Below are positions 1-64,000 of a stretch of 64,000 nt of DNA, piece by piece. This DNA comes from Nitrosomonadales bacterium. GTDB taxonomy: Bacteria; Pseudomonadota; Gammaproteobacteria; Burkholderiales; Gallionellaceae. The position numbers and the translations under genes were made by a program. Where the stretch lies: positions 124,001 through 188,000 of the forward strand of contig JACRME010000008.1 of assembly GCA_016235045.1 (NCBI GenBank). Direction: 5' to 3'. The notes beneath the pieces were generated by a model. It was not told the DNA's origin and did no database searches. It saw nothing but the letters and a program-made list of their open reading frames with translations. The stretch's first letter is position 1, and every line of letters begins with the position of its first letter.

Positions 1-536
1 ACGCCCATCTGACTCAGCAATTCGCGCATGTTTTGCGCCCCTGCGCCGCTTGCCGCCTGATAGGTCATCGAAGAAACCCACTCCACCAACCCTGCATTGA
101 ATAAGCCGTTCAAGCCCATCAACAGGATGCTGTTGGTACAGTTTCCGCCGATGAAATTCCTGCCGCCGCTCGCCAGCGATTTCTTGATGAGATCGAGGTT
201 GACCGGGTCTAGGATGATGACCGCGTCCTTTTCCATGCGCAGCGTGGACGCCGCATCGATCCAGTAACCCTGCCAACCGGCCGCGCGCAGTTTGGGGAAC
301 ATCTCGGTGGTGTAGTCGCCGCCCTGGCAGGAGATGATGGCGTCCATCGCCTTCAGCTCGTTCAGATCGTGCGCATCTTTCAGCGGCACGCCTTTGCCTT
401 CGGCCGGCGCTGCGCCGCCTGCATTGGACGTGGTGAAGAACACCGCATCGATGAGATCGAAATCCTTTTCTTCGCGCATGCGCTGCATGAGCACCGAACC
501 CACCATACCGCGCCAACCGATCAAACCTACTTTCAT
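1..536 (-). CDS. asd: aspartate-semialdehyde dehydrogenase, N-terminal part
   Basis: This is the first 178 residues of the NADPH-dependent enzyme that reduces aspartyl phosphate to aspartate semialdehyde, the branch point to lysine/diaminopimelate, methionine and threonine. The frame opens at the ATG at 536 and runs off the left edge, so the C-terminal half is not seen. Visible motifs are the nucleotide-binding loop GWRGMVGS (residues 7-14) and the active-site GGNCT with nucleophile Cys133. It is the last gene of the leu cluster on this strand, 96 bases after leuB, the same gene order as in many betaproteobacteria. The spacer holds a repeat (551-630), so it may have its own promoter. Confidence 0.95.
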
Positions 537-550
537 TCCATCACCTCATC

Positions 551-630
551 GTAGGGTGGGCTATCCGCTTGCGGCGCAACCCACCATTTCGCCCGGCGGG
601 TTACGGCCTGCGGCCCAACCCACCCGACAT
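551..630. repeat. paired intergenic repeat with GTAGGGTGGG end
   Basis: Two imperfect direct copies (551-585 and 597-624) each carry a GGG(C/T)TA..., TGCGGC and CAACCCACC core and are about 45 bases apart. Each copy is itself roughly palindromic (GGGTGGG against CCCACC). The GTAGGGTG end is also found at the argF-argG repeat (43967-44029). It looks like a small dispersed intergenic element; no coding function is seen. Confidence 0.5.
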
Positions 631-632
631 TA

Positions 633-1697
633 TCAAAGCGCTGCGACCACCGCGTCGCCCATCGCGGCACAACCAACCTTCTGCTTGCCGTCTTCGTAGA
701 TATCGCCCGTGCGCAGGCCTTGCTGCAACACCTTGCGCACCGCCGCCTCGATGCGTTGGGCGACATCCGCACGGCCGAAGGTGTATTGCATCATCATCGC
801 CACGGACAGGATGGTCGCCAGCGGATTGGCGATGTCCTTGCCCGCAATATCCGGCGCCGAACCGTGGCAGGGTTCGTACAAGCCCTTGTTGTTCGAATCC
901 AGCGAGGCCGAGGGCAGCATGCCGATGGAGCCAGTCAGCATCGATGCCTCATCCGACAGGATGTCGCCGAAAATGTTGCCGGTGAGGATCACATCGAACT
1001 GCTTGGGTGCGCGCACCAGTTGCATCGCCGCGTTATCCACATACATGTGCGAAGTCGCGACCTGCGGATACTCCTTCGCCACCTCGGTGACGATCTCGCG
1101 CCAGAACATGCTGGTGTCGAGCACGTTGGCCTTGTCCACCGAGCACAATTTCTTGTTGCGCTTCATGGCGATCTGGAAACCGACATGCGCCACGCGGCGG
1201 ATCTCCGATTCGCTATAGTGCATGGTATCGAAACCCTGGCGTTCGCCATTCTCCAGCGTGCGGATGCCGCGCGGCTGGCCGAAATAGATGTCGCCGGTCA
1301 GTTCGCGCAGGATCATGATGTCCAGGCCGGACACGATATCCGAACGCAGCGTCGAGGCATTCACCAGTTCCGGATAAACCATCGCCGGACGCAGATTGGC
1401 GAACAAGCCCAAACCCTTGCGGATGCGCAGCAGACCTTGTTCGGGACGCATCGGTCGCGGCAAATTGTCATACTGGTAACCACCTACAGCACCGAGCAAC
1501 ACCGCGTCGGATTCTTTCGACAGCTTCAGTGTCGCCTCCGGCAGCGGGTCTTTCGCCGCGTCATAGCCGGCGCCGCCGATGTGCGCGTATTCCATCTCGA
1601 TCTTGAGGCCGTCGCTGCGCAACGCCTCCAGCACCTTGGTCGCCTGCGCGACGATCTCCGGCCCAATGCCGTCACCCGGCAAAACTGCGATCTTCAT
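633..1697 (-). CDS. leuB: 3-isopropylmalate dehydrogenase
   Basis: LeuB oxidatively decarboxylates 3-isopropylmalate to 2-oxoisocaproate with NAD+, the third dedicated leucine step. At 354 residues it has the usual length. Visible features are the N-terminal GDGIGPEI (8-15), the substrate-binding RxxxxxxRxxxxxxxxLRP region around residues 84-104, the isopropylmalate dehydrogenase signature [10 protein letters not shown] (241-250) and the [11 protein letters not shown] segment (277-287). It lies downstream of leuD on the same strand, but the 97-base gap contains a near-perfect palindromic repeat (1731-1778) that could end or process the upstream transcript. Confidence 0.97.
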
Positions 1698-1730
1698 GTA
1701 TTTCTCACTCTAAAAAAATCAAACTTTTTC

Positions 1731-1778
1731 CGCAGATTACACAGGCAGATTATTGGCTGTTAATCTGTTTAATCTGCG
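1731..1778. repeat. palindromic intergenic repeat (CGCAGATTACACAG family)
   Basis: Arms 1731-1744 (CGCAGATTACACAG) and 1765-1778 (CTGTTTAATCTGCG) are reverse complements with one mismatch and enclose a short AT-rich loop. The same arm sequence forms a longer, cleaner palindrome at 46175-46245. It sits between leuD and leuB, and the transcript could fold into a strong hairpin. Confidence 0.6.
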
Positions 1779-1794
1779 AACGATTGTTTTTGAA

Positions 1795-2433
1795 TCACGC
1801 AAACAGCCACGGCTGCGCCGCGCGATGCTTCGCCTCATAGGCCTTGATCTCGTCCACATGCTGCAGGGTCAGGCCGATATCGTCCAGCCCGTTCAGCAGG
1901 CAATGCTTGCGGAACGCATCCACTTCGAACTGGTACACCGTGCCGTCGGGCGCCGTGATGATTTGCTTTTCCAGGTCGACCTTCAGCTTATAGCCGACAT
2001 TGGCCTCCACCGCCTTGAACAGTGTATCCACTTTGTCCGCAGCCAACTTGATCGGCAACAACCCATTTTTGAAACAGTTGTTGAAGAAGATGTCGGCATA
2101 ACTCGGCGCGATGATGACGCGGAAGCCGTAGTCTTCCAGCGCCCAGGGCGCGTGTTCGCGCGACGAACCGCAGCCGAAGTTCTCGCGCGCCAACAGTATC
2201 TGCGCACCATGATAGCGCGGCTGGTTCAGCACGAAATCCTTGTTGAGCGGACGCTTGCTGTTATCCATGCCCGGCTCGCCGTGGTCGAGATAACGCCACT
2301 CGTCGAACGCATTGGGGCCGAAGCCGGAACGCTTGATCGACTTCAGGAACTGCTTGGGGATGATGGCGTCGGTGTCCACGTTGGCTCTGTCCAACGGCAC
2401 CACCAACCCTTCCGGTAACGAAAACTTGCGCAT
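1795..2433 (-). CDS. leuD: 3-isopropylmalate dehydratase small subunit
   Basis: LeuD pairs with LeuC to isomerise 2-isopropylmalate to 3-isopropylmalate. The 212-residue product matches the usual size and carries the aconitase swivel-domain motif [13 protein letters not shown] (87-99). A GTG immediately upstream at 2436 is possible, but the ATG at 2433 is preferred: its first base falls in the TGA of the preceding small gene (TGATG overlap), a classic coupled arrangement. The order leuC, small gene, leuD with 2-base spacing and overlaps indicates a single cotranslated unit. Confidence 0.96.
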
Positions 2434-2702
2434 CACTCACCCGCCTTTTCCAATTTCTCGCCGCTCTTTTTCAGTTTCTTGCCAACCCAGCTTTCGGCCT
2501 TCTTGACGCCCTTGACGGTAGCTTCCGCGCCCTTCTTGAGGCCATCGCCCACTACCTCTGCACCCTTTTCGATGCCGCGCCCGGCCGCTTCGCCGCCCTT
2601 GGCCACGCTGTCACCGATCTTCTTCGGCACGCTCTTTTCTTCTTCAGCCGGCACGCCCTGTGCCAGCGCCAGCAACGCCAGTGCGATAAGGATACGTTTC
2701 AT
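2433..2702 (-). CDS. small exported amphipathic-repeat protein between leuC and leuD
   Basis: This 89-residue protein begins with a signal peptide (about residues 1-19, ending VPA before EEEK) and has no lipobox cysteine. The mature part is built from degenerate units of about 11 residues rich in Lys, Glu, Gly and Val ([13 protein letters not shown]..., [13 protein letters not shown]...), predicted to be amphipathic helix, like LEA or YtxH/apolipoprotein-type proteins. The start at 2702 is favoured by AAGGAG eight bases upstream, inside the leuC end. It is wedged between leuC (2-base gap) and leuD (overlap). Betaproteobacteria often keep a small exported (entericidin-like) gene at this place, but this one is not a lipoprotein and I cannot name its family. 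Confidence 0.8.
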
Positions 2703-2704
2703 GT

Positions 2705-4108
2705 TCACTCCTTGCTGACATCGACAAAATGCCCGGCGATCGCCGCCGCGGCTGCCATCTCCGGGCTCACCAGATGCGTGCGCCCGCCCTGTCCCTGCCG
2801 CCCCTCGAAGTTGCGGTTGGACGTTGCGGCGCATCGCTCGCCCGGCGCCAGGCGGTCGTCGTTCATTGCCAGGCACATCGAACACCCCGGGTCGCGCCAT
2901 TCGAAGCCCGCCTCGACCAGAATCTTGTCCAGGCCTTCGCGCTCGGCCTGCTGTTTCACCAAACCGGAGCCGGGCACCACCATCGCCAATTTCACGTTGG
3001 CCGCAACCTTCCTGCCCTTGGCGACCGCCGCCGCCGCGCGCATATCCTCGATGCGGCCGTTGGTGCAGGAACCGATGAATACTTTGTCGATCCTGATCTC
3101 GGTAATGGGCATGCCGGCATCAAGGCCCATGTATTGCAAGGCGCGTTCCCAGTCGCCGCGTTTCACGGCATTTGGAGCCAGGGCCGGATCGGGCACGCGG
3201 CCATCCACCGCCACCACCATCTCTGGCGAAGTACCCCAGGTCACCTGCGGTTTGATCTGCGCCGCACCCAGTTCTACCGTCGCATCGAATTCCGCGCCGG
3301 CATCGCTGTGCAAGGTGCCCCAGTACGCCACTGCCTTGTCCCAGTCCGCGCCCTGCGGGGCGAACGGTCGGCCCTTCACGTAATCGATGGTCGTCTCGTC
3401 GGCCGCCACCATGCCGGCGCGCGCGCCCGCCTCGATCGCCATGTTGCACAAGGTCATGCGCCCTTCCATGCTCAGGGAACGAATTGCGCTGCCCCCAAAC
3501 TCGATTGCATAACCGGTGCCGCCGGCAGTACCGATCTTGCCGATCACGGCCAGAGCAACATCCTTGGCGGTCACGCCCCTTCCCAGAGCGCCTTCCACCT
3601 TGACCAGCATCGCTTTGGATTTTTTTGCCACCAGACATTGCGTCGCCATCACATGCTCGACCTCGGACGTGCCGATGCCATGTGCCAGTGCAGCAAACGC
3701 GCCGTGGGTGCTGGTGTGCGAATCGCCGCACACCACCGTCATGCCGGGCAAGGTCGCGCCCTGCTCCGGGCCGATCACGTGAACGATGCCCTGGCGGACA
3801 TCATTCATCTTGAATTCCGCAATGCCGAACTCGGCGCAGTTGGCGTCCAGCGTCTCCACCTGTAAACGCGAGATCGGATCGGCAATCCCCGCAGCGCGGT
3901 TGGTCGTCGGCACGTTATGATCCGGCACGGCCAGCATCGAGGCAGTGCGCCAAGGCTTGCGCTGCGCCAGTTTCAGCCCCTCGAAGGCTTGCGGGCTGGT
4001 GACTTCATGCACCAATTGACGGTCGATATAGATCAACGCAGTGCCGTCGGCATCCTGCCGCACCACGTGCGAATCCCAGAGTTTGTCGTAAAGAGTTTTT
4101 GCGCTCAT
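2705..4108 (-). CDS. leuC: 3-isopropylmalate dehydratase large subunit
   Basis: LeuC is the [4Fe-4S] subunit of isopropylmalate isomerase, of the aconitase superfamily. The length of 467 residues is typical. The three cluster ligands are visible as Cys348 (IGSCTNGR), Cys409 and Cys412 (DPGCSMC), and the early substrate motifs VPDHNVPT (61-68) and GDSHTSTHG (128-136) are intact. It is the first gene of the leuC-X-leuD unit, 25 bases after the MFS transporter gene on the same strand. No leader-peptide attenuator with leucine codons is apparent in the short gap. Confidence 0.97.
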
Positions 4109-4133
4109 TGCTGTTCCCGATATGAGCGGGCGA

Positions 4134-5303
4134 TTATGCCACAGCCGCGCGGTTCTCCGCCATGTTGCGCAGCTTCCACCGCATCAATAACAGGCCGATC
4201 AGCGCTGCCCCCGCGCTGCAAGAATACAATGCCGCCGGCCCCCAGTGCTGCCAGATCGGGCCGCTCGCCAGGCCGCCCAGCATGCCGCCCGCGCCATAGG
4301 TCACGCTGCCGAACAAGGCCTGCCCCCTGGATTGGTGCCTCCCCTGAAAGAATTCATGCACCATGCCGATCGAAGCCGCATGAAACGAGCCGAAGGTCAT
4401 TGCGTGCAGCATCTGCGCGAACAGCACCAGCACCACCCAATCCACCGCCCAGCCGATCAACAGGAAACGCAGCACCGCCGCTCCGAAGCTGGCCAGCAGG
4501 ATGCGCACAAAGCCGAAACGCCGCACCAGCGCGGGCATCAGGAAGAACACGCCGATCTCGCAGATCACCCCCAGCGCCCACAATCCGCCCACCGCACTCT
4601 TGGCGTAGCCGTGTTCGACCAGGTAGATGGAATAGAAAGTGTAATAAGGGCCGTGTGCCACCGCCATCAGGAAACACCCCCCGAACAGGGCCAGCACGCG
4701 CGGCTGCAGCACGATCTGCCTGATCGGCTGATGGTCGGTGTGATGCGCCAGCACCTCGGTCTTCGGAATCTGCCGCGAAAAGACCAGGATGCCGACTTCG
4801 CACACCAGCCCCGCCCAAAGCAGCCAGGCGATGGCGATGTAGTCGAAGGCATAACCCAGCCCCACCACCGAGACGATGAAACTGATGGAGCCCCAGGAAC
4901 GGATGCGCCCGTAATGCGCCGTGTTCTTGCCGAGGTAAGTCAATGTGGTCGCCTCCACCAGCGGCATCGAGGCGCTCCAGAAAAAACTCATCAGCATCAA
5001 CACCAGGAACAGCCCCCAGAAACTGGTGGTGGCGAACACCCCCAGATAGAACAGCGCGCTCAGGCTGGCCGCCACCTGCACCACCAGCAATCTTTTCCCC
5101 GAATGATCGGCCAGCCAGCCCCAGATACTCGGCGCAACCATGCGCATCACCGGCTGGATCGACATCAGGATGGATATCTCGATGGCGCCGAAATGGATGG
5201 ATTGCAGGTACAGGCTCCAGTAGGGCGAAAACATCCCCACGAAGGCGTAATAGAAAAAATAGAAACCGGCGATGCGCCAGTGGTAGTTCCGGGAATTGGA
5301 CAT
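4134..5303 (-). CDS. MFS transporter, HcaT/PPP-like
   Basis: This 389-residue inner-membrane protein has about twelve hydrophobic segments and the MFS loop motif [10 protein letters not shown] after helix 2. The N-terminus ([20 protein letters not shown]) and overall pattern resemble the MFS_1-like group that includes the putative phenylpropionate permease HcaT, but the substrate cannot be read from sequence. The start at 5303 has only a weak ribosome site. It is divergent from grpE and 25 bases ahead of leuC, so it may be read into the leu genes, although a leucine-related role is not implied. Confidence 0.85.
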
Positions 5304-5363
5304 AGCGAGAAGGCTTGCGAACGGCGCGCATTATCGCACGCCGGAAAAATTTCCATGTTGGCA

Positions 5364-5391
5364 CTTGAAATACAAAACCATGCCCCCATTA
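5364..5391 (+). promoter_or_regulatory. sigma32-type heat-shock promoter of grpE
   Basis: CTTGAAA (5364-5370), 13 bases, then CCCCATTA (5384-5391) matches the sigma32 consensus CTTGAAA-N13-15-CCCCATNT almost perfectly. It lies 27 bases before the grpE start codon, in the divergent gap with the MFS gene. Confidence 0.85.
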
Positions 5392-5418
5392 GGCACAAGT
5401 CGAAAACAGGAGAGCAGC

Positions 5419-5967
5419 ATGGAACAGAAAGAAAACACCCCGCAGATCGAGCAACAGGCCGCCACTGCCGGCACCGAAACCCCGGTTGAACAGCCCTCGG
5501 ACAAGGTTCCCAGCCTGGAGGACATGCTGAAGGAAGCCGAGCGCAAGGCACAGGAACACTACGACGCCTGGATGTACGCCAAGGCCGAGAGCGAGAACAT
5601 CCGCCGCCGCGCCGCCGAGGACGTGAGCAAGGCACAGAAATTTGCCGTGGAACGCTTCTCCAGCGAGATGCTGGCGGTGAAAGACAGCCTGGAAGCGGGC
5701 ATGGCCGTGCAGACCGACAATATCGAGAGCTTCAAGAGCGGCATGGAACTGACGCTGAAGCAGCTTTCCGGCGTGTTCGAGAAGTTCAACATCAAGGAAA
5801 TCAACCCGATGGGCGAGAAGCTGGATCCGCACAAGCATCAGGCCATCGGCATGCTCGACAGCGACCAGCCGGCCAATACCGTAGTCAATGTGATGCAGAA
5901 GGGGTATTCCCTGAATGACCGCATCTTGCGCCCGGCGCTGGTGATGGTGGCGAAGGGCAAGGAATAA
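5419..5967 (+). CDS. grpE: nucleotide exchange factor GrpE
   Basis: GrpE is the dimeric co-chaperone that releases ADP from DnaK. The 182-residue product has the expected acidic, disordered N-terminus, a long helix (about 35-95) and the C-terminal beta domain with the HQAIGM and VVNVMQKGY segments. The start at 5419 is chosen because AGGAG lies just upstream and longer forms would run through the heat-shock promoter. It is first in a grpE-dnaK-dnaJ series on the plus strand and is driven by the sigma32-type promoter at 5364-5391. Confidence 0.96.
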
Positions 5968-5970
5968 GCA

Positions 5971-5997
5971 CTTGAAATATCGAAGGCCGCCCTAACC
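5971..5997 (+). promoter_or_regulatory. possible second sigma32 promoter before dnaK
   Basis: A perfect CTTGAAA (5971-5977) lies directly after the grpE stop and shares the 12-mer GCACTTGAAATA with the grpE promoter. The -10 candidate (CCCTAACC, near 5990-5997) is poor, so activity is uncertain; it may be a decayed copy or a dnaK-specific booster. Confidence 0.4.
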
Positions 5998-6057
5998 TTG
6001 GGTGGCAAGGCAATAACAGTATTCAACACTGACGAATTCAACTGAAAGGAAAGCATC

Positions 6058-7980
6058 ATGGGAAAAATCATCGGTATCGACCTGGGCACGACCAACTCTT
6101 GCGTGGCCATCATGGAGAACGGCAAGACCAAGGTGATCGAGAACGCCGAAGGCGCTCGCACCACCCCGTCCATCATCGCCTATATGGAAGACGGTGAGAT
6201 TCTGGTCGGTGCGCCGGCCAAGCGCCAGGCCGTGACCAATCCCAAGAACACCCTGTACGGCGTGAAGCGCCTGATCGGCCGCCGCTTCGAAGAGAAGATG
6301 GTGCAAAAAGACATCGACATGGTTCCCTACACCATCGTCAAGGCCAAGAACGGCGATGCCTGGGTCAAGGTGCGCGACAAGGAAATCTCCGCGCCGGAAA
6401 TCTCCGCGCAAGTGCTGGCCAAGATGAAAAAGACCGCCGAAGACTACTTGGGCGAGCCGGTCACCGAAGCGGTGATTACCGTTCCCGCGTACTTCAACGA
6501 TAGCCAACGTCAAGCCACCAAGGACGCCGGCCGCATCGCCGGTCTGGACGTGAAGCGCATCATCAACGAACCGACCGCAGCTGCGCTGGCTTTCGGCCTG
6601 GACAAGCAGGAAGGCGACCGCAAGATCGCGGTGTATGACCTCGGCGGCGGCACGTTCGACATCTCCATCATCGACATCGCCGAAATCGACGGCGAGCACC
6701 AGTTCGAAGTGATGTCCACCAACGGCGACACCTTCCTCGGCGGCGAAGACTTCGACATGCGCGTAATCGAGTTCCTGGTGGAAGAGTTCAAGAAGGAAAG
6801 CGGCGTGGACCTGAAGAAGGACATGCTGGCATTGCAGCGCCTGAAAGACGCGGCGGAAAAAGCCAAGATCGAACTGTCTTCCACACAGCAGACCGAAGTG
6901 AACCTGCCGTACATCACGGCAGATGCCACCGGCCCGAAACACCTGGCCGTGAAGATCACTCGTGCGAAATTGGAAAGCCTGGTGGAAGACCTGGTCGCGC
7001 GCACCATCGAGCCGTGCAAGATCGCGATGAAGGATGCGGGCGTCTCCAACGCCGACATCGCCGACGTGATCCTGGTCGGCGGCCAGACCCGTATGCCGAT
7101 GGTACAGGAGAAGGTCAAGGCTTTCTTCGGCAAGGAAGCGCGCAAGGACGTGAACCCGGACGAAGCTGTGGCGGTTGGCGCGGCGATCCAGGGCGGCGTG
7201 CTGCAAGGCGAGGTTAAAGATGTTCTCCTGCTGGACGTGACCCCGTTGTCTCTCGGTATCGAGACCATGGGCGGCGTGATGACCAAGCTCATCAAGAAGA
7301 ACACCACCATCCCGACCAAGGCATCGCAGGTGTTTTCGACAGCCGACGACAACCAGTCCGCCGTGACCATCCATGTGCTGCAGGGCGAGCGCGACATGTC
7401 TTCCGGCAACAAGAGCCTGGGCCAGTTCAACCTGTCCGACATCCCGCCCGCACCGCGCGGCATGCCGCAGATCGAAGTGACCTTCAACATCGACGCCAAC
7501 GGTATTTTGCACGTGTCTGCCAAGGACAAGGCCACCAACAAGGAAGCCAACATCACCATCAAGGCCAGTTCCGGCCTGAGCGAGGAAGAGATCAACCGCA
7601 TGGTGGCCGATGCCGAAGCCCACGCCGACGAAGACAAGAAGGCGATGGAACTGGTGACCGCGCGCAACCAACTGGATGGCCTGATCCACTCCACCAACAA
7701 GTCGATGAAGGAATACGGCGAGCAACTGTCTGCGGATGAAAAATCTGCCATCGAAGTTGCGCTGAAGGATGCCGAAGGCGTGGTGAAGGGCGACGATAAG
7801 GACGCCATCGAAGCCAAGGCAGAAGCATTGGCCACGGCCGCGCAGAAACTGGGCGAGAAGATGTACGCCGCCGAGCAAGCCAAGACTCAAGGCGCACAAG
7901 GCGGTGCGCAACCGGAAGCCAAGGCGGACGACGCTGATGTGGTGGATGCCGAGTTCACCGAGGTGAAGGACAAGAAGTAA
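6058..7980 (+). CDS. dnaK: chaperone DnaK (Hsp70)
   Basis: DnaK binds exposed hydrophobic peptides in an ATP cycle set by DnaJ and GrpE. The 640-residue protein has the actin-like ATPase (phosphate-1 [12 protein letters not shown] at residues 6-17, [39 protein letters not shown]), the substrate domain with [13 protein letters not shown], and the helical lid ending in a glycine-rich acidic tail ([17 protein letters not shown]). AAAGGAAAG precedes the start. It is 90 bases after grpE and 88 bases before dnaJ; both gaps contain structured or promoter-like sequence. Confidence 0.98.
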
Positions 7981-8001
7981 TACGGTAAGTAGCAAGTAGG
8001 T

Positions 8002-8052
8002 AGTGGGGAGTGGGGAAACCCGCTTCCCACTTTCCACTTCCGACTCCCCACT
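8002..8052. repeat. inverted repeat between dnaK and dnaJ
   Basis: AGTGGGGAGT (8002-8011) and its exact reverse complement ACTCCCCACT (8043-8052) enclose a G/A-rich to C/T-rich stretch with repeated CACTTTCCACT motifs. The dnaK-dnaJ transcript could form a long hairpin here just before the dnaJ start, which could act as a processing or attenuation site. Confidence 0.5.
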
Positions 8053-8068
8053 TTCCACTCACTAGATC

Positions 8069-9193
8069 ATGTCCAAAAAAGACTATTACGAAGTCCTCGG
8101 CGTCAACCGCGATGCATCCGAGGAAGAGATCAAGAAGGCTTATCGCAAACTGGCGATGAAGCACCACCCCGACCGCAACCCGGATAACCCGAAAGCGGAA
8201 GAACATTTCAAGGAAGCCAAGGAAGCCTACGAGACCCTGTCCGACGGGCAGAAGCGCGCTGCGTATGACCAGTACGGCCACGCCGCATTCGAGGCGGGCG
8301 GCATGGGCGGCGGCAACCCGTTCGGGGCCGGCGGCGCACAGGGCTTCGATTTCGGCGACATCTTCGGCGACATCTTCGGCGGCGGTCGCGGCGGCCGCAG
8401 CCAGGCGCATCGCGGCGCCGACTTGCGCTACAACATGGAAATCACACTGGAAGAAGCCGCGCGCGGCGCGGAAAAGCAGATACGCATTCCCGTCATGGAC
8501 GAGTGCGAAACCTGTAGCGGTACCGGCGCCAAGCCCGGCACTTCGGCCACCACCTGCCAGACCTGCGGCGGCCACGGCCAGGTGCGCATGCAGCAGGGCT
8601 TCTTCTCCATCCAGCAGACCTGCCCGCGCTGCCACGGCAGCGGCAAGCAGATCAGCTCGCCGTGCAAGGATTGCCAAGGCACCGGCCGCGTGAAGAAGCA
8701 GAAGACGCTGGAGATCAAGATTCCCGCCGGCATCGACAGCGGCATGCGCCTGCGCCATAGCGGCCACGGCGAAGCCGGCAGCCACGGCGCGCCGCACGGC
8801 GACCTGTATGTGGAAATCCACATCAAGGCGCACAGCGTATTCGAGCGCGATGGCGACGACCTGCATTGCGAGATGCCGATCAGCTTCTCCACCGCGGCCC
8901 TGGGCGGCGAAATCGAGATTCCCACGCTGGACGGCTCGGCGCGCATCAAGATTCCGGCCGAGACGCAGAGCGGCAAAATCTTCCGTTTGCGCGGCAAGGG
9001 CATCAAGGGCATGCGCACTCACACCCACGGCGACCTGCATTGCCATGTCGTGGTGGAAACGCCCGCCAACCTGACCGAGCGCCAGAAGGAATTGCTGCGC
9101 GAATTCGAGACCATCAGCCAGCAGGACAGCGCCCGGCACAACCCGCGCGCCAAGTCGTGGATGGGCAAGGTGAAGGAATTCTTCGGCCAGTAG
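8069..9193 (+). CDS. dnaJ: chaperone DnaJ (Hsp40)
   Basis: DnaJ stimulates DnaK ATPase and delivers substrate. The 374-residue protein is a full class A DnaJ: J domain with HPD ([10 protein letters not shown]), Gly/Phe-rich linker (about 75-110), four CxxCxGxG zinc repeats ([32 protein letters not shown]) and two C-terminal beta domains. It completes the grpE-dnaK-dnaJ heat-shock group and is followed by lemA after 81 bases. Confidence 0.97.
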
Positions 9194-9274
9194 TCGGCAT
9201 GTAATCTTGTGCAACGGCGCGGCAATTTGATTTATGATTCGCCGCGTCGTCCAACTTGCACAAGGAGCATTGCC

Positions 9275-9844
9275 ATGGGCAGCACCCTCATCCTTCTCGG
9301 CGTCTGTGTCGTGGCACTGATCTACGGCGTCAGCCTGTACAACAATCTGGTCAGCCTCAAGCACGGCGTCTCCAAGGCGTGGGCAAACATCGACGTGCTG
9401 CTCAAACAGCGCCACGACGAACTGCCCAAGCTGGTCGAGGTGTGCAAGCAATACAAGCAGTTCGAGCAGGAGACGCTGCAGCGCGTCATCGCCGCGCGCT
9501 CGCAAGTGCAAACGGCGCGCGAAGGCCAGGACATCGAAGCGCTGGGCAAGGCGGAAGGCATGATGCGCGCCAGCCTCGGCGGCCTGTTCGCGGTGGCCGA
9601 AGCCTATCCGGAATTGAAGACCAACCAGAATTTCATGCAACTGCAGACCCGCATCACCGGCCTGGAGAACGGCATCGCCGACCGCCGCGAACTGTACAAC
9701 GACTCGGTCAACATCTACAACGTCGGCATCGAGCAGTTCCCCGCCGTGCTGATCGCCAACATGTTTGCCTATGCCGAAAAGCCCCTGCTGGAATTCGCCG
9801 TCGCCGAAAAGGCCGATGTGGACATGAAAGCGCTGTTCGGTTGA
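9275..9844 (+). CDS. lemA: LemA family protein
   Basis: The 189-residue protein has one N-terminal membrane helix (about 3-20, ILLGVCVVALIYGVSLYN) followed by the helical LemA domain (NNLVSLKHGVSKAWANIDVL, then ELPKLVEVCKQY and ETLQRVIAARSQ). The start at 9275 is set by AAGGAG seven bases upstream and by the helix position. The function of LemA proteins is not settled; the domain projects outside the cytoplasmic membrane. It is first in a group with an outer-membrane-like protein and a GIDE-domain protein. LemA-GIDE neighbourhood is seen in many betaproteobacteria, which suggests a shared envelope role. Confidence 0.9.
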   Translation: MGSTLILLGVCVVALIYGVSLYNNLVSLKHGVSKAWANIDVLLKQRHDELPKLVEVCKQYKQFEQETLQRVIAARSQVQTAREGQDIEALGKAEGMMRASLGGLFAVAEAYPELKTNQNFMQLQTRITGLENGIADRRELYNDSVNIYNVGIEQFPAVLIANMFAYAEKPLLEFAVAEKADVDMKALFG

Positions 9845-9940
9845 GGAAACTTATTCGGACTGCGCGGCTCTCACCTTGCGCCTTTCGACAACCTGTTCGA
9901 AAGACAATATTTGCCTGACAACAACAAGAGGAAACATACA

Positions 9941-10663
9941 ATGAAGAAACTGCTCGCACTATTCTGCACCTTGAGTCTCGCGCAACCCGCCCTGGCGGCA
10001 AACATCTCCACTTTGGGAAACCTTGGGCAGTCCGAATTCAGGACGCTCTCCGAAGACCTTGGCGCCGCACTCAGCTACAAACCCATCACCCCGGCAGAAC
10101 CGCTGGGCACCACCGGTTTCGACATGGGCATCGAAGTCACCCAGACCGATACCTCCAGGAGCGCCCAGGCGTGGAGCAAAGCCACCAATAACGGCAGCAC
10201 CGTCAGCAAGGTGTATGTGCCCAGGTTGCACATCGCCAAGGGCTTGCCATTCGGCATCGACATTGCCGCGTTCTATTCCAAAATCCCGAGCACCAACATC
10301 TCGCTGGTCGGCGGCGAATTGCGTTACGCCATCGTCGAGGGCGGCATTGCCACGCCGGCAATCGCGGTGCGCGGTTCCTACACCAAACTGGGCGGCGTCG
10401 ATCAACTGGCGCTGGACACCAAAGGGCTGGACGTTTCCATTTCCAAGGGGTTTGCCATGCTCACCCCCTACGCCGGGGTGGGCCAGGTTTGGGTCACCAG
10501 CAAAGCCAACGTGACGCCCCTGACCCTGTCCGAAGAAAAATTCACCCAGAGCAAGGTGTTCGTCGGCGCCAACCTCAACCTCGGCCTCACCAATATTGCC
10601 GCGGAAGTGGACAAGACCGGCGGCATCCAGTCGGTCAGCCTGAAACTGGGTTTCCGTTTCTAG
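9941..10663 (+). CDS. predicted outer-membrane beta-barrel protein
   Basis: This 240-residue protein has a clear signal peptide (residues 1-20, cleavage after ALA). The mature part is made of alternating hydrophobic strands separated by short turns and ends in an aromatic residue (LGFRF), as outer-membrane barrels do. The start at 9941 is chosen for the signal peptide and the AGAGGAA site upstream. I do not recognise a named family. It lies between lemA and the GIDE-domain gene with gaps of 96 and 46 bases and may be cotranscribed with them. Confidence 0.75.
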   Translation: MKKLLALFCTLSLAQPALAANISTLGNLGQSEFRTLSEDLGAALSYKPITPAEPLGTTGFDMGIEVTQTDTSRSAQAWSKATNNGSTVSKVYVPRLHIAKGLPFGIDIAAFYSKIPSTNISLVGGELRYAIVEGGIATPAIAVRGSYTKLGGVDQLALDTKGLDVSISKGFAMLTPYAGVGQVWVTSKANVTPLTLSEEKFTQSKVFVGANLNLGLTNIAAEVDKTGGIQSVSLKLGFRF

Positions 10664-10709
10664 TTTCTAGCCTTCAGCACCTGCTGCGCGTAGCCCGACG
10701 AGGACGTCG

Positions 10710-11612
10710 ATGCTGACCACCCTCCGCCGCGAATATGCGCAGTTCGTCACTTCCGGCGGGCAACTCATCCTGCTGTTGGTCGGCATCAAACTGGAATCGC
10801 GGATCGGCTGGCTGTGGTGCCTGGGCTGCATGTCCGCCGTCAGCCTGTTCGCCTGGTATTCGGCGCTGCATCGCCTGCGCGCGATCAGCGGCACGCCGAC
10901 TTCGCGCATCGCTTCTGCCGCGCAAGGGTACGTCGAGTTGACCGGTCGCGGCCGACCCGGCCCCATCCCCCTTATCAGCAAGCTGCGCGTTCTGCCGTGC
11001 CTGTGGTATCGCTGGAAAGTGGAGCAGCGCAACTCGAAGAACCAGTGGAGCACCCTGGACAAGGGTGAGAGCAGCGACTATTTCGTGCTGCGCGACAACA
11101 GCGGCGAGTGCGTGGTCGACCCGGGACAGGCGGAGATCATCACCAAGCACCGCGACGAATGGTCGGACGGCAGCTACCGCTACACCGAATGGAAACTCAT
11201 CCGGGACGACCTCCTCTACGTCATCGGCGAATTCAAGACAATTGGTGGCAGCGGCACCCCACTTACCCATGACGATTTCGTCAAGCAGGTTCTGGCCGAA
11301 TGGAAGATGGACAACGCCGACCTGCTCAAGCGCTTCGATCTGGACAACAACGGCGAGCTGGACATGCGCGAATGGATGCTGGCGCGCTCAGCCGCAAAGC
11401 GCGAGGCGGAAAAGCGCCTGGATCAGGCGCGCTCCGAACCGGATACCAACTTCATGCTGAAGCCAAATGCAAGTCTGACCCGGGCCGCCCGGATTACATG
11501 GTCGCGTAACGCTTCTTCGCCGCCACCGCGTTCACGATATAGCCGCGGGTTTCGGCATAGGGCAATTTGGTGCGTAGCGCGTTGTACACGTCATCGGGGG
11601 CCATCGAGTTGA
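10710..11612 (+). CDS. GIDE-domain membrane protein, C-terminus apparently lost
   Basis: The N-terminal part has two membrane segments (about residues 15-50) followed by a GIDE-type domain, as in proteins annotated 'E3 ubiquitin ligase' in bacteria, where the enzymatic meaning is unproven. An EF-hand-like loop DLDNNGELDMREW lies near residues 211-223. Family members usually continue past the NFMLKP segment into one more membrane helix. Here the last 50 or so residues are Arg/Ser/Pro-rich, low in hydrophobicity and read antisense through the end of the convergent mltC gene (11494-11612), so this tail looks like read-through after loss of the true 3' end. Products may be non-functional. Confidence 0.7.
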   Translation: MLTTLRREYAQFVTSGGQLILLLVGIKLESRIGWLWCLGCMSAVSLFAWYSALHRLRAISGTPTSRIASAAQGYVELTGRGRPGPIPLISKLRVLPCLWYRWKVEQRNSKNQWSTLDKGESSDYFVLRDNSGECVVDPGQAEIITKHRDEWSDGSYRYTEWKLIRDDLLYVIGEFKTIGGSGTPLTHDDFVKQVLAEWKMDNADLLKRFDLDNNGELDMREWMLARSAAKREAEKRLDQARSEPDTNFMLKPNASLTRAARITWSRNASSPPPRSRYSRGFRHRAIWCVARCTRHRGPSS

Positions 11613-12696
11613 TCCTGTCCAGCGCATCCTCCTGCCGCGCTTTTCCGCCCAACTTGCTGAAGGCGCGGAACACATTGCTCGGGCCGGTGTTGTAGGCGGC
11701 GATGGCGCAGTATTCGCGCGAGACGGCGTTGCGTATCTGGCTCAGCGGGGTGTCGTTGAGCAGCACGCCAAGGTAGGTCGCCCCCAGTTCGATATTGTTG
11801 CCGGCATCGAACAGATACTCCTTGCTCGGCATCATATCCTCGCCCTTGGCTTTGCGGTACGCCTCGCGCCCGCCGCTGCTGGGCACCAACTGCATCATGC
11901 CGTAGGCAGGCGCGCTGGAAACCGCAAACGGATTGAACGAGCTTTCGATCTTGATGATGGCGTAAATCAGGCTGCGGCTGACCTGCGTGTCTTCGGAATA
12001 TTTGCGCACCGTCTCGGCATACTGCACCGCACGCTTGTCCAGATGCGCGTTCACCATGTTCATTTGCACGTAAAGCACGTTCTTGCTTGTGCCGTTGGCA
12101 TCGATGGTGCGCGTCTGCAACTTGTTGGCGACCAGAAACCCGGTATAGCGGTCGATGTCCTCGCGCGTCTTGAGCACCACGTTATTCTCGTCCACAACGA
12201 GATCCTGCAGATACGGCGCGCCGCCCAGCGGAATTTCCCTGTCCGAGAACAGGTCGACCGCACCCGGATCGTCCGGCGTCAGCAGCGCAACCACCGCCGC
12301 ATTGCGCAACTTCTCCTTTGCATTTTCCTCATCCAGGTGTTCGATCAGGATGGTGCCCGCATCGTAATCCACCACCACGCGATTCTTGTAATTCTCGGTG
12401 TATTTCACATAGCGCGTACGGCTGGCCAACACGCCCGATTCGCGCTTGCCCCACCTGGCGCCGCTCTCCTTCTGCACGTTGCCCATCAGGCGGTCGTATT
12501 CCGCCCTGACCCGCTTCAGGTCGGAAACGATCAGTTCCGGATTGTATTTGTATGCGTTCGCGCGGCGCTCGGCCATGCTCTTGAGCGCTTTTTCCGGGTC
12601 TTTCGACAATGCAACCTGCAGCATCTGCTGCGTGGTGCAGGCAGGCAAAACCATGGCGATGACCGCAATCGACATCCATCCTTCTTTGAACTTCAT
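11494..12696 (-). CDS. mltC: membrane-bound lytic murein transglycosylase, MltC type
   Basis: This outer-membrane lipoprotein cleaves peptidoglycan glycan strands to 1,6-anhydromuropeptides. The 400-residue product has a lipobox (LPAC, Cys20), an N-terminal DUF3393-like region (about 50-230) and a C-terminal SLT domain with catalytic Glu251 in KIESSFNPFAVSS, followed by AYGMMQLVP and the AAYNTGPSNVFRAF motif. That domain pair is the MltC arrangement. It is followed upstream by uup on the same strand after 10 bases. Its last 40 codons overlap the antisense tail of the GIDE gene. Confidence 0.9.
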   Translation of the reverse strand: MKFKEGWMSIAVIAMVLPACTTQQMLQVALSKDPEKALKSMAERRANAYKYNPELIVSDLKRVRAEYDRLMGNVQKESGARWGKRESGVLASRTRYVKYTENYKNRVVVDYDAGTILIEHLDEENAKEKLRNAAVVALLTPDDPGAVDLFSDREIPLGGAPYLQDLVVDENNVVLKTREDIDRYTGFLVANKLQTRTIDANGTSKNVLYVQMNMVNAHLDKRAVQYAETVRKYSEDTQVSRSLIYAIIKIESSFNPFAVSSAPAYGMMQLVPSSGGREAYRKAKGEDMMPSKEYLFDAGNNIELGATYLGVLLNDTPLSQIRNAVSREYCAIAAYNTGPSNVFRAFSKLGGKARQEDALDRINSMAPDDVYNALRTKLPYAETRGYIVNAVAAKKRYATM

Positions 12697-12706
12697 GCGC
12701 CCTCCC

Positions 12707-14605
12707 TCAACGGCCTTCCAGAATCTCCCAGCGCGCCATCAACTCCAGCAATTCATCCTCGATTTTGGCCGCGCGCTCCTGCAATTGTTTGGCATGTGCC
12801 GGATTGTCGCGGAACAACGCCCCCGCACCCAGCGCGGCAGCGATTTCTTCCTGCTCGCGCTCCAGCACCTCGATGCGCTGCGGCATCTCGTCCAGTTCCT
12901 TCTGCTCCTTGAAGCTGAGCTTGCCCGAGGCCTTGGGCTTGGCCGCTGCTACCCTGGGCGCAGGTTTGGCCGGCGTGGCCGCAGCGGTTTTCTGCGCCGC
13001 TTCGTATTTCTTCACCCGCACCCAGTCTTCATAGCCGCCGACGTATTCCATCAGTTTTCCGTCGCCCTCGAAGGCGATCACCTGCGTCACCACGTTGTCG
13101 AGGAAGGCGCGGTCGTGACTGACCAGGAACAAGGTGCCGTCGTATTGCGCCAGCATTTCTTCCAGCAACTCCAAGGTCTCGATATCGAGGTCGTTGGTCG
13201 GCTCGTCCAGCACCAGCACGTTGCTGGGCCGCGTGAACAGGCGCGCCAACAACAGGCGGTTGCGTTCGCCGCCGCTCAGAGACTTCACCGGCGAACGCGC
13301 GCGCTCCGGCGCGAACAGGAAATCGCCGAGATAGCTGATGACGTGCTTCTTCGCGCCGCCGATCTCGATGAAGTCCGGGCGCTGGCTGAGGGTGTCGGCC
13401 AGCGTGGCGTTGTCGTCGAGTTGCGCGCGCAACTGGTCGAAGTAGGCCACGCTGATCTTGGTGCCCAGTTTCACCGTGCCAGAATCCGGCGCCAGTTCGC
13501 CCAGAATGATCTTGAGCAAGGTGCTCTTGCCCGCGCCGTTGGGGCCGAGCAGGCCGATCTTGTCGCCGCGCTGGATGCGGCAGGAGAAATCGTCGACGAT
13601 CCTGCGCTCGCCGTAAGTCTTGCAGACATGTTCCAGTTCCGCCACCAGCTTGCCGGAGCGGTCGCCCGCATCCAGATTCATCTCCACCTTGCCGACCTTC
13701 TCGCGCCGCGCCGCGCGTTCCAGGCGCAGCGCTTCCAGCCGCAGCACGCGGCCCTCGTTGCGCGTGCGCCGCGCCTTCACGCCCTGGCGTATCCACACCT
13801 CTTCCTGCGCCAGCACCTTGTCGAACTTGGCGTTCACCACCGCCTCGTCCGCCAGCATGCGCTCCTTGATCTTCTGGTAGGCGGCGAAGTTGCCGGGGAA
13901 ACTGGCCAGCTTGCCGCGATCCAATTCAACGATGCGCGTGGCAACGTTGTCGAGGAAGCGCCGGTCGTGGGTGACCAGCAGCACGCTGCCGCGAAAATCC
14001 TTGAGCAGGCCTTCCAGCCATTCGATGGAAGCGAAATCCAGATGGTTGGTCGGCTCGTCCAAGATCAGCACCTCCGGTTCCGCCACCAGCGCCTGCGCCA
14101 GCGCCACGCGCTTGCGCACGCCGCCGGACAGCGAACCCACCAGCGCTTCCGGGTCGAGCTCCAGGCGCTGGATCGCGGTCTCGATGCGCGCCTGCACCGC
14201 CCAGCCGTTCTGCGCTTCCAGCGCGGTCTGCAAGGGCTGCATGGCTTCCAGCAGCTTGTCGTAATCGGCATCCGGCTCGCCCAACTGGTGCGAGAGATGA
14301 TGGTAGTCGGTGATGATCTGGTGCAGCTCGCCCAGCCCGCGCGCCACTTCGTCGAACACGGTGGCTTCCGCATCCAGCACCGGCTCCTGGCTCACATAGC
14401 AGATGCGCGTGGAAGGCTGGCGCCACAGCGTGCCGTCGTCCAGATGGGCCTGAGCGGCCAGCACCTTGAGCAGGGTGGATTTGCCGCCGCCGTTGCGACC
14501 GATGAGGCCGACGCGCTCGCCCTCGTCGAGTTGAAAGTCCACGTGATCCAGCAGGGCGACGTGACCGAAGGCGATGCTCGCCTTGTCCAGCGTGATATAC
14601 GGCAT
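12707..14605 (-). CDS. uup: ABC-F ATPase Uup
   Basis: Uup is a soluble tandem ATPase of the ABC-F class linked to ribosome function and to suppression of transposon excision. The 632-residue product has Walker A boxes GRNGGGKST (36-44) and GPNGAGKST (354-362), signature LSGG at 159-162 and 443-446, Walker B/EPTN at about 180-190 and 464-474, and a C-terminal coiled coil (about 565-632) that is typical of Uup. It follows the small membrane-protein gene with no gap (14605/14606) and is followed by mltC. Confidence 0.93.
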   Translation of the reverse strand: MPYITLDKASIAFGHVALLDHVDFQLDEGERVGLIGRNGGGKSTLLKVLAAQAHLDDGTLWRQPSTRICYVSQEPVLDAEATVFDEVARGLGELHQIITDYHHLSHQLGEPDADYDKLLEAMQPLQTALEAQNGWAVQARIETAIQRLELDPEALVGSLSGGVRKRVALAQALVAEPEVLILDEPTNHLDFASIEWLEGLLKDFRGSVLLVTHDRRFLDNVATRIVELDRGKLASFPGNFAAYQKIKERMLADEAVVNAKFDKVLAQEEVWIRQGVKARRTRNEGRVLRLEALRLERAARREKVGKVEMNLDAGDRSGKLVAELEHVCKTYGERRIVDDFSCRIQRGDKIGLLGPNGAGKSTLLKIILGELAPDSGTVKLGTKISVAYFDQLRAQLDDNATLADTLSQRPDFIEIGGAKKHVISYLGDFLFAPERARSPVKSLSGGERNRLLLARLFTRPSNVLVLDEPTNDLDIETLELLEEMLAQYDGTLFLVSHDRAFLDNVVTQVIAFEGDGKLMEYVGGYEDWVRVKKYEAAQKTAAATPAKPAPRVAAAKPKASGKLSFKEQKELDEMPQRIEVLEREQEEIAAALGAGALFRDNPAHAKQLQERAAKIEDELLELMARWEILEGR

Positions 14606-15058
14606 TTAACTGTTCTTTTCTTGCTCTTGCGGCAGGGAGGATTGATAGATGAGCGAGAATCCGACGGCGAAACAGCCCATCGCAAAGTAACCGAACGAAG
14701 TCGTGAACTTGTTCAGCACCAGGTGCGCGTTGTAGCTATCGATGTTGCCGGCGAAAAAATGGAACACGAACAGCAATGCAGCCAGGATATTCCCGGCCAA
14801 CAGCAAGCGGTGACCCGACCTGAAGCCATTCCCTTCCGGTTTTCCCTGCGGCGGCAGACCGCGCATGAAATGCCAGACCAGATAGACCAGCAGCAGCAAC
14901 AGCAACGCACCCACCATGCGCCCCGGCACATCCCCTTCGGCGGTCGCCACGCCCAGCATTTCGAGCAGCACCCGCCCCGTCGCCGCAACCCAGCCCATCG
15001 CCAACGTTTGCAGCATCAAAAACCAGGCTACGAACACATTCAGATCCGGATACTTCAT
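14606..15058 (-). CDS. four-helix inner-membrane protein, unknown
   Basis: The 150-residue product has four predicted membrane helices (about 8-25, 44-64, 83-103, 118-138) and a charged C-terminal tail. No motif identifies a function. The ATG at 15058 overlaps the TGA of the peroxiredoxin gene (TGATG), so the two are probably translated together, and its stop abuts uup. The association suggests an accessory to the periplasmic peroxiredoxin or simply an envelope gene in the same unit. Confidence 0.75.
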   Translation of the reverse strand: MKYPDLNVFVAWFLMLQTLAMGWVAATGRVLLEMLGVATAEGDVPGRMVGALLLLLLVYLVWHFMRGLPPQGKPEGNGFRSGHRLLLAGNILAALLFVFHFFAGNIDSYNAHLVLNKFTTSFGYFAMGCFAVGFSLIYQSSLPQEQEKNS

Positions 15059-15597
15059 CACTTGCCTTTCTCGGTTAATTTTTTCAATTCCTCGATGATC
15101 TCGGTCGAATGTTTCGACGTCTCGACCTTCATATATACCTTTCCGACCCTGCCCTGCGGATCGATCAAAAAGGTGTACCGCTTCGCGAACTTGATCACCA
15201 TAAAATCCGTCAATGCGCCGTACCGTGCCGCCACCTCGGCGGACTTGTCCGCCAGCAACGGGAAGGGCAGGTGGTACTTCTTGGCGAACCCGGCATGGCT
15301 GTCGCTGTCGTCCACGCTGATACCCACCACCTGCGCACCCAATGCCGTCAGCTTGTGCAGATCGTCGCGGAAGGCGCAAGCCTCCTGCGTGCAGCCCGGC
15401 GTATCGTCCTTGGGGTAGAAATAGAGCACCAGCCATTTGCCCGCATAGTCCTTCAGGGTGTGCTGCACCCCGTTCTGGTCGGGCAAATTGAAATCGGGCG
15501 CAGCCTCGCCCACTTTGGGCAACTCGCCGGCACGGGCCATCTGGCTCAACGCCAGCGCCAAAGCGGCGAACAAACCAGACAAGATCAGCCATTTCAT
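15058..15597 (-). CDS. exported BCP/PrxQ-type peroxiredoxin
   Basis: Peroxiredoxins of this group reduce peroxides through a reactive cysteine. The 179-residue protein carries a signal peptide (residues 1-23, ending ARA), then the AhpC/TSA fold with YFYPKDDTPGCTQEAC, giving peroxidatic and resolving cysteines five residues apart as in BCP/PrxQ. The signal peptide places it in the periplasm, unlike cytoplasmic BCP. The GCAGCCTCCTT complement gives a strong ribosome site (AAGGAGGCTGC). It is first in the unit with the four-helix protein, uup and mltC. Confidence 0.9.
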   Translation of the reverse strand: MKWLILSGLFAALALALSQMARAGELPKVGEAAPDFNLPDQNGVQHTLKDYAGKWLVLYFYPKDDTPGCTQEACAFRDDLHKLTALGAQVVGISVDDSDSHAGFAKKYHLPFPLLADKSAEVAARYGALTDFMVIKFAKRYTFLIDPQGRVGKVYMKVETSKHSTEIIEELKKLTEKGK

Positions 15598-15655
15598 TGC
15601 AGCCTCCTTGTGTCGGATAAGCGGGAAGAGATTTTACGTTAGAATGCGCGGCGTT

Positions 15656-15730
15656 GCCCCGGTAGTTAAATGGATATAACAAGCCCCTCCTAAGGGCTAG
15701 TTACAGGTTCGATTCCCGTCCGGGGTACCA
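15656..15730 (+). tRNA. tRNA-Arg (anticodon CCU)
   Basis: The 75-base cloverleaf has acceptor stem GCCCCGG with CCGGGGT, T-loop GGTTCGATTCC, and an anticodon stem AGCCC/GGGCT holding loop CTCCTAA, so the anticodon is CCU and reads the rare Arg codon AGG. The terminal CCA is encoded (15728-15730). It stands alone between the minus-strand peroxiredoxin gene and the plus-strand sensor cassette. No integrase or attachment-site repeat is seen next to it. Confidence 0.95.
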
Positions 15731-15984
15731 ATCCTGAAAAAATGCAGGCATTTCAGCGCCTGGCACCCCACAACAAACACGGTACCCGGCGATCTGCCGG
15801 TATCTCCCCAACCAATAACCGCGTGTCCGACAGTGGATTCCGCCTTGAAACCAACACCAGGTATAGGAGGTTATCTAGATAGTTTGGCATATTGACCGTG
15901 GAACGAGCACGGCGTAGCTTGGGGAAGCAGCGTTGTGGCCATTCAATGCCGCAAGCCAATAACAATAAAAGACAGGGATGAGCT

Positions 15985-17529
15985 ATGCGCGATCCGGGCG
16001 ACGCCGCTGACACCTCACATTCCGACATCCTCAAGATCGTCCTGATCTACGCTGTCTTGGCGGGGCTGTGGATCCTGCTCTCGGATCAAATCACGGAATG
16101 GGTGTTCACCGATGCGACCCTGCTGCACATCGCGCAAACCCTCAAGGGGTGGTTATTCGTAGGCGTCACCTCGATACTGCTCTACTTTCTGCTCGATAAA
16201 TCGTCCCGGCGATCCGGGCGCCCCAACAAGCCGGGGCGGCATTCCGGACTCGTCAACTGGAAGCCCTGGTGGCTTTACCTGTTCGCCGCAACGACAACAC
16301 TCTTCATCCTGCTGATCCGCCAGCACATCGCCATTTCGTCCGGCGAGCGGCCGCTGCTTATCCTGTTCATGCTCCCCATCATCCTGAGCGCGGCGCTCGG
16401 CGGACTCGGCCCCGGATTGACATCGACCGCCATCGCCGCGCTGGCCGTCGCGTATTTCGCCATCCCGCCGGTTGGCAACTTCGGGATCGAACATTCATAC
16501 GATTTGTACCAGCTGCTATTCCTGGTCGCCGAAGGAGTGCTCGTCAGCTATCTCAGCGAAATGCTGCACGAAGCGCGTTACCGCTCCGAAACGGAACGCC
16601 ATAATGCCGAAGCCAACCTGGCAGAAAAAACCCGCGCCATGGAATTGCTCGATGCCATCGCCGAGGGCTCCACCGACGCCACCTTCGCTCAGGACCTGCA
16701 AGGGCGTTACATTCTGCTGAATCGGGCTGCCGCCCGTTTCATCGGCAAGACCACCCGGGAACTATTGGGCCAGAGCGCCGCCGATATCTTTCCGCGCGAG
16801 CAAGAACTCAGCACAAAGGACGGAAGCACGTTCTTTCTGACTACCAAGGGGCCGATACATGACGAAGCCGGCAAGGTGATCGGCCTGTTCGGCATCGCAC
16901 GCGACATCACCGGGATCAAGACCACGGAAGAAGCGTTCAAACGCGAGCGCGACCGCAACCAGCGCTACCTCGACAGCGTCCAGAACATCATGATCGCCCT
17001 CGATACGGAAGGACGCATCGGCATGATCAACCGTTACGGCTGCGAACTGCTGGGTTACCGGGAAAGCGAATTGCTGGGAAAGGACTGGTTCAAAACCTGC
17101 CTGCCGCAACCGGAGGGGATTGAAATCCTTTTGCCGGTTTTCCGCAGAATATTGGCGGGCGACTTGAAAGACACGCAGCACTACGAGAATGCAGTCGTTT
17201 GCCGCGACGGCAGCCGACGGATGATCTCCTGGCGCAATAACTACTTCAAGAACGAAGTGGGCAACATCGTCGGCACGCTCAGCTCCGGCGAAGACATCAC
17301 CGAACGCAAGTCCGCCGAAGCCGCGCTGCTCCGGCAAACCGAGGAAGTGCGCCTGCGCAACGAAGAACTGGAGCGATTCAATCGCGCCTCGGTGGGACGG
17401 GAACTGGACATGATCTCGCTCAAACAGCAGATCAACGAACTGTCCCGCCAACTCGGAAAAGAACCGCCCTACCCGCTCGCCTTCCTCGACACTTCGACCG
17501 GATCGCACCGGGGAGATGAAACGCCATGA
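15985..17529 (+). CDS. membrane PAS-domain sensor protein without kinase domain
   Basis: The 514-residue protein has two N-terminal membrane helices, a second membrane block resembling the KdpD-type DUF4118 bundle (about 90-200), two PAS domains (about 215-320 and 330-435, each followed by an S-box DIT motif) and a C-terminal coiled coil ending in a conserved-looking PYPLAFLD tail. There is no HisKA, HATPase, GGDEF or other output domain. Its TGA overlaps the ATG of the next gene, a histidine kinase (ATGA), so it probably senses a signal and works through that kinase. Confidence 0.85.
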   Translation: MRDPGDAADTSHSDILKIVLIYAVLAGLWILLSDQITEWVFTDATLLHIAQTLKGWLFVGVTSILLYFLLDKSSRRSGRPNKPGRHSGLVNWKPWWLYLFAATTTLFILLIRQHIAISSGERPLLILFMLPIILSAALGGLGPGLTSTAIAALAVAYFAIPPVGNFGIEHSYDLYQLLFLVAEGVLVSYLSEMLHEARYRSETERHNAEANLAEKTRAMELLDAIAEGSTDATFAQDLQGRYILLNRAAARFIGKTTRELLGQSAADIFPREQELSTKDGSTFFLTTKGPIHDEAGKVIGLFGIARDITGIKTTEEAFKRERDRNQRYLDSVQNIMIALDTEGRIGMINRYGCELLGYRESELLGKDWFKTCLPQPEGIEILLPVFRRILAGDLKDTQHYENAVVCRDGSRRMISWRNNYFKNEVGNIVGTLSSGEDITERKSAEAALLRQTEEVRLRNEELERFNRASVGRELDMISLKQQINELSRQLGKEPPYPLAFLDTSTGSHRGDETP

Positions 17530-19781
17530 AATCGCGACTGCTCCTCTCCCTGTTGCTTCCCTTCGTCGCCTGCGCGCTCCAATGGTGGCTGTGGGCTTAT
17601 CTAAGTCCTTACGTCTGGTTCCTGTTTTTTCCGGTGGCGTTTTTCAGCGCATGGATCGGCGGCTTCAGCGGCGGCATCGCCGCAACAGCCATCAGCGCGC
17701 TGCTGGTCTGGTATGTCTTCATGCCGAAGACATTCTCGTTTGAATTGGACAATCCTGCGTCCGCCTTTTCGATTGTCGTATTCGTCATCATGGGCGCTCT
17801 CTTCGCGTTCCTGTTTGAGCGCCTGCGCCATGCAATGCAGCGCACCGGCAAGGAGTTGCAGGTCAGCGAGACGCGTTTCGAAGCCACTTTCGAGCAGGCG
17901 GCGGTCGGCATTGCACTGGCGATGCCAGACGGGCGCTGGCTAAGGGTCAACCGCAAGCTCTGCGAAATCGTCGGCTACGGCTGCGACGAATTGCTGGCCA
18001 AAACCTTCTGGGACATTACGCACCCGGAAGACGTTGAAACCGATCATGCCAATTTGCAGGGAATGCTGTCCGGAGATACCGGGACTTATTCGAAGGAAAA
18101 GCGTTTCATCTGCAAAGACGGCTCTCACGTCTGGATCAACCTCACCGTGTCGCTGGTGCGAAAACCAGACGCCACACCGGACTACTTTATCGCCATCGTC
18201 GAAGACATACAGATGCGCAGGCAAGCCGAGGCCGGGTTGCAGAAAAGTGCGACCCAATTGATCGAGTCGCAGCGCCTGGCCGGTATCGGCAACTGGATGT
18301 GGGATACCAGGGCCGACCGTCACACCTGGTCGGAGGAAATCTACTATATCTATGGCCGCGACCCGTCCCTGCCGCCGGCCATTTATCCGGAAGTTCAGCG
18401 GTATTTCACCCCGGAAAGCTGGGCACGCCTTTCTGCCGCTGTCGAGAAAGGGCTGGCAGAGGGTACCGCCTACGCATGCGATGCCGAGGTGGTGCGCCCC
18501 GATGGCACGCACCGCTGGATCATTGCCCGGGGCGAAGCTGCGCGCGATGCCGATGGCAACATCGTCAACCTGCATGGCACCGTGCAGGACATCACCGAGC
18601 GCAAGCGGGCGGAAGAATCGCTGCGCGAAAGCGAAGAGCGCCTGGCGGGCATCATCGACTCGGCAATGGATGCGATCATTTCCGTGGACGAACGGCAACT
18701 GATACGCCTGTACAACCCGGCCGCCGAAAAGATGTTCGGCCTGGGCGTGGCGGAGGCGACAGGCCAGCCCCTGGCACGGCTCATACCGGAGCGCTTCCGC
18801 CACGCCCATGAAGGCCATATCCGGAATTTCGCCCAAACCGGCATGACGGCGCGCCGCATGGGTTTGCTGGGGGAAGTCAGCGGCCTGCGCCTCAATGGCG
18901 AGGAGTTTCCCGTCGAGGCGTCCATCTCCCAGACCCGCCACGCCGCCGGCAACCTGTTTACGGTGATCTTGCGGGACATCACCGACCGTCGTCGGGCGGA
19001 GGAGGAAATCCTGCGGCTCAACGCCGATCTTGAACGGCGCGTGGAAGAACGCACCGCGAAACTGACCATTGCGAACCGCGAACTGGATAGTTTCTCCTAC
19101 GCCGTCTCGCACGACCTGCGCGCGCCGTTGCGCGCCATGAGCGGCTTCAGCCAGGCGCTTGGCGAGGACTACGGAAGCCAGTTGCAGGGAGAAGCAAAGG
19201 TTTACCTGGAACAGATAGACATCGCCAGCCGCAAAATGAGCGAACTGGTCGACGGCCTGCTGGTGCTTTCGCGCAGCACGCGCGGCGAATTGCATCATGA
19301 CGAGATCGACCTGACCGGCCTGGCGCACCGTCTGCTCGACGAACTGGCGCAAGGCGAGCCGGAACGGCAGGTAGCCAGGCAGGTGGCAACCGGGATTGTC
19401 GTTTTCGGCGATGCGAGAATGATCGAAGTGGTCATGCGCAATCTGCTGGGCAACGCCTGGAAATATACGGCCCATGCGGCCGCACCGGAAATCCGCGTTT
19501 TCGCCGAGGAACGCGATGGTTCCCGCTTTTTCTGCGTCGCCGACAACGGTGCCGGCTTCGATATGGCCCACGCCAACCGGCTGTTCCAGCCGTTCCAGCG
19601 GCTGCATCGCCAGGAGGAATTCGCCGGCATCGGAATCGGCCTCGCCACCGTGCAGCGCATCGTGCACCGCCATGGCGGTGTCATCGAAGCGCGCGGCGAG
19701 CCGGGCAAAGGCGCGGTCTTCGGATTCACTTTATCCGGCAAACCCGCCGCCGATTCCGCGCCTGACAAAAAGGAGCAATGA
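17526..19781 (+). CDS. DUF4118/multi-PAS sensor histidine kinase
   Basis: The 751-residue kinase begins with a four-helix DUF4118-like membrane domain (1-100), followed by three PAS domains (about 115-232, 250-360, 370-490), a coiled linker, a HisKA domain with phospho-acceptor His529 in SYAVSHDLRAPLRAM, and a HATPase domain (N box NLLGNAWKYT, G1 DNGAGFD). The H-box style is that of phytochrome-like kinases that pair with Rcp1-type regulators, and such a regulator follows directly. It overlaps the upstream PAS gene by four bases. Confidence 0.92.
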   Translation: MKSRLLLSLLLPFVACALQWWLWAYLSPYVWFLFFPVAFFSAWIGGFSGGIAATAISALLVWYVFMPKTFSFELDNPASAFSIVVFVIMGALFAFLFERLRHAMQRTGKELQVSETRFEATFEQAAVGIALAMPDGRWLRVNRKLCEIVGYGCDELLAKTFWDITHPEDVETDHANLQGMLSGDTGTYSKEKRFICKDGSHVWINLTVSLVRKPDATPDYFIAIVEDIQMRRQAEAGLQKSATQLIESQRLAGIGNWMWDTRADRHTWSEEIYYIYGRDPSLPPAIYPEVQRYFTPESWARLSAAVEKGLAEGTAYACDAEVVRPDGTHRWIIARGEAARDADGNIVNLHGTVQDITERKRAEESLRESEERLAGIIDSAMDAIISVDERQLIRLYNPAAEKMFGLGVAEATGQPLARLIPERFRHAHEGHIRNFAQTGMTARRMGLLGEVSGLRLNGEEFPVEASISQTRHAAGNLFTVILRDITDRRRAEEEILRLNADLERRVEERTAKLTIANRELDSFSYAVSHDLRAPLRAMSGFSQALGEDYGSQLQGEAKVYLEQIDIASRKMSELVDGLLVLSRSTRGELHHDEIDLTGLAHRLLDELAQGEPERQVARQVATGIVVFGDARMIEVVMRNLLGNAWKYTAHAAAPEIRVFAEERDGSRFFCVADNGAGFDMAHANRLFQPFQRLHRQEEFAGIGIGLATVQRIVHRHGGVIEARGEPGKGAVFGFTLSGKPAADSAPDKKEQ

Positions 19782-19783
19782 CG

Positions 19784-20224
19784 ATGAAAAACAGAACCAT
19801 CCTGCTAGTCGAAGACAACCCCCAGGATGAAATCCTGACCATGCGCGCCCTGAAGAAAATCAACCTGGTCAATGAGGTGGACGTCGCGCGCGACGGGCAG
19901 CAAGCGCTCGATTACCTGTTCGGCGAAGGCGAATTTGCCGCCCGCGACGCTTCCGAAATGCCCGCGGTCGTGCTGCTCGATATCGGCCTGCCGCGCCTGT
20001 CCGGGCTGGAGGTGCTGGAACGGCTAAGGGCGGAGGAGCGCACGCGGCTGTTGCCGGTGGTCATCCTCACCTCCTCGGACGACGAGCGCGACCGCTTGAA
20101 GAGCTATGAGAACGGCTGCAACAGCTTCGTGCGCAAGCCGGTGGAATTCGCCGAGTTTGCCGAGACCGTGGCGCGACTGGGCATCTATTGGCTGGCCACC
20201 AACGAACCGCCGCCGGGCAAATGA
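19784..20224 (+). CDS. single-domain response regulator, Rcp1-like
   Basis: This 146-residue protein is a receiver domain only, with acidic pocket ED (10-11), phospho-acceptor Asp66 (LLDIGLP), Thr96 and Lys118. The extended loop around FGEGEFAARDASEMP is typical of Rcp1-type partners of phytochrome-like kinases. An ATG at 19778 overlaps the kinase stop, but AGGAG at 19771-19775 is two bases from it and eight from the ATG at 19784, so the latter is chosen. It probably takes phosphate from the preceding kinase and may shuttle it to another protein. Confidence 0.9.
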   Translation: MKNRTILLVEDNPQDEILTMRALKKINLVNEVDVARDGQQALDYLFGEGEFAARDASEMPAVVLLDIGLPRLSGLEVLERLRAEERTRLLPVVILTSSDDERDRLKSYENGCNSFVRKPVEFAEFAETVARLGIYWLATNEPPPGK

Positions 20225-20231
20225 GACCGCC

Positions 20232-22424
20232 ATGAGCAAACCGCTGCGAATCATCGTCATCGAGGACGAAACCGCCGACTTTCTGCTGCTGGAGCGCAGT
20301 CTTCGCCAGCATGACATGCTGGCGGTTTGCCAACGCGTCGGCAGCGATGCCGAACTGGATAGCGCATTGCAGGATAAAAGCGATGTCGTGCTCTCGGATT
20401 ACAACGTGCCGGGCATGGATTTTGGCACTTCGCTGCAACGCATTCAACAGCGCTGGCCCGATTTGCCGGTCATTCTGGTCTCCGGCACGGTGGGCGAGGA
20501 AAAAGCGGTGGAGTTGCTGCGCCTGGGAATGACGGACTTTGTTTTCAAGGGCCACCTGAACCTCCTGCCCAAGGCCATCCAGCGCGCCATCGACGAAGGA
20601 AACGAACGCCGCGCCCGCCGCGACGCGGAAGCTGCCCTGCAACAAAGCCAGGCGGCCGCATTGGAAGAGCAGCGCGTGGCGCGATTGGCGGCGCTCAACC
20701 TGATGGAGGATGCCGTGGCTGCCCGCGCCCGCGCCGAAGCAGCCAACGCCGAGTTGCGCAAACTCTCGCTGGCGGTGGAACAAAGCCCGGAGAGCATCGC
20801 CATCACCAACCTCGATGGCGACATCGAATACGTGAATGAATTCTTCGTGCAAAACTCCGGCTACAGCCGCGAGGAAATCATCGGCCGGAATCCGCGCATT
20901 CTGCACTCGGACAAGACGCCGAAACACACCTACGATGATTTATGGCATCACCTGACATCGGGCGAAACCTGGCAGGGCGAGTTCATCAACCGGCGCAAGG
21001 ACGGCAGCGAATACATCGAGCACGCCATCGTCAGCCCGATCCGCCAGCCGGATGGGCGTATCACGCATTACGTGGCGATAAAGGAAGACATCACGGAAAA
21101 GAAGCGCGCCGAGGCTGAAATACATCGCCTGGCCTTTTACGACACGCTCACCGGACTGCCGAACCGCACCCTGCTGCTGGAACGCACTACCCAGGCATTG
21201 GCCACGATCCGGCGAGTCGGCCATTTCAGTTCGCTGATTTCCTTCAACATCGACCGCTTCAAAAACATCAACGATGCCGGAGGACAATCGCTGGGCGACG
21301 TATTGCTCAGGGCCGTGAGCGAGCGCCTGACAAATATCCTGCATGAGGGGGATGTTGTGGCCCGCATTGCCGGAGACGAGTTCTGCATCCTGCTGTCGGA
21401 TCTCGCTCCCCAGCAGCAAACAGCCATGCATCTCGCCATCTGGGTGTCGGAAAAACTCCATTCCTGCCTGCAGGATCCGTTCCGCGTGGGCGACGAACTC
21501 ATCACCCTCACCGCCTGCCACGGCATCGCCATTTTCCCCGACAAAACGGAAGATGCGCCGCTGGACATCCTGCGCCGCGCAAACTCCGCCCTGCACCACG
21601 CCAAAACCAAGGGAAGCGGACAGACCTCCTTCTTCGAAACTGCGCTGGACGAAATTGCCAGACAGCGCTTCGACATCGAGAGGGAATTGCACCAGGGCAT
21701 TACCGCCGGGGAACTGCGGGTATTCCTGCAACCGCAAGTGGATGCCGCCGGAAAGATCGTCGGTGCGGAATCGCTGGTACGCTGGCAGCACCCGCAACAC
21801 GGCCTGCTGTCGCCGGGCGCATTCATCCCGATTGCCGAGGAATCGAATCTCATCATCGAGATCGGCACCTGGGTATTCACCGAGGTATGCCGCCTGCTGG
21901 CGCATAACGACATGGCAACCCTGCCGATACGAATCTCGGTCAACATCAGTCCGCGCCATTTCAGGCAATCCGGTTTTGTCGATCAGATCAAACAGGGGCT
22001 TGCCGACGCCGGTGCGGATCCGGCGCGTCTCACGCTGGAAGTGACGGAGGGGATGGTGATCGACAACATCGATGAAGTCATCGGCAAGATGAACGAGCTG
22101 AGCTCAATCGGCATCCATTTCTCCATGGATGACTTCGGCACCGGTTACTCGTCGCTGTCCTACCTCAAGCGCCTGCCCATCCACGAGCTCAAGATCGACA
22201 AGAGTTTTATTCAGGATCTGACCATCGATCCCGGCGACGACGCGCTGGTCGAGGCCATCCTTGCCGTGGCCAGGCTCATGCATGTGAACGTGGTGGCGGA
22301 AGGCGTGGAAACGGCCGAACAGGCCGCGTTCCTGAACCTGCGCGGCCAGGTCATCCATCAGGGTTATTTGTTCGGCCGGCCGGAACAGGCGGAAACGGTG
22401 ATCGCCAACATGCTTAAACAATAA
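20232..22424 (+). CDS. REC-PAS-GGDEF-EAL signalling protein
   Basis: The 730-residue protein has a receiver domain (Asp56 in LSDYNVPG, Lys106), a coiled linker (about 125-180), a PAS domain (about 180-292), a GGDEF domain and an EAL domain. The GGDEF motif is AGDEF (380-384), and the usual first metal Asp of the DxD segment is Asn339 (FNIDRF), so cyclase activity is doubtful. The EAL domain keeps ESLVRW (513-518), EVTEG, DDFGTGYSSL, KIDKSFI and EGVET, so it is expected to hydrolyse cyclic di-GMP. It is the last gene of the cassette, seven bases after the response regulator, and abuts the convergent alr gene. Confidence 0.92.
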   Translation: MSKPLRIIVIEDETADFLLLERSLRQHDMLAVCQRVGSDAELDSALQDKSDVVLSDYNVPGMDFGTSLQRIQQRWPDLPVILVSGTVGEEKAVELLRLGMTDFVFKGHLNLLPKAIQRAIDEGNERRARRDAEAALQQSQAAALEEQRVARLAALNLMEDAVAARARAEAANAELRKLSLAVEQSPESIAITNLDGDIEYVNEFFVQNSGYSREEIIGRNPRILHSDKTPKHTYDDLWHHLTSGETWQGEFINRRKDGSEYIEHAIVSPIRQPDGRITHYVAIKEDITEKKRAEAEIHRLAFYDTLTGLPNRTLLLERTTQALATIRRVGHFSSLISFNIDRFKNINDAGGQSLGDVLLRAVSERLTNILHEGDVVARIAGDEFCILLSDLAPQQQTAMHLAIWVSEKLHSCLQDPFRVGDELITLTACHGIAIFPDKTEDAPLDILRRANSALHHAKTKGSGQTSFFETALDEIARQRFDIERELHQGITAGELRVFLQPQVDAAGKIVGAESLVRWQHPQHGLLSPGAFIPIAEESNLIIEIGTWVFTEVCRLLAHNDMATLPIRISVNISPRHFRQSGFVDQIKQGLADAGADPARLTLEVTEGMVIDNIDEVIGKMNELSSIGIHFSMDDFGTGYSSLSYLKRLPIHELKIDKSFIQDLTIDPGDDALVEAILAVARLMHVNVVAEGVETAEQAAFLNLRGQVIHQGYLFGRPEQAETVIANMLKQ

Positions 22425-23489
22425 TCAGGCTGCCGCAACCGGCACGCGCGCTGTCAGCGCGCACGTCAGCTCGTAGCTGATCGTTCCAGCGGCAGCGGCC
22501 ACTTCTTCCACCGGCATGCCGTTGCCCCACAGGGTGACCGGGCTGCCGACCGCGGCATCCGGCAACTCGCCCAGATCGACGCACAGCATGTCCATCGATA
22601 CACGCCCCAAGGTGCGGGTACGTTTCCCGTTCACCAGAATCGGCGTGCCGGTCGGCGCGTGCCGGGGATAGCCGTCGGCGTAACCGCAGGCGACGGTGCC
22701 GATGCGCATGGCCTTGTCCGCGCGGAACAGTCCCGCATAGCCGACGCGGTCGCCCGCCTGCAGCTCGCGCACCGAGATGATTTCGCTGGACAGCGTCATT
22801 ACCGGTTGCAGGCCGAGTTGCTGCGCGCCGGTATCGGCGAACGGCGAAGCGCCGTAGAGCATGATGCCGGGGCGTACCCACTCGCCGTGCGTGGCGGGAT
22901 AACGCAGCAGCGCGGCGGAATTGGCCAGCGAGCGCGGTGCGCGCCAGGCGGCGGTCAGGCCCTTGAAACGCTCCAGTTGTTCCGCCACCCCTTCCGCTTC
23001 GTCGGCATGCGCGAAGTGCGTCATCAGCGTGACCTCGGTAATTGCCGGGTGCGATTTCAGTTTTTCCATCGCCGCCGCAAGCTGCTCCGGCGCAAATCCC
23101 AGCCGGTTCATGCCGGTGTTGATCTTGAGCCACACCGGCAAGGCGTTGCGGCGCGGAAAGGCGTCCAGCATGGCGAGTTGCTGCGGGTTGTGGATGACGC
23201 TGGCCAATTCGTATTCGGCCAGCAGCGGCAGTTCGTCCGCGCTGAAGAACCCTTCCAGCAAAAGAATGGTCTGGCGAAATCCCGCTTCGCGCAAGGCAAT
23301 GGCATCGCGCACATCCAGCAGCGCAAACCCCTCCGCCTCCTTCAGTGCTTCCGCCGCGCGCAGCAGGCCGTGCCCGTAGGCATTGGCCTTGATCACCGCC
23401 ATGATGCGGCTGGACGCGATGCGCCGCACCACGCGCAGATTGTTCTTCAACGCGGAAAGATCGATGCGGGCCTGTATCGGGCGGGACAT
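22425..23489 (-). CDS. alr: alanine racemase
   Basis: Alr is the PLP enzyme that makes D-alanine for peptidoglycan. At 354 residues it is full length, with the PLP lysine Lys34 in AVIKANAYGHG and the VWLKINTGMNRLGF, MLYGASPF and RVGYAGLF motifs; the last carries the catalytic tyrosine of the C-terminal domain. It is convergent with the GGDEF-EAL gene with no bases between the two stops and divergent from the lplT region. Confidence 0.95.
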   Translation of the reverse strand: MSRPIQARIDLSALKNNLRVVRRIASSRIMAVIKANAYGHGLLRAAEALKEAEGFALLDVRDAIALREAGFRQTILLLEGFFSADELPLLAEYELASVIHNPQQLAMLDAFPRRNALPVWLKINTGMNRLGFAPEQLAAAMEKLKSHPAITEVTLMTHFAHADEAEGVAEQLERFKGLTAAWRAPRSLANSAALLRYPATHGEWVRPGIMLYGASPFADTGAQQLGLQPVMTLSSEIISVRELQAGDRVGYAGLFRADKAMRIGTVACGYADGYPRHAPTGTPILVNGKRTRTLGRVSMDMLCVDLGELPDAAVGSPVTLWGNGMPVEEVAAAAGTISYELTCALTARVPVAAA

Positions 23490-23587
23490 ATATTATTGAA
23501 GACAGCAGGGATTAAAGTGCCGCGAATGATAGCAGGCTGCATATTTTCGTGTTATAAAACGCCGTCTCTCAAACGATAACTCCCATA

Positions 23588-23845
23588 GTGAATCGCGGCC
23601 TCCCCTCCCTCCCCGCAGTGCTTTTTTTTGGCTACGGCCAGACGATAAACCCGTCTTTAACGCGCTGCGCGCATTAGCCTCCGCCGAAAGAACATGAATC
23701 GAGGTTTCTACACCATCCTTGCGGCTCAGTTCTTTTGGCTACGGCCGGACAATGAAACTGTCTTTAACGCGCTGCGCGCATTAGCCTGCGCCGAAAGAAC
23801 CGGAATATGAACCGCGGGTTTTACACTATCCTGGCAGCCCAGTTC
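23588..23845 (+). repeat. three tandem copies of the lplT start region
   Basis: Copies begin at 23588 (GTGAATCGCGGC), 23694 (ATGAATCGAGGT) and 23807 (the real lplT ATG), with steps of 106 and 113 bases. The first two are joined by a near-identical spacer (GGCTACGGCC ... GCGCATTAGCCT ... GCCGAAAGAAC). The middle copy opens a 38-codon frame (23694-23810) that begins MNRGFYTILAAQFF like LplT and whose TGA overlaps the lplT ATG. The first copy drifts out of frame. The rest of the 317-base gap between alr and lplT shows nothing else I can name. Confidence 0.75.
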
Positions 23846-25033
23846 TTTTCCGCGCTCGCGGACAATGCGTTGTTGTTTGCCGCCATCGCGCTGCTGAAGC
23901 AGGTGCATGCGCCCAGTTGGCAGACGCCGGTGCTGCAGCAGGCATTCATCCTGTCCTTCATCGTGCTCGCCCCATTCGTCGGCCCGTTTGCCGACTCGCT
24001 GCCCAAGGGCCGCGTGATGTTCATCAGCAACGCGATCAAAATGGCGGGCTGCATCGCCATGCTGATCGGCGCGAACCCGTTGCTCGCCTATGGTCTCGCC
24101 GGATTCGGCGCGGCGGCATATTCCCCCGCGAAATACGGCATCCTCACCGAATATCTGCCGCCGGAACGGCTGGTGTGGGCGAATAGCTGGATGGAGGGTC
24201 TGACGGTCGCCGCCATCATCTTCGGTGTGGGGGTTGGCGGCCTGCTGATCACGCCAAGCTTCTCGCAGACAATTATGGGGGCACTCAATGTCCCGTCGCT
24301 CGTCACGCCGGCCGAATTGGCGATCTTCATCATCTTCTTTATCTATCTGCTGGCGGCACTGATCAACCTCTACATCCCGCTCGTCCCCATCGAACACAAG
24401 CCGCTCAGCCGCAGCCCGTTGTTCCTGCTGAAGGACTTCTGGCACTGCTTCATCCTGTTGTGGAAAGACCCGCTGGGCCAGGTTTCGCTCGCGGTCACCA
24501 CGCTGTTCTGGGGAGCCGGTGCGACGCTGCGTCTGCTGGTGCTGGCCTGGGCCGGCGTCGCGTTGCATTACAGCCTCGGCAAGGCTTCCGTGCTTATTAT
24601 CTGGTTCGCCGTCGGCATTGCCATCGGCGCCGTAATGGCTGCGCGGCTGATCAGACTGGAACACGCGGTGAACGTGCTGCCGGTCGGCATCGGCATGGGG
24701 CTGATGGTGATGGTGATGATCCCGATCACCCATCCGCTGCTCGCCATCCTGCTGCTCATCTGCATCGGCATGATGGCCGGCTTCTTCGTGGTGCCGATGA
24801 ACGCGCTGTTGCAGCACCGCGGCCATTTGCTGATCGGCGCCGGGCGTTCCATCGCCGTGCAGAACTTCAACGAGAACATCAGCATCTTCCTGATGCTGGG
24901 GCTCTACGCACTGATGGAAAAACTGGAACTCAACCTCAACATCATCATCCTGGTGTTCGGCCTGCTGATGGCGGGGCTGATGAGCGTGCTTTACAGGAAG
25001 CACGGCCACGACCAGGATAGCGGCAGGATCTAA
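23807..25033 (+). CDS. lplT: lysophospholipid transporter LplT
   Basis: LplT is an MFS carrier that flips lysophospholipids across the inner membrane for re-acylation. The 408-residue product has about twelve membrane helices and the family's N-terminus (MNRGFYTILAAQFFSALADN). The second-loop motif GPFADSLPKGRVM and the AAYSPAKYGILTEYLP segment are also characteristic. No Aas acyltransferase gene is adjacent in this window. Its start codon overlaps the stop of a 38-codon frame created by the tandem repeat upstream, so translation may be coupled to it. Confidence 0.92.
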   Translation: MNRGFYTILAAQFFSALADNALLFAAIALLKQVHAPSWQTPVLQQAFILSFIVLAPFVGPFADSLPKGRVMFISNAIKMAGCIAMLIGANPLLAYGLAGFGAAAYSPAKYGILTEYLPPERLVWANSWMEGLTVAAIIFGVGVGGLLITPSFSQTIMGALNVPSLVTPAELAIFIIFFIYLLAALINLYIPLVPIEHKPLSRSPLFLLKDFWHCFILLWKDPLGQVSLAVTTLFWGAGATLRLLVLAWAGVALHYSLGKASVLIIWFAVGIAIGAVMAARLIRLEHAVNVLPVGIGMGLMVMVMIPITHPLLAILLLICIGMMAGFFVVPMNALLQHRGHLLIGAGRSIAVQNFNENISIFLMLGLYALMEKLELNLNIIILVFGLLMAGLMSVLYRKHGHDQDSGRI

Positions 25034-25053
25034 CTCTCGCAAAGGAGTTCAAC

Positions 25054-26355
25054 ATGGAAATCTGGATACTCGTGCTGCTGATCCTGCTCAGCGGCTTTTT
25101 CGCCATGTCGGAGATGAGCATAGGCGCGAGCCGCATGGCCATCCTCACGCAGATGGCCGAGGCGGGCAACGAAGGCGCGCGCATCGCCGCCGCATTGCGC
25201 AACCAGCCTTCGCGCTTGCTGGCCGCCACCCAGACCGGACTCACCGCCCTTGCCACCCTGCTCGGCGTCTTCGGCGAATCGATGTGGGTGCCGCGCATCG
25301 AATCCGCCATCGAAACCCACATCGAGTGGCTCGCGTTCGCCAAATATCCGCTGGCCTTGCTGCTGGTGGTCGGCAGCATCACCTTCGCCACCATCGTCGT
25401 CGGCGAAATCATTCCCAAGCGCATCGCGCTGGCCAAGCCGGAAACCATTGCCTCGCTGCTCGCGCCCTTCATGGCGATGTTCGCCAGACTGAACCGCCCG
25501 TTCATCTGGGCGCTGGCGGTGACGAGCGAGAAAATACTCTCGCTATTCCCGTTCAAGGAAAGCGCGGCACATGTCGCTGCCGACGAGATACGCGCCATGA
25601 TCACCGCCGGGCGGCGCGACGGCGGACTGGACGAGACCGCGGGCGAACTGCTCGGCAACGTGTTCCGCCTGGACGACCGCAAGGTGGCGAGCGTGATGAC
25701 CCCCGCCAACGGCATCATCTACCTCGACCTGCAGGCGCCGAGCCAGGTCAACCTGGAGAAGATCAAAACCCAGCGCGTCTCGCGCTTCATCGTGTGCAAA
25801 GGCGGCATCACGCAACTGGTGGGCTACATCGAAAGCCGCGAACTGCTGCAGCACCTGCTCGAGAACGACCAGCTCGATCTCGGCAAATTGCCGACGCACG
25901 CAGTGCACTTCATCCCCAACACCCAGTCGCTCATCGGCGTGCTCGAATTCTTCCGCCAGCAAAAGACCCACATCGCCGTCGTCGTCAACGAATTCGGCCA
26001 GGCCGAGGGACTGGTCACCATGAGCGACCTGCTCTCGTCCGTCGTCGGCGACGTGCCCAGTTCGGTCGACGAAATGCCGCTTGCCGTGCAGCGCGAAGAC
26101 GGATCCTGGCTGTTAGACGGCTTGTTGCCGCTGGACGAGATGAAAGAAAAACTCGGGCTGACCGCGCTGCCCGAAGAAGAAATGGGCAATTACCATACCG
26201 TGGGCGGTTTCGTCATCACTGCGGTCGGGCGCATCCCGAAGAAAGCCGAGACTTTCGACTGGCACGGCTGGCGCTTCGAAGTCGTCGACATGGACAAGAA
26301 CCGGGTCGACGAAATCTTCGCCCGCCCCATCGGCACCAGCATCCCCAACGACTGA
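25054..26355 (+). CDS. CNNM/CorC-HlyC family transporter-like protein
   Basis: This 433-residue protein has an N-terminal DUF21/CNNM membrane domain (about 1-180, starting ILVLLILLSGFFAMSEMS), a pair of CBS domains (about 200-325) and a C-terminal CorC_HlyC domain (about 340-430, with MGNYHTVGGFV). Members are linked to magnesium or cobalt homeostasis, and some are called haemolysins; the true substrate here is unknown. AAAGGAG lies nine bases upstream of the start. It is 20 bases after lplT and 10 bases before a tiny lipoprotein gene, likely one operon. Confidence 0.9.
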   Translation: MEIWILVLLILLSGFFAMSEMSIGASRMAILTQMAEAGNEGARIAAALRNQPSRLLAATQTGLTALATLLGVFGESMWVPRIESAIETHIEWLAFAKYPLALLLVVGSITFATIVVGEIIPKRIALAKPETIASLLAPFMAMFARLNRPFIWALAVTSEKILSLFPFKESAAHVAADEIRAMITAGRRDGGLDETAGELLGNVFRLDDRKVASVMTPANGIIYLDLQAPSQVNLEKIKTQRVSRFIVCKGGITQLVGYIESRELLQHLLENDQLDLGKLPTHAVHFIPNTQSLIGVLEFFRQQKTHIAVVVNEFGQAEGLVTMSDLLSSVVGDVPSSVDEMPLAVQREDGSWLLDGLLPLDEMKEKLGLTALPEEEMGNYHTVGGFVITAVGRIPKKAETFDWHGWRFEVVDMDKNRVDEIFARPIGTSIPND

Positions 26356-26365
26356 GGAGAACATC

Positions 26366-26557
26366 ATGGGCTACCGCACCGCTGTACTCGTTTCCGCGCT
26401 CTTCCTGCTCGCCGCATGCGGCAAGAGCGACGAGCAACCCGCCCCCAAACTGTTCCAGGATCAGCGCGAGGCGCTCGACAAGGCCAAGGCCGTCGATGCC
26501 GCGGCGAAAAAACTGGAAGAGGAACAGCGGAAAGCGATAGAGCAGCAGTCTCAGTAA
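26366..26557 (+). CDS. small lipoprotein
   Basis: The 63-residue protein has a lipoprotein signal (LLAAC, Cys18) and a short hydrophilic mature part that is Lys/Glu/Ala-rich and predicted to be one helix (QREALDKAKAVDAAAKKLEE). GAGGAGA precedes the ATG. It follows the CorC-like gene by ten bases. The function is unknown; the form resembles small outer-membrane lipoproteins of the Lpp or entericidin kind. Confidence 0.75.
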   Translation: MGYRTAVLVSALFLLAACGKSDEQPAPKLFQDQREALDKAKAVDAAAKKLEEEQRKAIEQQSQ

Positions 26558-26658
26558 AGCGGTGTGTGCCGGGCGCCGGGATTTTCTTCCGGCCCGACCG
26601 ATGACCGCCGTTGTCCGGTTCAGGATGGGTTCATAGCGCCCGGCGAAAACCCGAGCCT

Positions 26659-27939
26659 TCATCCACCCTGCCGCCCCTGCACGACCTCGCGGTAAAATTT
26701 GCAGGTGTTCTTTCCGCTCTGCTTCGCCAGGTACATCGCCTCATCCGCCTGCTGGATGAGCTTTTCCGGGGTTTTGGAATTTTCCGGGAACATGGAAATG
26801 CCGATGCTGCCTCCCACCCGGCAATGCTGGCCCTTCAGATCGAACGGTTGCGCCAGCGCGGCGATGATCTTTCTGGCCACCAGCGCCGCATTGTCGTGCG
26901 ATTCGATATTGTCCAGCACCAGGATGAATTCGTCCCCGCCCACCCGCGCCACGGTATCGGAATCGCGTATCGTTTCCTTGATCCTTTTCGCGACATCCTT
27001 CAACAGCATGTCCCCGGTGTCGTGTCCCAGCGCATCGTTGACTTTCTTGAATCCGTCCAGATCGAGAAACAGGATGGCGGCCTTGTGCTTGTTGCGCTTC
27101 GCCAGGGAAATGGAATGGTTGAGCACATCCAGGAACAGGGCGCGGTTCGGCAGGTCGGTCAGGTAGTCGTAGTGCGCCAGGTGCGCGATTTTTTTCTCGG
27201 CGCGCTTGCGCTCCGTGATGTCCCGGGCGATGCCGATAAAGTAGCGATGGCCGCCCAATGCCATTTCCGACACGGATATTTCCATGGGGAATTCTTCGCC
27301 GCCCTTGCGCGCAGCCGTCACTTCCCTGCCGCGCACGCCCAGTATCCGCGCCTGGCCCGTTTCCAGATAGCGCTTGATGTAGCCGTCGTGCCTGCCCCGA
27401 TCCGGCTCCGGCATGAGCATCTTCAGATTTTTGCTCAGTGCTTCCTGTTGCGTATAGCCGAAAATTTCCTCGGCGGCGGGATTGAACCCCTGAATTTCCC
27501 CGGTCTCGTTGATCATGATGATGCCGTCCATCACGTTGCGGATAATGGATTGCAACTGATAGTGGCTTTTCTCGAGTTCGCCTTTGACTTGCTTCAGGTT
27601 GGTGACCATCTGCCAGAACAGTTTGACCTCCGTGCCGCTGGCAACCCGCTTGTCGCCAAAAATCTTGCGTACTTCTTCGGCAATCGAGTCGTCGTGCGAC
27701 AGGTTGTACACCAGGCAATCGGGGTAGTCCTTGCAGGCCTGCAGCGCCTTGACCGGATCGACATAGGTCGGTATCCCGTTCTTTACTGCCAACTGGAGGC
27801 CGGGTGCCTTTGGGTCGGTATCGGCAATCGCCATCACCTTGACCAGATTGTCCTCCATGAACATTTCCAGCAGCGCAGCCCCGCCGCGGCCGGCACCGAT
27901 AATCACGACCGGGTATCCCCGGACTTTTGGCGTTGCCAT
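26659..27939 (-). CDS. diguanylate cyclase with N-terminal Rossmann-like domain and PAS
   Basis: The 426-residue protein starts with a Rossmann-like dinucleotide fold (VVIIGAGRGGAALLEMF, residues 11-27, then MAIADTDPKAPG and VYNLSHDDS), followed by a linker helix, a PAS domain (about 128-245) and a GGDEF domain. GGDEF is intact (334-338), with the LDLDGF metal motif and an RxxD inhibitory site (Arg325-Asp328), so it should make cyclic di-GMP and be product-inhibited. The start at 27939 has GAAGGAG nine bases upstream; a much longer open frame upstream has no support. A close paralogue lies at 38024-39286. The Rossmann module as sensor is unusual. Confidence 0.9.
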   Translation of the reverse strand: MATPKVRGYPVVIIGAGRGGAALLEMFMEDNLVKVMAIADTDPKAPGLQLAVKNGIPTYVDPVKALQACKDYPDCLVYNLSHDDSIAEEVRKIFGDKRVASGTEVKLFWQMVTNLKQVKGELEKSHYQLQSIIRNVMDGIIMINETGEIQGFNPAAEEIFGYTQQEALSKNLKMLMPEPDRGRHDGYIKRYLETGQARILGVRGREVTAARKGGEEFPMEISVSEMALGGHRYFIGIARDITERKRAEKKIAHLAHYDYLTDLPNRALFLDVLNHSISLAKRNKHKAAILFLDLDGFKKVNDALGHDTGDMLLKDVAKRIKETIRDSDTVARVGGDEFILVLDNIESHDNAALVARKIIAALAQPFDLKGQHCRVGGSIGISMFPENSKTPEKLIQQADEAMYLAKQSGKNTCKFYREVVQGRQGG

Positions 27940-28195
27940 GAACACTCCTTCAGAAGGCCTTGAATTTGGTAAGGGAATTCTTGCACATTTAGCGCGCATC
28001 CGCTCATGCATCGAGCGGACGAAGTTCGCCTGCACGTTCTGGCTGTGATCCAGCAGCACCCCATTGATGTTGCATCGGGATTTGCCGGGGCCGGGGTCAC
28101 GCTCTATTATCCCGACTGGCGATATGATCCGGTTGCGCTGTCTGCTCCGGCAATATTGCGTGACTTCCCCAACACGACCGTACAAGGGCACTCGC

Positions 28196-29311
28196 ATGAA
28201 AATAGGCATCCCCAAAGAGATCAAGACCAACGAAAACCGCGTCGCGCTGGTGCCGGCTGGCGCTGAAGCCCTGGTCGCGGCCGGGCATGCGGTTGTCATG
28301 GAAACGGGCGCCGGCCTGGGCAGTGGTTTCAGCGATGCGCAATACCTGGCTGCCGGTGCGCAAATCGCCGGGGATGCCGACGCCGTATGGGCCGGCTCGG
28401 ACATGATCGTGAAAGTGAAAGAACCCATCGAGCCGGAATGGAAACGCATCCGGCCCGGCCAGGTCATTTTCACGTATTTCCATTTCGCCGCCAGCGAGCA
28501 GTTGACCAGGGCGCACATGGCCTCCGGCGCGATCTGCATTGCCTATGAAACGGTGGAGCTGCCATCGCGCGAACTGCCGTTGCTCACGCCGATGTCGGAA
28601 GTGGCCGGGCGCATGGCGGTGCAGGAAGGCGCCAAGTATCTGGAGAAATTGAACGGCGGGCGCGGCATCCTGTTGAGCGGCGTGCCCGGCGTGCCGCCGG
28701 CCAAGGTGGTGATACTCGGCGCAGGCGTGGTCGGCGTGAATGCGGCAAAAATCGCGGCGGGCATGGGTGCCAGCGTCGCCGTTCTCGACGTCAATCTGGA
28801 ACGGCTGCGCTACCTGAGCGACGTGATGCCGGCCAACGTGCAACTGGTATTCTCGGACCGGCACAACCTGCTGGCGCAGATTGCCAGCGCCGACCTGATC
28901 GTCGGCGCGGTGCTGATACACGGCGCCGTTGCGCCGAAATTGATACGCCGCGAAGACCTCAAGACCATGCGCGCGGGCGCGGTGATCGTGGACGTTTCCG
29001 TCGATCAGGGCGGCTGCGTCGAAACCACGCGCCCGACCACGCACGAAAATCCGGTGTTCATCGTGGACGGCGTGGTGCATTACGGCGTGGCCAACATGCC
29101 CGGCGGCGTGCCGATCACTTCGACGCTGGCGCTGACCAACGCCACCCTGCCCTATGTGCTGAAACTGGCGAACAAGGGCTGCCAGCGGGCGCTCAAGGAA
29201 ACACCGGAACTGCAGAACGGACTCAACATCATCAACGGAAAAATCACGCACCGCAAAGTTGCCGAAGCTTTCGGCATGGACTATCACCCGGCAGAATCCC
29301 TGCTTGACTGA
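28196..29311 (+). CDS. ald: alanine dehydrogenase
   Basis: Ald interconverts L-alanine with pyruvate and ammonia using NAD+. The 371-residue length is exactly that of the family. Motifs seen are MKIGIPKEIKTNENRVALVP (1-20), the Lys-containing VKVKEPIEPEW, and the NAD loop GAGVVGVNAAKIAAGMGA, with NMPGGVPITSTLAL towards the C-terminus. It is divergent from the diguanylate cyclase across a 256-base gap in which I see no clear promoter or operator. Confidence 0.96.
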   Translation: MKIGIPKEIKTNENRVALVPAGAEALVAAGHAVVMETGAGLGSGFSDAQYLAAGAQIAGDADAVWAGSDMIVKVKEPIEPEWKRIRPGQVIFTYFHFAASEQLTRAHMASGAICIAYETVELPSRELPLLTPMSEVAGRMAVQEGAKYLEKLNGGRGILLSGVPGVPPAKVVILGAGVVGVNAAKIAAGMGASVAVLDVNLERLRYLSDVMPANVQLVFSDRHNLLAQIASADLIVGAVLIHGAVAPKLIRREDLKTMRAGAVIVDVSVDQGGCVETTRPTTHENPVFIVDGVVHYGVANMPGGVPITSTLALTNATLPYVLKLANKGCQRALKETPELQNGLNIINGKITHRKVAEAFGMDYHPAESLLD

Positions 29312-29324
29312 AACAGCAGACCGT

Positions 29325-30215
29325 TCAGGCCAGATAGCCCTCGGCGATATGGCGGTAGACCAACCCCTTCAGCCAGAGCGCATCGGCGGCGGGAACGTCG
29401 CGGAAGGCGATGCCGTATTCCAGCATGTTGCTCTCGGCGGTCTGGCCCGGATGCGGTGCATGCGCATGCAGAATGGTTGCATCGAGGCTGAGCGCGGTGC
29501 TGATGTCGTCCATGTCCGCATGGAAAGAAAGACGCAGCGTGTCGCCCGGTTTGCCCAATGGGATGGGCGCATGCAATTGCGCGCCATCCGGACTGAGGTT
29601 GACGATGCGCACGACCTCGTGCGCCCCCCGGGCATCGGTTGAGGTGGCACTGAGATTCACTCTCGCCCACGGCGATTTGCGCAGCGTCTGCGCGCGCACC
29701 TCGGTCGGATACTCCAGGTGCATGTAATGGACCGGGCTGACGCACAGGCGCTGGATCGGGGTCTGGAACGCGTAGATGTTGCTGCCGGTCACCATGCGCA
29801 CTTCCAGTTGTTCGCCGTCGGCCAGGATGAGCGGAACGCCGTCGATCATCGGCGTCAGCACCAGTATGCTCCGGTTCGCGATATAGCCGACCAGCCGGGC
29901 AGTGTAATAGGCTTGCAGGTTGCGGTTCAGCAGGCGCAGTTGCACCAGTTCGCCGATCTGCGGCTTGATGCCCGCCGGCGGAAATGTCGCGCTCGGCGCG
30001 ACTTCCCTGAACTCGGTCCATTCGCCCGTCTCGCGCTTTTTCGCCGGCGAATCCATGTCGCGCAGCAAACCTTGTCCCAGCAGGCTCTCCAGTTGTTCGC
30101 GGCTGGCAACGATCTCGCTGCGCGCAAACACGATATAACCGTTGCGGTCATACAGTCGCCACGGCAGCGGCTTGCCGAGCGGGATATCTTCGATGGGCAC
30201 TGGCTGGAGGTTCAT
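29325..30215 (-). CDS. YcgR-type PilZ protein (cyclic di-GMP effector)
   Basis: The 296-residue protein has an N-terminal YcgR-like domain (about 75-170, GELVQLRLLNR..., with VLTPMIDGVPLIL) and a C-terminal PilZ domain (about 175-290). The PilZ motif reads RKSPWAR ... NLSPDGA, close to RxxxR and (D/N)xSxxG, so cyclic di-GMP binding is likely. In known YcgR proteins this brakes flagellar rotation, but no flagellar gene is nearby. The start at 30215 is preferred over a GTG at 30239 because GGAG lies eight bases upstream. Confidence 0.85.
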   Translation of the reverse strand: MNLQPVPIEDIPLGKPLPWRLYDRNGYIVFARSEIVASREQLESLLGQGLLRDMDSPAKKRETGEWTEFREVAPSATFPPAGIKPQIGELVQLRLLNRNLQAYYTARLVGYIANRSILVLTPMIDGVPLILADGEQLEVRMVTGSNIYAFQTPIQRLCVSPVHYMHLEYPTEVRAQTLRKSPWARVNLSATSTDARGAHEVVRIVNLSPDGAQLHAPIPLGKPGDTLRLSFHADMDDISTALSLDATILHAHAPHPGQTAESNMLEYGIAFRDVPAADALWLKGLVYRHIAEGYLA

Positions 30216-30303
30216 GGCGGCAACTCCGCTAACGGGCACGGCGGGAATGTTAACATTCTTGCGGCAACGGGAAGTCGATGCAATTTTCCCGCGTCCTTTT
30301 CCA

Positions 30304-31314
30304 TCATGTCAATCCGATTTCTTTGCCGTTGAGTTGCCGCCGGGCGTGCTCGTAGCCGATGGCTATGATTTCCTCGGCACGCCCGAATTCCAGAAAACGG
30401 ATGTGCCCCAGCGGCGGCTGGATGATCACGTCCGGCCGATCAAGCGACAAACGGGTCTGGGTAAGACGGGTTTCCATGATATTGATCGAGGCCAGCAGCA
30501 CTTCGAAGATGCTGGGCAGCGGCTCCGCGGAAATCCATTCTCTGAATTGGGCCGAGGCAGGCGCATCCCCGGCAAGCAGTTTCTGTTTGATGTCTTTCAT
30601 CGACAGGCGATAGTCGCCCGCCCAGCGCGAAAAAATGCCGGCAGCAATGCTTCTTGCGCTCCCGTTGTTTGTCGTGGACAACAGCGGTTTCAGGTTCTTG
30701 CCGGCAATGATCCGATGGTTGAGATCGACTGCAATCACGATGTCCGCTCCCATGGCGCGAACCACACTCACCGGCACCGGGTTGGTGATGCCCCCGTCCA
30801 CCAGAATGCGCCCGTTGCTGCGTACCGGCGTGAAGATGCCGGGAACCGAGATGCTGGCACGCACCGCCTCGATCACGTCGCCGCTGCGAATGACGACCTC
30901 CTCGCCGCTGACAATGTCCGTCGCCACGGCGGCAAAAGGCTTGGGCAGCATTTCGATGGTGTCGGCACGAATATGGGCTCGCACCAGTTCGCTGACCTTG
31001 CTGCCGTCGAGCAAACCCGACTTGGGCAACACCACGTCAAAGAAGGAAGCGGTCTTTCTCCAATCGAAATCCCGGAACGCGGCCTCCAGCTCGTCCAGCT
31101 TGCCTGCGGCATGGATCGCCCCGATCAACGCGCCCATGCTGCTGCCCGCAATGAAGCTCACCTCGATGCCGGCCTCCTCGATGGCCCGGATCACGCCCAG
31201 ATGTGCCAGCCCGCGCGCCGAGCCGCTGCCCAGCGCCAAACCGATCTTTGGACGATTGCCGGTAGTACTGCCAGTTGCGTTCCCCGCCATCGCAGTATTC
31301 TCCAGCTCCGTCAT
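30304..31314 (-). CDS. patatin-like phospholipase, RssA type
   Basis: This 336-residue protein has the patatin oxyanion loop GSGSARGLAHLGV, the nucleophile elbow GSSMG and the catalytic DGG of the Ser-Asp dyad (ILVDGGITNPVPV). That makes it a probable serine lipid acyl hydrolase in the cytoplasm or at the membrane. The first ATG is at 31314; the ATG at 31290 has a better ribosome site (CTGGAG nine bases upstream) and would give 328 residues. It follows the CapA-like gene by six bases, suggesting one transcript. Confidence 0.88.
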   Translation of the reverse strand: MTELENTAMAGNATGSTTGNRPKIGLALGSGSARGLAHLGVIRAIEEAGIEVSFIAGSSMGALIGAIHAAGKLDELEAAFRDFDWRKTASFFDVVLPKSGLLDGSKVSELVRAHIRADTIEMLPKPFAAVATDIVSGEEVVIRSGDVIEAVRASISVPGIFTPVRSNGRILVDGGITNPVPVSVVRAMGADIVIAVDLNHRIIAGKNLKPLLSTTNNGSARSIAAGIFSRWAGDYRLSMKDIKQKLLAGDAPASAQFREWISAEPLPSIFEVLLASINIMETRLTQTRLSLDRPDVIIQPPLGHIRFLEFGRAEEIIAIGYEHARRQLNGKEIGLT

Positions 31315-31320
31315 GGGCGG

Positions 31321-32307
31321 CTACGCCTGGTAGACCAGCCGGTCAACCAGGCGTACCAACCGGGTGCCGAGTTCGGCGCAAAGCATTTCCATGCGCGCGC
31401 AGATCGCCTCGAATTCCCTGCCGCGCGCCGACGCGACGTATCCCAGGTCCAGCGAAACCGGCAGCAACTCGATGCGCACCAACCTGCCCTGCTCGAACAT
31501 CACCTTGAACAGGCAGGAGCGGTCGTTGCGCAACAGGGGATGGACGGCGTAGTCGTCGATAAAATTGCCGGTGTCGTACAGGATGGGTTTGCCCCGGTAT
31601 ATCTCGATGCCCTGGCAGATATGCGCGCTGTGGCCGTAATATATGTCGGCGCCGAGCTCGATCACGCGCCGGGCGAAATCGCGGAATTCGGGTGCCGGAC
31701 GTTCGACGAAATTTGCGCCCCAGTGGTTTGAGAACACCACCAGATCGCCGCCTTGTTCGCGCGCCTGCGCGATGCTGTCGGCGATACGTGCCAGCGTTTC
31801 CGGATCCAGCGCGACTTCAAGATAGTTGGTGCCGGGATGACCGGCAGCGGCGGCGAAAGCCGGTTCGTTGTCGGTGAAGGAGAGCAACGCCACGCTGCAG
31901 GGCGATGCGCCCTGCACTTCGAGCATGGCCGGCGCGGCGGCCCTGGCCGCATTGGCCCCGGCACCCGCATATCGGATACCCGCCGCACTGAGCGCGTGCA
32001 ACGTATCCAGCAACCCTTGTTCTTCGTAATCCAGGATGTGGTTGTTGGCGAGCACGCAGGCATCGATTTCGGCTGTCTGCAAAACCCGCACCGCGTCCGG
32101 ATCAGCGCGAAAATGGAACAACTTTTCGGTGCGGGTCCAGCGCCCGGGATGGTGGGTCAGGGCGCATTCCAGATTGACGATGCGCAAGTCGGCTTGTGCC
32201 AGGTGCGGCAGCAAGTCGTCCCACATTTCCACCGGCGTAATATGCTTGAGCTGCTCGTTCACGTAGCGGCCGAGCATTACATCTCCGGTAAAGGCCAACG
32301 TCAGCAT
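31321..32307 (-). CDS. CapA/PgsA-family metallophosphatase-like protein
   Basis: The 328-residue protein has the CapA pattern: FTGDVMLGR near the start, NLECALT, LANNHILDYEEQGLLDTL, SNHWGANF and GHSAHICQGIEIYRGKPILY. These are the metal-ligand segments of the family's calcineurin-like fold. In Bacillus CapA/PgsA takes part in poly-gamma-glutamate capsule, but many bacteria have such proteins without a capsule locus, and none is visible here. There is no signal peptide, so it is probably cytoplasmic. It is followed by the patatin gene. Confidence 0.85.
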   Translation of the reverse strand: MLTLAFTGDVMLGRYVNEQLKHITPVEMWDDLLPHLAQADLRIVNLECALTHHPGRWTRTEKLFHFRADPDAVRVLQTAEIDACVLANNHILDYEEQGLLDTLHALSAAGIRYAGAGANAARAAAPAMLEVQGASPCSVALLSFTDNEPAFAAAAGHPGTNYLEVALDPETLARIADSIAQAREQGGDLVVFSNHWGANFVERPAPEFRDFARRVIELGADIYYGHSAHICQGIEIYRGKPILYDTGNFIDDYAVHPLLRNDRSCLFKVMFEQGRLVRIELLPVSLDLGYVASARGREFEAICARMEMLCAELGTRLVRLVDRLVYQA

Positions 32308-32344
32308 GGCTGCACACGGGGCGCAGATACTCTTGCGCGGCGTG

Positions 32345-32632
32345 CTACTCGTCGCTGAGATGCGGCAGCAGGTCTTCCGCCGGCTGGCCCGTGTCGGGGT
32401 CTATCCAGTCGGACATGCCGATTTCGGATTCCGCCTCCTCCAGCGACTCGCCCACTTCAAGTTCGCTGCCTTCATGATCCTGCATGTCCTGCACCGCTCC
32501 GAGCAGCGTGGGGAAGGGGCCGTACAGCGCGTCGGAAAGGCTGTCCTGCCAGTAAAATCCGTCGGGTCGCTGAATCACCCGGGTTTGGTCGTAGTCGGGG
32601 GAAGGTTGTGGAACGGATGTATTCGTGGTCAT
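32345..32632 (-). CDS. small acidic conserved-looking protein, unknown
   Basis: The 95-residue protein is acidic in its second half (ELEVGESLEEAESEIGMSDWIDPDTGQPAEDL) and has an N-terminal stretch with RPDGFYWQDSLSDALYGPFP. The start at 32632 is backed by GGAGGT six bases upstream. I do not recognise a family. It lies 37 bases upstream of the CapA-like gene on the same strand and could share its transcript. Confidence 0.7.
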   Translation of the reverse strand: MTTNTSVPQPSPDYDQTRVIQRPDGFYWQDSLSDALYGPFPTLLGAVQDMQDHEGSELEVGESLEEAESEIGMSDWIDPDTGQPAEDLLPHLSDE

Positions 32633-32904
32633 TGTTACCTCCGCTGATTGCATGACGCAGCGCATCTTCGATAACGCTGCCAGGGAGTAAACGGCACAAC
32701 GGGAACATCCATATGTGCCGGTCACGGCCAGGTCGGTTTGCCACAGGTGCTGGATGCAATTCTATGCTTCTTTTGATCCGGATGTGGCGTAGGCGGGGAA
32801 TTCACTCGGATGACGGCCGCAGCCGAATTGCATTCGGCGTGCAACCCATTCCCAACAAGGTTATTGTTCATGCAACACTGCCACTGCAGGCGGGAAGGCG
32901 TTTC
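32633..32904. other. non-coding gap without recognised feature
   Basis: Between the small acidic gene and the HPF-like gene lie 316 bases. Apart from the terminator-like hairpin at 32905-32940, I see no convincing coding frame, RNA gene or clear promoter here. It should contain the promoter of the small acidic gene and perhaps capA. Confidence 0.5.
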
Positions 32905-32940
32905 CAAAAAAGCAAGCCGCGACCCGGCAGGGCGGGTCGC
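32905..32940 (-). terminator. rho-independent terminator after the HPF-like gene
   Basis: On the minus strand an 8-bp stem GCGACCCG/CGGGTCGC (32919-32940) is followed by GGCTTGC and then six Ts, directly after the stop of the HPF-like gene. The T run is slightly displaced, so strength is uncertain. Confidence 0.6.
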
Positions 32941-32948
32941 AAAACACG

Positions 32949-33299
32949 CTAACTTTTTTCGGTATTCCTCGGTTCATGCTGCTTCACGTCGCCGCGAAGC
33001 TTGTGGGCATAGTCCTGTACCTGGCGCTTGGCCGCATCGAAGGCGTCGCGCAAGGCCACGTACACGTCTTCCGCATGGTCGCGGTTCACCACGATCTCGC
33101 CGCCGGCGACGCCGATGTCGATGCGCACATTGAAATGTTTGCCCTGTTGCTGGTGCTTGTGCGACATGGCAACCACCACCCGGCACGACATGATGTGATC
33201 GAAAAATTCGTCCAGTTTTTTCGCCTTGTCGCGAACGCGTATTTCCAGCGCTTCGGATTGTTCGAAATCGCGTATGGTGATCTGCAATGGAATCTGCAT
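32949..33299 (-). CDS. HPF/RaiA-family ribosome hibernation factor
   Basis: The 116-residue protein has the short HPF/YfiA fold: MQIPLQITIRDFEQSEALEI, a helix with KAKKLDEFFDHI, then the basic strand region and the helix AEDVYVALRDAFDAAKRQVQDY. Such proteins bind the 30S decoding centre and silence ribosomes during stress or starvation. The start at 33299 has a strong GGGAGGA site. It is the last gene of a minus-strand group with an SAP-like protein, Hsp20 and a zinc-ribbon protein, which fits a stress-survival operon. Confidence 0.9.
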   Translation of the reverse strand: MQIPLQITIRDFEQSEALEIRVRDKAKKLDEFFDHIMSCRVVVAMSHKHQQQGKHFNVRIDIGVAGGEIVVNRDHAEDVYVALRDAFDAAKRQVQDYAHKLRGDVKQHEPRNTEKS

Positions 33300-33343
33300 G
33301 AATCCTCCCTCTGTTCTGATTGCAATTGTAAGGTTCGCCCCGA

Positions 33344-33844
33344 TCAACGGGACCAATTCACCCGCAACAGATTCTGTTCCGGATTGTAATGAAACTCCAG
33401 TTCGCCCTGATAGGCGTGATGCAACGCTTCGCCGATGCCGCGCGCCAGATGAATATCCGTGGTGGTCACCAGCGTGCTGACCTTCGTCTGCTCGATTGCC
33501 ATGATGCGTTGCATCGGATGTTCGGCTTTTTCCCGCTCCGCATGATGGCGTATCAGTTGCTGGATCTCCTGCTCGTGCGCCGCAATGAAGTCGCCGGTTA
33601 TGATCACATATCCCGCCGGGAACCCGTCGCGCATCCGGTGACAAGCCGGGCAACAAGTCTGCTCGGCTTTCTGGGGCTTGGGCAACCATTGCCAGCGCCC
33701 CCCCTGAAACACGGCCCCGCACTCGGTGCACAGCGTCGGCTCGGTGAGTTTCCCCTTGTTCTTGTAGCTGTCGTGCACTGCTTCCTGCAACAGCCGGTCG
33801 CGCCGGATGGGCTGAAATCCGGCCGGACGGGATTGATGGGTCAT
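33344..33844 (-). CDS. zinc-ribbon protein of the BCAM0308 type
   Basis: The 166-residue protein carries two CxxC pairs (LCTECG and CCPACH) separated by about 28 residues, a probable zinc ribbon, and a conserved-looking tail (TDIHLARGIGEALHHAYQGEL). From memory this matches the family named after Burkholderia cenocepacia BCAM0308, a gene in the low-oxygen-activated locus of that species; the molecular function is not known. AGGAGGAATC precedes the start. It lies between hsp20 and the HPF-like gene on the same strand. Confidence 0.75.
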   Translation of the reverse strand: MTHQSRPAGFQPIRRDRLLQEAVHDSYKNKGKLTEPTLCTECGAVFQGGRWQWLPKPQKAEQTCCPACHRMRDGFPAGYVIITGDFIAAHEQEIQQLIRHHAEREKAEHPMQRIMAIEQTKVSTLVTTTDIHLARGIGEALHHAYQGELEFHYNPEQNLLRVNWSR

Positions 33845-33901
33845 GATTCCTCCTGGTGATCACCGCCGCCCTGCCCCGCGCGGAGGGGGCGGCGATACTG
33901 A

Positions 33902-34351
33902 TTATGAAACCGAGACGTTGATCGATTTTGGCTTCGCCTTCTCGGACTTGGGCAGGGTGATGTTGAGCATGCCCTCCTTGAATTCGGCTTTCACGGCGGA
34001 TTCGTCGGCATCGTCGGGGACGCGGAAACTGCGCACGAAGCTGCCGTATGAACACTCGACGCGATGGAATTTTCTGCCTTTTTCTTCTTTCTCCTGCCTG
34101 CGTTCACCCTGTATGGTGAGCATACCATCCTGTATCGTGACTTTCACGTCTTCCTTTTTCACGCCGGGAATCTCGCCCTTGACCTGATAGGCAGTGTCGG
34201 TTTCGCTGATATCGACCGAAGGCATCCAGTCCGCTACCGCCAGCATTTCGCTGTCCGGCTTCGTATGTCCGGGAATGCGGCCAAAAATGCGATTCAGGCG
34301 GCTGGATACGTCTTCCAGTTCCCTGAACGGATCCCACTTGATCAGGTTCAT
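33902..34351 (-). CDS. small heat shock protein, Hsp20 family
   Basis: The 149-residue protein has an N-terminal arm starting MNLIKWDPFRELEDVSSRLN, an alpha-crystallin domain (about 45-135, with VKGEIPGVKKEDVKV and the typical FKEGMLNITLPK) and a short C-terminal tail. It should form oligomers that hold unfolding proteins. The start at 34351 has AAAGGAGG upstream and overlaps the TGA of the SAP-like gene (ATGA), so the two are translationally coupled. Confidence 0.93.
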   Translation of the reverse strand: MNLIKWDPFRELEDVSSRLNRIFGRIPGHTKPDSEMLAVADWMPSVDISETDTAYQVKGEIPGVKKEDVKVTIQDGMLTIQGERRQEKEEKGRKFHRVECSYGSFVRSFRVPDDADESAVKAEFKEGMLNITLPKSEKAKPKSINVSVS

Positions 34352-34554
34352 GACAGCCCTCCTTTGCTCGAAGCCGCAAAACAATCGTCACGCCAGCTAC
34401 AGCCGACTTGATCGCATTCGCCGTTGACCGCCGTGGCAAAACAATCGAAGTTGCCTTCCTTGGCCTGAATGGCTTTAACCAGTTCGATTGCGGAAAGTTT
34501 GCCGGGGCTGATGCTGTGCAATTTGGCAATGGAACGGATTTGTTCGAGTTTCAT
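34348..34554 (-). CDS. SAP/Rho-N-like small Cys-rich protein coupled to hsp20
   Basis: The 68-residue protein starts with a helix-turn-helix-like stretch (MKLEQIRSIAKLHSISPGKL then AIELVKAIQAKEGN) resembling SAP or Rho N-terminal nucleic-acid-binding folds. A four-cysteine tail follows (FDCFATAVNGEC, GCSWRDDCF), with spacing C-x8-C-x4-C-x5-C, which could bind zinc. AAGGAGGA precedes the ATG. The stop overlaps the hsp20 start. The function is unknown; it may be a redox- or metal-responsive nucleic-acid-binding partner of the stress operon. Confidence 0.8.
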   Translation of the reverse strand: MKLEQIRSIAKLHSISPGKLSAIELVKAIQAKEGNFDCFATAVNGECDQVGCSWRDDCFAASSKGGLS

Positions 34555-34587
34555 ATGTCCTCCTTAATATTAAAGTTGAACAACGGA

Positions 34588-34617
34588 TATTGAGGAACCG
34601 CCGATAAAACCTTCAAG
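34588..34617 (-). promoter_or_regulatory. possible sigma32-like promoter of the hsp20 group
   Basis: On the minus strand CTTGAAG (34617-34611), 14 bases, then CCTCAATAT (34596-34588) resembles a weak sigma32 promoter upstream of the SAP-like/hsp20 genes. Several -10 positions differ from consensus. Confidence 0.3.
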
Positions 34618-34748
34618 GGCAAAAGACGATGCCACGCTGCTGTGGCGGCTTATTCAAAATGGCGAATAGTCTGGGTATTCCCCTGAAGCAGATACTCGAA
34701 ACACTGACATGCTATTTCGGGCTGGAACATCGTACTCCTGCAACCGCT

Positions 34749-34792
34749 CGATATATATAGGCCAAAGGGTCTATACCTCGACCTATATATCG
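34749..34792. repeat. AT-rich dyad between stress group and APH-kinase gene
   Basis: CGATATATATAGG (34749-34761) and CCTATATATCG (34782-34792) are reverse complements apart from a 2-base bulge, with a 20-base loop. The dyad sits just after the APH-kinase stop (minus strand) and far upstream of the SAP-like start. It could be a regulator site or an RNA hairpin. Confidence 0.45.
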
Positions 34793-34802
34793 CCCCATTC
34801 CG

Positions 34803-36392
34803 TTATGCGCTTCCCGACAATCTGGCAAGCTTGTCCCAGGCTTGCCGATTAGCCTTGCTGTCGGGCGCTTCTTCAGTCGTGAACTCCACCGAACGCGCCA
34901 GGTCGCGCGCCGATAACGGCTGCTGCCCGGCCTGCAGCATCTCCAGCACCGCCACATCCGCTTCGGAAGCATCGTTACGCCGTTGCCGCAGGCGTTCGCG
35001 CAGTTTGCTGTCGTCCGCATGCAGCGAGGCAATCGCGAACGGCACCGCCAGGCCTTGCGCCAACCGGCAAAACATATCGCGTTCATCCTGCCTGAGGAAG
35101 GCGGCATCCACGATCGCGGTAAACCCTGCAGTAATTATTCCTCCCGCCAGTTCATGCAACCGCGCATAGGTTTGTCTCGTCGCCTCGGGGCTGTAGATGT
35201 TGCCCGCTTGCGGGCGGCTGCTTTCCAGCGCGCCCAAGCCGAACAGGCGTTTGCGCTCGACATCGGAACGGATGCGTATGGCGCCCATCCGTTGCAGCGC
35301 CAGTTGCGAGAAAGTGGTTTTGCCGGAACCGGGCAGGCCGTGGGTGATGATCAAGGCCGGACGGTATTGCCCCAGGCATTGCCGGGCCAGCGCCAGATAC
35401 CGGCGGCAGGCAGCCAACTCCCCGGATTGTGCGTGTCTGGAAATATCCGCTTGTCCGGCCCGAATGGCGCAGACTTTGGCGCGCACCGCGGCCCGATAGG
35501 CCAGATAGAAGCGCAACACCGACAGGCCGCCGTAATCGCCGCCCGCCTCCAGCCAGGCGTTCAACAAGCGCCATGCCTCGCCGGGGTGATCGCGATGCAG
35601 CAGGTCCATCACCGAAAAGGCGATCTCGTCCATCACATCGATCCAGCGCAAAGCAGGATTGAATTCGATGCCGTCGAAAGGAACAAGCTCATCCCCGATC
35701 AGCACGATGTTGCCCAGATGCAGATCGCCGTGGCACTCGCGCACGAATCCCTGCCTGCGGCGTGTCTCGAATATTTCCCTGCAATCGGCAAACTCGGCTT
35801 CGGTGGAGGCTTCCAATGCAGCGATGCTTTCCCGGTCTGCTTTGGCTGTCAGCAGAGCGCGCAACTGTCCGAAGTTTTGCATTGCCGCTGCTTTGACCGA
35901 TGCGGCAGTGCCGAATGAAGAGCCTGCATCGGCTGCGGGCAGGCTGGCGTGAAACCGGGCGATGCCGGCCGCCAGGCGGTCTGTTTGCTGTGCCGATATC
36001 TTGCCGCGCCGAAGCAGATCGCCCATCAAGCCGGCGGAATCGAAGCGGCGCATTTTGACTGCATATTCGAACGCCGGTTGCGCGCCGAATTCCGGCTTTT
36101 CCAGGCTCCCGCCGATGGCAACCGTGTCGAGATAGATGTCGGGCGCTGTGCGCCGGTTGAGCCTGATTTCTTCGCCGCAATAAAACCGCCGCGCGTCCAG
36201 CCTGGTGTAATCCAGAAAACCCAGATCGATCGCCTTCTTGATCTTGTAGGCATAGTCCCCGGCCAGCAGCACCCATGAAATATGCGTTTCGATCAATTGC
36301 ACGGAATGTGCCGCATGCGGGTAGCGGCGTGGATCGCGCAGTGCGGCGATGAGTATTTGCTGCCTGGCGTAATCGTTTTGCGGATCGCTCAT
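34803..36392 (-). CDS. APH-like kinase fused to P-loop ATPase
   Basis: The 529-residue protein joins an aminoglycoside-phosphotransferase-like kinase domain (about 30-330, catalytic HGDLHLGNIV and FDGIEFNPALRW) to a C-terminal P-loop kinase domain (GLPGSGKTT, then SDVERKRLFG and AFLRQDERDMF) like zeta-toxin or polynucleotide-kinase folds. Such fusions are widespread with unknown substrate and often lie in stress loci; resistance to aminoglycosides is not implied. An ATG at 36431 is also open, but the one at 36392 follows a GGGGGC stretch. It is 48 bases after the ClpX-like gene on the same strand. Confidence 0.8.
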   Translation of the reverse strand: MSDPQNDYARQQILIAALRDPRRYPHAAHSVQLIETHISWVLLAGDYAYKIKKAIDLGFLDYTRLDARRFYCGEEIRLNRRTAPDIYLDTVAIGGSLEKPEFGAQPAFEYAVKMRRFDSAGLMGDLLRRGKISAQQTDRLAAGIARFHASLPAADAGSSFGTAASVKAAAMQNFGQLRALLTAKADRESIAALEASTEAEFADCREIFETRRRQGFVRECHGDLHLGNIVLIGDELVPFDGIEFNPALRWIDVMDEIAFSVMDLLHRDHPGEAWRLLNAWLEAGGDYGGLSVLRFYLAYRAAVRAKVCAIRAGQADISRHAQSGELAACRRYLALARQCLGQYRPALIITHGLPGSGKTTFSQLALQRMGAIRIRSDVERKRLFGLGALESSRPQAGNIYSPEATRQTYARLHELAGGIITAGFTAIVDAAFLRQDERDMFCRLAQGLAVPFAIASLHADDSKLRERLRQRRNDASEADVAVLEMLQAGQQPLSARDLARSVEFTTEEAPDSKANRQAWDKLARLSGSA

Positions 36393-36440
36393 TTTGCCCC
36401 CAACGTTGGCGCGATCATGGCTGCCGCTCATGGCCGAACG

Positions 36441-37463
36441 CTATGCTGCGGCGATCAGGATTGGCTCTTCGAACAGGGATTTGATGACAACCTTGCGCGT
36501 TTCCGTCCGGTCGGGAACCTGGTACAGAACCGGCAGCAGCATTTCCTCGAAAATCCCGCGCAGGCTGCGCGCCCCCACCTTGTATTCGAACGCCATTTCG
36601 GCGATCTGGCGGAATACTTCCGGTTCGATGACCAGCTCGACGCCCTCGTCCTTGAGGATTTCGCGGAACTGGTTATAGATCGAATTGCGCGGCTCGATCA
36701 TGATTTTCACCAGCAGCTCCTTGGACAGTTGCTGCAAATTGGCGATCACGGGCAGGCGCCCGGCAAATTCGGGGATCAGCCCGAACTTGAACAGGTCGGT
36801 GGGTTTGACGCGCGAATTCAGGCGGTCGAGGATTTTCTGGTCGTCGCTGTCGCTCACGGAAATGAAGCCGAACGACTGGCTGGCCGCGGTGATGTTTTCC
36901 AGGCCGACGAACGCGCCCGCGCAAATGAACAGGATATTGGTCGTGTCTATGGTTTGCGCGCCCAGCCTGACCGGCGCGCCTTCCATGATTTTCAGCAGGG
37001 CATGCTGCACCCGCTCGCCCGAAGTGCCGCGCTGTTCGCCTTCGGATGCCTTCAGCTTGTCGATTTCGTCGATGAAGACGATGCCGCGCTGGGCCTTGGC
37101 AATATCCCCGGCGGCCTTGTCCAGCAAACGCTGCATCAAGGCCTCGATTTCCTCGTTGACATATTTCGACTGCGCCAGCGAAGTGGCGTTGGCGGTAACA
37201 AAGGGTACGCGCGCGACGCGCGACAAAGTCTCGCACAACAGCGTCTTGCCCGTGCCGGTCGGGCCGATCAGCAGGATGTTGCTCTTGGCGATCTCGACCG
37301 AGTCAAGGCGCTGCTTGCCCAGCTTGCGGTAATGCGAATACAACGCCACGGAAAGCGTTTTTTTGGCCTCATCCTGGCCGACGACATACTGGTTCAGGTA
37401 ATTGGTAATCGCGCTGGGAGTCAGTTTCTGCCCTTGCGTTTGCTGGCTGCTGGAACCATCCAT
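36441..37463 (-). CDS. ClpX-like AAA+ ATPase lacking the zinc-binding domain
   Basis: The 340-residue protein aligns with the ATPase core of ClpX: Walker A GPTGTGKT (67-74), Walker B IVFIDEIDK (128-136), FGLIPEFAGRLPV (227-239) and sensor-2 GARSLRGIFE (298-307). It lacks the N-terminal C4 zinc domain. The pore-1 loop GYVG is KYVN (100-103), the RKH loop is missing (about 11 residues shorter between EG at 161-162 and the TTNILFIC strand), and the ClpP-binding IGF position reads FGF (198-200). Start at 37463 follows CAGGGGTG. It probably remodels specific partners and may not feed ClpP normally. Confidence 0.88.
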   Translation of the reverse strand: MDGSSSQQTQGQKLTPSAITNYLNQYVVGQDEAKKTLSVALYSHYRKLGKQRLDSVEIAKSNILLIGPTGTGKTLLCETLSRVARVPFVTANATSLAQSKYVNEEIEALMQRLLDKAAGDIAKAQRGIVFIDEIDKLKASEGEQRGTSGERVQHALLKIMEGAPVRLGAQTIDTTNILFICAGAFVGLENITAASQSFGFISVSDSDDQKILDRLNSRVKPTDLFKFGLIPEFAGRLPVIANLQQLSKELLVKIMIEPRNSIYNQFREILKDEGVELVIEPEVFRQIAEMAFEYKVGARSLRGIFEEMLLPVLYQVPDRTETRKVVIKSLFEEPILIAAA

Positions 37464-37632
37464 ATTTTTCACCCCTGCTCTGGCATGCCGAAATTGCCCG
37501 CTTCCGCCGCACACTCTACCTTGATGCCGTCCCCTACCGCAAATCGGCATCCGCAAACCCGGGGCGCATCCGGCGTTTTCCGGAGCGGCGCGAACTGATA
37601 TAGTTGCCCCAACCTCCAGCCAGCGCATCGCC

Positions 37633-38007
37633 ATGCCCAAACATACCACTCCCGATCACGCCCGCCTCGACCGCGTCGTGGCCGAAGCACGCCAGCAGCG
37701 CGAATTGCGCGAGGCCGGATACCGCGAGCGTGCCCTCAAACTGTTTCCGTGGATTTGCGGGCGATGCGGGCGCGAATTTTCCGGAGAGCGCCTGCGCGAA
37801 TTGACGGTGCATCACAAAGACCACAATCACGACAACAACCCGGCGGACGGCAGCAACTGGGAGTTGCTCTGCCTGTACTGTCACGACAACGAACACTCGC
37901 GCGTCATGGATGAGGTCGTACGGGACAGAAAATCCGAAGGCCCGGCGGTCGCCACCCATAATCCCTTCGCGGATTTGAAAACGCTGCTCAAGAAGAAAAC
38001 CGAATGA
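37633..38007 (+). CDS. yajD: HNH nuclease family protein YajD
   Basis: The 124-residue protein matches E. coli YajD closely in its core: GYRERALKLFPWICGRCGREF, LRELTVHHKDHNHDNNPADG, SNWELLCLYCHDNEHS and the tail NPFADLKTLLKKK. The HNH fold is seen as two CxxC pairs, the HH and the Asn. It should be a small cytoplasmic metal-dependent nuclease, but no role is established. It is divergent from the ClpX-like gene and convergent with the second diguanylate cyclase. Confidence 0.93.
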   Translation: MPKHTTPDHARLDRVVAEARQQRELREAGYRERALKLFPWICGRCGREFSGERLRELTVHHKDHNHDNNPADGSNWELLCLYCHDNEHSRVMDEVVRDRKSEGPAVATHNPFADLKTLLKKKTE

Positions 38008-38023
38008 ATTGGCAGGCGCCTTT

Positions 38024-39286
38024 CTACCCTATGTCGCGATAAAAGCGGCAGGTGTTCTTTCCGTTCTGTTTCGCCAGGTACATCGCTTTGTCGGCAAACT
38101 CGACCAGCTTCTCCGGGTCGCCGGAGTCATCCGGGAACAGCGAAATACCGATGCTGGCTCCCACCCGGCAATTTTGCCCCTTCAGCTCGAACGGCACCCG
38201 CAACGCCGAAATGATTTTATTGGCCACCAGCGCTGCATTCTCATCCGATCCGATGTTGTCCAGCACCAGGATGAATTCATCCCCGCCAACCCGCGCCACC
38301 GTATCCGATTCCCGAACCGTCTCCCTGAGCCGCTGGGAAACCCCTTTCAGCAGCAGGTCTCCGGCATCGTGCCCCTGGGTGTCGTTGATCTTCTTGAATC
38401 CGTCCAGGTCGAGAAACAGGACGGCCGTTTTGCGCTCAATGCGTTTGGCCAGCGCGATGGAGTGCTGGAGGATATCCAGGAACAGCGCGCGGTTGGGCAG
38501 ATCGGTCAGGTAGTCGTAGTGCGCCAGATGGGCGATCTTCTGTTCGGCCAGTTTGCGCTCGGTGATATCGCGCACGATACCGATAAAGTAGCGATGTCCG
38601 CCCAGCACCATTTCCGACGCCGACAATTCCATGGGAAAGGTGTCGCCGTTTTTCCTGACGGCAGTCACCTCGCGCCCGCGTATGCCCAGTATCCTGGCCT
38701 GGCCGGTTTGCAAATAACGCCCGATATAGCCGTCGTGCGCGCTCCGGTCCGGCTCCGGCATCAACATGCTGAGATTTTTGCCTGTCACTTCCTGTTGCGA
38801 GTATCCGAATATCTGCTCGGCAGCCGGATTGAAGCCCTGGATTTCCCCCGATTCGCTGATCGTGATGATTCCATCCATCACGTTGCTGATAATGGACTGC
38901 AACTGATGCTGGCTCTTCTCGAGATCGCCCTTGATTTGCTTGAGGTTGGTGACCATCTGCCAGAACAACTGCACTTCAAGACCGCTGGCCACCCGTTTGC
39001 CGCCAAATACCTTGAGCGCTTCGTCGGCAATGCTGTCGTCGTGCGACAAGTTGTACACGATGCAATCGGGGTAATCCTTGCAGGCTTGAAGCGCCTTGAT
39101 GGCATCGGTGTAGGTTGGAATCCCGCTTTCCAGTGCCAGCCTGATGCCGGGCGCCTTGGCGTTCGTGTCGGCGATGGCCACGACCTTGACCAGACTATCG
39201 GCCAGGAACATCTCCAGCAACGCGGTGCCCCCGCGCCCGGCGCCAATGATCAAGACCGGGTATCCCGGCGTTTTTTGCAGAGCCAT
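38024..39286 (-). CDS. second Rossmann-PAS-GGDEF diguanylate cyclase (paralogue)
   Basis: This 420-residue protein is collinear with the product of 26659-27939 over its whole length: LIIGAGRGGTALLEMF, VYNLSHDDS, PAS domain, GGDEF (334-338), the LDLDGF metal motif and an RxxD inhibitory site (RESD). About two thirds of positions are the same by eye. Charges in the Rossmann domain and the C-terminal ends differ most. GGGGGAG lies upstream of the ATG. It is expected to make cyclic di-GMP. Sitting 10 kb from its copy, it points to duplication and divergence of a sensor enzyme. Confidence 0.9.
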   Translation of the reverse strand: MALQKTPGYPVLIIGAGRGGTALLEMFLADSLVKVVAIADTNAKAPGIRLALESGIPTYTDAIKALQACKDYPDCIVYNLSHDDSIADEALKVFGGKRVASGLEVQLFWQMVTNLKQIKGDLEKSQHQLQSIISNVMDGIITISESGEIQGFNPAAEQIFGYSQQEVTGKNLSMLMPEPDRSAHDGYIGRYLQTGQARILGIRGREVTAVRKNGDTFPMELSASEMVLGGHRYFIGIVRDITERKLAEQKIAHLAHYDYLTDLPNRALFLDILQHSIALAKRIERKTAVLFLDLDGFKKINDTQGHDAGDLLLKGVSQRLRETVRESDTVARVGGDEFILVLDNIGSDENAALVANKIISALRVPFELKGQNCRVGASIGISLFPDDSGDPEKLVEFADKAMYLAKQNGKNTCRFYRDIG

Positions 39287-39343
39287 GTTCTCCCCCTAGC
39301 AGCCTGCGCAGCGGACAGTTTCGCCGTGCGCATTCTTATTCTT

Positions 39344-40888
39344 CTAATTCGCTCCGCGCTTCGAAAAATCCCCGAGGCGGAAACCCAACCCGTACAGCGC
39401 GGTAAAATACACCGCCACGCCCAACGCCACCAGCCAGGCGAGGTGGACGATGCGCGTCCAGCCGTGGCTGGTGAGCCAGTGTTGTTCGCTGCCCATGCCG
39501 AACCAGAGCGTCAGCCCCAGCGCCAGCAGGGCGATGCACAGCTTGAGAAAGAACTTGCCCCAGCCCGGTTCAGGTTGGTAAATGCCGCGCTTGCGCAGCA
39601 AATGGAACAGGATGGCGGAATTGAAGCAGGCGCCGAGGCCGATGGAAAGCGCCAGCCCGGCGTGGTGCAATTCCAGGCCGAATACGAACAGCAAGTTCAT
39701 CAGTTGCGTGGCGATCAGGGTCGCGATGCCGATCTTGACCGGGGTTTTGATGTCCTGCCGCGCATAGAAGCCGGGCGCCAGCACCTTCACCGCGATAATG
39801 CCGATGAGGCCGATGCTGTAGCCGATCAGGGCATGGCTCGTCTTCAACACATCGACGGCATGGAAGGCGCCGTGCTGGAAAAAGGTCGCCAGCAATGGCA
39901 CGGCGATCATGCCCAGCGCCAAGGCGGCGGGCAGCGTAAGCATGAAGACGAGGCGCAAGCCCCAGTCCAGCAATTTGGAGTATTCCGCCGTGCTGTTGTC
40001 GGCATGGTGTTTGGAAAGCGAAGGCAGCAGGATGGTGCCGAGCGCCGCCCCCAGCAGGCCGGAGGGGAATTCCATCAGGCGGTCCGCGTAATACAGCCAG
40101 GACACGCTGCCCGCCACCAGGAACGAGGCGAAGATGGTGTTGATGATCAGGCTGATCTGCGCGATGGATACGCCGAATACCGCAGGCCCCATCTGCCTGA
40201 TGACGCGCCGCATGCCCTCGTCCTGCAGGCTGAAACGGATGCTCGGCAACATGCCGATCTTTTTCAGGAACGGAATCTGGAACGCAAGCTGAATGAAGCC
40301 AGCAATAAACCAGGCCCAGGCCAGCCCCACGATGGGCTGTTCGAAATTCGGCGCCAGCCACAACGCCCCGCCAATCAGGCAGACGTTCAACAGGATGGGA
40401 GCGACAGCGGGCACCCAGAATTTGTTGTAGGTATTGAGTATGCCGGCCGCCACCGACACCAGCGAGATGAAGAAGATGTAGGGCGAAGTAATGCGCAACA
40501 AATGGACGGTGAGATCGAATTTCTCCGCGTCCTTCGCGAAACCCGGCGCGGTGATATAAATGATCAGCGGCGCGGCAACAATGCCGATGAACGTCACCAC
40601 AAACAGCGCCAGCGCCAGCAGGGTCGTGACATGATCCACCAGCAACTTGGTATCGTCGTGCCCGCGGCGTTTGTTGTATTCGCCGAAAATCGGCACAAAC
40701 GCCTGCGAAAACGCGCCCTCGGCAAACAGGCGGCGCAGCATGTTGGGCAAGCGGGTGGCGATAACGTAGGCATCGTTCGCCATGCCCGCACCGAAAATGC
40801 GCGCAATCAGGATATCGCGCACGAAGGCGAGGATGCGCGAAACCAGGGTCAGGCTGCTGACCGCAGCAAGGGCTTTAAGCAGATTCAT
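39344..40888 (-). CDS. murJ: lipid II flippase MurJ
   Basis: MurJ moves lipid II across the inner membrane for peptidoglycan synthesis. The 514-residue protein has about 14 membrane helices and the family start MNLLKALAAVSSLTLVSRIL, followed by GAGMANDAYVIATRLPNMLRR, FAEGAFSQAFVPIFGEY and the arginines of the central cavity. It stands upstream of the second diguanylate cyclase on the same strand and close to rpsT, its usual neighbour in many proteobacteria. Confidence 0.96.
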   Translation of the reverse strand: MNLLKALAAVSSLTLVSRILAFVRDILIARIFGAGMANDAYVIATRLPNMLRRLFAEGAFSQAFVPIFGEYNKRRGHDDTKLLVDHVTTLLALALFVVTFIGIVAAPLIIYITAPGFAKDAEKFDLTVHLLRITSPYIFFISLVSVAAGILNTYNKFWVPAVAPILLNVCLIGGALWLAPNFEQPIVGLAWAWFIAGFIQLAFQIPFLKKIGMLPSIRFSLQDEGMRRVIRQMGPAVFGVSIAQISLIINTIFASFLVAGSVSWLYYADRLMEFPSGLLGAALGTILLPSLSKHHADNSTAEYSKLLDWGLRLVFMLTLPAALALGMIAVPLLATFFQHGAFHAVDVLKTSHALIGYSIGLIGIIAVKVLAPGFYARQDIKTPVKIGIATLIATQLMNLLFVFGLELHHAGLALSIGLGACFNSAILFHLLRKRGIYQPEPGWGKFFLKLCIALLALGLTLWFGMGSEQHWLTSHGWTRIVHLAWLVALGVAVYFTALYGLGFRLGDFSKRGAN

Positions 40889-40924
40889 TTTTTTGTGAAA
40901 TTGTCGAGTGCACTACTGAAGCCG

Positions 40925-41386
40925 CTACCAGTTGTTATTTTCCGCGGAGCGGCGTTCCGGTACGTACACCGGATGCGCGCCGGTCGACTCGGCATCGCGG
41001 CTGCCGCGCCCGGCGCGCACCAGCAACCGATGCTCGGCGACGAAACGCCTGATTTTCTCGAACGCCTGCTCATCGGCCAGTTGCAGGGAAACGCGCACCA
41101 CGACTGCCGCCACCCCGTCGACCATCACCGGACGCACATAGGAAGAATAAGGCAGACCTTCCGTCCCCGTTGCCGCCAGTGTATTGCACAGTTGCTGCGC
41201 CCACTCCGGCGGCTGGCACAGTTCACCCTCAACGGTGACCCCTTGAACCACAAATTCGGCGACACCTGGCAGCATTCCGTCCAGCCGTTCCAGGCGCCTC
41301 GCCGTTTCGACCGCGAGCACCGGGCAGGCGGAAAAGCCGGCGCAAAAGGCTTGACCACCCGCCCTGTGGGCACCATAGCCCGCCAA
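40925..41386 (-). CDS. hypothetical protein between murJ and rpsT
   Basis: An open frame of 153 codons starts with TTG at 41386; an internal ATG at 41275 would give 116 residues. The C-terminal two thirds look protein-like (LPGVAEFVVQGVTVEGEL, PPEWAQQLCNTLA, LPYSSYVRPVMVDG, FEKIRRFVAEHRLLVRAGRG, HPVYVPERRS), with regular strand-helix alternation. No family is recognised and no good ribosome site precedes either start. It is 36 bases upstream of murJ on the same strand. Confidence 0.5.
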   Translation of the reverse strand: MAGYGAHRAGGQAFCAGFSACPVLAVETARRLERLDGMLPGVAEFVVQGVTVEGELCQPPEWAQQLCNTLAATGTEGLPYSSYVRPVMVDGVAAVVVRVSLQLADEQAFEKIRRFVAEHRLLVRAGRGSRDAESTGAHPVYVPERRSAENNNW

Positions 41387-41487
41387 GCTGTTGGGTTCGC
41401 CCCTGGAAAAAAGGGTTTGCCAAACCTTGCGCTAGCCTCTAGAATGCGCCCCTTTCTGAAAAGCCGAATTCTCAAGGAGTAGTAGTC

Positions 41488-41751
41488 ATGGCAAATAGCG
41501 CACAAGCTAGAAAACGTGCAAGACAAGCAGTCAAGCAGGGCCAGCACAATGCCAGCCTGCGTTCCGAACTGCGTACCGCGATCAAGAAGGTCACCAAGGC
41601 GATCGAAGCCGGCGACAAGGCCGCTGCAAAGGCTGTGTTCCAGGAATCGACCAGCGTGGTGGATTCCATTGCCGACAAGAAAATCGTGCACAAGAACAAG
41701 GCTGCCCGACATAAGAGCCGATTGTCCGCCGCAATCAAGGCGATGGCCTGA
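41488..41751 (+). CDS. rpsT: 30S ribosomal protein S20
   Basis: The 87-residue basic helical protein begins [20 protein letters not shown] and ends [10 protein letters not shown], the usual form of S20, which binds 16S rRNA early in 30S assembly. AAGGAG precedes the start. It is a single-gene transcript, with a strong terminator right after it and divergent from the murJ side. Confidence 0.97.
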
Positions 41752-41778
41752 TTTATTGCAGACGATTAAGTCTGCGAC

Positions 41779-41810
41779 AAAAGGCCGACGAACTGTCGGC
41801 CTTTTTTGTT
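41779..41810 (+). terminator. rho-independent terminator of rpsT
   Basis: The stem AAAGGCCGAC/GTCGGCCTTT with loop GAACT is followed by six Ts, 28 bases after the rpsT stop. Confidence 0.9.
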
Positions 41811-41854
41811 TATAGTTCGAGCATCAGAGATACAACAAGACCGGAAAGCTTGCC

Positions 41855-43030
41855 ATGTCCCATTTGATGAACACCTATGCGAGACAGAATGTCACCTTCA
41901 CCCACGGCGAAGGCGCCTGGCTATGGGACGTCAACGGCAAACGCTACCTGGACGGCTTGTCCGGCATCGCGGTCAACACGCTGGGGCATGCCCACCCGCA
42001 ATTCACCGCCGCCCTTTCCGCCCAGATCGGCAAGCTGATCCACACTTCCAACCTTTACCAGGTACGCGAGCAGGAACTGATCGCCGACAAGCTGTGCGAA
42101 ATTTCCGGCATGCAGGAAGTGTTCCTGTGCAACTCCGGCTGCGAGGCCAACGAAGCCGCGATCAAGCTGGCGCGCATGTACGGCAACCAGCGTGGCATCG
42201 ACACGCCGACCATCATCGTGATGGAAAAGGCCTTCCACGGCCGCACGCTGGCCACCCTCTCCGCCACCGGCAACCGCAAGGTACAGGCCGGCTTTGAGCC
42301 GCTGGTGAAGGGCTTCGTGCGCGTTCCCTACGACGACCTGGAAGCCATCCGCCAAGTCGCGGCCCACACCCCCAATATCGTCGCCGTGCTGGTCGAACCG
42401 ATCCAGGGCGAAGGCGGCATCCGCACGCCCGACATCAGCTACCTGCAAGGCCTGCGCAAGATTTGCGACGAGCACGAGTGGCTGCTGATGCTGGACGAAG
42501 TGCAATGCGGCCTGGGCCGGACCGGCAAATGGTTCGCGTTCCAGCACACCAACATCATGCCGGACGTGATGACCCTGGCCAAAGGCCTGGGCTCCGGCGT
42601 ACCCGTGGGCGCCTGCCTGGCTGCGGGCAAGGCCACCGGCACGTTCAAGCCGGGCAACCACGGCTCGACTTTCGGCGGCAATCCGCTGGCCTCGACTGCC
42701 GCGCTGACCACGCTGAACATCATGGAACAGGACAAGCTGCTGGCCCATACCGCCCAAGTGGGCGGATGGATCAAGGAACAACTGCAAACGCGTCTGGGCG
42801 GTTTGAAAGGCGTGGTCACCGTACGCGGGCAAGGACTGATTCTGGGCATCGAACTCGACAAGCCGTGCGGCGTGCTGGTTGCCAGGGCGCTGGAGCAGGG
42901 CCTGCTCATCAACGTCACCGCCGACAACGTGGTGCGCTTGCTGCCGTCGCTGATCTTCTCGCAGGCCGAAGCGCAACAACTGCTGGATATGCTGTGCCCG
43001 CTGATCACGGAATTCCTGGCCCGGGAGTGA
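41855..43030 (+). CDS. argD: acetylornithine aminotransferase
   Basis: ArgD is a PLP class-III aminotransferase for N-acetylornithine (and often succinyl-DAP) in arginine synthesis. The 391-residue protein has NSGCEANEAAIKLAR, the metal-like PLP segment LMLDEVQCGLGRTGKWFAFQH and the PLP lysine in VMTLAKGLGSGVPVGA. The first ATG (41855) is used; one at 41867 would shorten it by four residues. It begins argD-argF-argG and lies three bases before argF. Confidence 0.95.
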   Translation: MSHLMNTYARQNVTFTHGEGAWLWDVNGKRYLDGLSGIAVNTLGHAHPQFTAALSAQIGKLIHTSNLYQVREQELIADKLCEISGMQEVFLCNSGCEANEAAIKLARMYGNQRGIDTPTIIVMEKAFHGRTLATLSATGNRKVQAGFEPLVKGFVRVPYDDLEAIRQVAAHTPNIVAVLVEPIQGEGGIRTPDISYLQGLRKICDEHEWLLMLDEVQCGLGRTGKWFAFQHTNIMPDVMTLAKGLGSGVPVGACLAAGKATGTFKPGNHGSTFGGNPLASTAALTTLNIMEQDKLLAHTAQVGGWIKEQLQTRLGGLKGVVTVRGQGLILGIELDKPCGVLVARALEQGLLINVTADNVVRLLPSLIFSQAEAQQLLDMLCPLITEFLARE

Positions 43031-43033
43031 GTC

Positions 43034-43963
43034 ATGAGCCGCAAACCCATCAAGCATTTTCTGCAATTCAGGGATTTCACCCGCGAAGAGTTTGAGTACC
43101 TGTTCGAGCGCACCCGCATCATCAAGGAGCGTTTCAAGCGCTACCAGAAATACTGGCCGCTGGAAGACCGCACGCTGGTGATGATCTTCGAGAAGGCCAG
43201 CACGCGCACGCGCCTGTCGTTCGAGGCCGGCATGCACCAGCTCGGCGGTTCGGCCATCTACCTCAACACGCGCGATTCGCAACTGGGCCGCGGCGAGCCG
43301 GTGGAGGACGCCGGGCAAGTCATCTCGCGCATGAGCGACATCGTGATGATCCGCACTTACGAGCAGGACATCATCGAACGGTTTGCCGCCAACTCGCGCG
43401 TGCCAGTGATCAACGGCCTGACCAACGAATATCATCCCTGCCAGGTGCTGGCCGACATCTACACCTACATCGAGCATCGCGGCAGCATCCAGGGCAAGAC
43501 CGTGGCCTGGATCGGCGACTCCAACAACATGTGCAACACCTGGCTGCAGGCTGCCGAGATACTGGATTTCAACGTGCATGTCTCCACCCCGCCCGGCTAC
43601 GAAGTCGAACCGGAACGCGCCGGTCTTTACGGCCACGAGCATTACGAGGAATTCACCGACCCGATGGAGGCTGCCCGCAGTGCGGATTTGGTAACCACCG
43701 ACGTATGGACCTCGATGGGCTACGAGGCCGAGAACGAAGAGCGCATGAAGGCATTCGCCGACTGGCAGGTGGATGCGGACATGATGCGCATCGCGGCCAA
43801 GGATGCCCTGTTCATGCACTGCCTGCCCGCACACCGCGGCGAGGAAGTGGCGGCCGAAGTCATGGACGACCCGCAATCCGTGGTGTGGGATGAAGCGGAG
43901 AACAGGCTGCACGTGCAAAAGGCGCTGATGGAATATCTGCTGCTGGGCAAGATAGACAATTGA
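43034..43963 (+). CDS. argF: ornithine carbamoyltransferase
   Basis: ArgF makes citrulline from ornithine and carbamoyl phosphate. The 309-residue protein has the carbamoyl phosphate motif KASTRTR, the ornithine-side loops NEYHPCQVLAD and DVWTSMGYE, and the catalytic HCLPAHRG. It follows argD with a three-base gap, so the two are cotranslated. A perfect inverted repeat lies between it and argG. Confidence 0.96.
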   Translation: MSRKPIKHFLQFRDFTREEFEYLFERTRIIKERFKRYQKYWPLEDRTLVMIFEKASTRTRLSFEAGMHQLGGSAIYLNTRDSQLGRGEPVEDAGQVISRMSDIVMIRTYEQDIIERFAANSRVPVINGLTNEYHPCQVLADIYTYIEHRGSIQGKTVAWIGDSNNMCNTWLQAAEILDFNVHVSTPPGYEVEPERAGLYGHEHYEEFTDPMEAARSADLVTTDVWTSMGYEAENEERMKAFADWQVDADMMRIAAKDALFMHCLPAHRGEEVAAEVMDDPQSVVWDEAENRLHVQKALMEYLLLGKIDN

Positions 43964-43966
43964 ATG

Positions 43967-44029
43967 TGTAGGGTGCGCTTGCGCCCCAAACGAGTTTAAA
44001 TAATGAATGGTGCACAAGCGCACCCTACA
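43967..44029. repeat. inverted-repeat element between argF and argG
   Basis: TGTAGGGTGCGCTTG (43967-43981) and its exact reverse complement CAAGCGCACCCTACA (44015-44029) flank 33 bases that include GAGTTTAAATAATGAATGG. It fills most of the 82-base argF-argG gap. It looks like a miniature mobile-type or REP-like element and could also fold in the transcript. Confidence 0.65.
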
Positions 44030-44045
44030 ATAGGAAAAACCAAGC

Positions 44046-45272
<1,227 letters not shown>

Positions 45273-45320
45273 TGGGAATGCGGGCGAGACGCCTGCGATC
45301 CCGCCAAGCGGAGGCTCGAT

Positions 45321-45812
45321 ATGCTTCACGAACTCAGCGGTGACATATTATTCAGCGGCGCGAAAGCCATCGTCCAGGGCGTCGCGCCGAACGACGATTT
45401 CTATCAGGGACTCGCACTGCAACTGCGCGAGCGCATGCCGGCCATGTACAAGGATTTTCGCCACTACTGCCAGACCCAGCATCCCAAATCCGGCGAGTTG
45501 TGGACCTGGATGAGCGCCGACGGGCGCTACCTGGTCAACCTGTTTACACAGGATGCGGCATACGCCCATGGCAGCAAGCCCGGACATGCCACGTTGCACC
45601 ACGTCAACCGCAGCTTGCACGCGTTGCGCACGTTGACGCAGAAAGAAAAAATTGCCAGCCTGGCCCTGCCGCGCCTTGCCTGCGGCATCAACGGCCTGGA
45701 CTGGAACGACGTGAAACCGCTGATCGAAAACCAACTCGGCGATCTGAACATCCCGGTATATATTTACGCCAATTACCAAAAAGGCGTCAAAGCCACCGAA
45801 CCCACGAAATAA
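45321..45812 (+). CDS. macrodomain protein
   Basis: The 163-residue protein fits the macrodomain fold: GDILFSGAKAIVQGV, DDFYQGLALQLRERMP, a central beta region with YLVNLFTQ, and ASLALPRLACGINGLDW. Macrodomains bind ADP-ribose or hydrolyse ADP-ribose esters. The usual Asn of the Nxxxxxxx motif is not obvious here, so hydrolase activity is uncertain. GGAGG lies upstream of the start. It follows argG by 48 bases and precedes ppnP. Confidence 0.8.
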   Translation: MLHELSGDILFSGAKAIVQGVAPNDDFYQGLALQLRERMPAMYKDFRHYCQTQHPKSGELWTWMSADGRYLVNLFTQDAAYAHGSKPGHATLHHVNRSLHALRTLTQKEKIASLALPRLACGINGLDWNDVKPLIENQLGDLNIPVYIYANYQKGVKATEPTK

Positions 45813-45839
45813 CCCAACCCTCCAAAAGGAAATTCCAGC

Positions 45840-46160
45840 ATGTCAGACAGAATCGACAACGTCAGCGTCGGCAAGAAAGCCAATGTGTTCTTCGACGGAA
45901 AATGCGTATCGCACTCGGTGTTCTTCCCGGACGGCTCGCGCAAGACCGTGGGCGTGGTATTGCCCCACAGCAAGCTCACTTTCAACGTCGGCACGCCGGA
46001 ACTGATGGAAATCAGCGGCGGTACCTGCCAGGTCAGGATTGCAGGAGAATCCGGTTTCAAGACTTACGCCGAAGGCAGCAGCTTCAGCGTCGCGGCCAAC
46101 GGCAGCTTCGATATCCATACGGACGCGGATGCCGTACATTACGTTTGCAGTTTCGGTTAA
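45840..46160 (+). CDS. ppnP: pyrimidine/purine nucleoside phosphorylase PpnP
   Basis: The 106-residue protein has the DUF1255 cupin pattern of E. coli PpnP (YaiE): NVSVGKKANVFFDGKCVSHS, PDGSRKTVGVVLP, GTPELMEISGG and SSFSVAANGSFDI. PpnP splits many nucleosides by phosphorolysis. It is slightly longer than the E. coli protein. AAAGGAA lies upstream. It sits between the macrodomain gene (28-base gap) and a long palindromic repeat. Confidence 0.92.
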   Translation: MSDRIDNVSVGKKANVFFDGKCVSHSVFFPDGSRKTVGVVLPHSKLTFNVGTPELMEISGGTCQVRIAGESGFKTYAEGSSFSVAANGSFDIHTDADAVHYVCSFG

Positions 46161-46174
46161 AAGAAAAACACCTG

Positions 46175-46245
46175 TCCGCAGATTACACAGATTCACGCAG
46201 ATTTTTATTCGTCTTTAATCTTGCGTAATCTGTGTAATCTGCGGA
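46175..46245. repeat. long palindromic intergenic repeat
   Basis: Arms of 19 bases, 46175-46193 (starting TCCGCAGATTACACAG) and 46227-46245, are exact reverse complements. An inner, nearly symmetric ACGCAGATT/AATCTTGCGT pair continues the stem. The arm sequence matches the repeat at 1731-1778. It lies between ppnP and yajQ and could act as a bidirectional structure or terminator. Confidence 0.7.
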
Positions 46246-46321
46246 TAAACGTTTTTAAGGTTTTCGCAGGTTGATTTATCATTATTGTGTGACTTAACCT
46301 GCACATTTTTTGGAGTACACC

Positions 46322-46810
46322 ATGCCCTCTTTCGACATCGTTTCCGAAGTAGACAAGACCGAAGTCAAGAACGCGGTCGAGCAGACCAACAAGGAAGTCG
46401 GCACGCGCTTCGATTTCAAGGGAAGTGACGCCCGTGTCGAGCAGGCCGAGATGGTACTCACCGTTCATGCCGACAACGAGTTCCAGATGAACCAGGTGCA
46501 GGACATTCTCAACGGCAGGCTGACCAAGCGCGGCGTGGACATCAAGTGTCTTGAGATCAGCGACAAGGTCGAAAAAGTCAGCGGCAACAAGGTCAAGCGC
46601 AGTTGCACCGTCAAGGTTGGCGTGGAGACGGAACTGGCGAAAAAAATCGTCAAGCACCTCAAGGACAGCAAGATGAAGGTGCAGGCCAGCATCCAGGGCG
46701 ACACCGTGCGCGTCACCGGCAAGAGCCGCGACGACCTGCAGGCCGCCATCGCCTTCGTCAAGAAGACCGTCACCGATTTCCCCTTGCAGTATCAGAACTT
46801 CCGCGATTGA
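46322..46810 (+). CDS. yajQ: YajQ family cyclic di-GMP/nucleotide-binding protein
   Basis: The 162-residue protein begins [20 protein letters not shown] and holds [19 protein letters not shown] and [20 protein letters not shown], the two ferredoxin-like domains of YajQ. Some members bind cyclic di-GMP and regulate with a transcription factor; the role here is unproven but fits a genome with several cyclic di-GMP enzymes. TTGGAG is the ribosome site for the ATG at 46322. Its TGA overlaps the TTG start of the next gene. Confidence 0.93.
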
Positions 46811-47592
46811 AGCATTCATCCCGCTTTTTACTCGCCGGACTGCTGGCCTTGTGTTTTACGCACAAGGCCGGGGCGGCCGAACTTTCTTACCCTGAAATCC
46901 TGATCGACGACGTAACGCACGTCGCCACCGCACCTGCCCGCTGGGAAGACGCGGAATGGCGCCAGGCCGGCTGGGCTTCGCTGGCCGTGGTCGGCACGGC
47001 GCTGGTCATAGACAAGCCACTGCGCGACGAAATGCGCCGCCATCGCGGCGACAATGCCTTCATGACGCAAGTGGAGCGCTTCGGCATGCAATATGCGGCA
47101 GGCGTAATAGGCGGCTTCTATCTGGTCGGGGAACTGACCGATGATCAGAACGCCAGGCAAGTCGCACAAGACAGCATCGCCGCCAGCCTGATCGCCAGCG
47201 GCATCATCACGCCCGCCATCAAGCTGGTAACCGGACGCAGCCGCCCGCGCGACGATGCGGGCATCTATCGCTTCAAACCGTTCGGTAACGGCAACTCCTC
47301 TTTTCCTTCCGGCCACGCCACGGAAGCTTTCGCCGTCGCCGCGGTGGTTGCCAACCATTACAACGAGACCTGGGTAACCTGCACTTCGTATTCCATCGCC
47401 GGTCTGGTCGGCCTTGCGCGCACTTATCATCACGCCCACTTCGCATCGGATGTACTGGCGGGCGCGATGATAGGCACCCTGGTCGGCAAGAGCGTGGTTG
47501 CGCACAATGCTTCGTTGCGCTCCGGCAAGCTGGTCTTGCTTCCCGAGCTCGGCCCGAGTCTAATGGGCATTCGCATCGTTGGGAGTTTCTGA
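46807..47592 (+). CDS. exported PAP2-family phosphatase
   Basis: The 261-residue protein has a signal peptide (about residues 1-26, [19 protein letters not shown]) and the three PAP2 acid-phosphatase motifs [20 protein letters not shown] and [16 protein letters not shown]. These act on lipid phosphates such as undecaprenyl pyrophosphate. No ATG fits the frame before the signal peptide; TTG at 46807 overlaps the yajQ stop (TTGA) and is the likely coupled start. It lies one base ahead of the DJ-1 gene. Confidence 0.82.
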
Positions 47593-47593
47593 C

Positions 47594-48136
47594 ATGAAAT
47601 CCGTACTCGTTCCCCTGGCCAATGGCAGCGAAGAACTGGAAGCCGTGACCGTTCTCGACATCCTGCGCCGCGCCGGCATCGAGGCCGTGAGCGCCAGCCT
47701 GGACGGGCATCCGATACGCGGCAGCCGCGGCACCATGCTGATCCCCGATACCTCGCTGGACGACGCGCTCAAACGCCGTTTCGACATGGTGGTGCTGCCC
47801 GGCGGCCAGCCCGGCACCAACAACCTCAAGGCCGACGCGCGCATCGTCAAGCTGTTGCAACGCATGGCCGCGGACAATCTCTATGTCTGCGCCGTGTGCG
47901 CCGCGCCTTCGGTACTGGCCGCAGCCGGTTTGCTCGACGGCAGGCGCGCCACCAGCTTCCCCGGTTCTCTCGATGCCTTTCCCAAGGTCTTGCGCCAGAC
48001 GCAGGCGGTGGTTGAAGACGGCAAGCTCATCACCTCGCGCGGCCCCGGCACTGCAATGGATTTTGCGCTGACGCTGGTGGAGCGGTTGGCAGGCAAACCC
48101 AAACGCGACGAGGTTGAAACAGGGCTGGTACGGTGA
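47594..48136 (+). CDS. DJ-1/PfpI family protein (YajL-like)
   Basis: The 180-residue protein has the DJ-1 fold with NGSEELEAVTVLDILRRAG, VLPGGQPGTNNL and the nucleophile elbow VCAAPSVLAAAG, the cysteine being the reactive one. YajL-type proteins are reported as deglycases or oxidative-stress chaperones, a debated activity. GGGAG lies eight bases upstream of the ATG at 47594. Its stop overlaps the GTG start of the next gene. Confidence 0.9.
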   Translation: MKSVLVPLANGSEELEAVTVLDILRRAGIEAVSASLDGHPIRGSRGTMLIPDTSLDDALKRRFDMVVLPGGQPGTNNLKADARIVKLLQRMAADNLYVCAVCAAPSVLAAAGLLDGRRATSFPGSLDAFPKVLRQTQAVVEDGKLITSRGPGTAMDFALTLVERLAGKPKRDEVETGLVR

Positions 48137-48894
48137 CTTCGCTGCTCCAGCGGCTGCCGCCCTACCTTTACGCGCTGCTGCTGCAACTCGCTGCATTCGT
48201 GTCCGCCGCAGCGACAGTGAACCTGATTGGCTTAAGCCCGGCTCCTTTCGCCTTCGCCCTGTTTTGCGGCACGCTGGCCGCCGCATTCAGTCACCTCGCA
48301 GGCCTGGCGCGCTGGTGGCTGTTCATCCAGTTGGCCTTTGCCCCCGCGCTAGTGATGGTATTGGCGCTGGAGATTCCGCCCGGCTTCTTCCTCGCGGCTT
48401 TTTTCGTCATGCTGGTGGTGTACTGGAGTACTTTCCGCACGCAAGTGCCGCTTTACCTTTCCAGCCGGAAAGTGTGGCAGGCCCTGGCAACCAGGCTGCC
48501 CGCCGAACAGGCATTCTCCCTGGTCGACCTCGGCTCGGGCATCGGCGGCGTGCTGGCCCACCTCGCCCGAACCCGCCCGCAAGGCCGCTACCATGGCGTC
48601 GAAAGCGCGCCGCTGCCCTTTTTATGGAGTTGGCTGCGCATACGGTCCGGGGGTTATCGCAACTGCACGGTGCATTGGGGCAGCCTGTGGGATAGCGATC
48701 TGTCGCAATACGACGTGGTGTTCGCCTACCTCTCCCCCGTGCCCATGGACGCCCTGTGGCGCAAGGCCAGACAGGAAATGCGCCCCGGCAGCCTGTTCAT
48801 CAGCAACACCTTCGCGGTGCCCGACCACCCGCCGCAGGAAACCGTCAGCATCGACGACCTGCACCATTCGACACTTTATCTTTGGCATATGTAA
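48133..48894 (+). CDS. membrane-anchored SAM-dependent methyltransferase
   Basis: The 253-residue protein has four hydrophobic segments in its first 105 residues and then a class-I methyltransferase domain with motif I VDLGSGIGGVLAHLA and an acidic loop GVESAPLPF. The GTG start at 48133 overlaps the TGA of the DJ-1 gene (GTGA). The substrate is unknown; the membrane part suggests a lipid or quinone-like target. It is the last of the yajQ-PAP2-DJ-1 chain of overlapping genes. Confidence 0.8.
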   Translation: MTSLLQRLPPYLYALLLQLAAFVSAAATVNLIGLSPAPFAFALFCGTLAAAFSHLAGLARWWLFIQLAFAPALVMVLALEIPPGFFLAAFFVMLVVYWSTFRTQVPLYLSSRKVWQALATRLPAEQAFSLVDLGSGIGGVLAHLARTRPQGRYHGVESAPLPFLWSWLRIRSGGYRNCTVHWGSLWDSDLSQYDVVFAYLSPVPMDALWRKARQEMRPGSLFISNTFAVPDHPPQETVSIDDLHHSTLYLWHM

Positions 48895-49104
48895 AAATTG
48901 TGACGGGTTCAGACCGGAAAAACTCCCATGCAGCACAAGTAAGAAATTTCTGCTTATACAAAATTCGTGACACACTCTTTGGTCTGGAGCCCGGAAGGAC
49001 ATACAATACGCAGGTTGTAAGGCTGGGCGGTTTTCAGAAAACCATTTCGGATCGAGTCGTATCAATTATTTCAAGAGTATTAACGGTTAGCCATACGGGA
49101 GTCC

Positions 49105-50427
49105 ATGTACATGCTTGCACCTACTTCGTTGAGAGAAATTCCAAAGACCAACATTTTTCGCAAGGGCGATGTCTTCGTACTGTTCGGTGAATTGTTCGGT
49201 CGCGGCTACGCCAATGGTTTGATCAACGAAGCGCGCAAGGCGGGCATGACCATCATCGGCATCACCGTTGGCCGCCGCGACGAGAACAACGCGCTGCGCC
49301 CGCTGAACTCGGAAGAACTCGCCACGGCAGAATCCAATCTAGGCGGAAAGATAATCAACGTGCCGTTGATGGCCGGCTTCGACTTGGATGCTCCTGCGGG
49401 CGAACCCACCCCGACCGACCTGCTGGCCGACATGACGCTCAAAAGCTGGCAGGACGACAAGCTGGACTGGGCTCATATCGAGAAATGCCGCGAGGTGGGC
49501 ATCAAACGTTTCAAGGATTCGGTGGCCAAGGTGATGAGCCAGCTTGACGGCATGATCGCCGACGGCAGCAATGTGTTTTTCGCCCACACCATGGCCGGCG
49601 GCATACCCAAGGTGAAAGTATTCCTGGCCATCGCCAACCGCATCTACAAAGGCCGCGGCGAGCGTTTCCTGTCCTCGAGCGCCCTGCTCAACAGCGATCT
49701 GGGAAAACTGATCCTGATGAATTTCGACGAAGTCACGGCGAATACCTTCCAATACCTCATCGAGGGCAGCGCGTCCATCCGCGCACGCCTGGAAAAAACC
49801 GGCGGCCAGACGCGCTACACGGCTTACGGCTACCACGGTACCGAAATCGCGATCGACCACCACAACGAGTGGCAAACCTACACCAGCTACACCCAGGGCA
49901 AGGCCAAGATGCGTCTCGAGCGCGTGGCGGAAGCGGCCTGGGCTCAGGGAATCAAAGCCACCGTGTACAACTGCCCGGAAATACGCACCAACTCGTCCGA
50001 CATCTTCGTCGGCGTCGAGCTTTCGCTGTTCCCGTTGCTCAAGGCGCTGAAAACGGAAAATGGCGGCGCCTGGGCCGAAGCGCAGTGGCAAGGATGCCGC
50101 GCGTTGCTGCAGGAGGGGAATTCGCTGGAAGGCCTGTTGCAAAAGATCGATGACTACAATGCCAGCAGCATCATGCAGCGCTTCCGCAATTTCGCGGCCT
50201 GGCCCATGGACAACTCGGCGGAACTGGCCGATCTGATGATCGGGACATCGGACGAGATCACGAAAATGCATCTGGATCAAAAAGCCCTGGTCACCGACCT
50301 GCTGAGCGCACTGGTGCTGGAAGGAACCGGGCCGCTAATGTTCTACGAAACCTCCAACCCGAGCGCGCCGGTGCTCTGGTTGAATCACGACATCATTGCC
50401 AAAAAACTGAATCAGATGCACCAGTAA
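49105..50427 (+). CDS. FabMG-like enoyl-ACP reductase family protein
   Basis: This 440-residue cytoplasmic protein starts with an SDR-like region (IFRKGDVFVLFGELFGRGYANGL, IIGITVGRRDENN) and has the patterns MAGGIPKVKVFL, TAYGYHGTEI, KATVYNCPEIRTNSSDIFVG. From memory this is the profile of proteins annotated FabMG, a recently described enoyl-ACP reductase class; it is not FabI, FabV or FabK. A 210-base gap upstream shows no clear promoter. A terminator follows. Confidence 0.65.
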   Translation: MYMLAPTSLREIPKTNIFRKGDVFVLFGELFGRGYANGLINEARKAGMTIIGITVGRRDENNALRPLNSEELATAESNLGGKIINVPLMAGFDLDAPAGEPTPTDLLADMTLKSWQDDKLDWAHIEKCREVGIKRFKDSVAKVMSQLDGMIADGSNVFFAHTMAGGIPKVKVFLAIANRIYKGRGERFLSSSALLNSDLGKLILMNFDEVTANTFQYLIEGSASIRARLEKTGGQTRYTAYGYHGTEIAIDHHNEWQTYTSYTQGKAKMRLERVAEAAWAQGIKATVYNCPEIRTNSSDIFVGVELSLFPLLKALKTENGGAWAEAQWQGCRALLQEGNSLEGLLQKIDDYNASSIMQRFRNFAAWPMDNSAELADLMIGTSDEITKMHLDQKALVTDLLSALVLEGTGPLMFYETSNPSAPVLWLNHDIIAKKLNQMHQ

Positions 50428-50440
50428 TGCCATCCCTGCA

Positions 50441-50472
50441 GCAGAATCCGGACGGTCCGGGTTCTGCTTTTC
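50441..50472 (+). terminator. rho-independent terminator after the FabMG-like gene
   Basis: The arms GCAGAATCCGGA (50441-50452) and TCCGGGTTCTGC (50456-50467) pair with one wobble and are followed by TTTTC. Confidence 0.8.
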
Positions 50473-50636
50473 AAAAACCAAGTCGTTTCGTTTGGAATCG
50501 CAGGATCGGCGCAAGCCCGTACTGACAGCCACACCCGCCAACGCCCGGACTCCGCCCGGGATCGACTCCCGTTTAAGCAATCCTTAAGTTAGCCCTCCTA
50601 TTCTGCACGCCTCGCATTGCAACTCAGGAGATCAAA

Positions 50637-51059
50637 ATGATTCGTACGCTTCATGTTCTGGTACTGGTGTTTATGGCTGTCGCCGGTTTGGTGTCGCTGT
50701 CCGCTTCCGCCCAAACCCCGGAGGATGCGCTGGCAACGCTCAAAAACGAGGCGAAAACCTCCACCCCCGCATTTCAAGGATTTTCGGCCGGTGCCGGCGA
50801 GCGTTTCTTCAAGCAAACGCACGGCAACGAACTAAGCTGCGCTTCCTGCCATACCGAAAATCCCTTCATGGCGGGCAAGCACGCCAAGACCGGCAAGATC
50901 ATCAAGGCGCTGGCGCCGGCAGCAAATGCGGAGCGTTTCAGCGATTCCGCCAAAGTGGATAAATGGTTCAAGCGCAATTGCAACGATGTGCTGGGGCGCG
51001 TCTGCACACCGCAGGAAAAAGGCGATGTGATCGCGTATCTTCTCGCCGTAAAGGGTTAA
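50637..51059 (+). CDS. SHP-type cytochrome c (DUF1924)
   Basis: The 140-residue protein has a signal peptide (1-25, SASA), one heme site CASCH (68-72) and a pair of cysteines (Cys115, Cys123) in KRNCNDVLGRVC, as in Rhodobacter sphaeroides heme protein (SHP), an oxygen-binding monoheme cytochrome with an Asn ligand. It is ten bases before the diheme cytochrome gene, so one periplasmic unit is likely. Confidence 0.87.
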   Translation: MIRTLHVLVLVFMAVAGLVSLSASAQTPEDALATLKNEAKTSTPAFQGFSAGAGERFFKQTHGNELSCASCHTENPFMAGKHAKTGKIIKALAPAANAERFSDSAKVDKWFKRNCNDVLGRVCTPQEKGDVIAYLLAVKG

Positions 51060-51069
51060 GGAGACTGCC

Positions 51070-51561
51070 ATGTTGCTCGATATACGAAATAAATTTCGAA
51101 TGCTTGCGGTCGTCGTATTGCTGGCGGGCGGAACGATGCCGGTCGCTCATGCCGACGACGATGACGATGAACGCATGCCGGTCGCAACAAACGCGCTGTG
51201 GCAGGCTGAATGCGGATCTTGTCACCTTGCCTATCCACCGCGTTTGCTTCCCGCCGAATCATGGCAGGAATTGATGACCGGACTGGACAAGCACTTCGGC
51301 AGCGACGCCAGCCTGGATGCACCGTCGGCGCGCGAGATCGGTGCCTTTTTGGACAAGAATGCGGGCAGGAATCGGCACTCGAAGCCGGGCAAGCCCGTCC
51401 TGCGCATCACCGAGACCCGCTGGTTTGTGCATGAGCACGACGAGGTATCCGCCGACGTATGGAAAAACCCGAAAGTAAAAAGCGCGGCTAATTGTGCGGC
51501 CTGTCACACTGGGGCCGAAACCGGCAATTACAGCGAACGCAGCATCAAAATTCCCAGATAA
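51070..51561 (+). CDS. exported diheme cytochrome c
   Basis: The 163-residue protein has a signal peptide (about 1-28, VAHA), an acidic start DDDDDER, and two heme sites CGSCH (48-52) and CAACH (142-146). It resembles the diheme cytochrome c (DHC) that usually travels with SHP and a cytochrome b561; no b561 gene is present here. It should pass electrons to or from the SHP-like protein in the periplasm. Confidence 0.87.
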   Translation: MLLDIRNKFRMLAVVVLLAGGTMPVAHADDDDDERMPVATNALWQAECGSCHLAYPPRLLPAESWQELMTGLDKHFGSDASLDAPSAREIGAFLDKNAGRNRHSKPGKPVLRITETRWFVHEHDEVSADVWKNPKVKSAANCAACHTGAETGNYSERSIKIPR

Positions 51562-51680
51562 CACGGAGATTGCCATTGCCAATGCATGCCGGTTCGGGAT
51601 CGCACCCGCGCATGGCAGGGTGTAATAATGCACTTGGGTTACGGCCTTCCGGTTCGGCCATCCCTCTTTACAGGCGAAAT

Positions 51681-52349
51681 ATGCGCATATTGGTGATCGA
51701 AGACGATACCCTGCTGGGCGATGCGATCCAGGCCGGCTTGAAGCAGGCGGGCTATGCCGTGGACTGGATGAAAGACGGCGTGTCGGCCGACCAGGCTCTC
51801 GGCACCGAACCCTATGCCGCAGCCGTTCTGGATTTGGGACTGCCGCGCATGGCCGGGCTGGAAGTATTGCGGCGCCTGCGCAGCCGCAACGCCCCGATAC
51901 CGGTGCTGATCCTGACCGCGATGGATTCGGTGGAGGATCGCATCAGGGGCTTGGATGCCGGCGCGGACGACTATCTGGGCAAACCGTTCGATATGGGTGA
52001 ATTGACGGCACGCCTGCGCGCGCTGGTTCGCCGCGCCAGCGGCAAGGCCGCGCCTGCGTTGCAGGTTGCGGGAGTAGAGCTGGAACCTTCCGCGCACCGT
52101 GTGCTTTATCGAAACCGGACAATCGAGCTTCCGGCCAAGGAATTCGCCGTATTGCACGCCCTGATGCTCAATAGCGGAAGAGTGTTGTCGCGTGCGCAAA
52201 TCGAGGAGCAACTGTATGCCTGGGGCGAGGAAGTCGAAAGCAACGCAGTCGAGGTATATATCCACCATTTGCGCCGCAAGCTGTTTCCCGAATTGATTGA
52301 AACCATACGCGGCGTGGGCTACCTGATACCCAATGACAAAAATGTTTGA
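51681..52349 (+). CDS. OmpR-family response regulator (QseB/PmrA-like)
   Basis: The 222-residue protein has a receiver domain (Asp51 in VLDLGLP, acidic residues 7-9, KPF motif) and a winged-helix DNA-binding domain ending EVYIHHLRRKLFPELIETIRGVGYL. The start at 51681 is chosen for the receiver beta-1 MRILVIEDD. The gene overlaps the histidine kinase start by 17 bases. It follows the two cytochrome genes by 120 bases and may regulate them. Confidence 0.94.
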   Translation: MRILVIEDDTLLGDAIQAGLKQAGYAVDWMKDGVSADQALGTEPYAAAVLDLGLPRMAGLEVLRRLRSRNAPIPVLILTAMDSVEDRIRGLDAGADDYLGKPFDMGELTARLRALVRRASGKAAPALQVAGVELEPSAHRVLYRNRTIELPAKEFAVLHALMLNSGRVLSRAQIEEQLYAWGEEVESNAVEVYIHHLRRKLFPELIETIRGVGYLIPNDKNV

Positions 52350-53682
52350 GCAACGCGGCCATGGTTCGTTGAAGCAACGCCTTTTGGTGCTTGCCTTGTC
52401 AACGGTCGCAATAGTCTGGCTGGCGGCAACCGCTTTCACTTATTTCGATGCGCGCGAGGAATTCGGCGAGATACTGGATGCGCACCTGGCCCAATCCGCT
52501 GCGCTGCTGGCCAGCCAGGCTTCCCATGACCTTGATGAGGTCGAAACCGGGCATACGCCGTTGCTGCACAAGTATTCGCTCCGTGTCGCATTCCAGGTGT
52601 GGGAGGGCGGCCGCTTGCTGCGTCTGCACTCTGCCAACGCGCCGGGCTTGCCGCTGGCCGATCGCGAACAGGGATTCAGCGACAAAGTCATCGACGGAGC
52701 CCGTTGGCGCGTGTTCAGCACGTGGGACGATTCCGGCAAAAATCTGATCCAGGTAGCCGAACTAACCAAGGATCGCGAAGAGTTATCCCGCGATGTCGCG
52801 AGCAATTTGCTTGAGCCGCTGTGGTTCTCGCTGCCCCTGCTGGCGATCCTGTTATGGCTGGCTGTAACGCACAGTTTGCGCCCGCTGGACAAACTGACCG
52901 CTGAAGTGGCGCAACGCGAACCGGACAACCTTGCGCCGCTGGATGCCGGAACAGCGCCGCGCGAGGTTGTGCCCTTGATCGAGCGCCTCAACAACTTGTT
53001 CGCCCGCATCGAGCAATCGCTGCAACAGGAACGCCGTTTTACCGCCGATGCGGCACATGAATTGCGCACCCCGGTGGCCGGCATCAAGGCTCAGGCACAG
53101 GTAGCACGCGCCGCGTCCGGCGACAGCGAACGCACTCACGCACTCGACAATGCGATCCTCGGTTGCGACCGCGCCGCCCATTTGATCGACCAATTGCTGA
53201 CCCTGGCGCGCGTCGACACACTGGAACATGAAACGACAGAACTGTGCCAACTCAGGTCGATTGCTGCAGAGGTAATTTCCTCGATTGCCCCAAATGCGCT
53301 GAACCAGGACGTCCGGCTCGAATTGATGGACGGCGCGGAAATGCCGGTACGCGGCAATCCCGCCCTGCTGCGAATATTGTTGCGCAATTTGATCGACAAT
53401 GCCGTGCGCCACACCCCGCCCGGCACATCGGTTCTTGTCGATGCGGCCGCCGACCACGGGCAAATTTGCCTGTCGGTCAGCGATAATGGCCCCGGCATTC
53501 CCGAAACCGAACGGGAGAAACTGGGAGAACGTTTTTATCGTCCCCTGGGCACCCGCGCCAGCGGAAGCGGACTGGGGCTATCGATCGTCAGGCGCATCGC
53601 GGAAATTCATTCCGCATCCCTGCAACTTTCCTCGCCCAAGGACGGGAATGGGCTTCGTGCGACGGTGATTTTCAGGAAATGA
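52333..53682 (+). CDS. QseC/PmrB-like sensor histidine kinase
   Basis: The 449-residue protein has two membrane helices (about 15-37 and 163-180) flanking a periplasmic sensor region, a HAMP-like segment, HisKA with His242 in DAAHELRTPVAG, and HATPase with SDNGPGIPE and GSGLGLSIVRRIAEIH. It overlaps the response regulator, so the pair is made together. No sensor ligand can be told from the sequence. Confidence 0.94.
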   Translation: MTKMFEQRGHGSLKQRLLVLALSTVAIVWLAATAFTYFDAREEFGEILDAHLAQSAALLASQASHDLDEVETGHTPLLHKYSLRVAFQVWEGGRLLRLHSANAPGLPLADREQGFSDKVIDGARWRVFSTWDDSGKNLIQVAELTKDREELSRDVASNLLEPLWFSLPLLAILLWLAVTHSLRPLDKLTAEVAQREPDNLAPLDAGTAPREVVPLIERLNNLFARIEQSLQQERRFTADAAHELRTPVAGIKAQAQVARAASGDSERTHALDNAILGCDRAAHLIDQLLTLARVDTLEHETTELCQLRSIAAEVISSIAPNALNQDVRLELMDGAEMPVRGNPALLRILLRNLIDNAVRHTPPGTSVLVDAAADHGQICLSVSDNGPGIPETEREKLGERFYRPLGTRASGSGLGLSIVRRIAEIHSASLQLSSPKDGNGLRATVIFRK

Positions 53683-53926
53683 CACCCGTCGTTTTCCCTA
53701 AAGCACCGGCGAGATGATCGCCTTTGAGCTCCCCCAAGTAGCATGTAAATTGCGAGCTTCAGTTTGCCAACGACTAACGCCTGCCCCATCAATGGGTTAG
53801 GGAACATCACCCGAAACCCTTCCCAACTCGGAATTTTTTGGTTAGGATGCTTCCCCAATTCGGCTGTACATCCAAGCGGCGCAGACCGCACCAAAATAAA
53901 AATTTAATCCAAAGCGAGATCCAAAC

Positions 53927-54253
53927 ATGAGCGAACATATCCGTTATGTCACCGATGCCACATTCACCGCCGAGGTGCTGCAATCGCCTCTGCCCGTGTT
54001 GGTAGACTATTGGGCTGAATGGTGCGGCCCCTGCCGCATGATCGCCCCCATCCTGGACGAAGTATCCAAGGAATATGCCGGGCGCCTTAACGTCGCCAAG
54101 CTGAATGTGGACGAAAACCAGCAGACCCCGCAAAAATACGGCGTGCGCGGCATCCCGACGCTGATGCTGTTCAAGAACGGCAACATCGAAGCCACCAAGG
54201 TCGGCGCATTGTCAAAGTCCCAGCTCACGGCATTCATTGACAGCCATATCTGA
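53927..54253 (+). CDS. trxA: thioredoxin
   Basis: The 108-residue cytoplasmic protein has the redox motif WCGPC (Cys33, Cys36), the buried Asp and the cis-proline segment [12 protein letters not shown]. It reduces disulfides and supplies methionine sulfoxide reductase, ribonucleotide reductase and arsenate reductase. It precedes rho, an arrangement common to many proteobacteria. The 244 bases upstream hold no recognised feature. Confidence 0.97.
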
Positions 54254-54431
54254 ACCCTTTAATCTCCCGCCCGCAATTGCCCTGTTTCGTCCTGAAACCA
54301 AGTAACTCAATACAAACTTAACGACACTCACGGCAATTCGGTGCGGGTAATCCCGCAAAACCCCCAAGAAAAACCAGTCTCACTTCCCAAGCAACCCACC
54401 TCAACCTGGCGCCACCGCGCAACCACCACAT

Positions 54432-55688
54432 ATGCATCTATCCGACCTCAAGACCAAACACATCACCGAACTGGTGGAAATGGCCACCACCAACCAGATC
54501 GACAACGCCAACCGCATGCGCAAGCAGGATCTGATCTTCGCGCTGCTGAAGAACCAGGCGAAGAAAGGCGAAAGCATCTTCGGCGAAGGTACGCTGGAAG
54601 TTTTGCCGGACGGTTTCGGTTTCCTGCGATCCCCGGATACCTCCTATCTGGCCGGCCCGGACGACATCTACGTCAGCCCCAGCCAGGTGCGCCGTTTCAA
54701 CCTGCATACCGGCGATTCGATCGAGGGCGAGATTCGCACCCCGAAAGAGGGCGAACGCTATGTGGCGCTGGTCAAGGTGGACAAAGTCAATGGCGAACCG
54801 CCCGAAAATGCCAAGAACAAGATCCTGTTCGAGAACCTGACGCCGCTGTTCCCCACGGTACACATGACGCTGGAACGCGATATCCGCGCCGAGGAGAACA
54901 TCACCGGACGCATCATCGACATCGTTGCGCCCATCGGCAAAGGCCAGCGGGGTTTGCTGGTGGCTTCGCCCAAGTCCGGCAAGACCGTGATGCTGCAGCA
55001 TATCGCGCACTCGATCTCGGCCAACAATCCAGATGCCACGCTGATCGTGCTGCTGATCGACGAACGTCCCGAGGAAGTGACCGAAATGAGCCGTACCGTG
55101 CGCGGCGAAGTGGTCGCCTCGACCTTCGACGAACCGGCCACGCGCCACGTGCAAGTCGCCGAAATGGTGCTGGAAAAGGCGAAACGCCTGGTCGAGCACA
55201 AAAAGGACGTGGTTATCCTGCTGGACTCCATCACCCGTCTGGCGCGCGCCTACAACACCGTGATCCCCTCCTCCGGCAAGGTACTGACCGGCGGCGTGGA
55301 CGCCAACGCCCTGCAGCGCCCCAAGCGCTTCTTCGGCGCGGCACGCAACGTGGAAGAAGGTGGTTCGCTGACCATCATCGCCACGGCGCTGGTGGATACC
55401 GGCAGCCGCATGGACGACGTGATCTATGAAGAATTCAAGGGTACCGGCAACATGGAGATCCACCTGGATCGCCGCATGGCCGAGAAACGCATCTACCCGG
55501 CCATCAACGTGAACCGCTCCGGCACCCGCAAGGAAGAATTGCTGATCAAGCAGGACCTGCTGCAACGCATCTGGGTGCTGCGCAAGCTGCTCTACCCCAT
55601 GGACGAGCTGGAAGCGATGGAATTCCTGTTGGACAAGGTCAAAGCGACCAAGAACAACGCCGAGTTTTTCGACTCGATGAAGCGTTAA
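54432..55688 (+). CDS. rho: transcription termination factor Rho
   Basis: Rho is the hexameric RNA helicase that ends transcription. The 418-residue protein starts [18 protein letters not shown], has the cold-shock-like RNA-binding domain (about 50-120, GFGFLRSPD), Walker [10 protein letters not shown], Walker [16 protein letters not shown] and the Q/R loops. A 178-base leader after trxA could carry autoregulation; I see no clear motif. It ends with a small weak hairpin CCCT/AGGG followed by four Ts. Confidence 0.98.
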
Positions 55689-55705
55689 GCCCTGAAAAAA
55701 GGGTT

Positions 55706-55733
55706 TTGACGGTTAGTCTTGTTTATGTATAAT
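55706..55733 (+). promoter_or_regulatory. sigma70 promoter of rplU
   Basis: TTGACG (55706-55711), a 16-base spacer and TATAAT (55728-55733) make a near-consensus promoter between rho and rplU. Transcription would start near 55740 and read a leader of about 75 bases. Confidence 0.85.
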
Positions 55734-55741
55734 GCGCGGCT

Positions 55742-55791
55742 CTGAAAATCCACATTTCAGTGGAGGCTAACCTTCTGGTTATGCCGTAACC
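55742..55791 (+). promoter_or_regulatory. structured rplU leader
   Basis: The leader can form CTGAAA/TTTCAG (55742-55760). It also has TAACC (55768-55772), GGTTA (55777-55781) and TAACC (55787-55791), so the middle segment can pair with either neighbour. These exclusive stems could be an L21 autoregulatory site. Confidence 0.4.
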
Positions 55792-55816
55792 AAAAACCGC
55801 ATCAAGCGAGGTCGTT

Positions 55817-56128
55817 ATGTACGCAGTAATCAAAACCGGTGGCAAGCAATATCGCGTTGTCGAAGGTGAAACTCTGAAGATCGAAACCATTGACGGCGAC
55901 GTCGGCGGCGCGATTGTGCTGGACAAGGTGCTGATGGTCGGCAACGGCGACAAGGTCTCCGTCGGCAAGCCTCTGCTGAGCGGTGCGACCGTCAAGGCGA
56001 CCATCATCGCCAACGGCCGTCACGACAAAGTGACCATCTTCAAGATGCGTCGCCGCAAGCACTACCAGAAACATCAGGGACATCGTCAAAACTACACTGA
56101 GATCCGCATCTACGGCATCTCGGCTTAA
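55817..56128 (+). CDS. rplU: 50S ribosomal protein L21
   Basis: The 103-residue protein starts [20 protein letters not shown] and ends in the basic [20 protein letters not shown] tail of L21, which binds 23S rRNA. It is read from the strong promoter at 55706-55733, followed by rpmA after 18 bases. Confidence 0.98.
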
Positions 56129-56146
56129 TTCCGAAGGAGCTAGAAC

Positions 56147-56404
56147 ATGGCATCGAAAAAAGGCGGGGGTAGTACCAGTAACGGCCGCGACTCACACTCG
56201 AAACGACTGGGTGTCAAGAGCTACGGCGGCGAACTCATCAGTGCGGGCAGCATCATCGTGCGTCAACGCGGCACCCAAGTACACGCGGGCGACAACGTCG
56301 GCATGGGCAAGGATCACACGCTGTTCGCCAAGATCACCGGCAAGGTGGTGTTTGCGGTCAAGGGCGCCATGAAGCGCAAGACGGTCAGCATCGTCGCTGC
56401 TTAA
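56147..56404 (+). CDS. rpmA: 50S ribosomal protein L27
   Basis: The 85-residue protein starts [16 protein letters not shown], with [12 protein letters not shown] and [11 protein letters not shown] as in L27, whose N-terminal tail reaches the peptidyl-transferase centre. It is the usual partner of rplU and is followed by a terminator before obgE. Confidence 0.98.
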
Positions 56405-56420
56405 GCATTCAGGCAGTTAG

Positions 56421-58669
<2,249 letters not shown>

Positions 58670-58691
58670 CACGGAAGAACCGGGTTGCGGT

Positions 58692-58916
58692 CTACAATCC
58701 CAGAAAACGCGAAACAGCCGCGACATCAAACGGCCAACCCAACTCTGCGCCAGTATCCGCACGCTGCAACACCGGAATGCGCACGCCGTATTTCTCTGTC
58801 AGCCCGTCTTCGTCCGCAATATCGATGTACTCTGCTTCAATCCCCATCGCGCGAAGTATCGCTTCCGCCTCCTCGCATAAATGGCAAAACCCGGTACCGT
58901 AAAGTTTGATGTCCAT
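58692..58916 (-). CDS. glutaredoxin-like protein
   Basis: The 74-residue protein has the thioredoxin-fold start MDIKLYGTGFCHLCEEAEAIL with redox motif CHLC (11-14) and a cis-proline segment YGVRIPVLQRAD, as in the short DUF836/glutaredoxin-like family. The start at 58916 is chosen for beta-1; no ribosome site is evident. It lies 52 bases downstream of the aminotransferase on the same strand. Confidence 0.8.
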   Translation of the reverse strand: MDIKLYGTGFCHLCEEAEAILRAMGIEAEYIDIADEDGLTEKYGVRIPVLQRADTGAELGWPFDVAAVSRFLGL

Positions 58917-58968
58917 GCCGAATTCTAAATCAGTTCGCCCCGTCCCTGCCGGTGCGGAACCGGGTATC

Positions 58969-60138
58969 TCAAGCCCGGCCGCGTACCAGCGCTGCCAGCT
59001 TTGCCAAGCCTGACTCGGCCTGGGCCTCGTCGGCATGGCTGAAGTTGAGGCGCAATTGACCGCAGCCCTCCATCATTACCGGATAAAAGGGTTCGCCGGG
59101 CATGAAAGCGATGCCGTTTTCAATCGCTTGCGGCAGCAGCAAGCGCGTGTCCACGCGACGATTGAGCTTGAGCCAGAAGAACAATCCGCCGGGCGGAGTC
59201 TGCCAACCGGCGAGATCGCCGAAGTGGCGGCGTAACGCCGCCTCGAAGGCATCGCGGCGACGGCGATAGCGTCCTGCCAGTTCCTGCAAGCGCTGTTCGC
59301 ATGCCGGGTCGTTCAACTGCTGCAACACCAGCCACTGGCTGACGCGGTTGCTGTGCAAATCGGCAGCCTGCTTAAGCCGCGTCAGAAACGGCAACAACCC
59401 GGGGGAAGCGGCGAGATAACCGAGACGCAGACCCGGCGCCAGGCTTTTCGAAAACGATCCCTGATAGATCCAGGGCGCATGTTCGAGGCGCGCGCAAACT
59501 GGCGTGCGTTCGCAGGGATCGTACACCAGATCCCGGTATGGATCGTCCTCGAACAACGGAACGAGCACCTCATCGCAAACCGCAGCCAGCGCGTCGCGCT
59601 GGCTCGCATCCAGGCAACGTCCGCTGGGATTTTGAAAGGTGGGAATGGCGTAGGCAAATGCCGGTTTTTGGCGTTGCCAGGTTTGCGCATCCAGCGCATC
59701 CGCATCGAATTCCAAAAAGCGCGCACCGAAAAAACGAAATACCTGCAACGCCGCCAGGTAAGTCGGTGCTTCCACCGCCACGGTTGTGCCGGGATCGATG
59801 AACAACTTGGCCACCAGATCGATTCCCTGCTGCGAACCGGACAGGATCAATACCTGCTCGGGGGAGCATTTCAATCCGCGCAGCGCCAAGTCCTCTGCCA
59901 CCCGTTGGCGCAGTTCCCATTCGCCTTCGCTGGCACCGTACTGCAGTGCGGACTGCGGCATTCCTTCCAGTGCGAACCGGGGAAAGCTGTCGACCGCAGG
60001 CAAGCCGCCCGCAAACGAGATCATGCCGGGCCTGTCCACCACCGACAGAATCTCGCGGATCGGCGAGGCGTGCAAATCCCGGGTGCGGCTGGAAAAACGC
60101 GCATTTTCTGACTGAGACAAGGGACTCATATCGATCAT
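58969..60138 (-). CDS. PLP-dependent class I/II aminotransferase
   Basis: The 389-residue protein is of the 2-aminoadipate/MocR-like aminotransferase group: MISFAGGLPAVDSFP, YGASEGEWELRQRVAE, SGSQQGIDLVAKLF, PTFQNPSGRCLD and the PLP lysine in GSFSKSLAPGLRLGY. No DNA-binding domain is fused. The amino donor and product are unknown (alpha-aminoadipate, aromatic or branched-chain acids are all possible). It is divergent from a MarR regulator across a 62-base gap that holds a small dyad. Confidence 0.88.
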   Translation of the reverse strand: MIDMSPLSQSENARFSSRTRDLHASPIREILSVVDRPGMISFAGGLPAVDSFPRFALEGMPQSALQYGASEGEWELRQRVAEDLALRGLKCSPEQVLILSGSQQGIDLVAKLFIDPGTTVAVEAPTYLAALQVFRFFGARFLEFDADALDAQTWQRQKPAFAYAIPTFQNPSGRCLDASQRDALAAVCDEVLVPLFEDDPYRDLVYDPCERTPVCARLEHAPWIYQGSFSKSLAPGLRLGYLAASPGLLPFLTRLKQAADLHSNRVSQWLVLQQLNDPACEQRLQELAGRYRRRRDAFEAALRRHFGDLAGWQTPPGGLFFWLKLNRRVDTRLLLPQAIENGIAFMPGEPFYPVMMEGCGQLRLNFSHADEAQAESGLAKLAALVRGRA

Positions 60139-60164
60139 CCATAAACGTCAATAAACTTGACCTA

Positions 60165-60175
60165 TAGACAGTCTA
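60165..60175. promoter_or_regulatory. small dyad between aminotransferase and MarR genes
   Basis: TAGAC-A-GTCTA (60165-60175) lies in the 62-base divergent gap, next to a TTGACC -35-like hexamer (60157-60162). It may be a MarR-type operator serving both genes; the arms are short. Confidence 0.35.
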
Positions 60176-60200
60176 GCGACCCCTCGCCTATCATGTCAAC

Positions 60201-60665
60201 ATGGTTGACCAATCTCCTTCCGCCGACACGCCTACCTCCCTGCCGCGCGAGGATGCATTGCGCCTGGCGATAGAACAGTTCTATTTCGGCTACCGCGCCT
60301 TCACCACCCCACCCGACCGCATCCTGGACCAGCGCGGACTGGGGCGCGTGCACCACCGCATCCTCTACTTTGTCGGCAGCAATCCGCATATTTCCGTCAA
60401 TACGCTGCTTGCCCTGCTCAACGTCAGCAAGCAGGCACTCAATGCGCCGTTGCGCCAGTTGATCGAAATGAATTTGATCGCAATGGATACCGCCGAACAT
60501 GACCACCGCGTGCGCCAGCTTTCGCTCACCGCCAGCGGCAGCAAACTGGAAGCACAGCTCACCGGCACCCAGATGAAACAACTGCAAGCGGTATTCGATG
60601 AAGTTGGCGCCGGGGCTGAAGCGGGCTGGCACCGGGTGATGAACAGCCTGGCCGCAAAAGCCTAG
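60201..60665 (+). CDS. MarR-family transcription regulator
   Basis: The 154-residue protein has the winged-helix MarR core (GRVHHRILYFVGSNPHISVN, SKQALNAPLRQLIEMNLI, HDHRVRQLSLTASG) with a helical dimer arm on both sides. It is divergent from the aminotransferase and probably regulates it and itself. Its stop shares CTAG with the stop of the convergent acr3. Confidence 0.85.
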   Translation: MVDQSPSADTPTSLPREDALRLAIEQFYFGYRAFTTPPDRILDQRGLGRVHHRILYFVGSNPHISVNTLLALLNVSKQALNAPLRQLIEMNLIAMDTAEHDHRVRQLSLTASGSKLEAQLTGTQMKQLQAVFDEVGAGAEAGWHRVMNSLAAKA

Positions 60666-61690
60666 TCCTGCATTCCCGCCTGATACCACCCCGCACTGCG
60701 CTTCACCAGATACACCACGCTCAACATCACCGGCACTTCGATCAATACGCCGACCACGGTGGCCAGTGCCGCGCCCGATTCGAAACCGAACAGGCTTATC
60801 GCCGCGGCGACAGCCAATTCGAAGAAATTGGAGGCGCCGATCAGGGCCGACGGGCCGGCCACACAATGTGCTTCGCCGAAGCGGCGGTTGAGCCAATAGG
60901 CAAAGCCGGAGGTGAAGTACACCTGGATGGTGATGGGCACTGCCAGCATGGCGATGATGAGCGGCTGCTCGACGATGGCTTTGCCCTGGAAGGCGAACAG
61001 CAATATCAAAGTCAGGAGCAGCGCGGATATCGAAACGGGATTGAGTGCATGCAAAGTGCGTTGTAACGCCTCTTCGCCGCGCGCCAACAACAACCGGCGC
61101 CATATCTGTGCCAGCAGCACCGGGATCACGATGTAGAGCACCACCGACACCAGCAGCGTGTCCCACGGCACCACGATGGCCGACAGGCCGAGCAGCAGCG
61201 CCACCAGCGGCGCGAAGGCGAACACCATGATGGTGTCGTTGAGCGCGACCTGGCTCAGCGTGAACAGCGGCTCGCCGTTCACCAACCGGCTCCACACGAA
61301 CACCATCGCGGTGCAGGGTGCGGCGGCGAGCAGCACCAGTCCTGCAATATAACTGTCGAGTTGTTCGGCGGGCAGGTACGGCGCAAACAACTGGCGGATA
61401 AACAGCCACCCCAGCAATGCCATCGAAAACGGTTTCACCGCCCAGTTGATGAACAGCGTGACGCCGATGCCGCGCCAGTGTCGGCGCACCTCGTGCAATG
61501 CGCCGAAGTCGATGCGCAACAGCATGGGAATGATCATCACCCAGATCAGCAGGCCGACCGGGATGTTGACCTTGGCGATTTCCAATCCGCCCAGCCAGTG
61601 GAACGGTGCAGGAATCATTTGCCCCAGTACCACGCCGACGACGATGCACAGGAAGACCCAGACGGTCAGATAGCGTTCGAAGATGCTCAT
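60662..61690 (-). CDS. acr3: ACR3-type arsenite efflux permease
   Basis: The 342-residue protein has about ten membrane helices and the ACR3 features: the conserved Cys in LAAAPCTAMVFVWS, the LIWVMIIPMLLRIDF loop and NFFELAVAAAISLFG. It exports As(III) and often Sb(III) using the proton gradient. It follows arsC by four bases in the arsR-arsC-acr3 operon. Confidence 0.96.
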   Translation of the reverse strand: MSIFERYLTVWVFLCIVVGVVLGQMIPAPFHWLGGLEIAKVNIPVGLLIWVMIIPMLLRIDFGALHEVRRHWRGIGVTLFINWAVKPFSMALLGWLFIRQLFAPYLPAEQLDSYIAGLVLLAAAPCTAMVFVWSRLVNGEPLFTLSQVALNDTIMVFAFAPLVALLLGLSAIVVPWDTLLVSVVLYIVIPVLLAQIWRRLLLARGEEALQRTLHALNPVSISALLLTLILLFAFQGKAIVEQPLIIAMLAVPITIQVYFTSGFAYWLNRRFGEAHCVAGPSALIGASNFFELAVAAAISLFGFESGAALATVVGVLIEVPVMLSVVYLVKRSAGWYQAGMQD

Positions 61691-61694
61691 GGCT

Positions 61695-62192
61695 TCAGTC
61701 CTTGATACGCCCGATCTCGGCGAGTTTCTCTTTCAGGGTGAGTTTGTCCAGTTTTTCGATAGGCAAGCTCAAGAACAACTGGATGCGCCGCGCCAATTGC
61801 TCGGCTGCCCGCTTGAAGGCTGCGCGTCTGGCTTCATCGCCCTCGACATGCGCCGGATCGGGAATGCCCCAATGTGCCGTGGCGGGCTTGCCCGGCCACA
61901 CCGGGCAGGCTTCGCCCGCTGCGTTGTCGCATACGGTGAAGATGAAATCGAATTCCGGCGCGCCCGGAGTGGCGAATTCATCCCAGCTTTTGCTGCGCAA
62001 GCCGTCGGTGCCATAGCCCTGCGCCTGCAGCCATTCCAGCGCGCCCGGATTGACTTGCCCGGCGGGATGGCTACCCGCGCTCCAGGCTTTGAATTTACCC
62101 TTCCCCAGGCTGTTGAACAGCACTTCGCCCAGAATGCTGCGCGCGGAATTGCCGGTACATAACACCAGTACGTTGTATTGCTTTTCACTCAT
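61695..62192 (-). CDS. arsC: arsenate reductase (LMW-phosphatase type)
   Basis: The 165-residue protein has the P-loop CTGNSARS (12-19) of the thioredoxin/glutaredoxin-linked ArsC family, with the FIFTVCDNAAGEACPVWPG segment carrying the additional cysteines. It reduces As(V) to As(III) for export by Acr3. It overlaps the arsR stop and lies four bases before acr3. Confidence 0.95.
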   Translation of the reverse strand: MSEKQYNVLVLCTGNSARSILGEVLFNSLGKGKFKAWSAGSHPAGQVNPGALEWLQAQGYGTDGLRSKSWDEFATPGAPEFDFIFTVCDNAAGEACPVWPGKPATAHWGIPDPAHVEGDEARRAAFKRAAEQLARRIQLFLSLPIEKLDKLTLKEKLAEIGRIKD

Positions 62193-62530
62193 TTTGGATT
62201 TCCATTCCTGTTATCGACATTTTTCGCGCTGGTACATTGCGACGCATCGCCCGCACAGCAGTGCTCGGTCAAGTATTCAATCAGCCTGTCCATTTCGGCA
62301 AAATTGGCGCTATAGATCACAAAGCGCCCCTCGGTGCGCGGCTTGATCAATTTGGCATGGCTCAGCGTCTTCAAATGGAACGACAACGTGGCCGGAGGAA
62401 TACCCAACTGCTCCCCCAACACCCCCGCCGCTATGCCCGCTTTGCCTGCTTGCACCAGCAAACGAAAAATCGATAAACGCGATTCCTGTGCCAGTGCCGC
62501 CAGTGCCTCCACCGCCAACTCGATCTTCAT
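62189..62530 (-). CDS. arsR: arsenic-responsive repressor ArsR
   Basis: The 113-residue winged-helix protein has the ArsR core (LAQESRLSIFRLLVQAG, PATLSFHLKTLSHAKLI) and a C-terminal CC and a further Cys (EHCCAGDASQC). No classical ELCVCDLC motif is seen in the DNA-binding helix, so the As(III) site is probably at these C-terminal cysteines. It is first in the operon and overlaps arsC by four bases. Confidence 0.93.
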   Translation of the reverse strand: MKIELAVEALAALAQESRLSIFRLLVQAGKAGIAAGVLGEQLGIPPATLSFHLKTLSHAKLIKPRTEGRFVIYSANFAEMDRLIEYLTEHCCAGDASQCTSAKNVDNRNGNPK

Positions 62531-62554
62531 TCTTACCTCTTAAATCGATTTTAC

Positions 62555-62574
62555 ATTTCCAATATTATGGAAAT
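62555..62574. promoter_or_regulatory. ars operator dyad
   Basis: ATTTCCA (62555-62561) and TGGAAAT (62568-62574) are exact reverse complements around ATATTA, 24 bases upstream of arsR. This is a good candidate ArsR binding site. Confidence 0.65.
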
Positions 62575-62675
62575 ATTACAAAAGACGCAACCCCATGGAC
62601 GCAATCCATCCGCCGAAGGCATTCGTGCTAGCATGAAACAACAAATTCACCCTGCCGCTCGCTACCGGACATCAT

Positions 62676-62750
62676 ATGTTCCTTGAACTTATCATCCTCG
62701 CCGTGCTGGTCGCGGTTGTAGTCATCGCACTGCGTCCGCCGCGCCGTTGA
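62676..62750 (+). CDS. tiny single-helix membrane protein candidate
   Basis: An ATG at 62676 opens a 24-codon frame whose product is one hydrophobic helix followed by RPPRR (MFLELIILAVLVAVVVIALR). The ribosome site is weak. It lies in the divergent region upstream of arsR and just before a bidirectional terminator. It has the form of small inner-membrane proteins, but chance cannot be ruled out. Confidence 0.4.
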   Translation: MFLELIILAVLVAVVVIALRPPRR

Positions 62751-62757
62751 AGCAGGC

Positions 62758-62789
62758 AAAAGAAAAGGGGGCCCGCGGCCCCCTTCTTT
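62758..62789. terminator. bidirectional terminator
   Basis: A perfect 9-bp GC stem AAGGGGGCC/GGCCCCCTT (62765-62785, loop CGC) is flanked by AAAAGAAAA on the left and TTCTTTG on the right. It can end transcripts from the PbpG gene on the minus strand and from the tiny membrane frame on the plus strand. Confidence 0.8.
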
Positions 62790-62805
62790 GACTAACAGAA
62801 AAAAA

Positions 62806-63705
62806 CTAGTAACGCCTCACTGTGCGCGCAGATCTGGCGGCGGCGTTTTCCATCCAGTTCTTGACACGGACGGCATCTCCGACCCGGGTGCGCTTGCCCC
62901 ATGAATCCAGCAACACGATGATCACCGGGCGCTGCAGTATCTTCGCCTGCATCACCAAACAACGCCCCGCCTCGCTGATATAGCCGGTTTTGCTCAGGCC
63001 GATGTCCCACGACGAATTGCGCACCAGCGGATTGGTGTTAACGAAACGCAGGGTACGACGGCCATCCACATTCACGATGTGCGAACTCGACGTCGAATAC
63101 TGCTGGATCAAATCATAGCTCTGCGCAGCCATCACCATCTTGACCAGATCCTGCGCGGTCGAGACATTCTCGCTGTGCAGGCCGGTCGGGTCGAAAAAGC
63201 GGGTTGAGTCCATCCCCAGTTCCCGCGCCTTGGCGTTCATCATCGCCAGCACAACCTGGGTGCCGCCGGGATAGGTCCGCGCCAGGGCCGCGGCGGCACG
63301 GTTCTCCGATGCCATCAAAGCCAGCTTGAGCAACTCGCCGCGAGTCAGCATCATGCCGTTGCTCATGCGTGAACGCGTTCCTTTCAGGTGGTCGCGATCT
63401 TCCGCTTCGATGCTGATCGGTTCGTCCAGGGGAAGATTGGCATCCAGGATCACCATCGCCGTCATTAACTTGGTGATGGAGGCAATGGGAACGACCGTTT
63501 CGGCATTTTTTGTATAAAGCGGACGCTGGCCTTGCTCGTCGTAGATCACCGCAAAGGCGGATCCCAACTTGGGCATGGATGTTTTTTGCAGGATGGAAGT
63601 GACGAACTCGTCGTCCCGCACCGGCACAGCCGCGTTTCCTTCGGTCGCCGCGTGAGCCAATACGACATGGCTTAACAACGACAGAATCAGAATTACCTTG
63701 CGCAT
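62806..63705 (-). CDS. pbpG: D-alanyl-D-alanine endopeptidase PbpG
   Basis: PbpG (PBP7) is a periplasmic endopeptidase that cuts peptide cross-links in peptidoglycan. The 299-residue protein has a signal peptide (1-20, VVLAHAA) and the penicilloyl-serine motifs SITK, SEN and KTG (LSKTGYISEAG). The start at 63705 follows AAAGGGGA and the signal peptide. It lies downstream of the ABC exporter gene on the minus strand. Confidence 0.92.
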   Translation of the reverse strand: MRKVILILSLLSHVVLAHAATEGNAAVPVRDDEFVTSILQKTSMPKLGSAFAVIYDEQGQRPLYTKNAETVVPIASITKLMTAMVILDANLPLDEPISIEAEDRDHLKGTRSRMSNGMMLTRGELLKLALMASENRAAAALARTYPGGTQVVLAMMNAKARELGMDSTRFFDPTGLHSENVSTAQDLVKMVMAAQSYDLIQQYSTSSSHIVNVDGRRTLRFVNTNPLVRNSSWDIGLSKTGYISEAGRCLVMQAKILQRPVIIVLLDSWGKRTRVGDAVRVKNWMENAAARSARTVRRY

Positions 63706-63791
63706 ATTTCCCCTTTGAAACGATTCCCTGACTGACGCGGCGCAGGATACCTTATAAAAATCAAATAAATCAAGGCGAGTGGCAAATATCG

Positions 63792-64000
63792 CTAATGCTC
63801 TTCCTGCTGTTGCAAAGCCCACATTTGAGAGTAAATCCCCTGTTTTTCCAACAAGTTGCGGTGGGTTCCGCGTTCGAGAATGCGGCCTTTGTCCATGACG
63901 AGAATCTGATGAGCGTCGACGATAGTCGACAGACGGTGCGCGATAACCAGCGTGGTGCGGTTTTGCGCAATGTTGCGCAACTCGTCCTGGATGGCTTTCT
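63792..64000 (-). CDS. ABC exporter ATPase, C-terminal part
   Basis: The last 68 residues of a frame that enters from the right edge read ...[39 protein letters not shown] and end [11 protein letters not shown]. The H-loop AHRLSTI marks it as the nucleotide-binding end of an exporter of the MsbA/AtmA (heavy-metal or lipid) type. The membrane domain and Walker motifs are outside the window. Confidence 0.85.

Follow-up and report, generated by a model that had tools for sequence, protein, structure and literature searches.

The gene for P0002, a protein of 426 amino acids (numbered here from the first Met), lies on the minus strand of the 64,000-nucleotide stretch of DNA analyzed in this study (the window), with its ATG at 27939 and its stop codon ending at 26659 (Table 1). 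It encodes, in order, an N-terminal domain with a predicted Rossmann fold, a PAS domain, and a GGDEF domain. An earlier, sequence-only reading had placed this gene at its exact coordinates but missed the strand; the plus-strand frame over the same positions is likewise open, and open mirror frames are a common effect in G+C-rich genes. All elements which that reading had named, namely GAGRGG (residues 15-20), ADTDPKAPG, VYNLSHDDS, PAS, GGDEF, and RxxD, are present in P0002. A paralogue in the same window shares the architecture and retains GAGRGG, GGDEF, and RxxD. The N-domain has two sequence matches in its own genome, which contains 55 GGDEF matches; with profile A1 at E up to 1e-3 there are four, one extra match being the standalone protein L169.

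Table 1. Features of the P0002 locus and its surroundings in the window (residue numbers refer to P0002).
Feature	Position	Strand	Basis or remark
Whole gene, Rossmann-PAS(FixL-type)-GGDEF protein (P0002), 426 aa	26659..27939	-	Translation; start shared by many homologues
Ribosome-binding-site-like GAAGGAG	27945..27951	-	Sequence; 5 bases before the ATG
N-terminal Rossmann domain (predicted), residues 1-118	27586..27939	-	AlphaFold2 model, fold matches, sub-cut-off Pfam matches to NAD-binding families
GxGxxG loop GAGRGG, residues 15-20	27880..27897	-	GxGxxG in 129/137 homologues
Asp40, end of beta2	27820..27822	-	Expected to hold the adenosine ribose; Asp in 134/137, Asp/Glu in 137/137
Continuous helix 103-136, Rossmann to PAS	27532..27633	-	Full-length model; pLDDT 62-69 by blocks of ten
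PAS domain, FixL-type, residues 128-241	27217..27558	-	Pfam PF00989; PDB sequence search
His184, aligned with the FixL His	27388..27390	-	Kept in 56/61; in the full-length model, part of helix 180-194
Arg205, aligned with the FixL Arg	27325..27327	-	After a one-residue insertion; kept in 55/61
GGDEF diguanylate cyclase domain (predicted), residues 255-411	26707..27177	-	Pfam PF00990, E 4.3e-52
Inhibitory-site motif RxxD, residues 325-328	26956..26967	-	R325 and D328 invariant in 24 A2 rows
Active-site motif GGDEF, residues 334-338	26926..26940	-	Sequence; G334-E337 invariant in A2
Paralogue, same architecture	38024..39286	-	76% identity over residues 1-419; 57 bases downstream of murJ
murJ	39344..40888		
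Alanine dehydrogenase gene	28196..29311	+	Divergent from the cyclase gene
YcgR-type PilZ protein	29325..30239	-	PilZNR 6.5e-17, PilZ 1.5e-8
Signalling gene run	15985..22424	+	Four genes, described in the text

The sequence-only reading had described the N-terminus as Rossmann-like, and as a fold this holds in the AlphaFold2 model: residues 1-118 form a compact, confidently predicted Rossmann fold of alternating beta strands and alpha helices (pLDDT 89, pTM 0.84), whose best solved fold neighbours include NAD-dependent dehydrogenases and the NADH sensor Rex, while some neighbours are NADP+ complexes. The top PDB sequence matches are NAD-dependent acetaldehyde dehydrogenases (E 7.5e-6 with profile A1 and 2.1e-7 with profile A3). 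No Pfam family exceeds its cut-off in residues 1-118 of P0002, the best being GFO_IDH_MocA (PF01408), whose cut-off is 24 bits and to which the isolated domain scores 18.6; the homologue L141 passes the PF01408 cut-off with 25.2. Weak matches recur among 32 members of the family, to GFO_IDH_MocA in 29, DapB_N in 27, and CoA_binding in 13. In the full-length model and by Pfam, the substrate-binding and catalytic half is absent, and the last Rossmann helix runs into the PAS domain, which is followed by GGDEF. Because this second half is missing as compared with dehydrogenases, a sensor is favoured over an enzyme. Sensing of a nucleotide is a likely function of the domain, and it may plausibly bind NAD(P) and control the cyclase.

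Conservation of the loop was assessed in homologues drawn from 173 translated loci: 13 named loci were discarded, and any of the others that had the same residues 21-120 were collapsed into one row, leaving 137 rows. The removals comprised other proteins (L009, L011-L014, L016, and L170), one standalone Rossmann protein (L015, although L156, L157, and L169, which resemble it, stayed in the set), contig-end cuts (L036 and L098), a masked stretch (L108), and repeats (L110 and L111). GxGxxG is present in 129 of the 137 rows and Asp or Glu at the position of Asp40 in all 137, in a set collected by similarity to the N-domain itself. The argument of the sequence-only reading that retention of the loop in both paralogues goes beyond chance is borne out, as is conservation in orthologues and beyond: the motif is intact in every one of the 69 Gallionellaceae-labelled rows that have GGDEF, and in all but one of the GGDEF-bearing rows overall. 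In contrast, only seven of 13 MCP-type proteins keep GxGxxG and six have it eroded, so that ligand binding may be lost there. In the available portion of a Thermotoga Rex study, Asp115 hydrogen-bonds adenosine (PMC6125430). Asp40 of P0002 would be its equivalent, an assignment drawn from alignment ranges and that portion of text, because Rex does not appear in the printed alignments.

The PAS domain that the sequence-only reading had noted is present, and its FixL-type character, missed in that reading, adds a second candidate input. A PDB sequence search ranks FixL first (E 9.9e-35, with further FixL entries) and DosP after it (4.3e-18); FixL and DosP, the latter under several names, make up 13 of the 14 matches with E of 1e-5 or lower, and the remaining one is a multi-sensor kinase. 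The FixL segment RHDSYISRY aligns with RHDGYIKRY of P0002, placing His184 opposite the His that we take to be the heme ligand of FixL, and Arg205 aligns with the FixL Arg, presumably the distal switch. The His is lost in five of 61 PAS-containing rows, three from Gallionellaceae (Phe in L077, Tyr in L093 and L107) and two of Zetaproteobacteria type (Pro in L136 and L139), and the Rossmann loop is intact in all five. Since these five were left out of the 24 rows selected for alignment A2, the invariant His in A2 is a selection effect, and 56/61 is the fair figure. The PAS domain most likely binds heme and reports oxygen; being FixL/DosP-like and carrying the heme-ligand His, it gives heme-based oxygen sensing the same degree of sequence support as dinucleotide sensing.

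At the C-terminus, the GGDEF fold together with the GGDEF and RxxD motifs corresponds to the sequence criteria of a diguanylate cyclase, and P0002 is predicted to be one; RxxD stands five residues ahead of the active-site motif in all 111 rows with GG[DE]EF. In the full-length model (24 rows, monomer, mean pLDDT 85.6, pTM 0.51), one continuous helix joins the Rossmann and PAS domains, and a second (242-256) connects PAS and GGDEF. The mutual placement of the domains is uncertain owing to the low pTM and the pLDDT of 62-69 in the first joining helix.

Searches for the N-domain covered Pseudomonadota collections, plasmids, and one scan of contigs for exact peptide patterns, which gave 40 loci of the close group, most of them from Gallionellaceae (Gallionella, Sideroxydans, Sideroxyarcus, and others). 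A single-sequence search at E up to 1e-3 found it in 50 of 100 Gallionellaceae genomes, including that of P0002. The same search matched 15 of 274 genomes of the window's class, again counting its own; by eye, the translations in the other 14 are signalling proteins in seven genomes and other proteins in seven, one of the latter a standalone Rossmann protein. With profile A3 at E up to 1e-10, the domain was found in 63 of 78 genomes of one further class and 34 of 48 of another, presumably the Zetaproteobacteria and Magnetococcia, respectively, and in 13 of 369 genomes of the window's class, i.e., 12 of 368 others, four of which have only ~1e-11 matches in short frames that may be other proteins. 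Profile A1 at E up to 1e-3 matched 151 of 398 genomes across the phylum, a count that includes weak matches, which are likely ordinary dehydrogenases. Both profiles include rows from genomes later counted, so those genomes match by construction. Plasmids gave no match in tblastn with two versions of the N-domain, and PADLOC gave none.

The two paralogues named in the sequence-only reading are indeed carriers, and the domain spreads well beyond them as the recurrent first domain of signalling proteins, ahead of GGDEF, PAS-GGDEF, GAF-type-GGDEF, kinase, and chemoreceptor signalling domains. Classified by length and motif, Rossmann-PAS-GGDEF proteins account for 54 Gallionellaceae rows (one of them, L059, with a different PAS) and seven Zetaproteobacteria-type rows, in addition to L132, labelled "other," which is a PAS form with GGDEY. 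Rossmann-GGDEF short forms of 261-314 aa number 38 (15 Gallionellaceae and 23 Zetaproteobacteria-type rows), with the GGDEF motif at residues 199-213 as compared with 334 in P0002. Rossmann-GAF-type-GGDEF occurs in five rows and in three more from other genomes of the window's class. The Magnetococcia-type class contributes seven Rossmann-GAF-kinase-REC-REC-GGDEF proteins (~1013 aa), two Rossmann-GGDEF proteins, and 13 Rossmann-MCP proteins (210-216 aa); the remaining rows are two Rossmann-GGDEF proteins in other genomes and four domain-only proteins. L010, clipped by the end of its locus, reads by eye as Rossmann-PAS-kinase. Among seven architecture examples submitted to Pfam (L145, L158, L144, L123, L112, L141, and L169), MCPsignal was found in L145, GGDEF in L158, L144, and L123, PAS with GGDEF in L112, and GAF, HisKA, HATPase_c, two receivers, and GGDEF in L141; no GAF was found in L158. 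Because its N-terminal place is constant while the outputs vary, the N-domain looks like a sensor module.

Several side observations concern these relatives. The MCP forms (L145-L155, L168, and L173) show by eye no membrane segments in those inspected. The standalone proteins L169 (G000:C28:96917-97240), L156, and L157, of ~124 aa, consist of a related Rossmann domain only, and L169 passes the Pfam cut-offs for GFO_IDH_MocA and NAD_binding_3; at two loci inspected, a Crp/Fnr-like gene (by eye) adjoins the standalone gene or sits ~2.4 kb off. The copy L094, from a metagenome-assembled genome titled Giesbergeria sp., groups inside the Gallionellaceae rows of the full-length tree and is probably a misbinned contig.

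In the N-domain tree (87 of the 137 rows, at most 14 per class, 115 columns, with long-branch warnings), the Gallionellaceae PAS-GGDEF rows join four Zetaproteobacteria-type PAS-GGDEF rows (97/86), and this joint group is nested within the clade holding the rest of the Zetaproteobacteria-type PAS-GGDEF rows. Full-length proteins (31 rows) did not uphold this nesting, as a tree with the eight Zetaproteobacteria-type rows together was not rejected (AU p 0.158). The sharing of the architecture by the two classes suggests that Rossmann-PAS-GGDEF was exchanged between them.

The surroundings of the P0002 gene were compared with 40 homologue loci (L070-L109; flanks up to 3 kb, several shorter). Next to the cyclase gene in the window, and divergently oriented, is an alanine dehydrogenase gene that stands beside none of the 40 loci; its presence is therefore no evidence for NAD signalling. 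No conserved NAD-metabolism neighbour was found at the 40 loci with flanks of up to 3 kb, murJ is near six of them, and the wider flanks of three loci gave no further usable clue. Beyond the alanine dehydrogenase, ~1.4 kb from the cyclase, is the gene for a YcgR-type PilZ protein, likely a cyclic di-GMP receptor. Elsewhere in the window, a plus-strand run of signalling genes encodes a DUF4118-PAS protein, a DUF4118-PAS histidine kinase, a single receiver-like protein (by eye), and a REC-PAS-GGDEF-EAL protein.

From the computed fold, conservation, domain order, helix continuity in the monomer model, and distribution, a working model can be proposed in which P0002 is a dual-input soluble diguanylate cyclase composed of a Rex-like NAD(H) Rossmann module, a heme PAS, and GGDEF; we give this model an even chance of being correct. 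The minimal Rossmann module, equivalent to the dinucleotide-binding half of a dehydrogenase, would most likely bind NAD(H) and report the NADH/NAD+ state, its ligand occupancy shifting the pose of the last helix, where the connector into PAS begins. The FixL-type PAS would add a heme-based oxygen signal, and the second helix would convey the combined signal to GGDEF, with the linker setting the pairing of two GGDEF domains and cyclic di-GMP being made under product feedback at RxxD. Here, we infer the ligands (NAD and heme), dimeric action, and the switching on of the cyclase by ligand state. In this manner, attachment or motility of microaerophilic iron oxidizers would be coupled jointly to electron supply and oxygen. 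Relatives without a PAS suggest that the Rossmann domain can serve as an input by itself, and redox or energy sensing fits, if indirectly, the shared life of the carrier groups in opposing gradients of reductant and oxygen.

Several observations weigh against this dual-input model: the best sequence matches, the acetaldehyde dehydrogenases, lack the beta2 Asp in printed alignments; the Rex sequence match (1e-3) is no stronger than chance matches, such as designed TIM barrels (9.1e-5, A1) and ribosomal S2 (4.7e-4, A3); and the P0002 N-domain falls under every Pfam cut-off. To these are added the loop erosion in MCP forms, the lack of an NAD-metabolism neighbour at the loci compared, the five losses of the heme His, and the scores of the full-length model and its joining helix. 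A rather unlikely alternative gives the Rossmann domain a different ligand, such as NADP(H), CoA/acyl-CoA, or a further adenine nucleotide, and makes it a monitor of carbon or energy metabolism instead of NADH/NAD+. In the acylating acetaldehyde dehydrogenases, its nearest relatives by sequence, the domain contacts NAD as well as CoA, and the CoA_binding matches and NADP+-bound fold neighbours point the same way; however, the domain retains a complete GxGxxG and the acid at the end of beta2, as NAD(H)-binding proteins typically do, and GFO_IDH_MocA and DapB_N match more members than CoA_binding does.

The erosion of the loop in six of 13 MCP-branch proteins, together with the mostly kept heme residues of PAS, could instead mean that the Rossmann domain is a ligand-free platform for dimerization or protein docking and the heme PAS the only real sensor. 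This is judged fairly improbable, as GGDEF-bearing rows keep the loop with one exception, the five rows without the heme His retain it, and the 38 short forms are too small to fit a PAS, leaving the Rossmann domain as their sole evident input. That the domain is still catalytic and signals by turnover, and not by ligand occupancy, would agree with its dehydrogenase fold and motif, but is highly improbable without a substrate or catalytic half, unless a partner supplies one. It is distinctly unlikely, finally, that this sensor type has already been described under another name: the literature search was limited to open-licence papers and the family libraries to Pfam, NCBIfam, and PADLOC, but residues 1-118 score below the cut-off of every Pfam family, and the main text of a review of c-di-GMP sensing does not contain "Rossmann" and mentions NADH only around RmcA (PMC8846402).

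Among known systems, Rex has a Rossmann domain that reports NADH state, for DNA binding and hence transcription, whereas the output of P0002 would be cyclic di-GMP. Rex also carries an N-terminal DNA-binding domain, for which P0002, with its first Rossmann strand starting at residue 9, has no counterpart. The C-terminal helix of Rex is swapped in the dimer; for P0002, a long helix 103-136 is seen in a monomer model. The N-terminal domain of acylating acetaldehyde dehydrogenase (DmpF/PheF type) is the closest neighbour in sequence and fold, but belongs to an enzyme with a catalytic domain; GFO_IDH_MocA, the most frequent weak Pfam match, has a substrate-binding half that P0002 lacks. FixL and DosP, whose PAS domains resemble that of P0002, drive a histidine kinase and a phosphodiesterase, respectively, whereas P0002 has GGDEF as output, a Rossmann domain in front, and the insertion before Arg. 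Globin-coupled oxygen-sensing diguanylate cyclases also link a heme input to GGDEF, as proposed here, but with a globin in place of PAS and no dinucleotide-type domain, according to the accessible text of PMC8846402 and PMC7033309. No description of a Rossmann, NAD(H), redox, or heme-PAS input domain of this kind was found in the titles and opening abstract lines of the open-licence papers listed in searches on such inputs with diguanylate cyclase, chemotaxis, or kinase outputs and on iron oxidizers. In the available part of the census in PMC8846402, NADH appears as a possible indirect effect on RmcA, and direct NAD(H) control of cyclic di-GMP is absent.

The picture drawn by the sequence-only reading should thus be widened by the heme-type PAS and a family of related sensors. 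More broadly, it is tentatively proposed, as a possibility short of even chances, that an undescribed and widely reused Rex-like reader of NADH/NAD+ feeds cyclic di-GMP, histidine kinases, and chemotaxis-type proteins at oxic-anoxic boundaries, that P0002 weighs electron supply against oxygen, and that the module has been exchanged between freshwater and marine iron oxidizers. Microaerophilic iron oxidizers have to stay in the zone where Fe(II) and O2 occur together. Comparative genomics of Gallionellaceae recorded very many GGDEF genes, with the N-domain unmentioned in the text available (PMC3770913), and the corresponding portion of a Zetaproteobacteria pan-genome paper stresses c-di-GMP genes for position-holding with the input unnamed (PMC8250860). 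The Rossmann module is a concrete candidate input for such c-di-GMP position control and, if the proposal is true, an iron oxidizer may tie its decision to settle or swim to its own energy state.
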